From Bradyrhizobium sp. AZCC 2262 (GTDB taxonomy: Bacteria > Pseudomonadota > Alphaproteobacteria > Rhizobiales > Xanthobacteraceae), in NCBI RefSeq assembly GCF_036924535.1, contig NZ_JAZHRT010000001.1:7998001-8062000 (forward strand): 64,000 bases of DNA, read 5' to 3'. The notes under the pieces are model-generated. The model had not been told where the DNA came from, did no database searches, and saw nothing but the letters and a program-made list of their open reading frames with translations. Position numbers and translations under genes: made by a program. Position 1 is the stretch's first letter; every line of letters begins with the position of its first letter. Positions 1-64,000 of this stretch are shown one piece after another.

Positions 1-1
1 G

Positions 2-244
2 GCGCTCCGCAAGCTGGTGGAAGAAGCGCGCCACGCCAATGGCGATGCGGATCGCGCCCGCGCGGCAAGGGACGCTGCCTATCGCTTCATGTCCGTGATG
101 GCCGGCAATCTCGCCGGCTTCGAGGAAGCGTCGCGGGCGTTGTTCGCCGGTGACCGGCGGCGATTCGTCGGTCTGGTCGCCGGCTGGCCCGACGATATCC
201 GCGACCACGTCGTCAAACTCGCCTTCAGCGATCGCGCGGAATAG
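2..244 (+). CDS. DUF2239 family protein, C-terminal fragment
   Basis: The reading frame is open from the first bases of the window and ends at 244, so only the C-terminal 80 residues or so are seen. The sequence (ALRKLVEEAR, then AYRFMSVMAGNLAGFEEASR and a closing GWPDDIRDHV block) matches my memory of the conserved tail of DUF2239 proteins, which are of unknown function. The start lies outside the window. It is followed by about 135 bp of intergenic DNA before a MATE transporter on the same strand. Confidence 0.75.
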   Translation, partial: ALRKLVEEARHANGDADRARAARDAAYRFMSVMAGNLAGFEEASRALFAGDRRRFVGLVAGWPDDIRDHVVKLAFSDRAE

Positions 245-380
245 GACCCCATCGGTTCTGATAGTATTAGAACCCGGCCCTGGTTTGTTGTTTTGACGCG
301 TTTTCCTGACGCGAACCGGTACCCACTTCGCTCGAAAACGCCATGGCCATCACGAACTCATCTCTCCCCGGAATCTGAAC

Positions 381-1730
381 GTGTCAAAAGCACTATCTCT
401 TCGGAAAACATTTCTGCGCTTCCTTGCGCCGATGATGCTGAGCAACATCCTGCAGTCGATGTTCGGCACCATAAACGGCATCTATATCGGACAAATGATC
501 GGGGTCGATGCGCTCGCGGCCGCTTCGGTGTTCTTCCCTGCGATGTTCTTCTTCGTCGCGTTTGTCGTCGGGTTGAGCTCGGGCGCTTCCGTCATGATCG
601 GCCAGGCGTGGGGTGCCGGACAGCCCGACAAGGTCAAGGCGGTTGCCGGCACGACGTTGACGGTCGCCCTGCTGCTGGCGACAGCGATCGCGATGATCGG
701 TGGCTTGTTCAGTCGGCAACTCCTGACCGCGCTCGCCACCCCGCCGAACATCCTCGACGCCGCCAACTCCTATGCGCGGATCATGATGATCACCATGCCG
801 GTGACATTCGTGTTCATCCTGATCACGGCGATGATGCGCGGTGTGGGCGATACCGTGACGCCGCTGCTGGCATTGACGGCTTCAACGGTCGTTGGCCTCG
901 CGGTAACCCCGGCCCTGATTCGTGGCTGGTTCGGCCTGCCCCCGCTCGGCGTGGCCAGCGCGGCCGTCGCCTCGACGGTCTCGAGCCTGTTCACATTGGT
1001 GTGGCTCTATTTCCATCTTCGACGGCATCGACATGCGCTGGCTTTCGACGCTGCTTTTCTGCGCGCGATGCGGCTCGATCTCACCCTGTTGCGAACCGTG
1101 CTGCGGCTCGGCATTCCAACGGCTATCGGCATGGTCGTGATATCGCTGGCCGAGCTGGTGCTGCTCGGCCTCGTCAACGGCTTCGGCTCTCACGCCACCG
1201 CGGCCTATGGCGCGGTCAACCAAGTCATCAGCTATGTGCAGTTTCCGGCGATATCGATTGCGATATCCGTCTCGATCTTCGGCGCGCAGGCGATTGGTCG
1301 CGGCAACTCGGGCCAGGTCGGCGTGATCGTCAGGACCGGTCTTGAGATGAACCTCGTCCTGACCGGCGGACTGGTAGCGCTCGGTTATCTGTTCTCCCGC
1401 CCCCTGATGGGGCTCTTCATCGTCGACCCTGCAGTGCTTGAGCTCGCGCAAGAGCTGCTCCACATCACGCTGTGGAGCATGGTCCTGTTCGGCATGGCGA
1501 CGGTGTTTTCCGGGGCGATGCGCGCCGGCGGCACGGTTTGGATGCCGCTGTTGATCTCGATCGTGGCGATCACCCTGGTCGAGGTACCAGCGGCGATCGT
1601 GCTCAGCCGCACCATTGGCATCAAGGGCGTCTGGATCGCCTATCCCGTCACCTTCGCAACCATGTTTGTGCTGCAGATGGCCTATTACGGACTGGTATGG
1701 CGCAAGCGCGCGGTCGAACGCTTGATTTGA
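381..1730 (+). CDS. MATE family efflux transporter
   Basis: A 449-residue inner-membrane protein built almost entirely of hydrophobic helices, about twelve, in the two-bundle pattern of MATE (NorM/DinF-like) transporters. These pumps export cationic drugs or metabolites in exchange for Na+ or H+. The segment around residues 70-85 (MIGQAWGAGQPDKVK) is the typical first-repeat MATE motif, with a partner segment (IFGAQAIGRGNSGQV) in the second half. Length is normal for the family. The start is GTG (MSKALSLRK). No regulator is adjacent; the substrate cannot be inferred. Confidence 0.9.
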   Translation: MSKALSLRKTFLRFLAPMMLSNILQSMFGTINGIYIGQMIGVDALAAASVFFPAMFFFVAFVVGLSSGASVMIGQAWGAGQPDKVKAVAGTTLTVALLLATAIAMIGGLFSRQLLTALATPPNILDAANSYARIMMITMPVTFVFILITAMMRGVGDTVTPLLALTASTVVGLAVTPALIRGWFGLPPLGVASAAVASTVSSLFTLVWLYFHLRRHRHALAFDAAFLRAMRLDLTLLRTVLRLGIPTAIGMVVISLAELVLLGLVNGFGSHATAAYGAVNQVISYVQFPAISIAISVSIFGAQAIGRGNSGQVGVIVRTGLEMNLVLTGGLVALGYLFSRPLMGLFIVDPAVLELAQELLHITLWSMVLFGMATVFSGAMRAGGTVWMPLLISIVAITLVEVPAAIVLSRTIGIKGVWIAYPVTFATMFVLQMAYYGLVWRKRAVERLI

Positions 1731-1839
1731 CATCGTGTCCAGCGCCTCACATGATGACAATCATATTGTACCGCACCGGCTTGCGCCACAATGCGCAGCA
1801 AACAGAGCGGAATACCAAAAGCCGAGGGAGGCCGCCGCC

Positions 1840-2445
1840 GTGAGCTCAAATCCGCAATTCCTGTTCGATTTCGGCAGTCCCAACGCCTTCCTCAGCCACG
1901 AAGCGATTCCGGCGATCGAAAAGCGCACCGGCGCCAAGTTTGAATATGTGCCGATCCTGCTCGGCGGCATCTTCAAGGCCACCAACAACAAGTCGCCAGC
2001 CGAAACGCTCGCCGGCATCAAGAACAAGCGCGAATTCCACGCGCTGGAAACCGAGCGCTTCCTGAAGCGCTTCGGGGTCAGGCCCTATGTCTAGAATCCA
2101 TTTTTCCCGGTCAACACGCTGAACCTGATGCGCGCGGCGGTGGCGGCCCAGCTCGAAGGCGTGTTCGAGAAGTATGTCGAGGCCGCCTTCCATCACATGT
2201 GGGTCGAGCCGAAGAAAATGGATGACCCCGAGGTGGCGGCCAAGGCGCTGGCGTCGTCCGGCCTCGATGCCGTCAGGCTGCTGACGCGCTCGCAGGACGC
2301 CGATGTCAAGGCCAGACTGATCGAGAACACCCAATCCGCCGTCGAGCGCGGCGCGTTCGGCTCGCCGACCTTTTTCGTCGGCAAGGAAATGTTTTTCGGC
2401 AAGGAGCAACTTCGCGAAGTCGAAGAGATGGTCTCGGGGAAATAG
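1840..2445 (+). pseudogene. 2-hydroxychromene-2-carboxylate isomerase with internal TAG
   Basis: Read from GTG at 1840 (SD-like gagggag 10 nt upstream), the frame encodes a DsbA-fold, glutathione-dependent isomerase of the aromatic degradation family (start SSNPQFLFDFGSPNAF; tail GSPTFFVGKEMFFGKEQL). The frame is broken once, by TAG at 2092-2094, between RFGVRPYV and NPFFPVNTLNLMR, which are contiguous in the family. Both halves are in the same phase, and skipping the stop gives about 201 residues, the normal length. One substitution (for example CAG to TAG) explains it. It is either a recent pseudogene or a base-calling error. Confidence 0.8.
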
Positions 2446-2481
2446 CCGCCCGGCTCAAGCCGTTCGGCCAGACATGGTAGG

Positions 2482-2517
2482 CAGGCGAATAGTGAGTGGC
2501 AAATAGCTGATGGTCGG
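2482..2517 (+). repeat. degenerate copy of the 17.7-kb palindromic repeat
   Basis: The stretch between the isomerase pseudogene and panE reads GGCGAATAGTGAGTGGCAAA followed by TAGCTGATGGTC. It matches, with several changes, the left arm and loop of the hairpin at 17675-17734. Here the right arm is absent, so no strong hairpin forms. Confidence 0.5.
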
Positions 2518-2618
2518 TGGTAATGGTGGCCCGGAATTTTCCGGCTCGGAATCCGCCAACCCGCTATCCGGCTCCCGCCAAGACCAGCAACAAAACCAAC
2601 AATAAAGGAAGTTCATCC

Positions 2619-3542
2619 ATGCGTATTCTCGTGGTCGGCGCCGGCGCCATCGGCGGCTATTTCGGCGGCAGGCTGCTTCAGGCCGGCAACGACGTGACAT
2701 TCCTGGTCCGGCCGAAGCGCGCTTCCGAACTGGCAAGCGCAGGCCTCGTCATCAAGAGTCCCGCCGGCGACGTGACGCTCAAGAGCCCGCCGACGGTGCA
2801 GGCCGACAAGCTTGCCGAGAAATTCGACGTTGTGCTGCTGAGCTGCAAGGCGTTCGACCTGGAAGACGCGATCAAGTCGTTTGCCCCCGCCGTCGGGCCG
2901 CAAACGGCGATCATCCCGCTGCTCAACGGCATGCTGCACCTCAACGTGCTGGACGAGAAATTCGGCGCCGCCCGCGTGCTCGGCGGCCTCTGCGCGATCG
3001 CGGTGACGCTCAACGAGACCCGCGAGGTGGTCCAGCTCGCGCCGATGCAGTCGCTCAATTTCGGCGAACGCGATAGCGCCCTGTCGGAGCGGGTGCGCGC
3101 GATCGCGAAAGTGTTTGAGAGCGGCAAGTTCGGCGCAGTGGCCAGCGAACACATCATGCAGGACATGTGGGAGAAGTGGGTTTTCCTCGCTTCGCTCGCG
3201 GCGTCGACCTGCCTGATGCGCACTTCGGTCGGCAACATCCTGGCGGCCGCCGGCGGCAAGGATTTTCTGCTCGGCATGCTCGATGAATGCAGCGCAATTG
3301 CCAAGGCGTCGGGCCACGCGCCCACCGGCCCGTTCTTCCAGCGCACCAGCGGCCTGTTGACGACCGAGGGCTCGCCGATGACCGCCTCGATGTTCCGCGA
3401 CATCAAAGCGGGGTTGCCGGTCGAGGCCGACCACGTGATCGGCGATCTCGTCGCGCGCGCCGATGCGGCGAAGATTCCGGTACCGAAGCTGCGGATCGCC
3501 TACACCCATCTCAAGGCGTATGAGAAGCAGCGCTCCTTGTAG
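2619..3542 (+). CDS. panE: 2-dehydropantoate 2-reductase
   Basis: A 307-residue NADPH-dependent ketopantoate reductase-like protein (pantothenate synthesis; cytoplasmic). The N-terminus has the Rossmann glycine motif (VVGAGAIGGYFGGRL, about residues 5-19), followed by LLSCKAFD and the PLLNGM segment typical of the family; the C-terminal helical domain carries WEKWVFLASLAASTCL. ATG at 2619 is preceded by aaaggaag 8-15 nt upstream. Because ketopantoate-reductase paralogues are common in rhizobia and no other pan gene is nearby, it may act on another 2-oxo acid. Confidence 0.85.
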   Translation: MRILVVGAGAIGGYFGGRLLQAGNDVTFLVRPKRASELASAGLVIKSPAGDVTLKSPPTVQADKLAEKFDVVLLSCKAFDLEDAIKSFAPAVGPQTAIIPLLNGMLHLNVLDEKFGAARVLGGLCAIAVTLNETREVVQLAPMQSLNFGERDSALSERVRAIAKVFESGKFGAVASEHIMQDMWEKWVFLASLAASTCLMRTSVGNILAAAGGKDFLLGMLDECSAIAKASGHAPTGPFFQRTSGLLTTEGSPMTASMFRDIKAGLPVEADHVIGDLVARADAAKIPVPKLRIAYTHLKAYEKQRSL

Positions 3543-3557
3543 TCATCCGGCTCTCGG

Positions 3558-3673
3558 TCGTCCCTGCGAAAGCAGGGACCCATAGCCACAAATGTCCATT
3601 ATTTAAGAAGGCGTCCACTCCATCGCCCCACCGAGAAGCCGCGGAGTATGGGTCCCTGCGTTCGCAGCGACGA
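3558..3673. repeat. palindromic intergenic repeat between convergent genes
   Basis: Two 27-nt inverted arms, 3558-3584 and 3647-3673, share the core GGGTCCCTGCG and flank about 60 bp. The left arm is itself a small hairpin (CCCTGCGAAAGCAGGG). It lies between the converging panE and cytochrome c genes and may act as a two-way terminator. Confidence 0.7.
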
Positions 3674-3675
3674 CG

Positions 3676-4260
3676 TTAGAGATGCGCGAGGTAATGTGCC
3701 AGCGCCTCGATCTCCTCCTCGCTGAGGGGATAGGCGACATCGGCCATCGCGGCCATGGCGCCGCCGGATCGCACCCCCGATTTGTACTCGCGTAGCGCCT
3801 TGACGAGATATTCCTCACGCTGGCCGGCGACGCGCGCGACCCCCTTGGTGCCGGCATAGGTATCGGTGTGGCATGAGGCGCAACGCCGGCCGACGGCCGC
3901 CTGCGCGCCCTTCTTCGACAAATCGGGGTTGTCGTCGGGCTTTGATTCCTTCGGCGGCGCGAGCGAAGCAAAATAGGCGCCGAGGTTGCGGATATCCTCA
4001 TTGTTGAGCTGCTCGACGATCGGCTGCATCTGCTCGTTCTTGCGGGTGCCGGCGCGAAAGAACACGAGCTGCCATTGAATGAAGAGATCGGGCTGGGCCA
4101 CGAGCGAGGGGATGTTTTCCATCCGCGAAATGCCGCCCTCGCCGTGGCAACCGACGCACAGCTCGGCCTTCTCCTTGCCGGCCGCGATATCGGCGGCACG
4201 AACAGGCGAGCCGCAGGCGATTGTCGACGCCAGCACGATCCCAACCAGTGCATTTCGCAT
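3676..4260 (-). CDS. di-heme cytochrome c (c4-like)
   Basis: A 194-residue exported cytochrome with a signal peptide (about residues 1-22, ending PVRA) and two CxxCH heme sites at C35-H39 (CVGCH) and C127-H131 (CASCH), so two c-type domains as in cytochrome c4. ATG at 4260 is preceded by aggag. It lies 84 bp downstream of a PQQ-type dehydrogenase gene on the same strand, so it probably takes electrons from that periplasmic enzyme (inference from position). Confidence 0.88.
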   Translation of the reverse strand: MRNALVGIVLASTIACGSPVRAADIAAGKEKAELCVGCHGEGGISRMENIPSLVAQPDLFIQWQLVFFRAGTRKNEQMQPIVEQLNNEDIRNLGAYFASLAPPKESKPDDNPDLSKKGAQAAVGRRCASCHTDTYAGTKGVARVAGQREEYLVKALREYKSGVRSGGAMAAMADVAYPLSEEEIEALAHYLAHL

Positions 4261-4344
4261 GTGAACTCCTCTGCACCACACCTCAAACAACAAGGGCTGC
4301 GGCCACCCGTTCCCGAGCAACCGCAGCCCTTGATGGTTCAAGGT

Positions 4345-5604
4345 CTACTTCTTGTAGCTGATGCGATAGATCGCACCGGCCCAGTCGTCGGCCACCAGGA
4401 TCGAACCGTCCTTGGCCAGTACGATATCCGCCGGACGGCCTTGATAGCCCGTGTCTCCCTCGAGCCAGCCGGACGCAAAGATTTCCGACTTGGCGTTCTT
4501 GCCGTCTGCATCGACGATCACGCGCTTGATCCGGGCGCCCTGGTACTTGTAGCGGTTCCAGGAGCCGTGTTCGGCGATCAGGATGTTGTTCTTGTACTCG
4601 GCCGGAAATTGATCGCCGGTATAAAACTTCATGCCGAGCGGCGCGACATGTGCCCCAAGATTGACGACGGGCGGCGTGAATTCAGAGCACTTGTGACCCA
4701 TCGCGAATTTCGGGTCCGGCATATCGCCCTGGTGGCAGTAGGGATAGCCGAAATGCTCGCCGATCTTGGAGATCATGTTGAGCTTGTCGCTCGGCATGTC
4801 GTCGCTGATCCAGTCGCGCGCGTTCTCCGTGAACCAGTATCGCCCCGAGCGCGGATCGACGTCGCCGCCGACGCTGTTGCGGACGCCGAGCGCCCAGATC
4901 TCGGCGTTGCCGGTCTTGGGATCGACGCGGCGGATCTGCGAGACGCTGGTTGGGGGGATGCCGATGTTGAAGGGCGGTCCGAACGGCATATAGAACCAGC
5001 CATCCTTGTCGACGGCGATGTATTTCCAGCCATGCGCGGCGTAGGACGGCATGTCGTCATACACCACCTTGCCGGCGCCGAGATTGTCGAGATTGGCTTC
5101 GGCGTTTTCGTATTTGATCAGCTTGTCGGTCGCGATCACATAGAGCGAGCCGTCGAGGAAGGCGAGACCGGTGGGCATATTGAGGCCCTTGAGGATGGTC
5201 TTGACCTCCTTCTTCCCGGCATTGTCCTTGATCGCATAGACATTGCCGAGGCCGAAGGAGCCGACGAACAGCGTGCCCTTGTCGCCCCACGCCATCTGCC
5301 GCGCGGCCAGCACGTTGGAGGCATAGACTTCGATACTGAAGCCCGCCGGCAGCTTGATCTTCTTCGTCAACGCCGCCAGTTCGGCGTCCGAGGCGCCTGT
5401 CGGCGGACCGGATGGCGGGGCCTGGCCTTTCTGGCCCTCGGTCTCGTCGCCGAGGAACCAGTCGTCGGGCGGATGGGTCCAGAAGTCCTTGGTACCGGAC
5501 TCGTATTTTTTCAAAGGCTTTTGTTGCGCGCTGGCCTGGCTGACCCCCGCGACAACGAGGACGGCTGCGAGCGCAAGAATAGATCGATTGAAAGCCGATT
5601 TCAT
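4345..5604 (-). CDS. PQQ-dependent sugar dehydrogenase-like (sorbosone dehydrogenase family)
   Basis: A 419-residue periplasmic protein with a clear signal peptide (MKSAFNRSILALAAVLVVAG, cleavage near SQA-SAQQ). The mature part looks like the six-bladed beta-propeller of soluble PQQ-dependent aldose/sorbosone dehydrogenases: LPAGFSIEVYA, RQMAWGDKGTLFVGS, NSVGGDVDPRSGRYWFTEN, LGAHVAPLGMKFYTG, NILIAEHGSWNR, GRPADIVLAKDGSILVADDW. An insert near residues 40-75 is rich in P and G. No PQQ synthesis genes are in the window. The substrate is unknown; the adjacent di-heme cytochrome is the likely electron acceptor. Confidence 0.82.
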   Translation of the reverse strand: MKSAFNRSILALAAVLVVAGVSQASAQQKPLKKYESGTKDFWTHPPDDWFLGDETEGQKGQAPPSGPPTGASDAELAALTKKIKLPAGFSIEVYASNVLAARQMAWGDKGTLFVGSFGLGNVYAIKDNAGKKEVKTILKGLNMPTGLAFLDGSLYVIATDKLIKYENAEANLDNLGAGKVVYDDMPSYAAHGWKYIAVDKDGWFYMPFGPPFNIGIPPTSVSQIRRVDPKTGNAEIWALGVRNSVGGDVDPRSGRYWFTENARDWISDDMPSDKLNMISKIGEHFGYPYCHQGDMPDPKFAMGHKCSEFTPPVVNLGAHVAPLGMKFYTGDQFPAEYKNNILIAEHGSWNRYKYQGARIKRVIVDADGKNAKSEIFASGWLEGDTGYQGRPADIVLAKDGSILVADDWAGAIYRISYKK

Positions 5605-6013
5605 CGCGTCACTCCCTATGCAGCATGGCGGCTGCGCCTGTTATTATTTTAAAGCGTCGAGAGGCGAACTTGGTCTGATGATGAGAAACAGACCTGGAAA
5701 TGGTAGCATATCCGTTGCGGGGGATACGCGGCTCCTTCAGACAAAAACAGACTGAAGGGAAAACTCTTCGCCCGATTTGGTCTGAGACTTTTTCGCGACG
5801 GAGACGCTGCACCGCAATATTTGCGCAGAGCGAATGCGCGTCGCGAACGGGAGGCGTCCCACCGCGTGGGCGAGCTTCCACAGAAAGTGGATCCGTCCGA
5901 GTCTGTTCTATTCGATGGGACAGGCCCGATCGGCGCCTGTCACGCACCGATCAGCGGCTGGGCGCCGAGATATCCAGAAGACGAGATGACGCAAGTTGCC
6001 GAAGCCCTCGGCG
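5605..6013. other. intergenic, no gene seen
   Basis: About 410 bp lie between the starts of the dehydrogenase gene (reading left) and the end of the DUF2235 gene. Short open frames here have no family resemblance and no convincing ribosome site. The promoter of the dehydrogenase-cytochrome pair should lie near 5610-5750, but I see no clear boxes. Confidence 0.5.
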
Positions 6014-8329
6014 CTACCTCGTTCGCTTGACGGTGAGGTATGCAGTGCCGCGATTGTTGCGGTAAAGCCAGTCATAGAAATCCGGCACACCGATCACGGC
6101 GTCGTTGACGAAGACGAACAGTTCCTGTTTGCGATCGGGCGCAATCGTGGGCGCGATATTGAACTGGATGATGTCGTCGTAAGGATCAGGCTCGTAGGAG
6201 CTCTCTTCGCCGCCGACATGCCCAAAACGCAGCACGACGCGGAACCAATCCTTGGATAGCTCCCGCCGCAAAGGCACAAACAAGGAGAGATATATACGCT
6301 CGTACCAGGCCGGCTGGTCTTTGACGGAGAAGCCTCCGACCGGAGTGCCGATGCGGGTGACGCCGTTGAACCATGGCTCACCCGGCTGGATGGTCACATA
6401 GTAGCGCGCGCGATGTTCGAGCAGGATGCCTGTTGCCTTGCACAGCTCCGACGTTTTGAATTCGATACGCTTGCTCTGGTTGATTTCAAGCACTGCGGGC
6501 TTTGGATCGGCATCGCCGTGAACGCAGGTGTATCCGGCCACGTCCAGGGCATCGTAGGCGAGGTGATTCACCACTGCAAATCCGAGATAGAAGAACACCA
6601 CCGCGAAGAACGCCGGCGCGATCGTGCGTTTCAGACGGTCGTGGAAGCCGATGTAAAGCGGGCTGCTGCGGAGACGATAGATCCAGTTGTCGGGCAGGCC
6701 TGACGGTCCTTCCGGCGTCTTTCGCCAGATCGAGGCCATCAGGTTTGCGGTGCGACCTGCTATTTGCGAGGACACGTACAGCAAACCGGAAACCAGACCA
6801 GCCAGAACGAGGAACCAACCGGGCGCGCGGGCATAACCATCGATCCACGTCGATGCGAAGCCTGGAAGAAATCCGCCAGCAAAGCGCACGAAGTCGGATA
6901 CCCAGCGAATCGGACTTGTATATTCATCATAACGTTGCGCGCCGCTCACCAGCGGAAACAGCGCCAGCCACAATGTCGCGCCGACGGTGGCGAAATAGGT
7001 GATGCGGCGCTTCCAGACCTCGTTCCAAACATGTTCCTGCGCCAGCGCCCGCTGCGCCGCAGCCGTGCTGGTTTCAAACGGTTCTGCGGCTGGCCCGATC
7101 CTGAACTTGTCGGGCGATACGATCTCGCCGTCTTCCTTGACGACGCGGTAATATGGCGGAAGGCCAACCGGCGCGTAGGCATGCGCGTGGTTTTCGATGC
7201 GCCTGAAGGCGCTTTCGTGAATTTTTGCAATTCCGACGCCGACCTCGTCGTCTTCCTGTTTCCTGGTCTCCGGATACAGGAATGGGACCAGTTTGCGCGG
7301 CCCGTAGCGGTAATAGCCGCCGAGACCCTTGCGCGGATCGTACAGCCGTCCGTCCTTGTCCCGCCTGGAAATCGCGTTCTTGAACGTGTCGGGATCTGAA
7401 ATCATCAGATCAGGATTGGGCGGCTCGTTGGCATAATCCGATTTGAACTTGAGCCCGCATCGTTTGGCCTCGGTAATCATCCAGACGAAGGGGATGTAGG
7501 CGAGGGCATCGTCGGGATAGCCGCCGCCGACATTGGTGTGGACGCCGGCGAACCAGACCTGGCTGATACGTTCGTCCTTGATGAAGCGCCGCCCTTCGGC
7601 ATCGGGCGCAGCGGTGTTGCCGTTGGTGCCGGCGGTTTCGTCCCAAAGCTGCGGGTGGAATGTAGTCCGCTCCTCGTCGAGCGCCAGCGCCTGACAGGCG
7701 CGCATGACACGAGGCGAGAGACGATTGTTCGGCAGTTCAATCGGCCAGATGTACTGATGGATGCCGCGGGTCATCTCGTCGACCGGCATGCCATAGGCGG
7801 CAACCGTGTCCCAGACGCCGACGAACCTGATCTTGACGTTCCTGCGAACCTCTTTCGGAGGATAATGCGGCCCGAACTTGTTGCGGATCCACTGATAGGG
7901 CGCTTCAAACTTCAGATGATGGTAGCGGTCCCTGCGATAGGCGCGGTAGGCCGCACTCGCCAGGCTGTGGAGTTCGGCCTCATTGTCGGCTTTGACGAGC
8001 CCCTGGCTGTCGATGAGCCCCATCACGATCCGGATCGTGAAGGCGCCGCGGCTGAATCCGAAACCGAACAGCTCGTCGTCGGCATCGCGATAGTTGCGGC
8101 AGGCGAATTTGTAGAGAGCGATGACGTTGCGCCGCAGGCCGAGACCGAACGCGCCACCGAGGATCGCCATCGGTTTGAACGACGAGGTCCCGACGCCGTC
8201 GTCGTAAAACGCGATCTGGTCGTTGCCGGAAAGATCCAGCGCCTCGAAGGTGCGCCAGACATTGGTTCGCCAGACTTTCGCCGACGAGTTACCGGTGCCG
8301 TCGGATAGCAGAATGATTTTTCGGCCCAC
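6014..8329 (-). CDS. DUF2235 domain protein, membrane-anchored alpha/beta hydrolase
   Basis: A 771-residue protein. The N-terminal half is a DUF2235 domain (KIILLSDGTGNSS; nucleophile elbow G91-F-S93-R-G95 in FGFGFSRGAF; later GVWDTVAAYG and VWFAGVHTNVGGGYPDD), the fold of the Tle1 phospholipase effectors of type VI secretion. The C-terminal half has about three membrane segments (near residues 430-450, 500-520 and 560-580) and a soluble tail. No T6SS, VgrG or immunity gene is nearby, so a housekeeping or envelope lipase role is as likely as an effector role. ATG start; no close partner gene. Confidence 0.85.
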   Translation of the reverse strand: MGRKIILLSDGTGNSSAKVWRTNVWRTFEALDLSGNDQIAFYDDGVGTSSFKPMAILGGAFGLGLRRNVIALYKFACRNYRDADDELFGFGFSRGAFTIRIVMGLIDSQGLVKADNEAELHSLASAAYRAYRRDRYHHLKFEAPYQWIRNKFGPHYPPKEVRRNVKIRFVGVWDTVAAYGMPVDEMTRGIHQYIWPIELPNNRLSPRVMRACQALALDEERTTFHPQLWDETAGTNGNTAAPDAEGRRFIKDERISQVWFAGVHTNVGGGYPDDALAYIPFVWMITEAKRCGLKFKSDYANEPPNPDLMISDPDTFKNAISRRDKDGRLYDPRKGLGGYYRYGPRKLVPFLYPETRKQEDDEVGVGIAKIHESAFRRIENHAHAYAPVGLPPYYRVVKEDGEIVSPDKFRIGPAAEPFETSTAAAQRALAQEHVWNEVWKRRITYFATVGATLWLALFPLVSGAQRYDEYTSPIRWVSDFVRFAGGFLPGFASTWIDGYARAPGWFLVLAGLVSGLLYVSSQIAGRTANLMASIWRKTPEGPSGLPDNWIYRLRSSPLYIGFHDRLKRTIAPAFFAVVFFYLGFAVVNHLAYDALDVAGYTCVHGDADPKPAVLEINQSKRIEFKTSELCKATGILLEHRARYYVTIQPGEPWFNGVTRIGTPVGGFSVKDQPAWYERIYLSLFVPLRRELSKDWFRVVLRFGHVGGEESSYEPDPYDDIIQFNIAPTIAPDRKQELFVFVNDAVIGVPDFYDWLYRNNRGTAYLTVKRTR

Positions 8330-8432
8330 GAAATTGCCCCCGCCGAGTGATGAAGAGACCCCACAATCTCTGGCCCGGGAGAATTACACGCGCCGCTCGA
8401 ATCAGGGGAGAGCTGGATCACATCGCGGGACC

Positions 8433-8461
8433 AAAAACGACAAGGCCGCCAAAAGGCGGCC
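8433..8461 (-). terminator. Rho-independent terminator, probably the original one of tRNA-Gly
   Basis: Read on the minus strand: GGCCGCC-TTTT-GGCGGCC (a perfect 7-bp stem, 8444-8461), then TTGTCGTTTTT. It lies about 40 nt beyond the displaced 3' end of tRNA-Gly at 8499, where the terminator of that tRNA would have been before the element inserted. Confidence 0.6.
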
Positions 8462-8498
8462 TGTCATCGATCCGGTAGTCTGCCATGGAAAGAAAATC

Positions 8499-8549
8499 TG
8501 GAGCGGGCGAAGGGGCTCGAACCCTCGACCCCGACCTTGGCAAGGTCGT
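8499..8549. repeat. left attachment site (orphan tRNA-Gly 3' end)
   Basis: 51 bp identical to 14231-14281, covering CCA, acceptor 3' strand, T arm, variable loop and anticodon arm of tRNA-Gly(GCC) on the minus strand. Identity stops at 8550 (c here, g at 14282) and at 8498 (c here, t at 14230). Confidence 0.9.
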
Positions 8550-8670
8550 CGGATAGCCCCTCATACGCCAACATATCCTAACTCCATTAACCCGCCTTAA
8601 CCTTGAAATCATTGACGAATTGCGCGTTTGTGGCCCTTCGTGTCTAACGTTCGGCAACGGGCCAAAATGC

Positions 8671-8697
8671 CCGGAAAAGATACCCCTAGGTACCCCG
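8671..8697 (+). repeat. putative integrase arm-type site, left
   Basis: CCGG-AAAA-GATACCCCTAGG-TACCCCG contains two TACCCC words. A near copy in the same orientation occurs at 14137-14162, just inside the other end of the element, which fits arm sites bound by the integrase N-terminal domain. It also lies directly in front of the integrase gene, so binding could repress it. Confidence 0.5.
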
Positions 8698-8711
8698 AAC
8701 GAGTTTCCGCC

Positions 8712-9990
8712 ATGCAAGCCGCCGTCAAGTTGACCCGCGACAGGGTCGAAGCCACGAAGCCCGCCACCGCCCGGCGGGAGGTCAGGGATGCGCTCGCGCC
8801 CGGCTTGCGGCTCGTTGTGCAGCCGTCCGGGCATCGTTCTTGGGCGTTCCGCTACAAGCTCGGCGGCAAGGCTCGGAAGCTGACGCTCGGCGACTATCCT
8901 GCTATGTCGCTGGACGCCGCCCGGACGGCCGCCGTCACGGCGCGGGGTGAAGTCCTTCAGGGCCGTGACCCCGCCGCCGACAAGGCCATCGCTCGCGCCC
9001 CGGCGAACAGCGTCTTGGCTGCCTTCAAAGATTATGACCGGAGTCATCTGTCGTGGGGCCGCGACTACATTGACCACGAAACCGGCGACGTGATCCCGGC
9101 CGCGAAGGACAAGGACGGCAACACCGTGGAACCGGCCATCGGCGCGGATACGGCGGCGGCGACCCGGTCGTTCTTCCTGCGTCGCGTTCTGCCTGTTTGG
9201 GGCGTGCGTCAGGCCGGTTCGATCACGCGGCAGGACGCGGTTGCATTACTGGACACGTTGAAAGCCTTCAAGGACGCCCGGCGCAAAGGCAGGACTCGCC
9301 TGTCCCATTTCTTCGGCTGGACGATGGACCGCAACGCGTTGGTTACGGTCAATCCAGCGGTGGGCATTGCGGCGGAAGGGTCAGCATCGCGCGAACGCGC
9401 CTTGACCGACGACGAGCTACGCGCCGTGTGGCTTGCCTGCGATCAGGTAGGGAACTTCGGCGCGATGGTGCGCACAAATGATTCTAACGCTCGCCCGCCG
9501 AACCGAAGTTGCGGAAATGACTGACGCCGAATTGACGGAATCGCTTTGGGAATTGGAAGGCCAGCGCACGAAGAACGGCCGTCCGATGGACATTCACCGT
9601 ACGGCAGCGCTGAACGCCGTGTTGGCTTCTGTGAAACGGTCCGATGGCTGCACCTTCGTGTTCGAAGGCCGCCACTACAATCGGCCCATTGGCGGCTTCA
9701 GCGACTGGAAAGACAAGCTTGATGCCATCACCGGGAAGAGCGTGGCACCGTGGACGCTGCACGACCTCCGCCGGACGGGCACAAGCCTGATGCAGCGTCT
9801 AGGGATCGCGTTCGAGGTGCGCGAAGCGTGCTGCAATCACACAATCAAGGGCGTGGCCGGGACCTATAACCGGTACGCCTATGCTGCCGAAAAGCGCCAT
9901 GCGTTCGAAGCGCTCGCCGCCGAGATAGACCGCATAGTTTCCTGCCGCGAACTGTCGAACGTGGTCCCGTTAACTAAGCCAGCGGCCTAA
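8712..9990 (+). pseudogene. tyrosine-type integrase (P4-like), frameshifted
   Basis: The N-terminal part (KLTRDRVEATKP, GLRLVVQPSGHRSWAFRYKLGGKARKLTLGDY) is the DUF4102 arm-binding domain of P4-type integrases; the core-binding domain follows. The frame changes near 9476: phase 0 ends in RTNDSNARPP, while the next phase continues ILTLARRTEVAEM. Removing one A from the AAA at about 9475-9477 rejoins them, giving about 425 residues with Arg (ARRTEV), HDLRRTG, CNHTIKG and the terminal Tyr (TYNRYAY) all present. The start at 8712 fits the family; an ATG at 8667 is the alternative. Unless programmed shifting occurs, the enzyme is dead. Confidence 0.85.
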
Positions 9991-10229
9991 CCAAACGTTA
10001 GTGGATAAGAGCACGCGCGTGAGCATATGTTGCCCAAGTCGGGGCTTCCCTAGTGGTCGCCCGTGTACGACGCGACTGCGAGTGACTTTGACTGAAGGCG
10101 GATAGTGCAACGGGACGCCTTCCAATGCTCGCTACGGGACGAGACCGAACGGTGTTGGCGACCTTAGCCAAATAAACCCGTGGTTTGCACTTCACTGTGA
10201 CGCCTTCGGCGTCGCGATGGAGTCGCGCT

Positions 10230-10484
10230 ATGTCGCTTTCCGATTTAGATACTACTTCCAAACCTAAAAAATATGCGCGCGTCGCGCAGGTCCGCAACCG
10301 CTACGGCGATTGCAGCGACATGTGGCTGACGCGAAAGATGCGGGAGGAAGGTTTTCCCGCGCCCGTCTTTTTCGGTGGCCGTGACCGCTTCTGGCAAGTC
10401 GAGGACTTGGACGCATGGGACGCGCTTATGATTCAGCGAGGTCGCCAATCAACGCCGGTTCCGTCACCGCGCAACCAGCGGTGA
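10230..10484 (+). CDS. AlpA/excisionase-like helix-turn-helix protein
   Basis: An 84-residue protein (MSLSDLDTTSKPKKYARVAQ...) with the winged-HTH plan of AlpA/Xis proteins: VAQVRNRYG as first helix, DMWLTRKMREEGFPAPVFFGGRDRFW as the turn and recognition region with the usual FP-P-x-x-x-GGR-x-x-W pattern, then DLDAWDALMI. Such proteins direct excision or activate the integrase in P4-like elements. It lies 240 bp after the integrase, in the same direction, and only 4 nt before the next gene, so the two are probably co-transcribed. Confidence 0.75.
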   Translation: MSLSDLDTTSKPKKYARVAQVRNRYGDCSDMWLTRKMREEGFPAPVFFGGRDRFWQVEDLDAWDALMIQRGRQSTPVPSPRNQR

Positions 10485-10488
10485 TGTC

Positions 10489-10854
10489 ATGGCAGACCCC
10501 GACATTGATCAACTATTGCAGAATGCTCTCATCGGTTCACGCCCCGCGATCTTGGCTTACTTGAAGGCCGTTGCTGATCCGCGAATCGTCGCCAAGTTCG
10601 AATTGGTGAACTTCAACCTTTTGCAGCAAGTCGAAGCGCTCGCGCATAAAGAGCGACTTCGTGATTCCGGCATGCCAATGGAAGAAATCATCGAAGTGAC
10701 CACGCGCGTGTTTGGCCTTAACACACGAAGCCTGCTCAGGGGCGGGGGCAGTGGCTACGACACAGCTAGGGCGATACATGCCGAGATGGTGAAAGCGCGC
10801 GCCAAAGCCGAACTAATGCCTCCCCCTATTCAGGGGGACTTTCCCCCTGTTTAG
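10489..10854 (+). CDS. small protein of unknown function (element-borne)
   Basis: 121 residues, largely helical and acidic at the N-terminus (MADPDIDQLLQNALIGSR), with a central LLQQVEALAHKERLRDSGM helix and a proline-rich end (PPPIQGDFPPV). I do not recognise a family. It starts 4 nt after the AlpA-like gene and its codon use matches the rest of the element, so it is likely a real cargo or regulatory gene. A small-terminase-like role is possible from size and helical make-up, but nothing proves it. Confidence 0.55.
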   Translation: MADPDIDQLLQNALIGSRPAILAYLKAVADPRIVAKFELVNFNLLQQVEALAHKERLRDSGMPMEEIIEVTTRVFGLNTRSLLRGGGSGYDTARAIHAEMVKARAKAELMPPPIQGDFPPV

Positions 10855-10919
10855 CAGGGCGAAAAGGACGATGGCGCACTCTAGGTTTGAGATCGAACAC
10901 AAACCGGAGTGCGCTCACC

Positions 10920-11900
10920 ATGTCCAAGCTCTCATTTCTTTTCTGTGATGACGACCACCTCAACGCAATTGCCAAGAAGGCGTTGAACGGTCCTCTCTCC
11001 GGAACCAGCGCTCACGCGGCGCTTCACCGTCTGAAGGCCGCAGGGGAGAAGCATTCCGGCTTGTATCTCTCGCGCTCGCAGCAGATTCGGCATCTCTCCG
11101 AAAAGCGGCGGGATAGGCTGAATGACGCGCGCGACGTTGAGCGGAACATTCGCCATTATGGTGAAACTCCGGAGTTGTTGAATCAACTCGCGGAGTTGAC
11201 AAGCGAGGCCGCTGAGTTTGGTGATGCGATTGCAGGGTTGCGTAACGCGCCGCAGTCGTCAAACCTACCCATTGAAACGGCCATCGGATGGATGCCCGAG
11301 CAGACCGCAAGGTTTGTGGATGCGCCGCCCGTCAAGGTGGACCTGACGCAAGGCTTTGTCGAAGCGGTCAGCAACGAACGCGCGAAGCTCGACGAAACCA
11401 AGCGCAAGATCATTGAAGTCAACAAGCGACCGCTCCCAAAAGTGGAAGCGGAAGCGCGACTTAGGGATGACGTCAACCGAATTGCGCTCAAACTGGATGT
11501 GACCCCGGTAATGTGTTTGCGGCAGCAAGCGCGCGAGCACGTTATGGCCACGCGGGAACTCCCCGCTATTCAAGGCCATGTTGCATTTCCCACGCGTCGG
11601 GAAATCTTCGAAGGCGGGCGCACTGGCGAACTCGATGAAGCGTTCCGCTTCCTCTGCTGGATCATGCCCGACGCAATTATCGCAAAAGGCATGGCTGAGC
11701 TTGACGCGCTTTACAAAAAGTCCGGCACCGGCCTCTCGGTTGAAGAGCGCGCTCGCGTCATCGCCGGTCTTGACGCGGAATACCTTGAAATTGAACGGCG
11801 CGAGGAAGCACTGATCCGTGTTGCCGAAGATCGAGGTGAGTCAATTTGGCGGCGGCCTCAGGCATCCATCTCCGCTGTTCTAGGTATCACACCAGCGTAA
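10920..11900 (+). CDS. unknown element-borne protein, coiled-coil rich
   Basis: 326 residues from ATG at 10920 (MSKLSFLFCDDDHLNAIAKKAL); an upstream in-frame GTG at 10887 is less likely. The sequence is charged and mostly helical, with coiled-coil-like stretches (DRLNDARDVERNIRHYGETPE; NERAKLDETKRKIIEVNKR; LDAEYLEIERREEALIRV). No enzyme motif, signal peptide or membrane segment is seen. It precedes a prohead-protease remnant, so it could be a structural or scaffold-type phage protein, but I cannot name it. Confidence 0.6.
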   Translation: MSKLSFLFCDDDHLNAIAKKALNGPLSGTSAHAALHRLKAAGEKHSGLYLSRSQQIRHLSEKRRDRLNDARDVERNIRHYGETPELLNQLAELTSEAAEFGDAIAGLRNAPQSSNLPIETAIGWMPEQTARFVDAPPVKVDLTQGFVEAVSNERAKLDETKRKIIEVNKRPLPKVEAEARLRDDVNRIALKLDVTPVMCLRQQAREHVMATRELPAIQGHVAFPTRREIFEGGRTGELDEAFRFLCWIMPDAIIAKGMAELDALYKKSGTGLSVEERARVIAGLDAEYLEIERREEALIRVAEDRGESIWRRPQASISAVLGITPA

Positions 11901-12018
11901 CTCCGGATCGGCCCGCGCGGTATCCATGACGCGCGGCCCGTCAGCCGGAAGCGGCGCTACTCCTTCGTCGCTTCCGGCTTCGACATTTTCTGAATCAATC
12001 CTTTTGGTGGGGTCTATA

Positions 12019-12456
12019 ATGTCAAAATCTTGGTTCACCGCGCGCAACGCGGGTACGGTTGGTGAAATTGCCATCTATTCTGAAATCGGCGGAAGCGGCG
12101 TGACTGCCGAAGCCTTCCATGCCGACCTAAGCCGCATGCGCGGTGTTTCCACCTTGCTTATCAGCATCAACAGCGACGGAGGAGACGTAAGCACCGGTAT
12201 GGCCATCGCAAACATGCTGCAACGCTTCCCGGCCCGAAAGGTGGTGCGCATCGACGGTCTAGCTGCGTCGATGGCCTCCGTTATCGCGATGGTCGGGGAT
12301 GAAATCGTGATGCCAAGCAATGCAATGATGATGATCCACAATCCGTGGGGAGGCGTTGTTGGCGGTGCGGAGCAACTGAAGTCCTTTGCGACCGCGTTGG
12401 AGGTGATGCAGGCGAACATCGTCATGGCTTACCAATCCCTCCTGTGGGACAAATGA
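12019..12456 (+). pseudogene. ClpP-type phage prohead maturation protease, 3'-truncated
   Basis: 145 residues from ATG at 12019 (SD ggtgggg). It shows the ClpP/S49 crotonase-like core of phage head proteases: SINSDGGDVSTGMAIANML, nucleophile Ser84 in GLAASMAS and His107 in MMMIHNPWG. The family continues for 50 or more residues after the QANIVxAYQ segment, including the third catalytic Asp. Here the match ends at about 12430 and is followed by a junk tail (SLLWDK). The breakpoint coincides with the cut end of the opposing nuclease gene, so an internal deletion removed the rest of the head genes. Confidence 0.8.
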
Positions 12457-13921
12457 TCCAACGGGAGTCAAGTCCGACACGCTTTCTGGATTTCAGAGCG
12501 TCGGACAATGCTTGTAGGTAGAGAATGTCGGACGCACCTTCCACTAGCAAGGTATGCTTGCCGACAAACAGCGACTGCATGATCTCGTATCCTAGTGCTC
12601 CCTGAAGGGGGAACAAGGTATCAGGATCGTTCGATAAGACGTCTTCGCGAACCTTTGTCCCCTGTGAAACGCGTCGCGTTCCCGAGAGCGCGACTTGGTC
12701 TTCAACGACCCTTGCTGAAAGCAACTTGTCAGGCGCAACCATGAACGGCGAGTGGGTTGAATAGATAATCTGATGGTGCGGCGCGAGCTTCTCATCAAAA
12801 TATTTTAGAAGATCAGCCTGCGCTTTCCCATGAAGTGTCAGCCCCGGTTCGTCCAGCAGTAGGAGAACAGGTTTTCCGCTCGCCTTCACTTGGGCAAATT
12901 TCACAAGGAAAGAGAAGAACCAAACGAAACCTGCGCTTCGTTCTGAAAACGGCGTGTCAACGCGGTGCAAGTGGTTGTAGATGCGAGCACGTCCTACGGT
13001 TCCGCTGTTGAAGGGTGCGACGTCACCGGGCTTGCCAGCACTGACATCGACGCGAACTTCAAGGTCCGGGTTCTGCGTCCAATACTCCAGGATTTGATCG
13101 GTGATATTGTTAGACGCGCCTTGGAGTTTGGCGTTGAACGTCTCGTATGTCGTAACGCTCAGAATTTCTTCGAGCGGCACGCCTGCATACTCCATGAACT
13201 CTAGAAAAAGGCGCGCGCCGCTGTACTGGTCCAGCTGAAGCTGACCATTTGTCGTCAACTGTTGGAGTTGATCAAACTGGACGGCACCATCCATGCGGTC
13301 GTAGTTTGAAAAATACATGAATTGGGGCAGGTAGTGACGAACCCACTGCTCGACTCGCCCTGTGAGCGTCTTGTATCCTTTCAGGCGTTCCAAAAGTTTT
13401 TGCTGTTCGGGTGTCGGCTCGGGAAGCCCCGACAACTTCGCGATTAGCTCTTCCGTAGTTTGCGAGGTCCTGAGCGCGGCAATTTGCGCATCATTGAAGC
13501 CGCAATTTGCAAGAGCGTTGTCGATAGCGGCCTGAAGGTTCACCTCGACTTCAATATCGGCGGTCTTTGCGCCGTAACGGCGCTTTACCTTAACAACTGG
13601 ATTTGTGACAACACCGCTACCAAGCTCAGCGACAATTCTCTCTAGCTCCTGCGTCGATAATTGCCATTCGGTGTCGATGGCGATGGCGTCGCCGTCCGTG
13701 TGTCGCTCGCTATACGCGGTGAGATATCGGCGAGGATAGTCCCGCTCTTTGTCAAGTACGGCTGGTGTGCTGGGGTGCGGGTTCAGTGCGGCCAGCGCCA
13801 GCAGGATGGCACTTTTACCGGCCTCGTTTTTTCCGACCAAACATGTGACTTGATCTACCTTGAATGGGCCGGAATCTTCTACCGAACGAAAATTCTTAAC
13901 GTGAGCTTTAATTAGCTTCAT
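12422..13921 (-). pseudogene. OLD-family ATP-dependent nuclease, C-terminally truncated
   Basis: 499 residues from ATG at 13921 (MKLIKAHVKNFRSVEDSG). An ABC/SMC-type ATPase domain has Walker A GKNEAGKS (30-37), a degenerate signature ERSAGFVWF, Walker B PVLLLLDEPG and H-loop YSTHSPFM. It is followed by the first strand of a TOPRIM domain (LLVEGASD; E461, D465). The frame stops at PTGGIGKP, before the DxD part of TOPRIM, so nuclease activity is probably lost. Intact relatives act in phage defence and are usually 100 or more residues longer. No GajB-like helicase follows, so it is not called Gabija. Confidence 0.8.
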
Positions 13922-14136
13922 TTGCAAATCCACCTCGGGAATCGCGCTCTTGCGCTTGCAACCGATGGGTGAACCGATTCTTGGCATTCAACAAGTGGGG
14001 CGGATGAGAGTCTGACAGGAATCTGTGGGATGATCGCAGCGGCCGGGCGTACGTCCCGCACGGCGCTGGCTAGATATGACGCTGCGCTGTACAGCCTTCA
14101 TTATGGCTCGCACTTCGACCCCAACAGCGACACGCC

Positions 14137-14162
14137 CCGGAAGATACCCCTAGGTTACCCCG
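14137..14162 (+). repeat. putative integrase arm-type site, right
   Basis: CCGG-AA-GATACCCCTAGG-TTACCCCG; differs from the left copy (8671-8697) only by two fewer A and one extra T, and points the same way. It lies about 70 bp inside the right attachment site. Confidence 0.5.
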
Positions 14163-14165
14163 GCG

Positions 14166-14200
14166 CTAAAAACGCACGACTGCCGACCCCCGAAGGGGTC
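14166..14200 (-). terminator. terminator after tRNA-Gly supplied by the element
   Basis: On the minus strand GACCCC-TTCG-GGGGTC (14185-14200) forms a 6-bp stem with the very stable UUCG loop, followed after 13 nt by TTTTT. It stands about 30 nt downstream of the tRNA 3' end and could replace the terminator displaced by the insertion. Confidence 0.5.
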
Positions 14201-14230
14201 AGCTAAGTCATTACCAATGTTGAGAGAAGT

Positions 14231-14305
<75 letters not shown>

Positions 14306-14799
14306 ATCCGAGATGGCGGCGAACGCTCGCCGTCAACGGCAGACCTATGCCAAATGCGGACCGTGAATGCAACAGTCAGCGTGTGGTCCAGTGTTACGTG
14401 GGTCGTTCGATTTCATTAACAAATGGGAACGAATCGGTCCGAAACAACGCCTAAGCAGGTTTGTCGGCCCCTTGAGCCCCACGTCGGGAACCCAGGTCCA
14501 GGCCGCCCGGGCGACCACAGGGCGATTCGAACCATTTTTCCTTGCCGAACCAACCTCCCGACGTCCGTCCCGCGCCGCAATCACAATTGAAGGTCCCATC
14601 GAAGGTCCTTGCCTCGAAGGGCGTCAATGTTCCCGGGAGGTTCCAGCCCACCCGGTCCCCGAGGACGCGGCCGGCGCCTGCCGATTGAATTTTGTGGCCA
14701 AGCCGCCATCTAGCGGATGAGGAACTTCGCCCCTAGCCGTGCTAGAACGGGCCCCGAAATTCCGAGACATCTTCTCAAAGACATCAGGCGAGGATTACC
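14306..14799. other. intergenic, no gene seen
   Basis: About 490 bp between the tRNA 5' end and the thioredoxin-family gene. It should carry both divergent promoters. Short open frames across it lack family features and good ribosome sites. Confidence 0.5.
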
Positions 14800-15723
14800 G
14801 TGACGATAGTTGAGCAGGGCGGCGGCCCGGCGCCGCAGGCAGCACCCGATCTGATCAAAGAGACCACCACCCAGACCTTCGTGAAGGATGTCATCGAGGA
14901 ATCGAAGCGTCAGCCGGTGCTGATCGACTTCTGGGCGCCGTGGTGCGGCCCTTGCCGCCAGCTCACGCCCGTTCTCGAAAAGGCGGTCCGCGCCGCCAAG
15001 GGCAAGGTCAAGCTGGTCAAGATGAACATCGACGAGCATCCGGCCATCCCCGGCCAGATGGGCATTCAGTCGATCCCGGCCGTGATCGCGTTCGTGGGCG
15101 GCCAGCCCGCCGATGGCTTCATGGGCGCGGTGCCGGAGAGCCAAATCAACGCCTTCATCGACAAGCTTACCAAGGGCATGACGGCGCCGGGCGAGCCGAA
15201 TATCGCAGAGATCCTGCAAGAGGCTGAGGCCGTGCTGGCCGAGGGCGATCCTGCCGCGGCCGCCCAGATCTATGCCGAGATACTGGGTTTCGATGCCACC
15301 AATATCGCAGCCCTGGCGGGACTGGCGAAATGCTATGTGATGACGGGCGCCGTCGAACAGGCCAAGCAGACGCTTGCAATGGTGCCGGAATCGAAACGCA
15401 ATGACGCGGCCGTCAAGGCGGTGCAGGCCTCGATCGACCTCGCCGAGCAGGCCCAAACGGTCGGTCCGGTGACCGAGCTGGAACAGAAGGTCGCCGCAAA
15501 CCCGCTCGACCATCAGGCGCGATTCGACCTCGCGACCGCGCTCAACGCGACCGGCAAGCGTACCGAGGCGACCAACCAGTTGCTGGAGATCGTCAGGCGT
15601 GATCGCAAGTGGAACGATGACGGCGCGCGCAAGCAGCTGGTGCAGTTCTTCGAGGCGTGGGGCGGCGCCGACGAAGCGACCGTCGAGGGACGAAAGCGGC
15701 TGTCGACGATTCTGTTCTCGTAG
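14800..15723 (+). CDS. thioredoxin/TPR co-chaperone (CnoX/YbbN-like)
   Basis: 307 residues: a thioredoxin domain (about 20-125) with a normal active site W-C49-G-P-C52 (FWAPWCGPC) and the cis-proline region QSIPAV, followed by a helical TPR-type region (about 140-300). This is the architecture of CnoX/YbbN, which guards proteins from oxidation and hands clients to chaperones. Some YbbN proteins have lost the CxxC; here both cysteines are kept. GTG start at 14800, with aggcgagga 6-14 nt upstream. It is followed 41 nt later by the Lon-like domain gene, probably an operon. Confidence 0.88.
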   Translation: MTIVEQGGGPAPQAAPDLIKETTTQTFVKDVIEESKRQPVLIDFWAPWCGPCRQLTPVLEKAVRAAKGKVKLVKMNIDEHPAIPGQMGIQSIPAVIAFVGGQPADGFMGAVPESQINAFIDKLTKGMTAPGEPNIAEILQEAEAVLAEGDPAAAAQIYAEILGFDATNIAALAGLAKCYVMTGAVEQAKQTLAMVPESKRNDAAVKAVQASIDLAEQAQTVGPVTELEQKVAANPLDHQARFDLATALNATGKRTEATNQLLEIVRRDRKWNDDGARKQLVQFFEAWGGADEATVEGRKRLSTILFS

Positions 15724-15764
15724 GGCGCGTATTCCACGAACCAACGAACTGACCGGGACTGCAA

Positions 15765-16439
15765 ATGCCGATCAATGCCGAATACCGCGGACCCGGCGAG
15801 CTTCCCGAAATCATTCCGGTGTTTCCGTTGCCGGGCGCGCTGTTGCTGCCGCGCGGCCAGATGCCGCTCAATATTTTCGAGCCGCGCTATTTGGCGATGG
15901 TGGACGACGCGTTGCGTGACGGTCACCGGCTGATCGGGATGATCCAGCCGGATCTTTCCCACAGCAGGGACGAGGCGAAACCGGAGCTATTCCGGGTCGG
16001 CTGCGTCGGCCGCATCACGCAGCTCGCCGAATCCGGCGACGGCCGCTACATCCTGGAACTGACCGGCGTCGCGCGCTTCAAGGTGGTCGAGGAAATCTCG
16101 GGTCTGACCGCGTACCGGCAATGCAAGGTGAATTTCTTTCCCTATGTCGACGATTTCGTTGCGCGCATCGGCGAAGAAGCCGTCGACCGCGCGGCCTTGC
16201 TCGACGTGCTGACCGATTTTCTCGAAGCCAACAATCTGAAAGTCGATTGGGAAGGGATCGAGAGCGCGCCGAACGAGGCGCTGGTCAACGCACTTGCGAT
16301 GATGTCGCCCTACGGCCCGGCGGAGAAGCAGGCGATGCTGGAGGCGCCCGACCTGAAAACCCGCGCCGAGATCCTGATCGCGGTGACCGAAATGGACCTC
16401 GCCAAGAAGCGCACCAGCGGCGACACCGGGCTGCAGTAG
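15765..16439 (+). CDS. Lon substrate-binding (LON) domain protein
   Basis: 224 residues carrying only the N-terminal LON domain of ATP-dependent protease Lon (IIPVFPLPGALLLPRGQMPLNIFEPRYLAMV; FRVGCVGRITQLAESGDGRYILELTG), with no AAA+ or protease part. Stand-alone LON proteins of this length are common in alphaproteobacteria; the role is unsettled. It follows the thioredoxin/TPR gene closely, pointing to protein quality control (inference). It ends 4 bp from the end of the convergent gene. Confidence 0.88.
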   Translation: MPINAEYRGPGELPEIIPVFPLPGALLLPRGQMPLNIFEPRYLAMVDDALRDGHRLIGMIQPDLSHSRDEAKPELFRVGCVGRITQLAESGDGRYILELTGVARFKVVEEISGLTAYRQCKVNFFPYVDDFVARIGEEAVDRAALLDVLTDFLEANNLKVDWEGIESAPNEALVNALAMMSPYGPAEKQAMLEAPDLKTRAEILIAVTEMDLAKKRTSGDTGLQ

Positions 16440-16443
16440 CGCT

Positions 16444-16794
16444 TCAGTACCCTGCCACGGCGAGCACGACGACGGCGCCGAGCGCTTTCCAGCCAAAGCC
16501 GCGGCCGCGCGACCACCAGGCATTGGCGGCGGCGGCAAAGGCGTAGACCGCGACGATGGTCACGACGATCCAGTGCCGGGCGCTCTCCGATCCAAACGAG
16601 GGCGCGGCAATCAGCAGCACGCCGCCGCCGATCCACGCCACGGTGCCGGCCTGCCATACCAGGCGAATCAGGGTCCGCAGGCTCTCCGGCTGGATGGTCG
16701 CCTTGGCAAACACCTTGGTTTCGCCCAGCACGCCGTGAATCAGGGCTACCGCTATCCCGGCGACACCAGCGCATTGCAGAATGAGATCGCGCAT
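16444..16794 (-). CDS. small four-helix membrane protein, target of the adjacent TetR
   Basis: 116 residues from ATG at 16794 (MRDLILQCAGVAGIAV; an ATG at 16815 would overlap the operator) with four hydrophobic helices and little loop sequence. I do not recognise a characterised family. It is divergent from a TetR-family regulator, with two palindromes between them, so TetR probably represses it. The helix content resembles small transporter or DUF-type integral membrane proteins, but the function is unknown. Confidence 0.7.
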   Translation of the reverse strand: MRDLILQCAGVAGIAVALIHGVLGETKVFAKATIQPESLRTLIRLVWQAGTVAWIGGGVLLIAAPSFGSESARHWIVVTIVAVYAFAAAANAWWSRGRGFGWKALGAVVVLAVAGY

Positions 16795-16805
16795 CGAAAC
16801 GCCTC

Positions 16806-16863
16806 CATACAGCACTGTATGGTTATGCGCCCTATTCTGGCGCCTGTCAATACAGTAGTGTAT
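16806..16863. promoter_or_regulatory. two TetR operator palindromes
   Basis: CATACAG-CA-CTGTATG (16806-16821) is a perfect dyad and ATACA-GTAG-TGTAT (16850-16863) is a related one. They share ATACAGnnnTGTAT-like halves, and their centres are 43 bp apart, about four helical turns. They sit between the divergent membrane protein and tetR genes, so one regulator can control both. Confidence 0.75.
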
Positions 16864-16886
16864 GGTGGGATAGCGCGGGACCGATC

Positions 16887-17423
16887 ATGAGCGATCAACT
16901 ATCGGCAAAGGACTGGCTCGATCAGGGCCTGAAGGCATTGGCGAGCCGCGGCTTCACCGCGCTGAAGGCGGAACCTTTGGCCAAGGCGATGGGGGTGTCG
17001 CGCGGCAGCTTTTACTGGCATTTCACCGATATCGGCGCGTTCCACGCCGCGATCCTTGCGCGCTGGCACGAGGTGGCGGCCGAACAGATCATCGCCAATG
17101 TCGAGGCGGCTTCGAAAGACCAGAACCCGCTCGCGTTGCTGTTGCGCCGCGTCTTCGGCGAACGCTTGACGCTGGAACGGGCCGTCCGCACCTGGGCAAG
17201 TGTCGATCCCGCTGCCCGCGCCGCCGTGCAGGCGATCGATCGACGACGGCTGAGCTATGTGGATGGCCTGCTGGTGCAGTCGGGATTGTCAGCGGAACTG
17301 GCTCGCGCCCGCGCCCAAATTTTCTATTGGGCGTTTCTCGGCTTTGCGCTATCGGATCAGCCGTTGCCGAAGACGCGACAACAGGCCGTAGTCGACGAGC
17401 TGGTGCGGATGTCAGCGTCATGA
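16887..17423 (+). CDS. TetR/AcrR family transcriptional regulator
   Basis: 178 residues. The N-terminal HTH fits the family well: GLKALASRGFTALKAEPLAKAMGVSRGSFYWHF (about residues 10-45), with the GSFYWHF recognition-helix signature, followed by a helical ligand-binding domain (LRRVFGERLTLERAVRTWA). It is divergent from a small membrane protein gene, with two operator-like dyads in the gap, so it probably represses itself and that gene. The ligand is unknown. Confidence 0.88.
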   Translation: MSDQLSAKDWLDQGLKALASRGFTALKAEPLAKAMGVSRGSFYWHFTDIGAFHAAILARWHEVAAEQIIANVEAASKDQNPLALLLRRVFGERLTLERAVRTWASVDPAARAAVQAIDRRRLSYVDGLLVQSGLSAELARARAQIFYWAFLGFALSDQPLPKTRQQAVVDELVRMSAS

Positions 17424-17472
17424 CACCTCGCGATCCCATATGGTAAGCACCACGGCTATCCGGAGACAGTAA

Positions 17473-17670
17473 ATGAGCGCCTCGCCCGAACGCCTCGACG
17501 GCACCGTCGATCCAAAGCTGCTGGAGATCCTGGTCTGTCCGGTGACCAAGGGCCCGCTCGAATTCGATGCGACCCGGCAGGAACTGATTTCGCGCTCGGC
17601 CAAGCTCGCCTACCCGATCCGCGACGGCATCCCGATCATGCTGCCGGAAGAGGCGCGGAAGATCGAGTGA
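17473..17670 (+). CDS. Trm112/UPF0434 family protein
   Basis: 65 residues ([18 protein letters not shown]...[18 protein letters not shown]), the short Trm112-like fold. In the usual bacterial form the zinc site is CP-x-x-K plus later cysteines; only the first cysteine is present here, as in many alphaproteobacterial members. Trm112 proteins activate methyltransferases; the partner here is unknown. It lies 49 bp after tetR and ends at a long hairpin. Confidence 0.88.
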
Positions 17671-17674
17671 TAAA

Positions 17675-17734
17675 AACGGCGAATAGGGAGTGGCGAATAG
17701 CGAATGGTCCATTCGCCACTCCCTATTCGCCGTT
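17675..17734. repeat. perfect 24-bp inverted repeat (hairpin) between convergent genes
   Basis: Arms 17675-17698 and 17711-17734 are exact reverse complements around a 12-nt loop. The words GGCGAATAG and GAGTGGCGAATAG repeat inside the arm. It begins 4 nt after the Trm112 stop codon and ends before the convergent secreted-protein gene, and could terminate transcription both ways. A decayed relative lies at 2482-2517. Confidence 0.8.
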
Positions 17735-17751
17735 CGCCTTCTACAATGCGA

Positions 17752-18177
17752 TCAGCTCCGTGTGGCCTGCCAAGTGCCGCTGCAGCGGTCGCCGGTGATG
17801 ATGCCGCGCCAGGCGCCCGCGCCGTAGCTGCCAACGAGCCGGCCGCCGCCGCTCGCGCGGGATGCGCCGACCGACACATTAACCGCAACCGCACCGGCAC
17901 GACTGACCGATCCCGAAACCCGGCCGCCGCCGGCCGATGAAACGCGGCTGCCGATGACGGTGAAGGGGACGCTGTAGCCCGAACTGCAATTGCCCCGCGT
18001 GGTGGCGAAGACCACGTTCCATGTGCCGTCATAGACCCCCGCCCTGCGGCGGGTCGCGGCGTCGGCGGAAGGCGGCACCGCCATCGCGGCGAATACGACA
18101 AGGATCGGGAGCCAGCGCAGGCTGCGCAGGCCAGAAAAATCGTCAAAACGGGCAATCAATCGCCGAAAACGGGTCAT
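17752..18177 (-). CDS. secreted small beta-rich protein of unknown function
   Basis: 141 residues with an N-terminal signal or anchor (WLPILVVFAAMAVPPSADA, about 22-41) after a basic start. The mature part is rich in G, S, V and R and looks beta-stranded (DGTWNVVFATTRGNCSSGYSVPF ... GTWQATRS), with two cysteines likely to pair. The motif DGTWNV...GTW recurs at the end of many rhizobial exported proteins of unknown role. ATG at 18177; no operon partner. Confidence 0.7.
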   Translation of the reverse strand: MTRFRRLIARFDDFSGLRSLRWLPILVVFAAMAVPPSADAATRRRAGVYDGTWNVVFATTRGNCSSGYSVPFTVIGSRVSSAGGGRVSGSVSRAGAVAVNVSVGASRASGGGRLVGSYGAGAWRGIITGDRCSGTWQATRS

Positions 18178-18397
18178 TTCGTCCTGCTCCGCACCGAGGT
18201 GTTAGCGACATCACCGGTAGGTATCAGCACCGCCTACCGCGGTTCATCGTTGCTATCTGGCGCTTCATCTGCCATAAGCCCGACCTTCATCGCCCGGCTG
18301 ATCAAGGGCTGCCGTGTCGATGTCCGTGCGGGTTATCTCGAATTCTGAGAAAATCTGAGCACTTTCAACGCTCTAACGAGCATTTTAAGCCGCAAAA

Positions 18398-18420
18398 GCG
18401 CCCCTCGGGCGCATTTTTCT
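18398..18420 (+). terminator. terminator/attenuator in front of rpmI
   Basis: GCGCCC-CTC-GGGCGC (18398-18412) is a perfect 6-bp GC stem followed by ATTTTTCT. It ends 20 nt before the rpmI ATG and reads toward it, with no upstream gene on this strand to terminate. That placement suggests a leader attenuator for the rpmI-rplT ribosomal protein operon. Confidence 0.65.
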
Positions 18421-18440
18421 GTGGCCATTAGGAGAGCCAA

Positions 18441-18641
18441 ATGCCCAAGCTGAAGACCAAGTCAGGCGCTAAAAAGCGCTTCAAGGTGACTGCTACCGGT
18501 AAAGTGATGCACGCCCAGCGCGGCAAGCGCCACGGCATGATCAAGCGGACCAAGAAGCAAATTCGTCAGCTCCGCGGCACCCGCGTGCTGTTCAAGACCG
18601 ACGGCGACAACGTCAAGAAGTACTTCTTGCCGAACGCCTGA
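18441..18641 (+). CDS. rpmI: 50S ribosomal protein L35
   Basis: 66 residues, strongly basic and with the classic L35 start ([20 protein letters not shown]) and [21 protein letters not shown] end; full length. A strong SD (aggagagcc) precedes the ATG. It is followed by rplT 79 bp later, the usual order. infC is not next to it, as in many alphaproteobacteria. Confidence 0.98.
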
Positions 18642-18720
18642 TTGCGCTCGCATTCCGCTAAAAGCCGGCCGCGCCCTGCGCGGCGATCCATCACCGATTT
18701 AAAATTCAAGGATAGCAGTC

Positions 18721-19080
18721 ATGTCTCGCGTCAAACGCGGTGTGACCTCTCACGCCAGGCACAAGAAAGTCTACAAGGCCGCCAAGGGTTTCCGCGGCCG
18801 CCGCAAGAACACCATCCGCGCTGCGAAAGCCGCGGTCGAGAAGGCCGGCCAATATGCCTTCCGCGACCGCAAGCGCAAAAAGCGCACCTTCCGCGCGCTC
18901 TGGATCCAGCGCATCAATGCCGCGGTACGCCCGTTCGGCATGACCTACAGCGTCTTTATCAACGGCCTGTCGAAGTCGGGCATCACGGTGGACCGCAAGG
19001 TGCTGTCGGATCTCGCCATCACCGAGCCGGCGGCGTTCCAGGCGATTGCCGAGAAGGCCAAGGCCGCACTGGCGGCCTGA
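18721..19080 (+). CDS. rplT: 50S ribosomal protein L20
   Basis: 119 residues: [29 protein letters not shown] and [20 protein letters not shown] are hallmark L20 segments. L20 binds 23S rRNA early in assembly and in other bacteria represses its own operon by binding the leader mRNA. It lies in the order rpmI-rplT-pheS-pheT, though 174 bp with a repeat separate it from pheS. Confidence 0.98.
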
Positions 19081-19110
19081 TTCGCAATCGCTGCGGCGTC
19101 TTGCAATTCC

Positions 19111-19203
19111 GGTGTCATGCCCCGCGCAGGCGGGGCATCCAGTAACCACCGATCGACAAATTGACCCCGGGGGTTACTGGATCATCCGCCTTCGCGGATG
19201 ATA
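19111..19203. repeat. palindromic intergenic repeat (rplT-pheS gap)
   Basis: A composite element: TGCCCCGC-GCA-GGCGGGGCA hairpin, then ATCCAGTAAC, and after about 35 bp the reverse complement GTTACTGGAT, then a second hairpin ATCATCCGC-CTTC-GCGGATGAT. The outer arms pair, so the whole forms a branched hairpin. It resembles the family of GC-rich palindromes elsewhere in this window. Confidence 0.65.
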
Positions 19204-19254
19204 ACGGTGCCGTTTGGACTGCGAGCGCGCGCTTCCCAAGAGGCACCCCTCGCC

Positions 19255-20337
19255 ATGACCGACCTCGCTCAACTCGAATCCGAAATCCTCAGCCAGATCG
19301 CAGCCGCCGGCGACGAAGCCGCGCTCGAAGCCGTGCGCGTCGCCGCACTCGGCAAGAAAGGCTCAATCTCCGCCTTGCTCGCCACGCTCGGCAAGATGTC
19401 GCCGGACGAGCGCAAGACACAAGGCGCCGCCATCAATCTCGCCAAGGACAAGGTCACGCAGGCGCTCACCGCCCGTCGCGACATTCTCAAGTCGGCCGCG
19501 CTCGATGCCCGGCTTGCCTCCGAGACCATCGACGTCACGCTGCCGCTGCGCGAGGCGCCCGCGGAAGCCGGCCGCATCCATCCGCTGAGCCAGGTGTTCG
19601 AGGAGGTCAATACGATCTTCGCCGACATGGGATTTGCGATCGCCGAAGGTCCCGATATCGAGACCGACGACTACAACTTCACAAAACTGAATTTCCCCGA
19701 GGGCCATCCGGCGCGGGAGATGCACGACACTTTCTTCTTCAACCCGAAGGAGGATGGCTCGCGCATGCTGCTGCGCACGCATACTTCGCCGGTGCAGGTG
19801 CGCACGATGCTGTCGCAGAAGCCGCCGATCCGCGTGGTCTGTCCGGGCCGCACCTATCGCATCGATTCGGATGCGACGCATACGCCGCAGTTCCACCAGG
19901 TCGAAGGCCTCGTCATCGACAAGGGGTCGCATCTCGGCCACCTCAAATGGATTTTGCACGAGTTCTGCAAGGCGTTCTTCGAGGTCGACCACATCAACAT
20001 GCGGTTCCGGCCGTCGTTCTTCCCGTTCACCGAGCCCTCGCTCGAGGTCGACATTCAGTGCCGGCGCGACAAGGGCGAGATCCATTTCGGCGAAGGCGAG
20101 GACTGGCTGGAGATTTTGGGCTGCGGCATGGTGCATCCGAACGTGCTGCGCGCCTGCGGCATCGATCCCGACGTCTACCAGGGCTTTGCCTGGGGCATGG
20201 GCATCGACCGCATCGCGATGCTGAAATACGGCATCGCGGATCTGCGCCAGTTGTTCGAGAGCGACGTCCGCTGGCTCAACCATTACGGCTTCAAGCCGCT
20301 CGACGTCCCGACGCTCGCGGGAGGATTGAGCACGTGA
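19255..20337 (+). CDS. pheS: phenylalanine--tRNA ligase alpha subunit
   Basis: 360 residues: an N-terminal coiled-coil that binds tRNA (about 1-85), then the class II catalytic core with motif 2 ([21 protein letters not shown]) and motif 3 ([21 protein letters not shown]); [19 protein letters not shown] is the conserved entry. It forms the alpha2-beta2 enzyme with PheT. The ATG at 19255 ([10 protein letters not shown]) matches family starts; an upstream in-frame GTG at 19198 would lie in repeat DNA. Confidence 0.97.
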
Positions 20338-20362
20338 GCCTCGTCGAGACTGCCGTCGCGGA

Positions 20363-20429
20363 GAGCCCCCCCACCCTAACCCTCTCAGCGCGAGCGAAGC
20401 TCGTCGCGACCCGCAAGCGGGAGAGGGGA
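20363..20429. repeat. intergenic repeat between pheS and pheT
   Basis: The 109-bp gap holds CCCCCCACCCTAACCCTCTC ... CCCGCAAGCGGGAGAGGGGAC: the CCCTCTC/GAGAGGG arms pair around an inner CGAGCGAAGCTCG hairpin. It is a widespread type of intergenic palindrome in related genomes (from memory). It lies inside an operon rather than at its end. Confidence 0.55.
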
Positions 20430-20446
20430 CAAGAGAAGCCATCAGC

Positions 20447-22855
20447 ATGAAATTCACGCTCTCCTGGTTGAAGGACCATCTCGACACCGACGAGCCGCTG
20501 GAAAAGCTCGCCGACAAGCTCACCATGATCGGGCTCGAGGTCGAGAACATCGAGGACAAGGCGAAGGCGCTGGCGCCGTTTTCGATCGCGCGGGTGATCT
20601 CGGCCGAGCAGCATCCGAATGCCGACCGCTTGCGCGTGTGCATGGTCGACACCGGTGACGGCGGCGCGCCGGTGCAGGTGGTCTGCGGCGCGCCGAATGC
20701 GCGCGCCGGCCTCGTCAGCGTGTTCTCACCGCCCGGCACATTCATCCCGGGCAAGAACATCACGCTTGGCGTCGGCACCATCAGGGGCGTCGAGAGCCGC
20801 GGCATGCTATGCTCTGCGGCGGAGCTCGAGATCTCCGAAGACCATGACGGCATCATGGAGCTGCCGGCCGATGCGCCCATCGGCAAGGGCTATGCCGAAT
20901 GGGCAGGCCTCGGCGATCCCGTGCTCGAAATCAACCTGACGCCGAACCGCCAGGACTGCACCGGCGTGCACGGCATCGCGCGCGACCTTTCCGCCGCCGA
21001 CATGGGCAAGTTCAAAGATCCCGCCATCAAGCCGATCAAGGGTGAATTCCCCTGCCCGGTGAAGGTGACGGTGGAAGACGCCACGCTGTGCCCAGGTTTT
21101 GCGCTGCGGCTGGTGCGCGGCGTCAAGAACGGCCCCTCCCCTGAGTGGCTGCAGAAGCTGCTGACGTCGATCGGATTGCGGCCGATCAACGCGCTGGTCG
21201 ACATCACCAACTTCATGACCTACGACCGCGCCCGGCCGCTGCATGTGTTCGACGCCAAGAAGGTGAACGGCAATCTCACCGTACGCCGCGCCACGGACGG
21301 CGAGAGCCTGCTGGCGCTGGACGGCCGCACCTACACGCTCGATCCCTCGATCTGCGTGATCGCGGATGAGCACGGCGTCGAATCGCTCGCCGGCATCATG
21401 GGCGGCGAGACGTCGGGCTGCGACGAAAACACCACGGACGTGCTGATCGAATCGGCGCTGTGGAACGAGATCAACATCGCGCAGACCGGCCGCAAGCTCG
21501 GAATCAATTCGGATGCGCGATATCGTTTCGAGCGCGGTGTCGATCCGGCCTTCATGGTGCCGGGGCTCGAACTCGCGACCAAACTCGTCACGGAGCTCTG
21601 CGGCGGCACGCCGTCGGAGAACGTCGTCGTCGGCAACGCCTTCGGCGAAGACCGCATCGTCGATTTCCCACTGAGCGAGGTGAAGCGCCTCGCTGGCATC
21701 GAAGTGCCGCTGGCGGAGATGCGGCGCATCCTCACCCATCTCGGCTTCATGGTCGCCGGCTCGGGCCCGGTGGTGAAGGTCGCGGTCCCCTCGTGGCGCA
21801 CTGATGTGCACGGCAAAGCCGACATCGTCGAAGAAGTCGTGCGCATCGTCGGTGTCGACAAGGTGCCGATGACGCCGTTCGAGCGCGGCGACGATGCCCG
21901 CAAGCCGGTGCTGACCACGATCCAGCTCCGCACCCGCCGGGCCAAGCGCGCGCTGGCCGCGCGCGGCATGGTGGAAGCCGTGACATGGTCATTCATTTCC
22001 AAACCGCACGCCGAATTGTTCGGCGGCGGCCAGGCCGAACTCGCGCTCGCCAACCCGATCGCCTCCGACCTCTCGGACATGCGGCCGAGCCTGCTGCCGG
22101 GCCTCGTGGCTGCCGCGCAGGCCAACGCCAATCGCGGTTACTCCGACGTGGCGCTGTTCGAAGTCGGCCAGATCTTCAGGGGCGATCGACCAGAGAATCA
22201 GTTCGTCGCGGCCTCGGGCGTGCGCCATGGCTTTGCCTCCTCGAAGGGCATGGGCCGGCACTGGTCGGGCTCGGCCATGACCGACGCGCTCGATGCCAAG
22301 GCCGATGCGTTCGCGGTGCTGGCGGCGGCAGGGGCGCCGATGCAGGCGCTGCAGATCGTGCCGGGCGGAGCCAGCTGGCTGCATCCCGGGCGCTCCGGCA
22401 CCATCCAGATCGGCCCGCAGAACGTGCTCGGCTATTTCGGCGAACTGCATCCGCGCACGCTGGAAGCGCTCGGCGCCGACGGCCCCTTGATGGCGTTCGA
22501 AGTCATCCTCGACCGCATTCCCGACGCCAAGAAGAAGCCGACCCGGGCCAAGCCGCTGCTCGAACTCTCCGCGTTCCAGCCGGTGTCGCGCGACTTCGCC
22601 TTCATTGTCGATCGCAGCGTCAAGGCCGGCGACATCGTGCGATCGGCGCAGAGCGTCGACAAGAAGCTGATCACGGATGTGACCGTATTCGACGTCTACG
22701 AAGGCAAGGGCATCGATCCGGACAAGAAGTCGGTCGCGATTGCCGTGACGATCCAGCCACGCGAAAAAACCCTGACGGACCAGGAGATCGACGCGGTAGC
22801 GGCGAAGATCGTGGCCGAGGTGACGAAGAAGACCGGCGGCATCTTGCGAGCATGA
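20447..22855 (+). CDS. pheT: phenylalanine--tRNA ligase beta subunit
   Basis: 802 residues, full length. Recognisable parts in order: [33 protein letters not shown], the tRNA-binding OB fold (about 40-150), the B3/B4 editing region ([23 protein letters not shown]), B5 domain (about 400-475), the catalytic-like core ([19 protein letters not shown]) and the C-terminal ferredoxin-like anticodon-binding domain ([21 protein letters not shown]). It is partner of PheS and 6 bp from the next gene. Confidence 0.97.
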
Positions 22856-22861
22856 TGCCGC

Positions 22862-23632
22862 ATGAACCCTGCGGCGCTCATTCCTTCTGACGTCAGCCTC
22901 AACGCGGCGATCGCGATCTGCGCGGTTGCCTTCGTCTCCGGAACGGCGCGGGGTTTTTCCGGGTTTGGCTCGGCGCTGATCTTCATGCCGCTGGCAAGCT
23001 CGATTGCCGACCCGCGGCTGGTGGCCGCGCTGCTACTCATCATCGATTTCATCGCCGCCGCGCCGCTGCTGCCGAATGCGTGGCAGAAGGCCGACCGCAA
23101 GGCGACAGCGGTCATGGTCGCAGGCGCCCTGATCGGCGTGCCGATCGGCACCTTTTTCCTGAGCCGTCTCGAGCCCGTGACGACGCGCTGGATCATTTCG
23201 GTCTTCGTGTTTGCGCTGCTGTTGCTGCTGCTGTCGGGCTGGCGCTACCGCGGCAAGGATCACACGGCGGTCTCGATCGGCATTGGCGGGCTATCTGGCT
23301 TTTGCAGCGGGCTCGCCCAGACCGGCGGCCCCCCGATCGTCGGCTACTGGCTCGGCCGCCCACTGCCGTCCGTGATCGCCCGCGCCAATATCCTGCTGTT
23401 CTTCGGCGCATCGGATTTCTTCTCCGCCGTGAGCTACGCCGTGACCGGACTGATCACGATGGACGCGATTCTGTTCGCAGTGGTGGTCGGCCCGATCTAC
23501 GGCATCGGCGTCTGGTTCGGCGCTTCGCTGTTCGGCAAAGCCAGCGAAGCCGTGTTTCGATCGATCTGCTACGCTCTGATCGCGGCGGCCGTTATCTTCG
23601 GCCTGCCGGCGCTGGATGGCGTGCTGCGATGA
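22862..23632 (+). CDS. TSUP family transporter (TauE/SafE-like)
   Basis: 256 residues, about eight membrane helices, with the TSUP repeats (AFVSGTARGFSGFGSALIFMPLASSI and GGLSGFCSGLAQTGGPPIVGYWLG). These carriers move sulfite, sulfoacetate or other organosulfur anions. It begins 6 bp after pheT and so may be co-transcribed with it, without an obvious functional link. It ends at a strong palindrome. Confidence 0.85.
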   Translation: MNPAALIPSDVSLNAAIAICAVAFVSGTARGFSGFGSALIFMPLASSIADPRLVAALLLIIDFIAAAPLLPNAWQKADRKATAVMVAGALIGVPIGTFFLSRLEPVTTRWIISVFVFALLLLLLSGWRYRGKDHTAVSIGIGGLSGFCSGLAQTGGPPIVGYWLGRPLPSVIARANILLFFGASDFFSAVSYAVTGLITMDAILFAVVVGPIYGIGVWFGASLFGKASEAVFRSICYALIAAAVIFGLPALDGVLR

Positions 23633-23643
23633 CGAGCGAGCTG

Positions 23644-23730
23644 CGTAGGGTGGGCAAAGCGAAGCGTGCCCACCATCTTACGCACACCGTTCGTGGAATG
23701 GTGGGCACGCTTCGCTTTGCCCACCCTACG
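23644..23730. repeat. perfect 33-bp inverted repeat between convergent genes
   Basis: Arms 23644-23676 and 23698-23730 are exact reverse complements with the core GGGTGGGCAAAGCGAAGCG and a 21-nt loop. It separates the TSUP gene from the converging PP-loop pseudogene. An imperfect relative is at 26987-27078. Confidence 0.85.
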
Positions 23731-23739
23731 ATTCCTGCG

Positions 23740-24407
23740 CTAACCCATCACCAGATCGCAATACGCATACCCATCTCGTTCGACGCGCTCGCCTGACGTC
23801 ACCGCCAGCCGCCGCGAAAACATCGGCCCCGCCACTACGCAGTTGTGAAACTCGCCGTTCTCGCCGCAGGGATCGACGCCTTCGGGCAAATCGGCCAACA
23901 ACGCCGCATCGAACTTTCGACCTGCAAACTCCGCCGGCAGCTTTTTCAGATCGACGGTGGCGATATGCGCTTCCAGCCCGCTCGCGATCATCGCCCGCGC
24001 CAGGCCCAATGTCGGTCGCTCCTACAGCGGAACACCGGCGTGATGCCGGTACCTGTCAACTTCTGTTCGCGATAGGCGCGAATGTCCTGGAGAAAAAGAT
24101 CGCCGAAGATCATGTGCCTAACGCCGTCAGCGACAGCCTGTGCGACCGCCTCCCGCATCCGTGCCTCGTAGATCTCGTTCGGGCAGGGATAGGGTATAGC
24201 CACGATCCGTTGCGGCAGGCCGGCAGCCTCGCATTGCGCCTGCAATATTTCCCGCCGCACGCCGTGAATCGAGACCCGGCCGAACGTCTCGGTCACCGTG
24301 GTCAGCGCCCCGACGACATCGAATTCCCCCGCGCGCTGCACTTCATGCAGCGCGAACGCCGAGTCCTTGCCGCTCGACCAGGAGATCAATGCTTTCGGGC
24401 GTGCCAT
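23740..24407 (-). pseudogene. PP-loop ATPase (Dph6/COG2102-like), disrupted
   Basis: The first part (ATG 24407; PKALISWSSGKDSAFALHEVQ with the SGGxDS-type PP-loop SSGKDS, ending LTGTGITPVF) and the last part (LGLARAMIASGLEAHIATVDLKK...GENGEFHNCVVAGPMF) are the two halves of the diphthine-ammonia ligase-like family, which binds ATP. They are in different phases. Between them one C seems lost (TTCCG for TTCCCG, near 24027-24031) and a TAG at 24022-24024 stands where Trp (TGG, in FPLWxRPT) is expected. The corrected length is 222 residues, normal for the family. Two lesions make a pseudogene likely. Confidence 0.8.
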
Positions 24408-24418
24408 CAGTTGATCGG

Positions 24419-25801
24419 TTACCGGCGCCGCCGCTGCTTCGCTGGCCGTGCCTCCGGCTCCGGATCTTTCAGCGCACCGATCCGCCGCAACGCCCCCTCT
24501 GCGGCGCGCTCGCCGCTTTCCCAGGCGCCGTCGATCGTTCCCCACAGCGTTTCATGGGTGGCCTCGCCGGCGAGATAGATGCAGCCGAACGGCTCGGCCA
24601 AAGCCTTTCGCGATGACTGTCCGCCGGGACCGGCCGCCGACATCGCGCCGAGCGCGAACGGCGCGGCGTTCCAGCGCGTCGCGCTCGATTTCTTCACCGC
24701 GGCCGCCGCCTCGCTGCCGTACAGTTTCGTCAACCATTCCACCGCAAACGCCACCATAGCCTTCTCGCCTTGCGCCGAGAGATCGCGGCCGAACGAGCCG
24801 CCAACGTCGATCGTGCAGAGCGACGAGCCGCCCATATTGGCGAATATCATCGCCGTCTTCGTCGAATTGCTCTGCTCGATGATGACGTCGTCGCGCGCCA
24901 GCCCCAGCGGATTGCCCGGCATCTGCAGCGCGATCCGGTCATAGCTGCCGAGGCTGAGTTTTGAGGCGGCGTCGAGCGCGCGTTTCGGAATATCGGGTGC
25001 GAACTTGATGTTGCCGGCGGCCAGCACGTTGCTCGACACGGTGATCACGGCGGCACGCGCGGCGATCCTGCCCGCCGGCGTTTCCACGCTGACATCGCGG
25101 TTGCTCCAGACAATGCGATTGGCCGGTGTCGAGAGCGACAGCGGCACCGGCTCACCGAGCTTTGCGATCAGTGTGCCCAATCCCTGACGACAGCCGATCG
25201 CGATATTGCGATCCTGCGCGCGGGCCTTGTCGCCGACGGAGACATCTTTCAGATCCTTGCCCGAGAAACTGGCGCCGAGCACAAACTCCGACGTATCTGT
25301 CCAAACGCCGAGGTCCTTCGGCAGCACCGACGCGCAGGAGACATCGAACCGCCGCGCGGCGTCGTCGATGGCGCGGTTTGCGCGCACGAGTGCGGCGAGA
25401 AATTCCTCGGTCTCGCCGGCGCGGGCGTTACGGCGGCCGATGCGGATTTTCTGGCCCGAGGGCGCGGTCGTGATCTCGAGGCCCGCGGCGCGCGCCAGCT
25501 TGATCATCGGATTGGTCTCGGGATTGTGCATCCAGCGCGCGCCGCGATCGAACGGCACATCAAAGGACGAAATGTCGGTCTGGCAGCGGCCGCCGATCTG
25601 GCTTGCCGCCTCCACCACGATCACCTTGCGGTTCGCCGCCATGATCCGCCGCGCCGCAGCAATGCCGGCCGCACCCGCGCCGATCACGATGATGTCAGCC
25701 TCGCGCGGCAAGGGTGCTGCGCCCGCACGCCCCCCGCGAAAAACCGGAACCGCTGCCAGACCTGCGGACGCCGACAGGAAGGTGCGGCGGGTCATTGTCA
25801 T
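24419..25801 (-). CDS. FAD-dependent amine oxidase (flavin monoamine oxidase family)
   Basis: 460 residues from ATG at 25801. It starts with a twin-arginine signal (TRRTFLSASAGLAAVPVF), so it is probably exported folded with FAD to the periplasm. The dinucleotide fold is IIVIGAGAAGIAAARRI (GAGAAG 41-46), followed by GGRCQT and DRGARWMHN; the C-terminal FAD site is GCIYLAGEATHETLWGTIDGAWESGERAA, typical of monoamine oxidases. The end is basic (ARPAKQRRRR). It lies 11 bp from the broken PP-loop gene; both read the same way. Substrate unknown. Confidence 0.87.
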   Translation of the reverse strand: MTMTRRTFLSASAGLAAVPVFRGGRAGAAPLPREADIIVIGAGAAGIAAARRIMAANRKVIVVEAASQIGGRCQTDISSFDVPFDRGARWMHNPETNPMIKLARAAGLEITTAPSGQKIRIGRRNARAGETEEFLAALVRANRAIDDAARRFDVSCASVLPKDLGVWTDTSEFVLGASFSGKDLKDVSVGDKARAQDRNIAIGCRQGLGTLIAKLGEPVPLSLSTPANRIVWSNRDVSVETPAGRIAARAAVITVSSNVLAAGNIKFAPDIPKRALDAASKLSLGSYDRIALQMPGNPLGLARDDVIIEQSNSTKTAMIFANMGGSSLCTIDVGGSFGRDLSAQGEKAMVAFAVEWLTKLYGSEAAAAVKKSSATRWNAAPFALGAMSAAGPGGQSSRKALAEPFGCIYLAGEATHETLWGTIDGAWESGERAAEGALRRIGALKDPEPEARPAKQRRRR

Positions 25802-25885
25802 GTCATGGTTTCCGGGGCCTGAAGGAAGCGAGAACAGCTCGCGAACTGTGCCGTATCTCACGTGACGCAGCAACACTCATGGTAA

Positions 25886-25901
25886 ATCAATCATGATTGA
25901 T
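25886..25901. promoter_or_regulatory. 16-bp perfect palindrome between divergent genes
   Basis: ATCAATCATGATTGAT lies 85 bp in front of the amine oxidase start and 90 bp in front of the papain-like gene. An AT-rich perfect dyad in a GC-rich genome, at the centre of a divergent gap, is a plausible operator. The binding protein is unknown. Confidence 0.45.
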
Positions 25902-25990
25902 CCGTCTTGGGCATGAACTAAATTGAAACGGCTTGCGACCATGATAAGGGAACAAAAAAGGCGGGAGAAAAGCCGCTCTAGGGGAGTTTG

Positions 25991-26977
25991 ATGGGCGTAA
26001 TGCTCGATACCATCGGCCAGTTGATCGCGGGCTACCTGCAGAAGGAAGTCCCGGGGTATGAGCCGTTTACTCCCAGCGATCCCGAGCATCTGCGCGGCGT
26101 CATCGAGCCCGGCGACGTGCTGCTGGTCGAAGGCAACAACCGCATCTCCGGCATCATCAAATACCTGACGCAATCCACCTGGTCGCATGGCGCGCTTTAC
26201 GTCGGCCCGGTTGACGGCGCGTACGAGCCCGACGGCGAGCCGCATGTGCTGATCGAGGCCAATATCGGCGAAGGCGTGACCTCGGCGCCGCTGTCGAAAT
26301 ATTATCCCTATCACACCCGCGTCTGCCGACCGATCGGCCTGTCCTACGAGGACCGCACCACGGTGTGCCGCTACGCCATCAACCGCATCGGCTTCGGCTA
26401 CGACACCAAGAACATCGTCGACCTGATGCGCTTTCTGATCCCGCTGCCGGTGCCGCAGCGCTGGCGGCGCCGCATGATCGCGTTCGGTTCCGGCGATCCC
26501 ACCAAGATCATTTGCTCGGCGCTGATCGCGCAGGCGTTCGACGCCGTGCGCTATCCGATCCTGCCCAAGATCACCCGCGCTGCCTCGCGAAAGGCCCGGC
26601 GCGAGATCCTGCATATCCGCGATTCCTCGCTCTACATGCCGCGCGATTTCGACATCTCGCCCTATTTCGAAATCGTCAAACCCACCATCGTGCACGGCTT
26701 CGACTACACGGCTCTGCACTGGGCTGACAAGCAGAAGCCGCTCCCGGAGGTAGCGGGCGAATTCGGTGTGTTTCCGGAGCTCAAGTCGCCGCCGCTTGTT
26801 CCTGAAGAGATTGACCAAGAAGCGCCGCTTCCGGCTGAAGAAGTGACGTTTGAAGAAATGACCGTTGAAACGACGATGATCGAACGCGTCACCGTGTCGG
26901 AACATTATCTCGCCGTCGAATACGTCCCGGAGCGCCGCGCCCGCCCGCGAGGCACGACGCCGGAGATGGTGGCGTAA
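25991..26977 (+). CDS. permuted papain-like (YiiX/YebB-type) hydrolase with acidic tail
   Basis: 328 residues. GDVLLVEGNNRISGIIKYLTQSTWSHGALYVG carries the likely catalytic H66, and DPTKIICSALIAQAFDAV carries C175; His before Cys is the order of circularly permuted NlpC/P60 (YiiX-like) enzymes, which cut peptides or acyl groups. There is no signal peptide. After about residue 265 comes a low-complexity acidic tail (PEEIDQEAPLPAEEVTFEEM), then an Arg-rich end. ATG at 25991 follows aggggag closely; a TTG one codon earlier is possible. Single gene, ending at a palindrome. Confidence 0.8.
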   Translation: MGVMLDTIGQLIAGYLQKEVPGYEPFTPSDPEHLRGVIEPGDVLLVEGNNRISGIIKYLTQSTWSHGALYVGPVDGAYEPDGEPHVLIEANIGEGVTSAPLSKYYPYHTRVCRPIGLSYEDRTTVCRYAINRIGFGYDTKNIVDLMRFLIPLPVPQRWRRRMIAFGSGDPTKIICSALIAQAFDAVRYPILPKITRAASRKARREILHIRDSSLYMPRDFDISPYFEIVKPTIVHGFDYTALHWADKQKPLPEVAGEFGVFPELKSPPLVPEEIDQEAPLPAEEVTFEEMTVETTMIERVTVSEHYLAVEYVPERRARPRGTTPEMVA

Positions 26978-26986
26978 GCACGGATC

Positions 26987-27078
26987 GCAGGGTGGGCAAA
27001 GCGAGGCGTGCCCACCATTTCAAGCCAACAACCCGGATACATGGTGGGCACGACGCTGCGCGCCCTTACCCACCCTAC
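26987..27078. repeat. imperfect palindrome, second copy of the 23.6-kb repeat
   Basis: Arms CAGGGTGGGCAAAGCGAGGC... (from 26987) and ATGGTGGGCACG...CCCACCCTAC (27039-27078) repeat the family at 23644-23730, with an insertion and several changes in the right arm. It again lies between convergent genes. Confidence 0.75.
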
Positions 27079-27086
27079 AAGCTACT

Positions 27087-29288
27087 TCAAAACCGCCCCG
27101 CCAGCGTCAGCCGTACCGCAAGCGGCTCCGCCGGATGCACATGGCGATCGGCGACGCCGCCGATCGGTTCGCCCGGCAGCCGCGACAGATAGTAATATTC
27201 GATCTGGTTGGTTTTCGCGTTGAAGAGGTTGAGCACGTCGAGCTGCAGCCGCAAACCATTGTCGAATTTGTAGCCTGCCCGCGCATTGAAGATCAGCGAC
27301 GCCTGCGAACGAACACTGTCGTCCTCGATCAGCGGACGTGGCCCGAAATAGCGCCCACGCAACGCGCCGAACCAGCCGCTCTCGCCGCCGAATGTCACAC
27401 CACCGGCCGCCACCCAGGCCGGCGCACCCGGAATAAAATCGCCTGCCGGATCGAAATCGGTGAAGCGGGCGCGGGTGTAGGCGACGTCGAGATCGAGCCG
27501 CATCCACGGCAGCACTCGATACTGGTTGGTCCACTCGACGCCGACGCGCCGGCTCGGCCTGCTCGGCTCCGTGGTGCCGGCATCGCCGACAAACAGCAAC
27601 TCCGAATCGAAATCCAGCACAAATACCGCGAGCGAACTGGTGAGACCTTCGACCGCTTTGGTGCGAACGCCGATTTCGGCGCCCTTCGACCGGACGAGTA
27701 GCGGCACGCGATCCTGCGGCGTCACCTTGTCGATCGGATCGACGGTGATCGTCGCACCTCTGATGTCGTTGGAGTGCAGGCCGTAGCCGGCATTGCCGTA
27801 GAACTCGGTCTTGTACCAGGGCCCCAGCACGATGCCGGCCTTGGGACTCGTCATCGACGCCTGTGCGTTGCCGGAATTTTCCGGCGTGTCGCTCAGCACC
27901 CTCCCCGCAAAATAGTCCTCGCGAATGCCGATCGTGGTGCGCAACCAGTCGGTCCAGCGCGCCGTCGTATCGGCCCACAAGCCGACATTGCCTTCCCGCA
28001 CGCTGTCTTCACGGACGGTCGAGAGCGACTCGCGCTGCAACGTCTTGAACAAGCCGACACCGATGTCATCGCCGCGTGTCTGCAGCCCGACGCGGGTCTG
28101 GGTTTCGACGCCGCCGACGCGCACATCGAAAGCGTGGCTGGCGTTGAGGCCATAGACCGTGCGCCGGTCCATCTGACTGAACTGATCGCCATTGACGGGA
28201 TCGTCGAGAAAATAGGTAAAATTGTTGTAGAGCCGCAGCGACGAGTTGATCACATAGGCGTTGATCTTGCTCTGCCCGTATTCGCTCGATTGCGCCCAGT
28301 TGCCCGACAGCGAAAACCGGCTCGACGTGCCGCCATCGGTCGGGTCGAGCGAACCTAACCGGCCGATCAGGCCCTGGTCGATCGCACGCTGCGCCACCTG
28401 ATCGGTCGAATTCCAGCCATTGGAATAGGCCATCGCCGACAACGAGAACCCGTCGGTGGCAGTGCCCTGGCTGTAGCGCAGCACGCCGTTGAGCTTGCGC
28501 ACATTATCAGGCACGTTCCACGGACCATCAGACGCGACGCCCTCCAACGCGGCGAGCAATGTGCCCGCGCCCACGGCCGTCGAACCCGCCACCAGCGCGC
28601 GACGGTAGCCAAAGCTGCCGAACGTCAGCTCGGCGATGTTCTTCGGCAACTTGTTGACGTAATCGATCGCGACCGATCCGGCGGAGCCGAAGTCGCCGAC
28701 GTCGGCAAAGTACGGCCCCTTTCGGACATTCACCGATTGGATCAGCTCCGGGATCATGAAATTGATATCGGCATAGCCTTGGCCATGACCATGGGTCGGC
28801 ATGTTGACGGGCATGCCGTCGACGCTGATGGCGAGATCAGTGCCGTGGTCCAGGTTAAAGCCGCGCAGAAAATACTGGTTGGCTTTGCCCTCGCCGGAAT
28901 GCTGGGTGACGATCAGCCCCGGCACCGCCTCCAACGCCTCGCCGGGGCGCAGGAAAGGCCGGGCGTTCACCTCGGCGCCGCTGATGGTTATGGCGCTGGC
29001 CGCGGTTGGTTGCATGTAGGCCGGCCCCGCGGTCGCAGACCCGGAAGTGACGCCGCCGCCGACCTGCGGTGGGACAGGCGCGATGGGCTGAACCGCGGAT
29101 GGATTTCGCGCGGTCTGCTGACGGCGCGGCGGCTTGGGCCGGTTGCGTGGCCGCGCTTCGGGGGCATTTACTGTGACGGCGGGAAGCTGGCCGGCCCCTC
29201 CCGCAACGGCGTTCTGCGCGTCTGCCGCCGGGACCGTGACCAACAATGAAGCTGCGGCGGAAAATGTCCCCCAAACAGTCCTACGCAA
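27087..29288 (-). CDS. TonB-dependent receptor, probably nickel-regulated
   Basis: 733 residues: signal peptide (ending PAADA), a proline/arginine-rich linker (ARPRNRPKPPRRQQ), plug domain (about 95-230: GEALEAVPGLIVTQHSGEGKANQYFLRGFNLDHGTDLAISVDGMPVN) and a 22-strand-type outer membrane barrel ending in Phe (VRLTLAGRF). Its promoter region is shared with nikR and contains a textbook NikR operator, so the cargo is probably a nickel chelate. The start is uncertain: an in-frame TGA lies just upstream and the first usable codon is TTG at 29288. Confidence 0.87.
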   Translation of the reverse strand: MRRTVWGTFSAAASLLVTVPAADAQNAVAGGAGQLPAVTVNAPEARPRNRPKPPRRQQTARNPSAVQPIAPVPPQVGGGVTSGSATAGPAYMQPTAASAITISGAEVNARPFLRPGEALEAVPGLIVTQHSGEGKANQYFLRGFNLDHGTDLAISVDGMPVNMPTHGHGQGYADINFMIPELIQSVNVRKGPYFADVGDFGSAGSVAIDYVNKLPKNIAELTFGSFGYRRALVAGSTAVGAGTLLAALEGVASDGPWNVPDNVRKLNGVLRYSQGTATDGFSLSAMAYSNGWNSTDQVAQRAIDQGLIGRLGSLDPTDGGTSSRFSLSGNWAQSSEYGQSKINAYVINSSLRLYNNFTYFLDDPVNGDQFSQMDRRTVYGLNASHAFDVRVGGVETQTRVGLQTRGDDIGVGLFKTLQRESLSTVREDSVREGNVGLWADTTARWTDWLRTTIGIREDYFAGRVLSDTPENSGNAQASMTSPKAGIVLGPWYKTEFYGNAGYGLHSNDIRGATITVDPIDKVTPQDRVPLLVRSKGAEIGVRTKAVEGLTSSLAVFVLDFDSELLFVGDAGTTEPSRPSRRVGVEWTNQYRVLPWMRLDLDVAYTRARFTDFDPAGDFIPGAPAWVAAGGVTFGGESGWFGALRGRYFGPRPLIEDDSVRSQASLIFNARAGYKFDNGLRLQLDVLNLFNAKTNQIEYYYLSRLPGEPIGGVADRHVHPAEPLAVRLTLAGRF

Positions 29289-29371
29289 CGCTCATGCCCC
29301 GCATGATAACTGTTACAATCGGCGCGCGGCCGCATCAGTTCGACTTGACCCGGCGCCTCATGCTAGCAAGC

Positions 29372-29405
29372 GCGGTATGACGATACAATATAAATGTCAT
29401 ACCGC
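29372..29405. promoter_or_regulatory. NikR operator
   Basis: GTATGA (29375-29380), 16 bp, TCATAC (29397-29402) is exactly the E. coli NikR consensus GTATGA-N16-TCATAC; the arms extend to 9 bp each (GCGGTATGA/TCATACCGC). It lies 84 bp upstream of the TonB receptor start and 20 bp before the nikR ATG, suited to repress both. Confidence 0.93.
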
Positions 29406-29424
29406 GCCAGGACGGAAATTTGGG

Positions 29425-29871
29425 ATGCAACGGATCACCATCACCATCGAAGACGAACTGCTCTCCGAAATCGACGCGGCGGCGGAAGCGCGCGGCTATC
29501 AGAACCGCTCCGAGATCATTCGCGATCTCGCCCGCGCCGGCCTGCAGCAGAGCGCCGAGGACGCACCCCAGTCAGGCCAATGCGTCGCAGCCCTGGTCTA
29601 TGTCTACGATCACGCCGCGCGTGACCTGTCGAAACGGCTGGTGCAGAATTTTCATGGCCACCACGATCTGTCGCTGGCGACGCTCCACGTGCATCTCGAC
29701 GACGACAGTTGCATGGAGGTCACGGCGCTGAAGGGCGCCAGCGGCGAGGTCCGGCATCTGGCTGACCACATCATCGCCGAGCGCGGCGTGCGCTACGGCC
29801 GCGTGGTGATGATCCCGACGGTATCAGACAAGAAGCCGAAGGCGCGCAAGCACGACCATCGCCACGACTGA
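29425..29871 (+). CDS. nikR: nickel-responsive regulator NikR
   Basis: 148 residues. The N-terminal ribbon-helix-helix (MQRITITIEDELLSEIDAAAEARGYQNRSEIIRDLAR) binds DNA; the C-terminal ACT-like domain holds the nickel ligands H77, H88, H90 and C96 (FHGHHD, LHVHLDDDSC), matching E. coli H76, H87, H89 and C95. The tail is His/Lys-rich (KKPKARKHDHRHD). ATG at 29425; a longer frame upstream crosses the operator and is not the gene. It ends 15 bp from the converging csoR. Confidence 0.97.
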   Translation: MQRITITIEDELLSEIDAAAEARGYQNRSEIIRDLARAGLQQSAEDAPQSGQCVAALVYVYDHAARDLSKRLVQNFHGHHDLSLATLHVHLDDDSCMEVTALKGASGEVRHLADHIIAERGVRYGRVVMIPTVSDKKPKARKHDHRHD

Positions 29872-29885
29872 GGCGCTTCGCTACC

Positions 29886-30161
29886 TTACCTGTCGGAACG
29901 GCCGATCACGGCCATCAGTTCGGCGATCTTTTCGCGCTGGTCGGCCTTGCTGCCGCTGGTAATCGCGTGTTCGACGCAATGCGACACGTGATCCCGCAAG
30001 ACCTCTTCCTCGACGCGCCGCAGCGCGGCCCGCACGGCCGATATCTGCGTGACGATGTCGATGCAGTAGCGATCCTCGTCGACCATCTTTGAGAGGCCGC
30101 GGACCTGACCCTCGATCCGGCTGAGGCGCTTTTGACAGGATGCCTTGATGTCTTTTCGCAT
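29886..30161 (-). CDS. csoR: CsoR-type copper-sensing repressor
   Basis: 91 residues of the CsoR/RcnR family (RLSRIEGQVRGLSKMVDEDRYCIDIVTQISAVRAAL). The copper ligands are present in the CsoR pattern: C33, H58 and C62 (RDHVSHC). The N-terminal His typical of nickel/cobalt RcnR is absent. ATG at 30161. It is divergent from a copper-type P-ATPase with a dyad between them. Confidence 0.92.
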   Translation of the reverse strand: MRKDIKASCQKRLSRIEGQVRGLSKMVDEDRYCIDIVTQISAVRAALRRVEEEVLRDHVSHCVEHAITSGSKADQREKIAELMAVIGRSDR

Positions 30162-30168
30162 GGGGCCT

Positions 30169-30189
30169 ATATACCCCCTGAGGGTATAT
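30169..30189. promoter_or_regulatory. CsoR operator
   Basis: ATATACCC-CCTGA-GGGTATAT (8-bp perfect arms) is the GC-centred dyad with TACCC/GGGTA halves typical of CsoR sites. It lies in the short csoR-ATPase gap and overlaps the first ATG of the ATPase frame (30188), suggesting that the real ATPase start lies downstream. Confidence 0.85.
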
Positions 30190-30211
30190 GTTTCAAGCGC
30201 CGGAGAAGGCA

Positions 30212-32584
<2,373 letters not shown>

Positions 32585-32622
32585 TGCCCGGCATCGGAGG
32601 CGGAAGGGTAAAGGGCGACACT

Positions 32623-32642
32623 CTCACCGCACGGACGGTGAG
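32623..32642 (+). terminator. possible terminator after the copper ATPase
   Basis: CTCACCG-CACGGA-CGGTGAG forms a 7-bp stem 39 nt after the ATPase stop codon, in an 84-bp convergent gap. There is no T-run, so termination is uncertain. Confidence 0.35.
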
Positions 32643-32668
32643 CTCCCGTGTTGACTCAGTAAACGCCG

Positions 32669-33613
32669 TCAAGCTGCCCTCGCCGTCCCGCCCGGCAAGC
32701 CTGCCCGCGCCAGTCCGCCATAGAGCGCCTCGCCCGGCATCTCCGATTTCAATATCGAGCGCACCGCCACCAGCTTCTCGATATCAATCCCGGTGGCAAA
32801 TCCCTTGCTCTCGCACAGGAACACCAGATCCTCGAACACGACGTTCCCGGTCGCGCCCGGCGCGAACGGGCAGCCGCCGAGGCCGCCCAGCGATCCATCC
32901 AGCACGCGTGCGCCGGCATCGAGCGCGGCCGAGGCGTTGGCGATGCCCATGCCTCTCGTATCGTGCAAGTGAATGCAGATCGGCTTCTTGCCTGCGATCT
33001 TCACCGCACCCGCGGTCAATTCGCCGACCTGCTTCGGCCCGGCGTAACCAACCGTATCGGCAATCGCGACCATGTCGACGCCGGCCTCGAACAGCTTTTC
33101 CGTCAGCCGCAGCACTTCCTTGGGATCGACTGCTCCCACGATCGAACAGCCCAGCGCCATCGAGATCGCGGAATTCACCACCGGCTTGTGCGCGCTGGCA
33201 TCGCGCAACTCGCAGAGCCGCTTGACGTTGGCAACGGCCGACTCGCGCGAGCGGTTGGCATTGGCCCGGTTGTGCTCTTCCGTCGCCGAGACCACCGTCG
33301 CCACTTCGGCAACGCCTGAGGCCAGCGCCTCGTTGACCCCGCGTTCGTTCAGCGTCAGCGCAATGCCGTAGGCGCCGGGCAGCGAGGCCACGGTCCCAAT
33401 GATGTCGCGCACGTCGGCAAATTGCGGAAAGGTTTTTGCCGGCAGGAACGAGCCGACCTCGAAGTGCCGCACGCCTGCGGCATATTCATCGCGCATCCAG
33501 CGCTGCTTCGCTTCCGTCGACGGAAATGTCTTCACGAGCTGCAGGCCGTCGCGCAGGCCCACCTCGCGCAGCACGATCTTGTTGTCGGGATAGACTTCCT
33601 GGACGCGGGTCAT
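32669..33613 (-). CDS. hydroxymethylglutaryl-CoA lyase family protein
   Basis: 314 residues with the HMGL-like TIM barrel: VLREVGLRDGLQ (metal and substrate site R-D-G), AIADTVGYAGPKQV, the metal-binding HLHDTRGMGIANA (HxH) and the catalytic-loop Cys region GLGGCPFAPGATGN. It splits 3-hydroxy-3-methylglutaryl-CoA or a related acyl-CoA. It is 7 bp downstream of a CoA-transferase gene on the same strand; such pairs handle citramalyl/itaconyl or methylglutaconyl-type CoA esters, so the exact substrate may differ from HMG-CoA. Confidence 0.87.
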   Translation of the reverse strand: MTRVQEVYPDNKIVLREVGLRDGLQLVKTFPSTEAKQRWMRDEYAAGVRHFEVGSFLPAKTFPQFADVRDIIGTVASLPGAYGIALTLNERGVNEALASGVAEVATVVSATEEHNRANANRSRESAVANVKRLCELRDASAHKPVVNSAISMALGCSIVGAVDPKEVLRLTEKLFEAGVDMVAIADTVGYAGPKQVGELTAGAVKIAGKKPICIHLHDTRGMGIANASAALDAGARVLDGSLGGLGGCPFAPGATGNVVFEDLVFLCESKGFATGIDIEKLVAVRSILKSEMPGEALYGGLARAGLPGGTARAA

Positions 33614-33620
33614 GGCAGCC

Positions 33621-34790
33621 TCATGCGGCGTTGTTCTTGCAAGACGGGTTTTGCTTGTCGAGTTCGGCGCTGATAGCCTCGGTATCGGCGCCCAGCGCCG
33701 GCACCTTCAGCCCTTCACCGATATTGCCGCCGTTCCACTCCACCGGCAACGCCGGAACGTGGAACGGCGCGCCGTCGGCGTTGAAATTCTGCACCAGCCC
33801 GCCGGGGCGCAGCACATGCGGGTCCTGCAGCAGATCCTCGGGGCGGTTGATCGGTGCATAGGCAATGTTCAGCGCATCGAGCTTTTTCGAGAGATCGGCG
33901 ATCTTCCAGCCTTTGACCACTTCAGCGACACGCGGAATGATTCTCCCACGCGCCAGGATCCGATCCGTGGTGTTGCGCAAGCTCGGATCGTCGGCAAATT
34001 CCTGCAGTCCGAACTCCCGGCAGAAACTCCACCAGTGCCCCTCCGTGACAACGCCGATAAAGATGCGCTCGCCGTCCGCGGTGTCGAAGATGTCGTAGAT
34101 CGGCCAGGCATGCTCGCGCTCCGGCATCGAGCGCGGCTTCCGGCCGGTCATCTCATATTCGACCATGTGCTGGGCAACCAGGAACAGGCAGTTCTCGAAA
34201 AGTCCGATGCGGATGTCTGCGCCGTCCCGCTTGCCGCCGCGCTTCTCGTAGAGCGCGGCGAGGATCGCAATCGCGCCGAACATGCCGCCCATGATGTCGT
34301 TGGCGGAGGAGCCGACGCGTTGCGGCTTTTCGCGCGTGCCGGTCATGGCGGCGAGCCCCGACATCATCTGCACGACTTCGTCGAGCGCCGGGCGATGCGC
34401 GTAAGGACCGGAGAGAAAGCCCTTGTGACCGGCGACGATCAGATGCGGATGCTTTCGGCGCAACTCCTCGGAGCCAAGCCCCTGTTTTTCGAGCAGGCCG
34501 TCGCGGAAATTTTCAACGAACACGTCGGCGCTTTCGAGCAGCCGGTGCATGGTCTCGCGATCCTCTGCTTTGGCAAAATCGAGCACGACGCTGCGTTTTC
34601 CCCGGTTGAACAGCGGGAAGAACGAGGTTCCCATGCCGCCGAGCGAGCGGGTTTTGTCGCCGACGGGCGGCTCGACCTTGATGACCTCGGCGCCCAGTTG
34701 CGCGAGGATCATGCCGCAGGTGGGGCCCATCACCATATGGGTCATCTCGACGACCCTCACGCCGTCAAGCGGCAGTCCCGTTCCGGTCAT
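33621..34790 (-). CDS. CaiB/BaiF (family III) CoA transferase
   Basis: 389 residues: LPLDGVRVVEMTHMVMGPTCGMILAQLGAEVIKVEPP is the family III N-terminal signature, with the nucleophile Asp in SADVFVENFRDGLLEKQGL, and NRGKRSVVLDFAKAEDR. It moves CoA between carboxylic acids. It is the first gene of a two-gene operon with the HMG-CoA lyase-like enzyme, which implies activation of a dicarboxylic acid and then C-C cleavage (inference). Confidence 0.9.
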   Translation of the reverse strand: MTGTGLPLDGVRVVEMTHMVMGPTCGMILAQLGAEVIKVEPPVGDKTRSLGGMGTSFFPLFNRGKRSVVLDFAKAEDRETMHRLLESADVFVENFRDGLLEKQGLGSEELRRKHPHLIVAGHKGFLSGPYAHRPALDEVVQMMSGLAAMTGTREKPQRVGSSANDIMGGMFGAIAILAALYEKRGGKRDGADIRIGLFENCLFLVAQHMVEYEMTGRKPRSMPEREHAWPIYDIFDTADGERIFIGVVTEGHWWSFCREFGLQEFADDPSLRNTTDRILARGRIIPRVAEVVKGWKIADLSKKLDALNIAYAPINRPEDLLQDPHVLRPGGLVQNFNADGAPFHVPALPVEWNGGNIGEGLKVPALGADTEAISAELDKQNPSCKNNAA

Positions 34791-34992
34791 CGCGACACCT
34801 CCGTGCTGATGGGCCGTGCGCCGCCCTGGTCAGGCATTCGGCCATCATCCGAACATTCCAATACCCGAAATGTGCATTCGCCGTTTTGGAATACAACCGC
34901 CATGGGCGAGTGCCTGTATTGCGGTCCGCGACAAGCCGTCCGGCGCCCGGGTCCTCGCCCCGCCCTCTTGCCGAAGCGCCCGCTTATATCTA

Positions 34993-35018
34993 CCTCTCGC
35001 GAGGGTTTTCACGAGAGG
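34993..35018 (+). promoter_or_regulatory. hairpin covering the ribosome site of the EI24 gene
   Basis: CCTCTCG (34993-34999) pairs with CGAGAGG (35012-35018); the right arm contains GAGAGG, the likely ribosome site, 10 nt before ATG 35029. Folding would hide it. No T-run follows, so this is not a usual terminator. Function is speculative. Confidence 0.35.
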
Positions 35019-35028
35019 TTGAACCGCC

Positions 35029-35781
35029 ATGTTGGACGCCGCCGTCAAGGCGCTTTCGCAGATCCTGTCGCCACCGATGCGCACCATCCTGTGGCGCTCG
35101 ATCGGGCTGGCGCTGGTGCTGATCACGGTGCTGGCCATTGGCTTGCAGCGCGCGCTGAGCTGGTTTGCCGACTACGGCGAGGGCTGGGCGGAGGCGATGC
35201 TCGGGCCTGGGTTCCACACCACGCTGCACGTCCTGTCATGGATCATCTCGATCGCGGCTGGCCTAGGTGTCGTGCTCGGCGGCATTTTCCTGATGCCGGC
35301 GGTCACCTCGCTGGTGGCTAGCGTGTTCGTCGACGACGTCGCCGAGCATGTCGAGCGCGAACATTATCCGGCGGAACGCCCGGGCGACGCGCTGCCGCTC
35401 GGCGTCGCGATTCCCGAGGGCATCAAGACGGCGCTGCTGACCATTTTGGTCTATTTGATCGCGCTGCCCTTCGTGCTGTTCGCCGGCGCCGGCTTCCTGA
35501 TCTTCTTCATTGCCACCGCCTGGCTGCTCGGCCGCGAATATTTCGAACTCGCGGCGATGCGCTTCCGCTCACCGGCGGAAGCCAAGGCGATGCGCAAGGA
35601 CAACGCGGCGACCGTGTTCACCGCCGGCCTGTTCATCGCGGCCTTCGTGTCGATCCCGATCGTCAATCTGGCAACGCCCGTGTTCGGCATGGCCTTCATG
35701 GTCCATATGCACAAGCGCCTGTCTGGGCCGCGGCCCGAATTGATCGAGCCAGGACGACGAACCAGCGTTCCCACCGGCTAA
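35029..35781 (+). CDS. EI24/CysZ-like membrane protein
   Basis: 250 residues with about four long hydrophobic segments (near 25-45, 65-90, 135-170 and 200-225) and the EI24 features FLMPAVTSLVASVFVDDVAEHVE and ATAWLLGREYFELAAMRF. CysZ members pass sulfate across the inner membrane; the wider EI24 family is not fully characterised, so sulfate transport is only a possibility. It overlaps the end of the convergent MFS gene by 4 bp. Confidence 0.8.
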   Translation: MLDAAVKALSQILSPPMRTILWRSIGLALVLITVLAIGLQRALSWFADYGEGWAEAMLGPGFHTTLHVLSWIISIAAGLGVVLGGIFLMPAVTSLVASVFVDDVAEHVEREHYPAERPGDALPLGVAIPEGIKTALLTILVYLIALPFVLFAGAGFLIFFIATAWLLGREYFELAAMRFRSPAEAKAMRKDNAATVFTAGLFIAAFVSIPIVNLATPVFGMAFMVHMHKRLSGPRPELIEPGRRTSVPTG

Positions 35782-37340
35782 TTCCCTCCCGGCTCCGTCC
35801 GATCGCGCGCAAACGGCACCAGGAGCAATCCGGCAATCGCTACGCAGGCCAGCATCGCCCAGGCTTCGTTGACACAGAGCGCCAACGACGCCTTCTCGAC
35901 CATCGGCCGTACGAACGCGACGGCGGCCTCGTCGGGCGGACCCGGCGGCCGGTTGGCGAGCAGCGTCGGATCGAGGCCGATCGCCTTCGCTGCGCTGACA
36001 TCTCCCGCCAGCAGGCGAACGCGAAAATCCTCGGCATGGATTCCGCTGCGGCCATACAGGATGGTGTCGATCAGCGCGATGCCGATGGCGCCACCGAGAT
36101 TCCGCATCAGGTTGAACAACCCGCTGGCGTCGGCGACCTCAATTTCAGGCAGTGCGCCCAGGGCGATGCGCGTCGGCGGCAGCAGGCAAAACATGATTGC
36201 GACACCGCGGACGATTTGCGGCCAGAACATCTCATCGAAATCGGCCGTGCGCGGCTGAATGGCACTCAAGCCGAGCCCCAGCGCGAACAGGGCGAAACCG
36301 CCGCCGGTAAGCGCGCGCGCGCCGATCCGGCTTTCCAGGATCGCGGCGATGGGGGCGGCGATGAGTTGCGCGACCCCGGTTACCAGCATGATCGTGCCAA
36401 TCTCGAAGGCATCGTGACGACGCACGAAGGCGAGAAACACCGGCATCAGATAGACCGAGCCGAACAGACCGACGCCAAGGCAAAAGCTCAAGGCGCAGCC
36501 GACCGCAAACGAACGTCGACGCAGTGTAACAAGCCGCACCACCGGATGCCCGGCGCCCAGGCTACGATGAACAAAAATGCCCAGGCCGACCGCGCTTCCC
36601 GCCAGCAAGACGATGCAGGTGGGTGACAGCCAGCCATGATGAGGTGCTTCCTTCAACCCGATCTCAAGGCCCGCCAGGGCTGCGGCCAACAGCACGAGAG
36701 AGCCGCTGTCCAGTTTCGCAAGCTCGGCGAAATCCGTTTCCTGGCGCGGTAGCAGGAACGGCGTCACCGAGGTCACGATCAACCCGGGGATGACGTTGAT
36801 CAGGAACAGCCACGGCCACGACCAGGTTTCCGTGATCCAGCCGCCGACGACGGGGCCAACCGTCGGCGCCAGCACGGCGACGACCCCGCCGATCGTGGTG
36901 GCGACGGCGTGAAGCCTGTGCGGAAACAGCAGGAAAACCGCGGTGAAGACCGCAGGGATCAGCACGCCGCCGGCAAATCCCTGCACCACGCGGAATACTA
37001 GCAGCACGGCAAAGCCGCCGCTGTAGGCGCAGCCGATCGATGCAAGGGTAAAGAGCGCCACCGCTGCGGCGACCAGCCATCGCAAGGTCAGGACGCGCGT
37101 GAACAGGCCGGTCAGGGGAATCGCGACCACCTCCGCTATCAGGTAGGCGGTCTGGACCCAGCTCATGGCATCCTGGGAAATCGCAAGCGCCCGCTGGATC
37201 GCCGGCAACGACGTCGCCACCACCTGGATATCAAGGATGGCCATGAACATGCCAAGGCACATCAGCAGGAAGGCAGCCCAGGTTCCGATGGAAGGCGTGG
37301 CTATCGCAGCGCCGGACGGGGGCTCTTGCCGGTCGCTCAT
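35778..37340 (-). CDS. MFS transporter, DHA2 (EmrB/QacA) type, in the polyketide operon
   Basis: 520 residues, about 14 membrane helices, DHA2 drug:H+ antiporter type (GMFMAILDIQVVATSLPAIQRAL near the N-terminus is motif D1-like; GPVVGGWITETWSWPWLFLINV is motif C). Its ATG overlaps the stop of the methyltransferase gene (ATGA at 37337-37340), so translation is coupled. It is the last of three genes after the type III polyketide synthase and is likely the exporter of the methylated product (inference). Confidence 0.88.
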   Translation of the reverse strand: MSDRQEPPSGAAIATPSIGTWAAFLLMCLGMFMAILDIQVVATSLPAIQRALAISQDAMSWVQTAYLIAEVVAIPLTGLFTRVLTLRWLVAAAVALFTLASIGCAYSGGFAVLLVFRVVQGFAGGVLIPAVFTAVFLLFPHRLHAVATTIGGVVAVLAPTVGPVVGGWITETWSWPWLFLINVIPGLIVTSVTPFLLPRQETDFAELAKLDSGSLVLLAAALAGLEIGLKEAPHHGWLSPTCIVLLAGSAVGLGIFVHRSLGAGHPVVRLVTLRRRSFAVGCALSFCLGVGLFGSVYLMPVFLAFVRRHDAFEIGTIMLVTGVAQLIAAPIAAILESRIGARALTGGGFALFALGLGLSAIQPRTADFDEMFWPQIVRGVAIMFCLLPPTRIALGALPEIEVADASGLFNLMRNLGGAIGIALIDTILYGRSGIHAEDFRVRLLAGDVSAAKAIGLDPTLLANRPPGPPDEAAVAFVRPMVEKASLALCVNEAWAMLACVAIAGLLLVPFARDRTEPGGN

Positions 37341-37852
37341 TCGGCTGGACGCGCAAACCGGCCGCCGGCCGCGGAGAGCGCGGATGTTTCGGCACGAATC
37401 CGGATCACAAGCACCGCGGCGTTGAGCGCGGTAAAGATCAGCGCCAACAGGGGCAGATGCAGCGCGAGTGGAAGCAGCGCGATCTCTGCGGCAACCACCG
37501 CATAGTTGGGATGCGCAAGATATCTGTAGGGCCCCGACGCGACCAGCGGTTCGCCTGGCAGCACGATGATGCGCGTGGTCCATCGCGGCCCCAGTGTGGC
37601 AAGGATCCACAGTCGCAAGCCTTGCAGCACGATGAAGCCCGCAAGTGCCGGGAGACCGACGTCCTGATCGCGGCCCCAGATCCACAACGCGATCAGCCAC
37701 GCCGCATGAACCGACACGACCAGCGGATAGTGACTGGCGCTCACCTCGATCGCCCCGCGCGCCAGCAGCCGGCTTGTGTTGCGGCGGGCGAGAGCGAGCT
37801 CACCCAGACGCTGCAGCGTGACCAGCAGGAGAATGGTTGACGCAAAACTCAC
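37337..37852 (-). CDS. isoprenylcysteine carboxyl methyltransferase-like membrane methyltransferase
   Basis: 171 residues from GTG at 37852; four to five membrane helices with the C-terminal ICMT signature GPYRYLAHPNYAVVAAEIALLPL and ending in RIRAETSAL. The GTG overlaps the synthase stop (GTGA, 37849-37852). In Bacillus subtilis the equivalent neighbour BpsB methylates alkylpyrones made by the type III synthase BpsA (established), so the same job is likely here. Confidence 0.87.
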   Translation of the reverse strand: MSFASTILLLVTLQRLGELALARRNTSRLLARGAIEVSASHYPLVVSVHAAWLIALWIWGRDQDVGLPALAGFIVLQGLRLWILATLGPRWTTRIIVLPGEPLVASGPYRYLAHPNYAVVAAEIALLPLALHLPLLALIFTALNAAVLVIRIRAETSALSAAGGRFARPAE

Positions 37853-38901
37853 GCGGCGTGCCGCAATGCGACGCAGCTTGCGGTGAAACCGGGCCCGAGC
37901 GCGGTTAACAGCGACCGCGCCGGCAACCCCCGCACAATGGCGCGTTCCAGCACGAACAGAACCGTCGGCGCCGACATGTTGCCGTAATCGGCAATGACTT
38001 CGCGCTCGTGATCGAGCGTGCCCTGATCCAGCGATAGCGCGCGCTCGAGTGCGGCAATCACTTTCGTACCGCCGGGATGACAGATGAAGCGATCGATATC
38101 TCCGGCAGAAAGTTTCATCCGCGAGAGCATTTCGATCACCGCCGGACCGAAATGTTCGGCAACGAAATCGGGAATCGTGCGCTGGAAGATGACGCCAAAT
38201 CCCTCGGGATCGACGCTCCATCCCATGATGTCGAGCGTGTCGGGCCACAGTTTTTCGCCTGTTGCCTCGATCCGGGTCGCGCCTCCGTCGCCGGCGCGCA
38301 GAATAATGGCCGCCGCACCGTCGCCGAACAGGCTGGCAGCGACGATATTGGCCTTGGTCAATTCGTCGTGACGCACCGCAAGCGTGCAGAGTTCGAGCGC
38401 GACCAGCAGCACGTTGGTCCCGGGCCGCGCCTGCGCTAGGCGCGATGCGATCGACAGACCCGACACGCCGCCCGCGCACCCCAGGCCGAACACGGGCACG
38501 CGCGACACGTCGCTACGCAAGCCGAGTTTGCCGGCGACCCGCGCCTCCAGCGTCGGCGTCGCGATACCGGTCGAACATACCGTGACAACAGTGTCGATAT
38601 CGCCGGCCGAGAGATCGGCACGCGCGATGGCCTTGCGCGCGACGTCGACAAACAGCGATTCCGCCCCTTCCAGAAAAGCCTGTGTCCGCTCCGGCCAGCC
38701 GCGCCGCTCGAGATACCATTCGATGGGTTTGACCCCATAGCGATGCCGGATGCCGGTATTGGCAAACAGGCTCGAAAGCGTCTCGAACTGCGGATAGCGA
38801 TCAGCGAGGAGATCGTGCGCGGCCTGGAGGATCTGCTTCTGATGGAATTGATATGGCGGAATCGAGGTCGCCAGCGAAACCAGCGCGGCCGTGTGGTTCA
38901 T
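37849..38901 (-). CDS. type III polyketide synthase (chalcone/stilbene synthase family)
   Basis: 350 residues, a homodimeric thiolase-fold enzyme that extends a starter acyl-CoA with malonyl-CoA. The catalytic triad is complete: C142 (FGLGCAGGVSG), H275 (FICHPGGTKV) and N308 (DYGNMSAPTVLF). The gatekeeper region is not that of plant chalcone synthases; the closest types are bacterial alkylpyrone/alkylresorcinol synthases. First gene of a coupled operon with an ICMT-like methyltransferase and an MFS exporter. Its promoter should lie in the 180-bp gap upstream. Confidence 0.93.
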   Translation of the reverse strand: MNHTAALVSLATSIPPYQFHQKQILQAAHDLLADRYPQFETLSSLFANTGIRHRYGVKPIEWYLERRGWPERTQAFLEGAESLFVDVARKAIARADLSAGDIDTVVTVCSTGIATPTLEARVAGKLGLRSDVSRVPVFGLGCAGGVSGLSIASRLAQARPGTNVLLVALELCTLAVRHDELTKANIVAASLFGDGAAAIILRAGDGGATRIEATGEKLWPDTLDIMGWSVDPEGFGVIFQRTIPDFVAEHFGPAVIEMLSRMKLSAGDIDRFICHPGGTKVIAALERALSLDQGTLDHEREVIADYGNMSAPTVLFVLERAIVRGLPARSLLTALGPGFTASCVALRHAA

Positions 38902-39080
38902 ATCGCGGTCCCCGCCTTCGGTACTCCAACATATGAGACCGCGCGATCATGCGAATATTTCGGCGACTGCCGTTGTCGAACGGCTTGCTGCATTCACTAT
39001 AATTTGAATGCAGCCCTTTGATGTCGCAATCGAGCCAGCGCGGCGGCAGGCGTTGTCGGCGTTCTGATCCGCGCCACCCG

Positions 39081-40706
39081 TTACGACACGGTCGCCCCGC
39101 ACTTCCGCAGCACGTTTTTCGCGAAACCGAACGGTGCCGGCGTGAAAGGGCCCGGCGGCGCGCGGGTGATCAGGGCGACGAAGAACAGCCCAGTTATCGC
39201 CAGCCAGAAGCACAGCCAAAATCCGTCGATATAGGCGAGCACGTTGGCTTCGCGCTGGACCCGCGCTGCCAACGTCCCCAGCGCCCGCGCCGGGGCCGCG
39301 CCGGCGCCATGGCTGGCGAAATAATCCCCGAGCTGCTTGAGCATGCGCGTCACGTCGAAGCCGCCATTTTCGATGTGCAGTCCGAGATAATTGGAATGGA
39401 TCTGCTCGCGCACGCGCAGCCATGTGCCCATCAGCGCCACGCCGATCTCGGCGCCGCCGAGCCGCATGATCTGGATATAGGCGGCGAATGACGTCGCGCG
39501 GGTTGGATCCACATTGGACAGCGCGAGGATGATGATCGGTAACAGCGTGAGCGCCTGCCCGATCGACTGCAGCATCACGATGCCGGCGAAATCGCCGCGC
39601 GCCCAGTCATGGGTCAGTTGCGTTCCCCACAGATTGGCGGCAGCGAACGCCGAAAAGCCGAGGACCACAACGGCGCGTGCATCGAAATGCCGAAGCAGGA
39701 AGATCGAGAACGGCACCAGCACCACCATGGGCAAGGCGCCAAAGGTCAGGAGCAGCACGCCGCTTTGTTCGGGCCGCATCAGGCCAACAACGCTGAGGAA
39801 ATTCGGTACCAGCGACGAGTTGGAGAGGCTGGTCAGGGTGTACAGCAGGATGGCGACCAGCGAGAGCCCGACATTGCGCGAGAACAGCACATTGACGTGG
39901 GCCCAGGGCTGGTGAACCAGCGTCTCGTTGATCAGAAAGGCGATGAACAGCGCGCCGCCGGCGAGCAACAGCGCCATCACCGTGCCCGACTCCAGCCAGT
40001 CCAGACGATTGCCCTGATCGAGACCGGCATAGATCATCGAGACGGAGGCCCCGAGCAGCAGCATCCCGCCCCAGTCGGCGTGCCTCAGCAGGTCGCGATT
40101 GATCGGCTCATTGGGCGTACCGAGATAGACCATCAGGCCCATCAGCGGCGCTATCACCACGCCCTGCCAATACAGCCACTGCCATCCCAGATGATCGACA
40201 TAGAAGCCGACCAGCGAGGTGGAGCTGTCGAGCGCGAATCCTACCCTGATCGAATAGATCGAGATCGCCGGCAGCCACCATTTGATCGGCAAATTACGCA
40301 AGATGATCATCAGTGTCGCCGGCACGAAGGTGCCGAGCAGCATGCCATGCACGATGCTGAGCGTGATCAGCGTGGGGTAATTGTGCACGAACGGGATCAG
40401 CAGCGAGATCAGGGAATAGACCAGAGCCGGAATGCCGAGCACGCGGCGCATCCCGAATACGGTCGCAAGCCACGCCACTGCCGGCGCGACGAATATCTGC
40501 GAGCCGATGCCCGCGGTGGAGAGCCAGGCGCCCTCGTCGAAGCCGAGCGAAAATGCGCCGCGCAGATCAGGCAGGCCTACCGTCGTCAGCCGGCTGTCGA
40601 AGTTCGCCAGAAACGCGCCGAGCAGCACCGCGCCTACCGCAAACAGCGGCTGCGGCGCGATCCCGCCGCGCGAAACCGGTCCGCGATCTCGGTCATTTTC
40701 CGCCAT
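39081..40706 (-). CDS. MFS transporter, DHA2 (EmrB-like)
   Basis: 541 residues with about 14 membrane helices. The opening LLGAFLANFDSRLTTVGLPDLRGAF and the overall plan match EmrB-type pumps. The start ATG at 40706 lies inside the end of the HlyD-type adaptor gene (14-nt overlap), so the two are coupled and form an EmrAB-like efflux pair. The polyketide operon follows on the same strand, 180 bp away. Confidence 0.87.
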   Translation of the reverse strand: MAENDRDRGPVSRGGIAPQPLFAVGAVLLGAFLANFDSRLTTVGLPDLRGAFSLGFDEGAWLSTAGIGSQIFVAPAVAWLATVFGMRRVLGIPALVYSLISLLIPFVHNYPTLITLSIVHGMLLGTFVPATLMIILRNLPIKWWLPAISIYSIRVGFALDSSTSLVGFYVDHLGWQWLYWQGVVIAPLMGLMVYLGTPNEPINRDLLRHADWGGMLLLGASVSMIYAGLDQGNRLDWLESGTVMALLLAGGALFIAFLINETLVHQPWAHVNVLFSRNVGLSLVAILLYTLTSLSNSSLVPNFLSVVGLMRPEQSGVLLLTFGALPMVVLVPFSIFLLRHFDARAVVVLGFSAFAAANLWGTQLTHDWARGDFAGIVMLQSIGQALTLLPIIILALSNVDPTRATSFAAYIQIMRLGGAEIGVALMGTWLRVREQIHSNYLGLHIENGGFDVTRMLKQLGDYFASHGAGAAPARALGTLAARVQREANVLAYIDGFWLCFWLAITGLFFVALITRAPPGPFTPAPFGFAKNVLRKCGATVS

Positions 40707-41844
40707 CCGTGCCCGCCTCGCCGGTATTGATATGGGTGAAGACGGACATTCCGGGCAGCAGGCGTTCCAGCAGCGGCTGGTTCTTGTCGAACTGGATGCG
40801 AACCGGGACCCGCTGAACCACTTTGGTGAAATTGCCGGTGGCATTGTCCGGCGGCAGCAGCGCGAATTGCGAGCCGCTCGCCGGCGCAATCCGCTCGACA
40901 CGGCCATGTAGTCTTTCGTTGGGGAAACTATCGATGGTGATCTCGACAGGTTGACCGGGTTTGACCCGCGTCAACTGTGTCTCCTTGTAATTGGCGATCA
41001 CATAGACGTTCGGCAGCGGTACCACGTTGATCAGATTGGTGCCGATATTGACGTAATCGCCCGGCTGCACCTGCCGCTCGCCGGTGACGCCGTCGAACGG
41101 CGCCACGATCTTGGTGTAGCCGAGCTTGAGCTTGGCCGCGGCCAGCGTAGCCTTGGCGCCCTCGAGGTCGGCCGCCCGCTGCTTCTTGGTGCCCGACAGC
41201 ACTTCGAGCTGATGACGTTGCGCGGCGATGACGGCGCGGCTCGCACGCACGTCGGCCTGCGCCTTGGCAAACCCCGCGGTCGCCTGTTCGAGCCTTTGGC
41301 GCGTACCGGATTCGGTTTGCGACAACGACTGCTGACGCTCCTGTTCCTGACGCGCTTCGACCTCCTGGGCCGTCGCGGATACGAGCTGGGCTTCGGCCTG
41401 TGCGATCGTCGCATATTGCAGTTCGACCTGATTGCTCAGATTGTCGAGGGCTGCCTGCGCGGCGGCGACGCTGGCCTCGGCCTGTGCGACCTGAGCCGCG
41501 TAGTCGGCGGGGTCGATCTGCACCAGCAAATCGCCGGCCTTGACGCGCTGGAAATCATTCACAGCGACCGTAATCACCTCGCCGGCGACCCGGCTGCTCA
41601 ACCGCGTGAGCTCGGCACGGACATAGGCGTCGTTGGTGGTCTGGATCTTGGCGCTGCCGACCCAGGCATCCCAGTGCAGCGTCGCCACCGTGATAAAGGC
41701 AAACGCCATCAGTACCGCGAACAATGGAATCGTGAAGCGGCCCCAGAAGCCGCCTGTCGCCGGCGGCGGCTTTGGAGCCGGCGCGACCGGCGGAGACGGG
41801 GCCTGACTTGCGGGTGGCGGGCTCGCTTGATCCTGCTGACTCAC
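40693..41844 (-). CDS. HlyD/EmrA-type membrane fusion protein
   Basis: 383 residues from GTG at 41844 (gaggggg at a good distance). A Pro/Ala-rich cytoplasmic start is followed by one membrane helix (FTIPLFAVLMAFAFITVATL, about 38-57), the first lipoyl half (TTNDAYVRAELTRLSSRVAGEVITVAVNDFQRVKAGDLLVQIDPADY), a long coiled-coil hairpin rich in A, Q and E, the second lipoyl half (IVAPFDGVTGERQVQPGDYVN) and a beta barrel. It links the inner-membrane MFS pump to an outer-membrane channel; no TolC gene is present here. Confidence 0.9.
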   Translation of the reverse strand: MSQQDQASPPPASQAPSPPVAPAPKPPPATGGFWGRFTIPLFAVLMAFAFITVATLHWDAWVGSAKIQTTNDAYVRAELTRLSSRVAGEVITVAVNDFQRVKAGDLLVQIDPADYAAQVAQAEASVAAAQAALDNLSNQVELQYATIAQAEAQLVSATAQEVEARQEQERQQSLSQTESGTRQRLEQATAGFAKAQADVRASRAVIAAQRHQLEVLSGTKKQRAADLEGAKATLAAAKLKLGYTKIVAPFDGVTGERQVQPGDYVNIGTNLINVVPLPNVYVIANYKETQLTRVKPGQPVEITIDSFPNERLHGRVERIAPASGSQFALLPPDNATGNFTKVVQRVPVRIQFDKNQPLLERLLPGMSVFTHINTGEAGTDGGK

Positions 41845-41909
41845 AAAGACCCCCTCGATCACGTTTCCCGAGAGCCGGATAAGACCCTCAGGATGACAAC
41901 GATGATGCC

Positions 41910-42686
41910 TCAGACCGTCTTTTCCGGCCACCGGCAAAGATCGTTGATCAGACATACCTCGCAGCGCGGCTTGCGGGCGAGACACGTGTAGCGCCCGTGC
42001 AGGATCAGCCAGTGATGGGCGTGCAGCATGAACTCGGGCGGGATTATCTTTTCCAGGCCCAGTTCGACCTCGAGCGGCGTGTTGCCCGGCGCCAGCCCCG
42101 TGCGGTTGCCAACGCGGAACACATGGGTATCGACAGCCATGGTGTGTTCGCCATAGGCCATGTTGAGCACGACATTGGCAGTCTTGCGCCCGGCGCCGGG
42201 CAGCGTCTCGATCTCCGCCCGGGTGCGCGGCACCTCGCCGCCGAATTCGGCGATCAGTTTTTCCGACAGCGCGATGACGTTCTTGGCCTTGTTGCGATAG
42301 AGCCCGATCGTCTTGATGTACTCGCGCACTTTCTCTTCGCCCAGCTCAAGCATCTTCTCCGGCGTATCGGCGACCGCAAACAGCGCGCGCGTCGCCTTGT
42401 TGACGCCGGCATCCGTTGCCTGCGCCGACAGCACGACCGCCACCAGCAGCGTATATGGATTGAGATGTTCGAGCTCGCCCTTCGGCTCTGGATTGGCTTT
42501 GCGAAACCGGCTGAAGGCCTCGTAGACCTCGGCCGACGTCCAGGGTTTTGGCTTTAACGATTTTGGCTTGGCTGATTTCTTCGCTACGCCGTTCGGTGCC
42601 ACCTTGGCGCCCTTCTTTGCCACTTTCTTCGGCACGGATGGGACGCCGGATTTTTTTGCGCTGATAGAGCGGGTGATTTTGGCCAT
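41910..42686 (-). CDS. nth: endonuclease III (DNA glycosylase/AP lyase)
   Basis: 258 residues from ATG at 42686. A lysine-rich N-terminal extension (KKVAKKGAKVAPNGVAKKSAKPK) is followed by the HhH-GPD domain: LVAVVLSAQATDAGVNKAT, the helix-hairpin-helix LPGAGRKTANVVLN with the catalytic Lys, and the catalytic Asp in AVDTHVFR. The 4Fe-4S site is C-x6-C-x2-C-x5-C (CLARKPRCEVCLINDLC). It removes oxidised pyrimidines. It is divergent from the DUF2244 gene. Confidence 0.96.
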   Translation of the reverse strand: MAKITRSISAKKSGVPSVPKKVAKKGAKVAPNGVAKKSAKPKSLKPKPWTSAEVYEAFSRFRKANPEPKGELEHLNPYTLLVAVVLSAQATDAGVNKATRALFAVADTPEKMLELGEEKVREYIKTIGLYRNKAKNVIALSEKLIAEFGGEVPRTRAEIETLPGAGRKTANVVLNMAYGEHTMAVDTHVFRVGNRTGLAPGNTPLEVELGLEKIIPPEFMLHAHHWLILHGRYTCLARKPRCEVCLINDLCRWPEKTV

Positions 42687-42708
42687 GATCGGGATATACT
42701 GATACGCG

Positions 42709-43230
42709 ATGACCGCAGGCAACGACTTTGATCCGGCGCTTGACCAGCCGACGCTGTTTTCGGCGCGGGTGACGCCGCATCGCTCGCTCAACCGCATCGG
42801 CTTTTTGGTGCTGATGACCTTCATCGGCGCGGTGAGCTTTGTCGCCGGCATCGCATTTCTGCTGATGGGCGCCTGGCCGGTGCTCGGCTTTTTCGGCCTC
42901 GATGTGCTTGTCATCTATTGGGCGTTCCGGATCAATTTCCGCAGCGCCGACGCTACCGAGGATATCGTGGTGACGCCGTCGGAATTGCGCGTGCGGCGGG
43001 TCAGCCATCGCGGCCGTCTGGTCGAATGGTCGTTCAATCCGCTCTGGGTGCAGCTCGAACAGACCGGCGACCCCGAATTCGGCATCGAGCACCTTTATCT
43101 GGTCTCCCGCGGCCGCCGGGTTTCCGTCGGTCATTTCCTCGGGCCGGACGAAAAAGCAAGCTTTGCCAAAGCCTTACTGGCTGCGTTGCAGACCGCCAAG
43201 CGCGGCATCACATACAATCCGGTCGCGTAG
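42709..43230 (+). CDS. DUF2244 membrane protein
   Basis: 173 residues with two membrane helices (about 29-70: IGFLVLMTFIGAVSFVAGIAFLLMGAW PVLGFFGLDVLVIYWAF) followed by a beta-rich cytoplasmic domain (FGIEHLYLVSRGRRVSVGHFLGPDEKASFAKAL), the layout of DUF2244. Function unknown. It is divergent from nth with 22 bp between the starts and is followed by the Ada-like gene 34 bp later. Confidence 0.88.
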   Translation: MTAGNDFDPALDQPTLFSARVTPHRSLNRIGFLVLMTFIGAVSFVAGIAFLLMGAWPVLGFFGLDVLVIYWAFRINFRSADATEDIVVTPSELRVRRVSHRGRLVEWSFNPLWVQLEQTGDPEFGIEHLYLVSRGRRVSVGHFLGPDEKASFAKALLAALQTAKRGITYNPVA

Positions 43231-43264
43231 GTAGTTGTCAGAAATCGGGTGGTTTGGACCGCGC

Positions 43265-44185
43265 ATGAGCCCTAAATCAGACCCCATGATGATATCAGCC
43301 ATACATGACCAGCGCCTGGCCAAGCCGGGCCTTCAGCACGCCGCCGCGTTGCGCGACTATGACTCGGTGCGCCGCGCCATCGCCTTCATCTCGGAGCACT
43401 GGCGCGCGCAACCGACCATCGAGGCGATGGCGGACGCCGCCGCCGTGACGCCGGACGAATTGCACCATCTGTTCCGCCGCTGGGCCGGTCTGACGCCGAA
43501 GGCTTTCATGCAGGCGCTGACACTGGATCACGCCAAGGGCCTGTTGCGCGATTCCGCCAGCGTGCTCGACGCAGCACTCGACTCGGGGCTGTCAGGCCCG
43601 GGCCGGCTGCATGATCTGTTCGTCACCCATGAAGCGATGTCGCCGGGCGAATGGAAGAACGGCGGCGCCGGCATGACGCTGCGCTACGGTTTCCATGTTT
43701 GCCCGTTCGGCACCGCCATCGTGATCGCCAGCGAACGCGGCCTTGCCGGGCTTGCCTTCGCCGATCCCGGCGAGGAGCCGACGGCGTTTGCCGACATGAA
43801 GCGGCGCTGGCCGAACGCGACCTATGTCGAGGACCACGACGGCACCGTTGGCCTCGCGCAACGCGTCTTCGATACGCGGCTGTGGCGGCCGGACCAGCCG
43901 CTCCGCGTGGTCCTGATCGGCACCGATTTCGAGGTGCGGGTGTGGGAGACGCTGCTGAAGATCCCGATGGGCCGCGCGGTCTGCTATTCGGATATCGCCA
44001 ACAAGATCAAAAACCCGAAGGCGTCACGCGCCGTCGGCGCCGCGGTCGGCCGCAATCCGGTATCATTCGTGGTGCCCTGCCATCGCGCACTCGGCAAAGG
44101 CGGCGCGCTGACCGGCTATCACTGGGGCATCACGCGCAAGCAGGCGATGCTGGGCTGGGAAGCCGGACAGGTCGGGCTACATTGA
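43265..44185 (+). CDS. Ada-like fusion: AraC HTH plus O6-methylguanine-DNA methyltransferase
   Basis: 306 residues. The first part (about 30-125) is an AraC-type HTH (IAFISEHWRAQPTIEAMADAAAVTPDELHHLFRRWAGLTPKAFMQ); the second is the MGMT domain with the acceptor Cys in FVVPCHRALGKGG and the DNA-binding helix ending ASRAVGAAVGRNP. The N-terminal phosphotriester (AdaA, four-Cys) domain is missing, so it is an AdaB-type repair protein fused to an HTH. ATG at 43265 chosen; in-frame ATGs at 43286 and 43289 are possible. Confidence 0.9.
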   Translation: MSPKSDPMMISAIHDQRLAKPGLQHAAALRDYDSVRRAIAFISEHWRAQPTIEAMADAAAVTPDELHHLFRRWAGLTPKAFMQALTLDHAKGLLRDSASVLDAALDSGLSGPGRLHDLFVTHEAMSPGEWKNGGAGMTLRYGFHVCPFGTAIVIASERGLAGLAFADPGEEPTAFADMKRRWPNATYVEDHDGTVGLAQRVFDTRLWRPDQPLRVVLIGTDFEVRVWETLLKIPMGRAVCYSDIANKIKNPKASRAVGAAVGRNPVSFVVPCHRALGKGGALTGYHWGITRKQAMLGWEAGQVGLH

Positions 44186-44213
44186 CTCCCAAGCGGCGGA
44201 CTTGAATTTATCT

Positions 44214-44308
44214 CCGTCATCCTGAGGAGCGCGAAGCGCGTCTCGAAGGGCGACGGCCCGGCCGTCTATCCTTCGAGGCTCGCTAGCGCTCGCACCTCGG
44301 GATGACGG
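44214..44308. repeat. palindromic intergenic repeat between convergent genes
   Basis: CCGTCATCCTGAGG at the left end faces CCTCGGGATGACGG at the right, with inner pairs TCTCGAAGG/CCTTCGAGG. It forms a long branched hairpin in the gap between the Ada-like gene and gpmA. Confidence 0.75.
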
Positions 44309-44330
44309 GTCCAAGTGCTGAGAACAGCAC

Positions 44331-44954
44331 TCACGCCGCCAGATCGACCTTCGTCGCGACAGTCGAATCCGCGTTGAGCCGATAGATGACAGGCACGCCG
44401 GTTGCGAGTTCGCGCTTCAAAATCTGCTCGGGCGTCAGCTTCTCCAGCACCATGATCAGCGCGCGCAGCGAATTGCCGTGGGCGGCGACCAGCGTGCGCT
44501 GGCCGCGCAGCACGCCGGGCAGAATCTCCTTCACGTAATAGGGCAGCGCGCGCGCCAGCGTATCCTTCAGACTCTCGCCGCCGGGTGGCGGTACGTCGTA
44601 GGAGCGGCGCCAGACCAGCACCTGGTCCTCGCCCCACTTCTTGCGGGCGTCATCCTTGTTGAGTCCGGAGAGATCGCCGTAATCGCGTTCGTTGAGCGCG
44701 AGATCCTCCGTCGTCGGCAGTCCGGTCTGCCCGATCTCGGCGAGCATCAGCTTCAGCGTATGCTGGGCGCGCGTCAGGTCCGAGGTGAAGGCAACGTCGA
44801 ACGTCAGCCCTTGCGCCTTCAGCTTGCGGCCGGCCTCCTTGGCTTCCGCGATACCCTGTTCGGTGAGGTCAGGATCTTTCCAGCCGGTGAACAGGTTCTT
44901 CAAATTCCATTCGCTCTGGCCGTGCCGCACAAGCACGAGAAGACGGTCGCTCAT
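44331..44954 (-). CDS. gpmA: 2,3-bisphosphoglycerate-dependent phosphoglycerate mutase
   Basis: 207 residues: [29 protein letters not shown] holds the phospho-accepting His; [17 protein letters not shown] holds the catalytic Glu; [12 protein letters not shown] holds the second His. It is somewhat shorter than the 250-residue E. coli enzyme, as usual in alphaproteobacteria. It is 33 bp downstream of dapB in the same direction. Confidence 0.95.
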
Positions 44955-44987
44955 TGAAAGGATTTCCGTTGTTCGTTTCGAATTGGA

Positions 44988-45803
44988 TTAGAAGTCGGCA
45001 AGCCCGAGCACATCGGTCATCGTATAGAAGCCGGGCTTCCGGCCGTGCGCCCATAGCGCGGCCTTGACCGCGCCCTGCGCGAACATGGTCCGGTCTTCCG
45101 CACGGTGGGTCAGTTCGATGCGCTCCATGGCACCGGCGAAGATCACGCTGTGATCGCCGGTGACGGTGCCGCCGCGCAGCGCGGCAAAGCCGATGTCGCC
45201 CGGCCGGCGCGCGCCGGTATGCCCGTCGCGGCCACGCGCGGAACGCGCATGCAGGTCGACGCCGCGGCCGGCGGCGGCGGCCTCACCGAGCAGGAACGCG
45301 GTACCCGACGGCGCGTCGATCTTGGCCTTGTGGTGCATCTCGACGATCTCGATGTCGAAGCTTTCGTCCAGCGACTGCGCGACGCGCTTGACCAGCGCGG
45401 CCAGCAGGTTGACGCCGAGGCTCATATTGCCTGATTGCACCACCACGGCGCGCGAAGTGACGCTCTTGATCACGGCCATGTCGGACACCGACAGGCCGGT
45501 GGTTCCGACGATGTGCACGAGGCCGCGCTCGGCGGCGATCGCGACATTGGCGATGGTCGCGGCCGGCACGGTGAAATCGAGAATGCCGTCGGCATTGGCC
45601 GACAGCGTCCACAGGTCGGCCGAAAGTTTGACGCCATTCTCCGGCAGGCCAGCGAGCACGCCGGCATCCTTGCCCAGCAGTTCCGAGCCCGGCGCTTCCA
45701 GCGCGCCGGTCAACACCGCGCCCGGCGTTTCCGAAATGACGCGCACCAGCGCGCGGCCCATCCGGCCGCCGGCCCCCGCAACGATCAATCGCATATCGGC
45801 CAT
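44988..45803 (-). CDS. dapB: 4-hydroxy-tetrahydrodipicolinate reductase
   Basis: 271 residues from ATG at 45803. Rossmann motif [16 protein letters not shown], the [15 protein letters not shown] segment, [14 protein letters not shown], the substrate site [15 protein letters not shown] with the catalytic His and Lys, and the end [11 protein letters not shown] are diagnostic. It makes tetrahydrodipicolinate for lysine and peptidoglycan. Probably co-transcribed with gpmA. Confidence 0.97.
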
Positions 45804-45891
45804 GGCTTTACCTCTCAACGGGGTATAGCCGGGGCAGGCGATTACGGCAACTTCCCGTCAGGTAGCGGGGTCCGCGCCTCCGGATAGCCCC

Positions 45892-46194
45892 TCAGGGCTG
45901 CGGACCGTCATAGCCCTCGATGATGATGAGATCGGCGACCGAATGCGGCTGCCGCACCTTGATGTTTTCCTGGTATTCCGGCGAGTGGTAGCAGGCCAGC
46001 GCGGTCTCATAGTCGGGAAATTCGATCACCACATTGCGTGAGCGGCTTTCGCCCTCGATGGCGGTGAATTTGCCGGCACGCACGACGAAGCGCCCGCCGA
46101 ATTTCTTGAAGATGGCGGGGTTGGCCGCCGCATAGGACTTGTAGCCGTCATCATTGTGCACGTCGACGCGCGCGATCCAGTATCCCTTCGCCAT
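45892..46194 (-). CDS. DUF1330 family protein
   Basis: 100 residues with the ferredoxin-like (dimeric alpha/beta barrel) pattern of DUF1330: KGYWIARVDVHNDDGYKSYAAANPAIFKKFGGRFVVRAG, then RNVVIEFPDYETALACYHSPEYQE. Function unknown, sometimes placed with small monooxygenase-like proteins. It follows pyrF by 24 bp. Confidence 0.9.
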   Translation of the reverse strand: MAKGYWIARVDVHNDDGYKSYAAANPAIFKKFGGRFVVRAGKFTAIEGESRSRNVVIEFPDYETALACYHSPEYQENIKVRQPHSVADLIIIEGYDGPQP

Positions 46195-46218
46195 CTCACT
46201 CTCCCGTTTCTTGCTTCG

Positions 46219-46932
46219 CTACTTTGCCAACGCCTGCGCGATTTCCGCCTGGACGGCATCCGCCGCCGCCTTCGGATCGGCGGCTTCGGTAATCGGCCGT
46301 CCGACCACCAGATAATCAGCGCCGGCGGCGATGGCACGTGCCGGCGTCATGATGCGCTTCTGGTCGCCGGTCGCGGACCCCGCCGGGCGGATGCCTGGAG
46401 TCACCAGGTTCATCTGGTGCCCGACGAGCTTGCGCAGCGCCGCCGCTTCCAGCGGCGAGCTTACCAGCCCGTCGACGCCGAGCACCTGCGCCTGCTGCGC
46501 ACGCGCCTCGACCATATCCGAGACGTTGAGGCGATAGCCGGCGGCATGGAGGTCGCCGTCGTCATAGGAGGTCAGCACGGTGACGGCGAGAATTTTCAGG
46601 CTGGAGCCCGCGCGCGCTTCGACCGCGGCCTTCATGGTCTGGGGATAGGCGTGCACGGTGAGGAAGGTCGCGCCCAGTTTGGCAACGCTCTCGACGCCGC
46701 GCGCGACGGTGTTGCCGATGTCGTGCAGCTTGAGATCGAGAAAGACCTTCTTGCCTGACTTCGCCAATTGCTGCGCCAGCGGCAATCCGCCGGCATAGGC
46801 GAGCTGATAGCCAATCTTGTAGAAGCTCACGCTGTCGCCGAGCCGCGCAATCATCGCTTCCGCTTCTGCCACCCCGGGCAGATCGAGCGGCACGATCAAG
46901 CGGTCTTTCGGCGCGATATCGGCTGGCTGCAT
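46219..46932 (-). CDS. pyrF: orotidine 5'-phosphate decarboxylase
   Basis: 237 residues, type 1 [23 protein letters not shown], the catalytic Lys-Asp array in [18 protein letters not shown], and the phosphate-binding end TPGIRPAG ... [11 protein letters not shown]. It forms UMP in pyrimidine synthesis. The FMN reductase gene ends 6 bp upstream of it on the same strand, and DUF1330 follows. Confidence 0.96.
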
Positions 46933-46938
46933 GTCACC

Positions 46939-47517
46939 TCACATCATGCGTTGGGAAACGTCGATCAACTGCCGCGCCAGCGCTTTCAGCGCGTCTTTGT
47001 CGGCGGCATGCTTCAGCCGGTCCATCTCGTCATAGGCATCGTCGGCGAACGGCAGCGCGAGCTGGTTCGGGATCACCGTCGCATGGCAGGCCGACAGGAT
47101 CAGCCGCAGCGCCGCCAGCGCGCGCGAGCCGCCGAGCCGCCCGCCGGAAGCGGATGCGATCGCAAACACCCGCTCGCGAAAAACCTGGCCGCGGGTCTCG
47201 TGCACGTCCTGCACCCGGCTCACCCAGTCGATGGTGTTTTTCACCAGCGCCGGCACCGAGGAATTGTACTCTGGTGTCACGATCAGCACGCCATGATGGG
47301 CCGCCATCATCCGCTTCAGATTGACCGCGTGCTTCGGCACGCCGGATTTGGCCTGCAGGTCGCCGTCATAGATCGGCAGCGGAAAATCTGACAGCGAGAT
47401 CCGCGTGATTTCGGCGCCTTCCATCGCCAGCGCATGCGCGGCAACGGCGGCCAGCTTCGCATTGAGCGAGCCGGAGCGGAGCGATCCCGGGATCACGAGG
47501 ATTTTGAGCGCGGACAT
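46939..47517 (-). CDS. NADPH-dependent FMN reductase family protein
   Basis: 192 residues from ATG at 47517. Flavodoxin-like fold with FMN motif IPGSLRSGSLNAKLA and the family signature VTPEYNSSVPALVKNTIDWVSR (about 74-95). These enzymes reduce quinones, azo compounds or chromate, or supply FMNH2. It sits between the pmtA-like gene and pyrF in a run of same-strand genes. Confidence 0.9.
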   Translation of the reverse strand: MSALKILVIPGSLRSGSLNAKLAAVAAHALAMEGAEITRISLSDFPLPIYDGDLQAKSGVPKHAVNLKRMMAAHHGVLIVTPEYNSSVPALVKNTIDWVSRVQDVHETRGQVFRERVFAIASASGGRLGGSRALAALRLILSACHATVIPNQLALPFADDAYDEMDRLKHAADKDALKALARQLIDVSQRMM

Positions 47518-47569
47518 CTTTTGAATTCGTATTCGGGGCAAACCTGCCAACGCGAATACGTAGCAGGTA

Positions 47570-48169
47570 TCAGCCCTTGCGATACACCCAGACCCGCGCG
47601 GGCGGAAGGTTCATCCAGATCCGCTCAGAGGCTTCTGTGGACACGCCCGGCAGCGATTTCGGGATCGGCGGCGCGACCGAATAGGTGAACTGCACGAAGG
47701 GGGCGCCGGGCGCGAGCGCCGTGAAGGCGTCGCGGATCAGTTTCAGGCGCGTCAACATCGGTTTGGTTACGAGCGGCAGGCCGGAGACCACGGCGGAGGC
47801 CGGCGCGTCCAGTACATCCTGCAGCGAGGTGCGCAGCGCATAGGCGTCACCCTGCACCACCTTGGCGTGCGGATAGCGGTCGCGCAGCAAGGCGCAGAAG
47901 CCCGGATTATATTCGACCAGTACGAGCCGCTTTTGATCGACGCCATGTTCGATCAGTGCGTTGGTAATCGCACCGGTCCCGGGCCCAAGTTCGATGACCG
48001 GTCCTTCTGCATCGACGTCGACATATTCCGCCATGGTCCGGGCGAGCAGCTTGCTCGACGGCATCACCGCACCCATGTGCAGCGGCTTTTCGATCCATGA
48101 ACGAAGGAAGCGGACCTCATCATCGAGACGGGGCTTCTTCAACGCACGCACGGACGATTGCAAAGGCAT
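47570..48169 (-). CDS. pmtA: phosphatidylethanolamine N-methyltransferase-like (PmtA)
   Basis: 199 residues, a class I SAM methyltransferase with motif I VIELGPGTGAIT. The N-terminal EVRFLRSWIEKPLHMGAVMPSSKLLAR and the central VVSGLPLVTKPM match rhizobial PmtA proteins, which make phosphatidylcholine from phosphatidylethanolamine. The position next to dnaJ-dnaK is the one I recall for Bradyrhizobium pmtA. A related SAM enzyme such as rRNA adenine dimethylase-like is the alternative, but the length and N-terminus fit PmtA better. Confidence 0.82.
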   Translation of the reverse strand: MPLQSSVRALKKPRLDDEVRFLRSWIEKPLHMGAVMPSSKLLARTMAEYVDVDAEGPVIELGPGTGAITNALIEHGVDQKRLVLVEYNPGFCALLRDRYPHAKVVQGDAYALRTSLQDVLDAPASAVVSGLPLVTKPMLTRLKLIRDAFTALAPGAPFVQFTYSVAPPIPKSLPGVSTEASERIWMNLPPARVWVYRKG

Positions 48170-48380
48170 GTCGCTACCAGGCGGGGCCCCGCAACAAAGC
48201 AGGGGATGTCAGAAAACGGTCATAAACACGTATAGGTCGACGGCGATATGGTCAAGCCAAACGGTAACGTGTCGGCCGCGCCAAAGTGCCCGCGATCCCG
48301 CGATAAGACCCTGTGCAGGCTGAATGAATCATGACTGCGGTGCGAGAACTGCGCTTCGCGCAGCTCGCATGCTGCGCGGA

Positions 48381-49511
48381 TCAGGAGCCCGCGCGGTTGC
48401 CGAAGAAATCCTTGACCTTGGTGAAGAAGCCCGCAGCTTCCGGCTGAGTGGCGCCGGACGACAGCTTTTCGAACTCGGACAGCAGTTCCTGCTGCTTCCT
48501 GGTCAGATTTTGCGGCGTTTCGACCATGACCTGGACATACATATCACCGGTCTGGCGCGAGCGGAGTACCGGCATGCCTTTTGATGCAATGCGGAAACGG
48601 CGGCCGGACTGCGTACCGGCCGTCACTTTCACCTTGGTCTTGCCCTTGTCGATGGTTGGGACCTCGAATTCGCCGCCGAGGGCTGCGGCGACCATCGAGA
48701 TCGGAACCCGGCAATGCAGATCGGCGCCATCGCGCTGGAAGAATTCGTGGGTCGCCAGCGACAGGAAAATATAGAGGTCGCCGGGCGGCCCGCCGCGGAC
48801 GCCGGCCTCGCCTTCGCCGGCAAGGCGGATACGCGTGCCGTCCTCAACGCCTTGCGGGATGTTCACCGACAGCGTGCGGTCGCGCGTCACCCGTCCTGAC
48901 CCTGCACAGTTCGGGCAGGCATCCTCGATCATCTGGCCGCGGCCCTGACAGCCGGGGCAGGTCCGCTCCAGCGTGAAGAAGCCCTGGGCTTGCCGCACCC
49001 GGCCCGCGCCGCCACACGTCGAACAGGTCTTCGGCTTGGTGCCGGCCTTGGCACCGGTGCCCGAACAGGGCTCGCAGGTCACCGAGACCGGAATCTCGAT
49101 CTGCGCGGTCTTGCCCTGAAAGGCTTCCTCCAGCGTGATTTCCATGTTGTAGCGCAGGTCGGCGCCGCGCTCGCGTCCACCGCCGCGCCGCTGCCCGGCC
49201 ATGCCGAACAGGTCCTCGAAAATATCGGAGAATGACGAGGCGAAGCCGGCGCCGAAGCCGGGACCGCCGCCGCCCATGCCCTGCTCGAACGCGGCATGGC
49301 CGTAGCGGTCATAGGCGGCGCGCTTGTCGCCGTCCTTCAGGACCTCGTAGGCTTCGTTGATTTCCTTGAAGCGGACTTCGCTGGTGGCATCGCCCGGATT
49401 CTTGTCCGGATGCCACTTCATCGCCAGCTTGCGGAACGCCGCCTTGAGCTTGCCGTCGTCCGCGTTCCGCTCGACTTCCAGGGTTTCGTAATAGCAGCGC
49501 TTGGTGGACAT
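48381..49511 (-). CDS. dnaJ: chaperone DnaJ
   Basis: 376 residues: J domain with HPD ([35 protein letters not shown]), Gly/Phe-rich linker ([11 protein letters not shown]), four CxxCxGxG-type zinc repeats ([32 protein letters not shown]) and the two client-binding beta domains. It is the DnaK co-chaperone. It lies downstream of dnaK with a possible partial terminator between. Confidence 0.98.
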
Positions 49512-49587
49512 CAGTCAAACCCGCCCGAAGTTCGTCTTCATGCCGAAGGGTGCTTCTCAAAAGATGCAGCCATCGGCTTAACGAAAA

Positions 49588-49639
49588 ATGACCCCCACCC
49601 TTCGAACGCTGCCTGCGCGCTCTTTTGGATGAGGGTCAT
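49588..49639 (-). terminator. possible terminator/attenuator between dnaK and dnaJ
   Basis: On the minus strand ATGACCC (49639-49633) pairs with GGGTCAT (49594-49588) around a 38-nt loop, followed by TTTTCG. It would reduce dnaJ mRNA relative to dnaK. The long loop makes it weak. Confidence 0.4.
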
Positions 49640-49653
49640 GATCGAAAGCCCGC

Positions 49654-51555
<1,902 letters not shown>

Positions 51556-51660
51556 GGTCCTCATATCCTTCTTTTTGCGGCAGGTTGGCTGGGCCCTGGA
51601 CGGCGCACCTAACCGAACCCCCAACGATCAATTACTCGCGATATTGCGACGGTGAGCCTC

Positions 51661-51688
51661 ATATAGGAGGGGGGGTCCGCCCTGCAAG
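51661..51688 (-). promoter_or_regulatory. sigma-32 (RpoH)-type promoter of dnaK
   Basis: On the minus strand CTTG (51688-51685), 17 bp, CCTATAT (51667-51661) fits the alphaproteobacterial heat-shock consensus CTTG-N17/18-CYTATnT. The implied 5' leader of dnaK is about 100 nt. No CIRCE (TTAGCACTC-type) repeat is seen nearby. Confidence 0.8.
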
Positions 51689-52144
51689 GACCGAACGCAA
51701 GCTTAGGGCCTGAAAAGGCTGACGTTTGAAAGATTGTGTCAACCCGGGGCGCGGACGCATCAGTGCCTCGAGCGACGTTAAGAAATCGGCAAGGCCGCTC
51801 ATCGAGGCCGCTCCTCGCTCGCGCCGCCGGCGCGCTGCGCAGCCATGCGGCATCCTCCCGATCGACTGGCCCGGCCGCCGTGAAAGGGGGAGCGGTATTT
51901 GGCCGCTGGAAGTGCCTCAAAAAGAGCTCGGATACCGAGCAAAATCCTGCAAAAAGGCCGCCATATCGGTCCGTAGCGGTGGAACGGACGCCCTCCCTGC
52001 CCTGTTGCAGGGACATCAAAACCGCTAAAAGCGGGCCGACTGGAACGACCGTTGTCATGCCCGCAAGGCTTAAAGATTACACGCGAAATTCCTAGCTGCA
52101 TCGTCGGACCACTGAACGGCCCCATGCAAACCCGGTAGACCTCC
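51689..52144. other. intergenic, no gene seen
   Basis: About 455 bp between the dnaK promoter and a divergent exported-protein gene. Open frames here have no family resemblance. The part near 52080-52140 should hold the promoter of the exported-protein gene. Confidence 0.5.
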
Positions 52145-53095
52145 ATGAAGCTACTTCGATACTGCGCTACGGTTGCCCTGATCGTTGCCGCCAATTCCGG
52201 CGCATTCTCCTCCGCGTTCGCCGCCGACCCGGTCTTTCCGCCGGGCGCCAGGGTGGGAATGACGCCCCTGGTCGGCCTCAACAAGGCCAGAACGTTCATC
52301 GGCTTCGAGACCGAAGACCAGGGCGTCAAGGTGCTGATCGCCGACCTCCCCGCCGAGGCCTATGGCGAAGTCGCCAATGCCTTCAAGGCCGCGCCGGGCG
52401 GCGTCGGCGGCATCAAGCCGGAAAGCATCGAGACCGCGGCGGGTCTCGCCTACTATACCGTCGAAAACGCCAAGGACGGCGCCGCCAATGTGCGCCGCTA
52501 TTCGATGATCCTGCCCGGCCCCACCTTCTCCGGCTATGTCGCCGTGCAGGTGCCGGAGAACGCCGCCAGGATCTATACCGACGACGCCGTGCGCCAGATG
52601 TTCGCTTCCGCCGTGATCCGCAACGAGGTTCCGGTCGAGGAGCAGCTCGGGTTGCTGCCGTTCAAGATCAGCGAGCTCTCGAGCTTCAAGAACATCCGCA
52701 CGCTGGCGCCGGGCGCAGCCCTCATTCTCTCCGACGGCGACGAAAAGACCGGCTTCGAAGTCGCGCCCTTCATGATCATCGGCCTGATCGGCTCGACGGC
52801 GGCTTCGCCCGACGATCGCGGCCGCTTTGCCCAGCAGATTGCGACCACCATTCCCGGCGTACGCGACGGCAGGATTACGATGTCGGAGCCGGTCCGCATC
52901 GATGGCCAGCCCGGCTACGAGACGCGGATCGACGCCACCAGCGGCAAGGACAATACGCCTGTCACCATCGTGCAGTGGTTGCGGTTTGGCGCCCAGACCT
53001 CGATGCGCATCATCGGCTCTTCGCCGCGCGACGACTGGACCAAGGCCTTTCCGCGCTTCCGCGCGGTGCGCGACGGCATTCATCCGCGCGGCTGA
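52145..53095 (+). CDS. exported protein of unknown function
   Basis: 316 residues with a signal peptide (MKLLRYCATVALIVAANSGAFSSAFA, cleaved near AFA-ADP). The mature protein has alternating beta strands and helices with no catalytic motif that I recognise (GMTPLVGLNKARTFIGFETEDQGVKVLIADLP; RYSMILPGPTFSGYVAVQVPENAARIYTDDAVRQMFASA). Repeated phrases about response to stress-like proteins cannot be supported. Single gene; close homologues in rhizobia would be annotated hypothetical. Confidence 0.75.
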   Translation: MKLLRYCATVALIVAANSGAFSSAFAADPVFPPGARVGMTPLVGLNKARTFIGFETEDQGVKVLIADLPAEAYGEVANAFKAAPGGVGGIKPESIETAAGLAYYTVENAKDGAANVRRYSMILPGPTFSGYVAVQVPENAARIYTDDAVRQMFASAVIRNEVPVEEQLGLLPFKISELSSFKNIRTLAPGAALILSDGDEKTGFEVAPFMIIGLIGSTAASPDDRGRFAQQIATTIPGVRDGRITMSEPVRIDGQPGYETRIDATSGKDNTPVTIVQWLRFGAQTSMRIIGSSPRDDWTKAFPRFRAVRDGIHPRG

Positions 53096-53196
53096 TCTTA
53101 AAAATTCGCAAAGCCCGCCAAAATTTCGGGCTTTCGTTCGCACACCTATGGAACTTAGCTTTTCTCCCATCGGGTTCATGATCGGGGAGACGCACC

Positions 53197-53310
53197 ATGT
53201 TCACACGCAGGCTGGTTCTGACAGATCTCGCCGCAACGTCCCTCGCCCCATCGAGCGCTCTGGGCCGCACCGGCGTCAAGCGCATCAAGTCGGACGATAT
53301 CGCAGCGTAG
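53197..53310 (+). pseudogene. orphan export-signal fragment
   Basis: A 37-residue frame, MFTRRLVLTDLAATSLAPSS then ALGRTGVKRIKSDDIAA, preceded by cggggaga. It looks like the twin-arginine or Sec signal of a longer exported protein cut by a stop (TAG 53308-53310) soon after the cleavage region. Most likely the remnant of a lost gene; a true small protein is possible. Confidence 0.4.
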
Positions 53311-53343
53311 CGTGGGCCAGGGACACGCGCTTCTCTCAAACCC

Positions 53344-54459
53344 TCATCGGGGTTGCTTTGGCGCTATCGCCATTTCCGGCTTTTCCCGCGACCACAAACT
53401 GGCGATCCAGGCCGCGAACTTCTTGTGCCTCATTTCGCACAGGCAGGCGATCGCATAGGCGGCAGCATTCGACGCGGCGACGACAGCAAAGAACCACAGC
53501 CAACCCTGCGCCCCCGGCACCAACGCGATGACAGCCATCATTATGGTGTGGTGGATCAGATACAGCGTAAAGGAGTAGTCTGCCGCGGTCCGGATGACCG
53601 CTGCTCTGCCAATGATTTTCGTACGTTGCGTGATAGCGATGAGCGAGCCAACGGCAACAACAAGTGCCGGATAGGTCGCGAGGTCATATTCGTGGTCGGG
53701 CACGACCTCAAACGCGTAAAGCGCCGTCGACGCCGCCAACAGCGTGGCGCTGGCCCATAATGGCGGGATCCATCGCGATAGAACGAAATAGATTGCAGCG
53801 CCGCCGAGCCAGAGCGCGAACAGTCCCGTTCCCACGTCATTCCCGTACGTCGATCCAAGTATGTAGCGAAAGGGTGTTTGACCGAAAAACAGCAGCAACG
53901 GGATCAAGAGGTAGAGGCTGCCACGGCGGACGAAAATGAAGAACGCCGCGCCGACGAACAGGTAGATGTGCCATTCGATTGCAAGCGTCCAAAGCGGGCT
54001 GGCCGATCCGAACGCTTCTCGCGGCATGAAATGGGGAAATATCCCGCGGTACCCTTCGTTCATCAGCAGGTTTGCGATCAGGGTCTTTAGATCGTAGTTG
54101 CGGGAAATCGTCGGATCGCCGGTTTGCAGGATGACCAGGCCATCCACCACCACGATGAAGGCGAGTGCAGGCAAGAGCCCTGAATAGATTCGGGCGAACC
54201 TGTCGATGAAGTATTGCTTAAAGCCGTATTCGGGAGCGGCAGATTTCCGGAACAGGGTCGCGGCAATCAAGAATCCCGACATGATGAAGAACAAGAGAAC
54301 GCCGATGACCTGCATGTGCGGGACATCCGGCGGCCTGGCCGCTGCGCCGACCCCGAAAAATGCCAGGGCATGCCCGCAACAGACCATTTGCGCGGCCAGA
54401 GCGCGGCAAGCATCCAGCGTGATCGACGTGTCGTTCCTGGTGCTCGCTAACGTAAACAT
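53344..54459 (-). CDS. acyltransferase 3 family membrane protein
   Basis: 371 residues, about ten membrane helices. The acyltransferase-3 hallmarks are an Arg and a His in the first segment (LDACRALAAQMVCCGHALAFF) and LFFIMSGFLIAATLF, then FIDRFARIYSGLLPAL and ASPLWTLAIEWHIYLF. Such enzymes O-acetylate lipopolysaccharide, exopolysaccharide or Nod factor. No glycan locus surrounds it, so the target is unknown. Its GC looks slightly below that of the neighbours. Confidence 0.87.
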   Translation of the reverse strand: MFTLASTRNDTSITLDACRALAAQMVCCGHALAFFGVGAAARPPDVPHMQVIGVLLFFIMSGFLIAATLFRKSAAPEYGFKQYFIDRFARIYSGLLPALAFIVVVDGLVILQTGDPTISRNYDLKTLIANLLMNEGYRGIFPHFMPREAFGSASPLWTLAIEWHIYLFVGAAFFIFVRRGSLYLLIPLLLFFGQTPFRYILGSTYGNDVGTGLFALWLGGAAIYFVLSRWIPPLWASATLLAASTALYAFEVVPDHEYDLATYPALVVAVGSLIAITQRTKIIGRAAVIRTAADYSFTLYLIHHTIMMAVIALVPGAQGWLWFFAVVAASNAAAYAIACLCEMRHKKFAAWIASLWSREKPEMAIAPKQPR

Positions 54460-54730
54460 CCCCGCCCCTGATTGGCGGAACCTAGTTCTCCAACCAGACC
54501 GCGTAAACCCCGAAGCAACTCAATCAGCAAATTCCGGACAAAACTTCGACCAGTGGGAAGACGCCACGTGCTCGCGCTTCGAGCCTGTCATCGCCGTTCG
54601 GATACGAATGTTGAGAAGGCGATCGAACGCACCGCCACTTCGCCGCCCGTCGAAGGCCTCCGCGCACCCAGCACGGAAGGCCCTGTCAGACATGTGACAG
54701 GTTCTGACTCAGCTGAGTTGAATTCAGAAC

Positions 54731-55330
54731 CTAGCTTTGCTCGGCCGGCGCCGTTTTCGCGCCGCCCTTGGAGACGGCGACCAGCGCCGGGCGCAGGATG
54801 CGTTCGCCGATCATGAAGCCGGCCTGCACGACCTGAACTACGGTCCCGGACGGGACGGACGGGTCGGGCACTTCGTACATCGCCTGCTGGAAATTCGGAT
54901 CGAACTTCTCGCCGGACGGATCGAACTTCTTGACGCCGTTCTTCTCCAGCGTGTTGAGCAGCGAGCGCTCGGTCAACTCCACGCCCTCGATGAAGGCCTT
55001 GATGCCGGGATCGGCGGTCTCCTTGGCCTCGGCCGGAATCGCGTCGAGCGCGCGCTGCAGATTGTCGGCGATGTCGAGAATGTCACGCGCAAAACCAGTG
55101 ATGCCATAGGCACGCGCATCGGCGACTTCCTTGGCGGTACGCTTGCGCAGGTTCTCCATCTCCGCCAGCGTGCGCAGCATCTTGTCGCGGGCCTCGGTCG
55201 CTTCCTTGACCAACAGCTCCACCGATCCTTCCTCGGGATCGTCGGGCATGATGTAGGGTTTTGAGACCACGGGCTCGCCGGTCTGGGCCGGTTTCACCGT
55301 ATCGTCACTCGGCCGGTTGGGATCGGTCAT
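54731..55330 (-). CDS. grpE: nucleotide exchange factor GrpE
   Basis: 199 residues: acidic N-terminus, long helix ([58 protein letters not shown]) and the C-terminal beta wing ([44 protein letters not shown]). It exchanges ADP on DnaK. It lies 242 bp downstream of hrcA in the same direction. Confidence 0.97.
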
Positions 55331-55571
55331 AAGGCTGCCTTCTCAAAAAACGTATCTGGTTCGATGGGGATTTGCTGGGCGGGATATCGTGCTTTAGTGG
55401 CCGAAAATCAAGCGTTCCATGGCGTTTTCGAGCGAAGCATGCCCTCGGGCTCGATCCGGGGGTGCGCACCGGTTCGCATAGCAATCAAGTTTACGCAGAT
55501 TGCGTAGACTTATCTGCGGTAGAAAACGCGTCAAAACAGAAAAGTCCGGATTGGGGTCAATTTGGGGCTGA

Positions 55572-56660
55572 TTAGCCGCCCAGCATCCGGCTGACGATCC
55601 GGGCGGCGTAATCCACGGTCGGAATCACCCTTGCATAGTTCAGCCGCGTCGGCCCGATCACGCCGAGAACGCCGACAATGCGACCCGCGGCGTCGCTATA
55701 GGGGGCGATGATGGTGGAGGAGCCGGACAGCGAAAACAGCTTGTTCTCCGATCCGATGAAAATCCGCACCCCTTCGGCGCGCTCGGCCCGGCCCAACAGG
55801 TCGATCACGCCGCGCTTGGTCTCGAGATCGTCGAACAGCGACTTGACGCGTTCGAGATCCTCCAGCGCATGCAGGTCTTCGAGCAGATTGGCGTGGCCGC
55901 GCACGATCAATTGCCGGTCGTCGTTGTCGCCGCCGGACCAGCTCGCGATACCGGCCGCGATCACCTTCTGCGTCAACAGATCGAGTTCGACGCGGCTCTG
56001 CGTCAGCGCGGTTTCGAGCTCCAACCGCGCTTCGGCCAGCGTGCGGCCGCGAATCCGCGCATTGAGGAAATTGGTCGCTTCCGTCAGCGCCGACGAGGGA
56101 ACGCCGGGCGGCAGCGCAAGCACGCGGTTTTCGACCTGGCCGTCTTCGCCGACCAGCACCACCAGCGCGCGTTCCGGCTCCAGCCGCACGAATTCGATAT
56201 GCTTCAGCCGCGAATTCGATTTGGCGGTCAGCACCACGGCGGCGGCCCGGGTGAGGCCGGAGAGCCGCGTCAGCGCTTCGCCGAGCGCCGCCTCGACCGA
56301 TTGCGCGCGGCCGACGGAGGCAAGCTGGCTCTGGATCGATTCCCGTTCCGGCTCGGTGAGGTCGCCGACCTGCATCAGGGCGTCGACGAAGAAGCGCAGG
56401 CCGAGTTCGGTGGGCAATCGCCCGGCCGATGTATGCGGCGCATAGATCAGGCCGAGCGCTTCGAGGTCCGACATCACGTTGCGGACGGAAGCCGGCGACA
56501 ACGGCAACGCGATCAGGCGGGAAATATTGCGCGAGCCGACCGGCTCACCGGTGGCGAGATAACTTTCGACGATTTGACGAAAAATGTCGCGCGAGCGCTC
56601 GTTGAGCTGGGCAAGGCCAGCATGCGGCGCGATGAGGCCAATCGGATCGTGGTGGGCCAC
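55572..56660 (-). CDS. hrcA: heat-inducible transcription repressor HrcA
   Basis: 362 residues from GTG at 56660 (aaggag 8 nt upstream). N-terminal winged helix ([75 protein letters not shown]) and the HrcA dimerisation core ([54 protein letters not shown]). It represses CIRCE-bearing genes, in alphaproteobacteria mainly groESL. It is divergent from rph, the conserved arrangement. Confidence 0.96.
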
Positions 56661-56816
56661 TGTTAACTCCTTGACACCCCCTAATTTGTCGCTCCGGCGG
56701 CCCAATGACAAGCGTTCCCTTTCCCTCCAAACAGGGCCAAAGGCCCTTGCCGCTGCGCACGCCCCCACCTACAAGCACCGCGAACGAATTTTCGCTCGAT
56801 TTCGAAAGGATTTCCC

Positions 56817-57536
56817 ATGCGGCCAAGCCGCCGTGCGCCCGATCAGCTGCGCCCCGTGTCGCTGGAACGCGGCGTGGTCAAATATGCCGAAGGTTCCTGC
56901 ATGGTGAAATTCGGCGATACCCATGTGCTGGTCACAGCCACGCTGGAAGAACGGCTGCCGCCGTGGCTGAAGGGTCAGGGCCGCGGCTGGGTCACGGCCG
57001 AATACGGCATGCTGCCGCGCGCCACCCTGGAGCGCACCCGCCGCGAGGCCGCCGCCGGCAAGCAGGGCGGCCGCACGGTCGAGATCCAGCGGCTGATCGG
57101 CCGCAGCTTACGCGCAGCTGTCGACCTCGAAGCGCTGGGCGAGCGCCAGATCACGGTCGATTGCGACGTGATCCAGGCCGATGGCGGCACCCGCACCGCC
57201 TCGATCACAGGCGCCTGGGTGGCGCTGGCGGACTGCATCGCGTGGATGAAGAGCCGCAACATGATCAAGGCCAACGTGCTGCGCGACAACGTCGCCGCGA
57301 TCTCCTGCGGCATCTATCAGGGCACACCGGTGCTCGACCTCGATTATGCCGAGGATTCCGAGGCCGAGACCGACGCCAATTTCGTCATGACCGGCGACGG
57401 TCGCATCATCGAGGTGCAGGGCACCGCCGAAAAGACCCCGTTCTCGCAGGACGAGTTCCTCGCGTTGATGGAACTGGGCGCGCAAGGGTGTCGCGCGGCT
57501 GGTGGACTTGCAGAAGCTGGCCGTCGCGTAGTCTGA
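56817..57536 (+). CDS. rph: ribonuclease PH with a frameshifted C-terminus
   Basis: The first about 220 residues are normal RNase PH ([76 protein letters not shown]), which trims tRNA 3' ends. After LALMEL the frame shifts: it reads [19 protein letters not shown] to a TGA at 57536, while the alternate phase reads [17 protein letters not shown] and ends at TAG 57531, the expected family end. One extra G in GGG 57476-57478 explains it. Corrected length is 237 residues, the usual size. Confidence 0.9.
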
Positions 57537-57542
57537 TCGCGC

Positions 57543-58172
57543 ATGCACCGTCGAATCACAGGCCAGCTCGTGATCGCGACCCACAATCCCGGCAAGCTCG
57601 CCGAGATGCGGGAACTGCTGGCGCCGCACGGCGTCGAAGCCGTTTCCGCGGGCGAGCTGGGCTTGGCTGAGCCCGAGGAAACCGGCCAGACGTTTCGCGC
57701 CAATGCGGCGATCAAGGCGATCGCGGCCGCGAAAGCCGCGCAACTGCCGGCCTTTGCCGACGATTCCGGCCTCGTGGTCGATTCACTGGATGGCGCGCCC
57801 GGCATCTATTCGGCGCGCTGGGCCGGCGAGGGCAAGGATTTCATGGCCGCGATGAGCCGGATCGAGCGCCTGCTGCAGGAACGCGGCGCCGCTACGCCGG
57901 ACAAGCGAAAGGCGCATTTCGTCTCGGCCCTGTGCGTCGCCTGGCCCGACGGCCACCTCGAAGAGGTCGAGGCCCGCGCCGATGGAACTTTGGTCTGGCC
58001 GCCGCGCGGCACCGCCGGTTTCGGCTATGATCCGGCTTTCCTGCCCGACGGGCATGTCAGGACCTTTGGCGAGATGACCTCGATCGAAAAGCACGGCCTG
58101 CCGCCGCTCGGCCTTGGCCTGTCGCACCGGGCGCGTGCCTTCGTCAAACTAGCGGAGATCTGCCTTGGCTAG
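57543..58172 (+). CDS. rdgB: XTP/dITP diphosphatase (non-canonical purine NTP pyrophosphatase)
   Basis: 209 residues of the Ham1/RdgB family: [43 protein letters not shown] with the catalytic acidic pair, and [23 protein letters not shown]. It removes inosine and xanthosine triphosphates. It starts 6-12 bp after rph and overlaps the start of hemW by 8 nt, so the three form an operon. Confidence 0.97.
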
Positions 58173-59334
58173 TCGCGAGCGACCGCGCCTCAAAGAGGCC
58201 TTCGGCGTCTACGTACACTGGCCGTTCTGCCTGTCGAAGTGCCCGTATTGCGACTTCAACAGCCACGTCCGCCACGCGCCGATCGACGAGGAGAGATTCG
58301 CCCGCGCCTTTGCGCGCGAGATCGAAACAACAGCGGCGCGCGCGCCGGGACGCACCGTCACGTCGATCTTTCTCGGCGGCGGTACGCCGTCGCTGATGCA
58401 GCCGCAAACCGTCGGCGCCATCCTGGATTCAATCGGCAAGCATTGGCGCGTGGCCGACAATGTCGAGGTGACGCTGGAGGCCAATCCGACCAGTGTGGAA
58501 GCAACAAGGTTTCGCGGCTATCGCGCAGCCGGCGTCAACCGCGTCTCGCTCGGCGTGCAGGCGCTCGATGACGCCTCGCTGAAAGCGCTCGGACGATTGC
58601 ACAGCGCGCGCGAGGCGCTCGATGCGGTCGCGATCGCGCGCACCGCGTTCGACCGCTACTCGTTCGACCTGATCTACGCCCGCCCCGACCAGGCGCCGCA
58701 GATGTGGGCGGACGAATTGAAGCTCGCGATTTCGGAAGCCGCCGAACATCTCTCGCTCTACCAGCTCACGATCGAGGAAGGCACGCCGTTCTTCGGCCTG
58801 CATGCGGCGGGCAAATTGAAAACGCCGGACGAGGCGGTTGCCCGCGCGCTCTACGATGTGACACAGGAAGTCTGCGCGCATCATGGCTTGCCGGCCTACG
58901 AGATTTCCAACCACGCCCGCGCCGGCGCCGAATGTCAGCACAATCTGGTCTACTGGCGCGGCGAGGAATATGCCGGCATCGGCCCGGGCGCGCATGGCCG
59001 CCTCGACATCGACGGCACGAGGCACGCGATCGCGACCGAAAAACGTCCCGAGGCCTGGCTGATGCGTGTCGAGGCCAATGGCCACGGCGTCGTGACCGAC
59101 GATTTCCTCAACAGTGAAGAGCGCGCCGACGAGTTTTTGCTGATGGGATTGCGGCTCGCCGAGGGCATCGATCCCAAACGCTATGCCGCGCTGTCCGGCC
59201 GCATGCTCGATCCGAGCCGGATCGCCGTGCTGCGCGAGGAAGGCGCCATCATCGTCGACGCCGACGGCAGGCTGCGTGTGACGAAAGACGGTTTCCCCGT
59301 GCTCGATGCGGTGGTGGCGGATCTCGCGGCGTAA
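58165..59334 (+). CDS. hemW: HemW, radical SAM heme chaperone-like protein
   Basis: 389 residues from TTG at 58165 (overlapping the rdgB stop). The radical SAM cluster motif C22-x3-C26-x2-C29 ([14 protein letters not shown]), [28 protein letters not shown] and the HemW-specific C-terminus ([13 protein letters not shown]) are present. Formerly called oxygen-independent coproporphyrinogen oxidase-like; HemW hands heme to respiratory proteins. No ATG fits upstream because of the overlap. Confidence 0.93.
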
Positions 59335-59338
59335 GCTT

Positions 59339-59426
59339 CGTAGCCCGGATGGCGCGCAGCGCAATCCGGGGACCTCTCCACCGGAAAGACTTATCCCGGA
59401 TTGCGCTGCGCTCCATCCGGGCTACG
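59339..59426. repeat. palindromic intergenic repeat between convergent genes
   Basis: 32-nt arms at 59339-59370 and 59395-59426 (core GTAGCCCGGATGG and GCGCAGCGCAATCCGGG) are reverse complements with about one mismatch, around a 24-nt loop. It sits between hemW and the convergent PBP-activator gene. Confidence 0.82.
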
Positions 59427-59440
59427 GTTCGCTACAATAA

Positions 59441-60649
59441 CTAAGCCCCAAAACTCTTCGGCGAGCCCGCAACCGGCACGCTGCCGCCGCTGGCGACCTT
59501 CATCACCGCAAGCCCGCGCTCATTGCTGCCGTCGGAGCGGAACCGAAATAGCCCGTCGATGCCGGCAAAGCCCGACGGGTTGGTCAGCGTTTCCGGCGCA
59601 AAACGTTGGCTGCCCTGCTTCGATAGCGCGGCGACGAGTGCGACCGCGTCATAGGCGAGCGGCGCGGTGCGCACCGGATCGGCGCCGAATTTGGCGCGGT
59701 AGCGGCCGGAGAAGCCACGGAAGCCCGACGGGTCCGGCGCGGCATAGAGCCCGCCCTGCAGCACGGGGCTCGCATAGACGCGCGGATTGTCCCACAGCCC
59801 GGTGCCGAGCAACTGGATGTTGCGCAGATTCGCGCCCGCCGCGGTCAAGGCATCCGCCGTTGCCACGACCGAATCGCCGTCGTCGGCGATGAACAACACA
59901 TCCGCCGAGCCGAGCGACTGCGCCACCGTCCGTGCCGCCGCGGAACGATCGGAGGCGTATTTCTCGAAGGCGACGATGCGCCCCTTGCGGCCGACCGCCT
60001 GCTTGAAGGCTGCTTCCACCACATTGCCGTAGGCATTGTCCGGCAGCAGCGCCGCGAAAGATTTCTTTCCGATGCTGGCGGAATAATCGACGATCCGGTT
60101 GACGTCGGATTCGGGCAGGAAGCTGAGCAGATAGACGCCGCGTCCGGCCACGCTCGAGTCGGTCGAGAATGCGATCACCGGAACGCCGCGCGTGCGCGCC
60201 TGTTGCGCGGTCGCCGCCACCGATGCCGCAAACAGCGGACCCAGAATGATTTCCACGCCCTCGCCGAGCGCCTGCTGGGTGACCTGCTGGGCGCCTTGCG
60301 GGCTGCCGCCGTCATCCTTGATCAGAAGCTGGATGTTCGGATTCTGGAATTCCGCCAGCGCCATCTCGGCCGCGTTCTTCATCGATTGCGCGGCGACGCC
60401 GGCATTGCCGGCGGCCGAGAGCGGCAGGATCAGGCCGACCTTGACCTGCCCGGTGCCGACCGCAAGCGGCTGTTGCTGCGGGCCTGCGGGTCCCTCGTTC
60501 TGCGGGGAAGCAAACGGGTTCGAAACCTGGCCTCCCGAGCAGGCGCCGAGCAGCGGCGCGCCGAGAATAAGACCAACCGCCGTCCGGCGGGTCGGTCCCG
60601 ATAGCCGGAGATCCGGAGATCCGGGCTTGGGATTGAGCGGGCCTACCAT
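59441..60649 (-). CDS. penicillin-binding protein activator (LpoA/LppC-like lipoprotein)
   Basis: 402 residues. TRRTAVGLILGAPLLGAC is a signal with lipobox (LLGA-C37) and a twin arginine, so a lipoprotein, perhaps Tat-exported. The rest is a periplasmic-binding-protein fold (KVGLILPLSAAGNAGVAAQSMKNAAEMALAEFQ; IILGPLFAASVAATAQQA; PVIAFSTDSSVAG), as in the C-terminal domain of LpoA, which activates PBP1a; it lacks the LpoA TPR half. Being next to, and divergent from, rsmI-yraN is the conserved gammaproteobacterial lpoA setting too. A solute-binding role is the alternative. Confidence 0.87.
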   Translation of the reverse strand: MVGPLNPKPGSPDLRLSGPTRRTAVGLILGAPLLGACSGGQVSNPFASPQNEGPAGPQQQPLAVGTGQVKVGLILPLSAAGNAGVAAQSMKNAAEMALAEFQNPNIQLLIKDDGGSPQGAQQVTQQALGEGVEIILGPLFAASVAATAQQARTRGVPVIAFSTDSSVAGRGVYLLSFLPESDVNRIVDYSASIGKKSFAALLPDNAYGNVVEAAFKQAVGRKGRIVAFEKYASDRSAAARTVAQSLGSADVLFIADDGDSVVATADALTAAGANLRNIQLLGTGLWDNPRVYASPVLQGGLYAAPDPSGFRGFSGRYRAKFGADPVRTAPLAYDAVALVAALSKQGSQRFAPETLTNPSGFAGIDGLFRFRSDGSNERGLAVMKVASGGSVPVAGSPKSFGA

Positions 60650-60871
60650 CTTGTCTCTTCTCTTGACCGACCGCCGTCGGCCAGGATTCCGGCTTTCTGG
60701 GCCGAGGCACCTGAACCGCTACTGAACCCGAATGGGGGATTCTGCATATTGTCGAGAATTAGTTAACCAAAACAAAAGGATTACGCGCCCGCCCTGCGTC
60801 GCGGGGAACTTCAATATTGCCGCCATCCGGCAGATATAGCGCTTGCACCAAGACCTCTTTAGATTGCCATT

Positions 60872-61825
60872 ATGCGCGCAAAACCCAATTCCAACTACGG
60901 GTCAGACACCGAACCGGGTTCGGCCAACAGAACATTTTTGATTGGCGGCCACGTCCTGAATGCCCCGAAGCCGGTTCCCGGCCTTTATCTGGTGGCGACC
61001 CCGATCGGCAATCTCGGCGACATTACCTTGCGCGCGCTCGAGACATTGGCCGGTGTCGACATCATCGCCTGCGAGGACACCCGAATCACCCGCCGCCTGA
61101 CCGAACGCTATGCGATCTCGGCAGAGCTCAAGCCGTACCACGAGCACAACGCAGCGCTGGCGCGACCGAAAATCCTGGAAAAGCTGGCGCAGGGCGCCAC
61201 GATCGCGCTGGTGTCGGACGCCGGTACGCCCCTGATATCGGACCCCGGCTTCAAGCTGGTGCGCGAGGTCTGTGCCGCCGGCCACGCCGTGATCGCGGTG
61301 CCTGGCGCGTCCTCGGTGCTGACGGCGCTGTCGGTCGCTGCACTGCCGACCGACCGGTTCTTCTTTGAGGGATTTTTGCCGGCCAAGGAAGTCGCGCGGC
61401 GGACGCGGCTCGCCGAGCTTGCCCGAATTGACGCGACGCTGGTGATGTTCGAATCCGGCAACCGCGTGCAGGATACGCTGGCCGATCTTTCCGACATCAT
61501 GGGCGGGCGCGACGCCGCGATCTGCCGCGAGCTGACAAAACTGCACGAGGACATCAAGCGTGCGCCGATCGCGGAGCTGGCGAAGGCCGCAGATCAACTG
61601 GAAACCCGCGGCGAGTTCGTCCTCGTGGTCGGCCCGCCGCGCGTCGATGAAGGGATCATGACGCAGCACGATCTCGACGATTTGCTGCGTTCGTCGCTGG
61701 CGCGCGACAGCGTCAAGGACAGCGTGGCGCATGCCGTCGAACTTTCCGGGCGGCCGCGCCGCGAGGTCTATGCCCGCGCGCTGGAGCTCGCGAAACAAGC
61801 CAGAGGCGACCATGGCGAAGACTGA
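60872..61825 (+). CDS. rsmI: 16S rRNA (cytidine(1402)-2'-O)-methyltransferase
   Basis: 317 residues: [44 protein letters not shown] is the RsmI N-terminus; [26 protein letters not shown] and [33 protein letters not shown] complete the tetrapyrrole-methylase-like fold. It overlaps the next gene by 14 nt. Confidence 0.96.
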
Positions 61826-62225
61826 CGGCACGTCACCGCCGCGCGCCGGAGCAAAGCTCGCCGCGCCCGAGCGGGTCGCCGCCTTCCGCACTGGACTTTC
61901 CGCCGAAACCCGCGCCGCCGCCTTTCTGATAGCCAAAGGCTACCGCATTTTGGCAAAGCGCTTCCGCACCCCCCATGGCGAGATCGATCTGGTGGCGAAG
62001 AAGCGCAATCTGATCGCCTTCATCGAGGTCAAGGCGCGCGCCAGCCTGGACGATGCCGCCTACGCCGTCACGCCGCGCCAGCAGGGGCGCATCATCGATG
62101 CCGCGCAAGGGTGGCTGATGGCACATCCCGAGCATGCCGAATTTGAGCTGAGATTTGACGCCGTCCTGATTGCGCCGCGGCGTCTGCCACGCCATCTGTT
62201 AGCGGCATTCGACGCCAGCACCTGA
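61812..62225 (+). CDS. YraN/UPF0102 family nuclease-like protein
   Basis: 137 residues from ATG at 61812. [51 protein letters not shown] carries the restriction-endonuclease-like GEIDLVA and EVKxR elements of YraN. It is coupled to rsmI, as in many bacteria. The role is unsettled; nuclease activity is suggested by fold. Confidence 0.93.
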
Positions 62226-62256
62226 GATTTCCCTCCAGAGACCCGGACCCCTCCCT

Positions 62257-63204
62257 ATGAAATTGAATGTCGCCGTCCAGATGGACCCCATCGCGCGTAT
62301 CAACATCCGCGGCGATTCGACCTTTGCGCTGCTGCTCGAAGCGCAGAAGCGCGGCCATAGCCTTTCCTACTACACCCCGGACAAGCTTTCGCTGCGCGGC
62401 GAAGAGCTGGTGGCGCCGGTGCAGTTTCTCACCGTGCGCGACGAGATCGGCGATCATTTTACGTTGGGCGAGGCGAAGCGCGAGGCGCTGACCAATTTCG
62501 ATGTCATCCTGCTGCGACAGGATCCGCCCTTCGACCTCGCCTACATCAGCTCGACTCATTTCCTCGAGCGCATCCACCCCGAGACGCTGGTGGTGAACAA
62601 TCCGGCTTCGGTGCGCAACGCGCCGGAGAAGCTGTTCGTGATGAACTTTCCGCATCTGATGCCGCCGACGCTGATCTCGCGCGACCTCGACGAGATCAAT
62701 TCGTTCCGCGATGAACACGGCGCCGTCGTCATGAAGCCGCTGCACGGCCATGGCGGCGCGGCGGTATTCCGCGTCATGCCGCAGGACATGAATTTCGGCT
62801 CGCTGTTCGACATGTTCTCGGTCACCTTCAGGGAGCCCTGGGTGATCCAGCGCTTCCTTCCCGAGGTCAAGCACGGCGACAAGCGCATCATTTTGGTCGA
62901 CGGCGAATTTGCCGGCGCCGTCAACCGCGTGCCCGCCCCCGACGACCTCCGCTCCAACATGGTTCGCGGCGGCGCCGCGCAGGCCACCGAACTCTCTCCG
63001 CGCGAACGCGAGATCTGCGACACGCTCGGCCCCGCGCTGCGCGAACGCGGGTTGCTGTTCGTCGGCATCGACGTGATCGACGGCAACCTCACCGAGATCA
63101 ACGTGACGTCGCCGACCGGTATCCGTGCGATCCAGCGCCTCAACGGCCCGGATGTCGCGGCAAAAATCTGGGACAGCATCGAGGCGAAGCGCGCCGGGAA
63201 ATAA
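62257..63204 (+). CDS. gshB: glutathione synthase
   Basis: 315 residues of prokaryotic Gsh[56 protein letters not shown]-grasp elements [34 protein letters not shown] and [12 protein letters not shown]. It joins gamma-glutamylcysteine and glycine. It lies 31 bp after yraN and is probably in the same transcript. Confidence 0.97.
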
Positions 63205-63295
63205 TTTCCCGGCGTGCCCACGACTTGGAATGGCGTACCACACAACGAATTCAGCGGTCCCGAAACGGTAGCCGAAGCGTAGGTGGGAGGTTGCG

Positions 63296-63679
63296 ATGGA
63301 TGATCGAACCGTGCGGCTGGCGCTGCAGCGCCATTGGGATGCCTCGGACGCGAGCGATTTCGAGGTCGAGCATGAAATCTACCGCGAGGATGCCGTGCTT
63401 GATTATCCGCAGTCGGGCGAGCGGATCCGTGGACGGCGCAACATTCAGGAGAGCCGGTTCGTCCAGCCGAACAAGAAGCGCTTTGCGGTCCGGCGAATTG
63501 CCGGCAGCGGCGATCTCTGGGTCACTGAATTCGTGCTTACCTATGACGGCATACCCTCTTACGCGGTGAGCATCATGGAGTTCCGCGAAGGACTGGTGGC
63601 CAACGAAACGCAATATTTCGCCGACCGGTTTGACCCTGCCCCCTCGCGTGCGCATCTTGTCGAGCGGGTCGGCGAATGA
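63296..63679 (+). CDS. SnoaL/NTF2-like small protein
   Basis: 127 residues with the NTF2-like cone pattern: RLALQRHWDASDASDFEVEHEIYREDAVLDYPQSGERIRGRRNIQESRFVQ, then WVTEFVLTYDGIPSYAVSIMEFREGLVANETQYFADRFD. Members include isomerases, hydrolases and non-enzymatic binding proteins. ATG preceded by aggtggga. No operon clue. Confidence 0.85.
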   Translation: MDDRTVRLALQRHWDASDASDFEVEHEIYREDAVLDYPQSGERIRGRRNIQESRFVQPNKKRFAVRRIAGSGDLWVTEFVLTYDGIPSYAVSIMEFREGLVANETQYFADRFDPAPSRAHLVERVGE

Positions 63680-63907
63680 CGTCCTACCGGCTGGGCGGAG
63701 CCGAAGCGAAGAGTCGAAGTGGCTCGCTCGGCGCAAGGCCGGCAGTGGCCGGTCGAACTCCAGGACACTATCGCCATATCCGATCCCAAGTTCCACCATC
63801 ATACGGCCATTCTTTGGACAAGACTGGAGGGGGCGCTGGCCGATGGCCGACCTGATAGATAGTGGACCGCCATCTTCGGATGACATTGGACGGAAAAGGG
63901 AAACGCC

Positions 63908-64000
63908 AATGAATTCCATACCTGCTCCAAAAGAACCTGAACCCGGCGATGCCACAATCGCAGGCGCCGATGAGCGGCTGGCGCACGCCTACGAAGAGAT
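63908..64000 (+). CDS. start of an unidentified gene, cut by the window end
   Basis: ATG at 63908 with aaaaggga upstream opens a frame (MNSIPAPKEPEPGDATIAGA, then DERLAHAYEEI) that runs out of the window after 31 codons. The start of a helical segment is consistent with a sensor-kinase or coiled-coil protein, but too little is seen to say. Confidence 0.5.

Follow-up and report, generated by a model that had tools for sequence, protein, structure and literature searches.

Bradyrhizobium sp. AZCC 2262 carries genes for a predicted type III polyketide synthase, an ICMT-family methyltransferase and a DHA2 MFS exporter in one overlapping row, and comparative genomics supports the three as a functional unit in which synthase and methyltransferase are a nearly fixed core and the MFS is an optional accessory in a subset of genomes. 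On balance, we lean slightly towards a three-gene operon, a variant of the BpsA-BpsB kind, that would make a long-chain alkylresorcinol or alkylpyrone, O-methylate it and export it. The following features of the window (the whole stretch of 64,000 nucleotides that was analysed) are of concern here:

37849..38901, minus strand: type III polyketide synthase, 350 aa; catalytic Cys142, His275, Asn308; Trp228 (in IMGW)
37337..37852, minus strand: ICMT-family methyltransferase, 171 aa; GTG start within the synthase stop
35778..37340, minus strand: DHA2 (EmrB/EfpA/QacA-type) MFS exporter, 520 aa; ATG start within the methyltransferase stop
39081..40706, minus strand: EmrB-like MFS subunit, a neighbour judged outside the unit on linkage evidence
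40693..41844, minus strand: EmrA-like membrane fusion protein, a neighbour judged outside the unit on the same linkage evidence
38992..39009, minus strand: inverted repeat ATTCAAATTATAGTGAAT, about 100 bases before the synthase
38954..38961, minus strand: second conserved upstream element GAAATATT, 48 bases past the start of the repeat

Gene order and protein families

An earlier note on this DNA had described the three genes as overlapping, and the open reading frames were indeed found on the minus strand, with GTGA at the synthase/methyltransferase junction and ATGA at the methyltransferase/MFS junction (the MFS start, ATG 37340, is our choice; the mechanical list of frames has a longer one from 37700). 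Among the best 80 of 575 relatives plus the window, the methyltransferase start closest to the synthase stop is placed at -4 from it in 64 of 71 measurable loci; for the closest MFS start and the methyltransferase stop, the spacing of -4 is seen in 24 of 47. These overlaps are more than chance, in counts where an overlapping start comes almost automatically with a TGA stop in this relative reading frame and where the loci share common ancestry.

The synthase matches both chalcone/stilbene synthase domains (N-terminal PF00195, 72.3 bits; C-terminal PF02797, 52.5 bits; cut-offs 27), and its Cys142/His275/Asn308 triad and Trp228 are invariant in two alignments that have some genomes in common (A1, 22/22; A4, 27/27). 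Judged by triad and domains, it is a type III polyketide synthase. Its nearest solved relative, both by sequence and by predicted fold, is Pks11, and one source names the closest proteins 'alkylresorcinol/alkylpyrone synthase'. It is improbable that the product is an aromatic built on a short starter, of the THN or dihydroxyphenylacetate sort, in place of a long-chain lipid. Behind Pks11, the closest solved relative is THNS (1u0m), and the best NCBIfam match is DpgA (NF042429), but the DpgA score, at 156.1 bits, misses the cut-off of 425; in the alignment THNS has Tyr where the synthase has the Trp of Pks11, and an ICMT-type partner would fit a lipid.

In our own mapping, W228 corresponds to Pks11 W230 in the sequence alignment and equals the MMAR_2474 W230 position. 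A Trp at the equivalent position is reported for the resorcinol formers ArsB, SrsA, FtpA, Pks10 and Pks11 in the relevant part of PMC5916927, and this alkylresorcinol-associated residue is the one found throughout both alignments. The Trp rule for ring type is weak: Pks11 carries that Trp, yet its crystal entries name alkylpyrones, and since CylI, whose structure was determined with a resorcinol product, carries Leu at this position, the Trp is not necessary for resorcinol formation.

The methyltransferase belongs to the ICMT family by PF04140 (87.7 bits, cut-off 24), and its H114-P115-N116-Y117, R151 and E155 are invariant in 19/19 sequences. A profile search matched it to Ma-ICMT (4a2n, E 1.9e-4); Foldseek on the predicted model gave no significant match, the best again being 4a2n (E 0.69, TM 0.58). 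Hydropathy marks only 2 strong segments, and the model has five long helices. The MFS protein passes the DHA2 profile TIGR00711 (353 bits, cut-off 230.2), and its PDB matches are EmrB, EfpA and an antiseptic resistance protein. It thus resembles the DHA2 exporters EmrB and mycobacterial EfpA in the chains it matches, and differs from EmrB in scoring 204.8 bits against the NCBI EmrB cut-off of 925 and in an operon that holds no EmrA-type gene. PADLOC matched 0 of 3 proteins.

Spread of the core pair and of the MFS exporter

Across 297 genomes of the order, synthase and methyltransferase occur together in 61, the synthase alone in 1 and the methyltransferase alone in 6. For synthase and MFS the same genomes divide into 19 with both, 43 with synthase only and 0 with MFS only (Fisher p 9.8e-15); neither this nor any other co-occurrence or locus count given here is corrected for kinship. 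In 6 of the 19 genomes with both, the MFS lies on another contig than the synthase. The MFS cut-off of 55% identity in the order is our choice, with no clear identity gap there, and lowering it to 47% added three genomes with a synthase and two without (G375, G219). Synthases below 43% identity (G159, G131, G366 and weaker) and MFS proteins below 55% were left out of the order count, and at most 5 MFS candidates per genome were scored (at most 12 in the genus).

Within the genus, 117 genomes divide into 28 with both genes, 1 with synthase only, 2 with MFS only (G074 and G020, at 64-66%) and 86 with neither, with a clear gap between MFS orthologues (at least 64%) and paralogues (at most 42%). 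This count left out type III polyketide synthases of 34-37% identity (G087, G028, G038, G056 and second copies in G048 and G076) as well as fragments in G098, and took the fragmented G032 and G048 as synthase-bearing. The coupled unit claimed in the earlier note is supported by the 28 of 29 genus synthase genomes and by the 19 of 19 MFS-bearing genomes of the order. The MFS as a recurrent third member is likewise supported, while its absence from homologous operons, which the note itself held to count against the claim, applies in part: 43 of the 62 synthase genomes of the order lack the orthologue.

Among the best 80 of 575 relatives plus the window, 74 loci have at least 2100 bases after the synthase; the methyltransferase adjoins the synthase in 65 and both partners adjoin in 46, including L110, whose MFS is in two pieces (L065, with a split MFS, stands outside the 46). 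The remaining 7 of 81 loci, with less than 2100 bases, were set aside, and L128 among them shows both partners. Because these loci are the best-ranked, their MFS share is inflated, and the order sample is the fairer one. Protein distances rise jointly (Mantel rho 0.77-0.85 over 45 loci, 0.51-0.65 over 24 distant loci), in correlations that ignore the species tree and whose weakest value, 0.506, is barely above the best of 300 permutations (0.473). Where the MFS is lacking, the next genes vary by locus, and no common replacement exporter was seen among 13 of 19 such loci and a few others, with one or two neighbouring genes viewed in each. In one genome (G040, locus L160), genes for HlyD and for an RND protein of the AcrB type follow at some distance downstream, also on the same strand.

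These distributions bear on whether the MFS serves the core at all. The product of synthase and methyltransferase might be a lipid that stays in the membrane and is not exported at all, with the MFS a general drug or stress efflux pump merely on the same transcript. Many DHA2 pumps are polyspecific, two genus genomes have the MFS without a synthase, and the synthase genomes of the order that lack an MFS orthologue would suit a lipid that stays in the membrane. Against a general pump stand its absence, at the 55% cut, from all 235 genomes of the order in which no synthase was counted (2 have it at 47%), its presence in nearly every synthase genome of the genus and the clear orthologue/paralogue gap there, and we regard this explanation as rather unlikely.

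The emrAB neighbours and the upstream region of the synthase

All five genes, emrA and emrB included, lie on one strand within 6.1 kb, and the earlier note had joined them in a single block, with emrAB and the MFS as a two-step route of polyketide export. By profile the EmrB-like protein reaches 163.5 bits on TIGR00711 (cut-off 230.2) and the EmrA-like one 258.7 bits on TIGR00998 (cut-off 390.8), with PF16576 and PF13437 above cut-off. A five-gene pathway would be in keeping with a weak excess of co-occurrence, an EmrB orthologue being found in 21 of the 29 genus genomes with a synthase and in 40 of the 88 without one (Fisher p 0.018, uncorrected for kinship; G012, with a 58% EmrB, removed and the partial EmrB of G034 included). 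It would also accord with locus L067 (= L155), which has emrAB on the far side of the MFS, so that pair and operon are neighbours in two arrangements. However, all 13 of the synthase-less genomes that were fetched carry nth-emrA-emrB, and in 8 of the 29 genomes with a synthase no EmrB match reaches E <= 1e-100. One of the eight is G023 (locus L051), the closest among the matches listed, where nth lies directly before a synthase 96% identical to that of the window. The synthase also has a conserved upstream region of its own. The claim of a five-gene block is not supported by these comparisons, which make such a pathway very improbable; we reject emrAB as a pathway member and read the pair as an independent neighbour that shares the site behind nth.

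The gap between emrB and the synthase is 179 bases (39080-38902). Within the region from -150 to -85 the palindrome TCA[AC]N6[GT]TGA occurs in 22 of 30 upstream regions of relatives, as compared to 0.2% of shuffled regions, and the second element, GAAATATT, is exact in 16 of the 30 and in 0 of 900 shuffles. The palindrome precedes the synthase both after emrB and after nth (L069 was entered as nth-upstream in this survey although nth is 1.9 kb off). In its own genome the site is the only match with at most two mismatches, and a regulon search found, besides the exact site, 6 matches at three mismatches as compared to 9 for the reversed control. From its sequence conservation the inverted repeat is probably an operator of the synthase operon. 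A hairpin at 38987-39014 was considered as an emrB terminator and rejected, since on the minus strand it is followed by no T run, and its core is again found before the synthase where nth is upstream. A sigma-70 scan found no site.

The proposed pathway among known systems

In the favoured reading, synthase, methyltransferase and MFS would form a single operon under a promoter region of its own. Starting from a long-chain acyl group, the synthase would add malonyl-CoA units until a tri- or tetraketide is reached, and ring closure may then give an alkylresorcinol, which Trp228 mildly favours, or an alkylpyrone; the ICMT-type enzyme, its role assigned by analogy with BpsB, would O-methylate a ring hydroxyl, and the DHA2 MFS would take the lipid out of the inner membrane.

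The likeness to bpsA-bpsB of Bacillus drawn in the earlier note is borne out in gene order, with an ICMT-family methyltransferase gene directly behind that of a type III polyketide synthase in the window and in the 65 of 74 loci; 61 of 62 synthase genomes of the order contain both genes. The relevant passages on the Bacillus subtilis genes describe the same two-gene core as an operon (the core also figures in the title of Nakano 2009) and mention no transporter or export (PMC5686519), whereas here a third, overlapping MFS gene follows. Overexpressed bpsA-bpsB gave triketide pyrones with small amounts of tetraketide alkylresorcinols (PMC5686519), and in a Bacillus genome announcement the entry for a T3PKS cluster is an ICMT gene (PMC11008187).

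The Azotobacter ars, Streptomyces srs and mycobacterial pks10/pks11 systems also use type III polyketide synthases on long acyl chains, and they resemble the present one in that Pks11 is the nearest solved structure and the resorcinol-associated Trp is common to them. Their partners differ: a dedicated fatty acid synthase in ars, the hydroxylase SrsC in srs (PMC8086630), and a P450 and an ABC transporter in pks10/pks11, with no ICMT and DHA2 MFS partners in the descriptions consulted. The hidABC operons of cyanobacteria and planctomycetes and the type-3 clusters of Acetobacteraceae share a polyketide synthase with methyltransferase in a short operon, typically, in the portions of these accounts that concern them, with an oxidoreductase or FAD monooxygenase that the present operon lacks (PMC10896814, PMC8086630, PMC8776678); no oxidoreductase domain was found among the six block proteins scanned. 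In cyanobacteria (Microcystis and the cytochrome b5 group), RND, MFS or ABC transporters are clustered with type III synthases, though these clusters are other and larger and the description of them holds no coupled ICMT-MFS pair (PMC8086630). Since the authors of that work infer extracellular products from the clustered transporters, an exported type III product is not a new idea. We found no prior description of a synthase-methyltransferase-MFS unit in the openly licensed PMC literature.

As to function, alkylpyrones and alkylresorcinols elsewhere are described as components of cysts, as precursors of quinones or as signals in development (relevant parts of PMC4824345, PMC5916927, PMC5686519). 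According to the pertinent part of PMC3899966, Tn5 mutation of BRADO0151, which is probably the orthologue, left symbiotic performance unaltered. More tentatively, and with somewhat less confidence than in the pathway itself, we suggest that the MFS may be a dedicated, translationally coupled lipid exporter, working in an EfpA-like mode on a methylated alkylresorcinol or alkylpyrone, in a widespread alphaproteobacterial envelope-lipid or lipid-signal pathway (in rhizobia among others) with its own palindromic operator. The comparison parts the likely unit, a core pair with an optional MFS, from an independent neighbouring pump. To our knowledge, the exit of alkylpyrones and alkylresorcinols from the cell has been little studied, and a synthase-methyltransferase-exporter unit that recurs in rhizobia, which are genetically tractable, would open lipid exit to testing.

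Layout of the cassette and its upstream region

The genes under study lie on the minus strand of a window contained wholly in a single contig of 9.48 Mb, and a search of the whole genome for the C-terminal domain of type III PKSs gave a single match. Among the best 80 of 575 relatives by synthase, the nearest named genomes are Bradyrhizobium, with AUGA SZCCT0283 96% identical.

Features around the synthase (window coordinates)
42914-41910, minus strand: nth
41844-40693, minus strand: emrA-like gene
40706-39081, minus strand: emrB-like gene
38987-39014: palindrome GCTGCATTCA-N8-TGAATGCAGC, before the synthase
38901-37849, minus strand: synthase
37852-37337, minus strand: methyltransferase
37340-35778, minus strand: MFS transporter

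The ORF coordinates confirm the two 4-base overlaps described in the earlier note, synthase with methyltransferase and methyltransferase with MFS; the spacing between the emrB-like gene and the synthase is 179 bases. Beyond nth, on the plus strand (43235-44185), is an Ada-like protein with HTH_18 and methylguanine methyltransferase domains.

The cassette is probably regulated on its own. A repeat of the form TCA[AC]-N6-[GT]TGA occurs about 100 bases before the synthase start in 22 of 30 Bradyrhizobium-type upstream regions (0.2% of shuffled regions). The exact element GAAATATT is found in 16 of these 30, lying 47-48 bases past the repeat start in 14 of the 15 regions that carry both. At three or fewer mismatches, the 18-base core of the 38987-39014 palindrome is present in 11/12 loci after emrB and 3/7 after nth, and in the genome of the window it has no other match at two or fewer mismatches. 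No sigma-70-type site was found in the synthase upstream region. The DNA around the palindrome aligns poorly between groups; since close relatives can be aligned throughout, shared ancestry explains part of the likeness of these upstream regions.

A nearly fixed pair with an accessory transporter

Adjacency was counted in the 74 of 81 loci (the best 80 of 575 relatives plus the window) with at least 2100 bases past the synthase. The methyltransferase adjoins the synthase in 65 of the 74, and both methyltransferase and MFS are adjacent in 46, a count that includes L110, with its MFS in two pieces, and leaves out L065, with a split MFS. Among the matches listed, complete cassettes occur in Bradyrhizobium, Rhizobium, Mycoplana, Phyllobacterium, Magnetospirillum and Telmatospirillum, as well as in MAGs of Acetobacteraceae, Pseudorhodobacter and Reyranella, and Rhizobium supplies eight of the nine loci without an adjacent methyltransferase (one of these, L121, has weak remnants).

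Across the 297 genomes of the order sample, synthase and methyltransferase occur together in 61, the synthase alone in 1 and the methyltransferase alone in 6. With the MFS counted at 55% identity or more, synthase and MFS occur together in 19, the synthase alone in 43 and the MFS alone in none; the two genes are 481-591 bases apart on the same contig in 13 of the 19 and on different contigs in 6. There is no clean identity gap for the MFS at this level, and a cut at 47% adds three synthase-bearing genomes (G339, G391, G298) and two synthase-less ones (G375, G219). In the genus sample (117 genomes), where the gap is clear (at least 64% versus at most 42%), 28 genomes have both, one has only the synthase (G040), two have only the MFS (G074, G020) and 86 have neither. 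From the named-genome, order and genus counts, therefore, synthase and methyltransferase are a nearly fixed pair, to which the MFS is tied as an accessory.

Protein distances of the cassette members also increase together across loci, and the synthase-methyltransferase correlation over 24 distant loci (0.506) is barely higher than the permutation maximum (0.473). This joint rise, computed without species-tree control, may reflect common descent alone.

Several loci depart from this layout. In both MFS-only genomes (loci L158 and L159) a DUF815 ATPase gene adjoins the MFS orthologue (64-66%), and this site is a second, separate home of the transporter. The G040 locus (L160, 2090-6660) has the synthase-methyltransferase pair without the MFS, with HlyD and AcrB-type RND genes farther downstream on the same strand. 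Lone synthases, with neither methyltransferase nor MFS, are found on plasmids of Rhizobium etli (p42d, L162) and R. beringeri (pRlX3, L164), surrounded by BON, CBS, universal stress or Hsp20 and other stress-type genes. The Phyllobacterium sp. 628 plasmid p_2 (L163) carries the three-gene cassette with IS6 transposases just downstream, which suggests mobility.

Probable independence of the emrAB pair

The earlier note had read the cassette and the emrAB pair as one five-gene polyketide-lipid block. This was not borne out: nth-emrA-emrB stands on one strand in all 13 synthase-less genomes fetched (13 of the 40 with EmrB), and G023, where the synthase directly follows nth, yielded nothing matching EmrB at E <= 1e-100. 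In the genus sample, 21 of the 29 genomes with a synthase and 40 of the 88 without one carry an EmrB orthologue. The gene order in one locus (L067) runs nth-synthase-methyltransferase-MFS-emrA-emrB. The most economical explanation is that nth is followed by a variable site, where cassette and emrAB each reside independently of the other.

Predicted product and export

The synthase scores above the cut-off for both chalcone/stilbene domains; among solved structures, sequence searches place mycobacterial Pks11 closest to it, followed by THNS. Pks11 is also the first structural match (TM 0.88, 31% identity) of its AlphaFold2 model (mean pLDDT 86.7). Cys142, His275 and Asn308 do not vary in either alignment (22/22, 27/27), nor does W228 of the IMGW motif (22/22, 27/27), which aligns with Pks11 position 230. 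Passages of PMC5916927 describe a Trp at MMAR_2474 position 230, by our own mapping Pks11 230, as common to ArsB, FtpA, SrsA, PKS10 and PKS11 and tied to resorcinol formation; an enzyme with Tyr in its place yielded triketide pyrones only. W228 favours resorcinol capacity only mildly, because the Pks11 crystal titles mention methyl-branched alkylpyrones, and the residue at the equivalent position is Leu in CylI, whose structure was solved with a resorcinol product. One protein source calls the closest homologues "alkylresorcinol/alkylpyrone synthase" (at least 7999 scored candidates, 7999/7999 matched).

The methyltransferase has an ICMT domain, with the HPNY motif, R151 and E155 invariant in its alignment. 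Its predicted fold has five long helices (pLDDT 84.4), simple hydropathy gives two strong segments only, and the best structural match, Ma-ICMT, is non-significant. The MFS, a DHA2 permease with 13 hydropathy segments, has EmrB, EfpA and an antiseptic resistance protein among its relatives.

According to PMC5686519, overexpression of bpsA-bpsB gave triketide pyrones, together with tetraketide resorcinols in small amounts. By analogy, the synthase-methyltransferase core is expected to produce a methylated pyrone or resorcinol with a long chain, which the MFS is expected to export. The phenotype evidence so far is negative: in ORS278, a Tn5 mutant of BRADO0151, whose annotation is type III PKS, showed unaltered symbiotic performance (PMC3899966). 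In strains STM3809 and STM3843 of that study, the single match to a type III PKS domain falls in each case on the synthase orthologue, and BRADO0151 is therefore probably that orthologue. The three-gene unit is real and conserved, and it may plausibly be regarded as a biosynthesis-plus-export unit.
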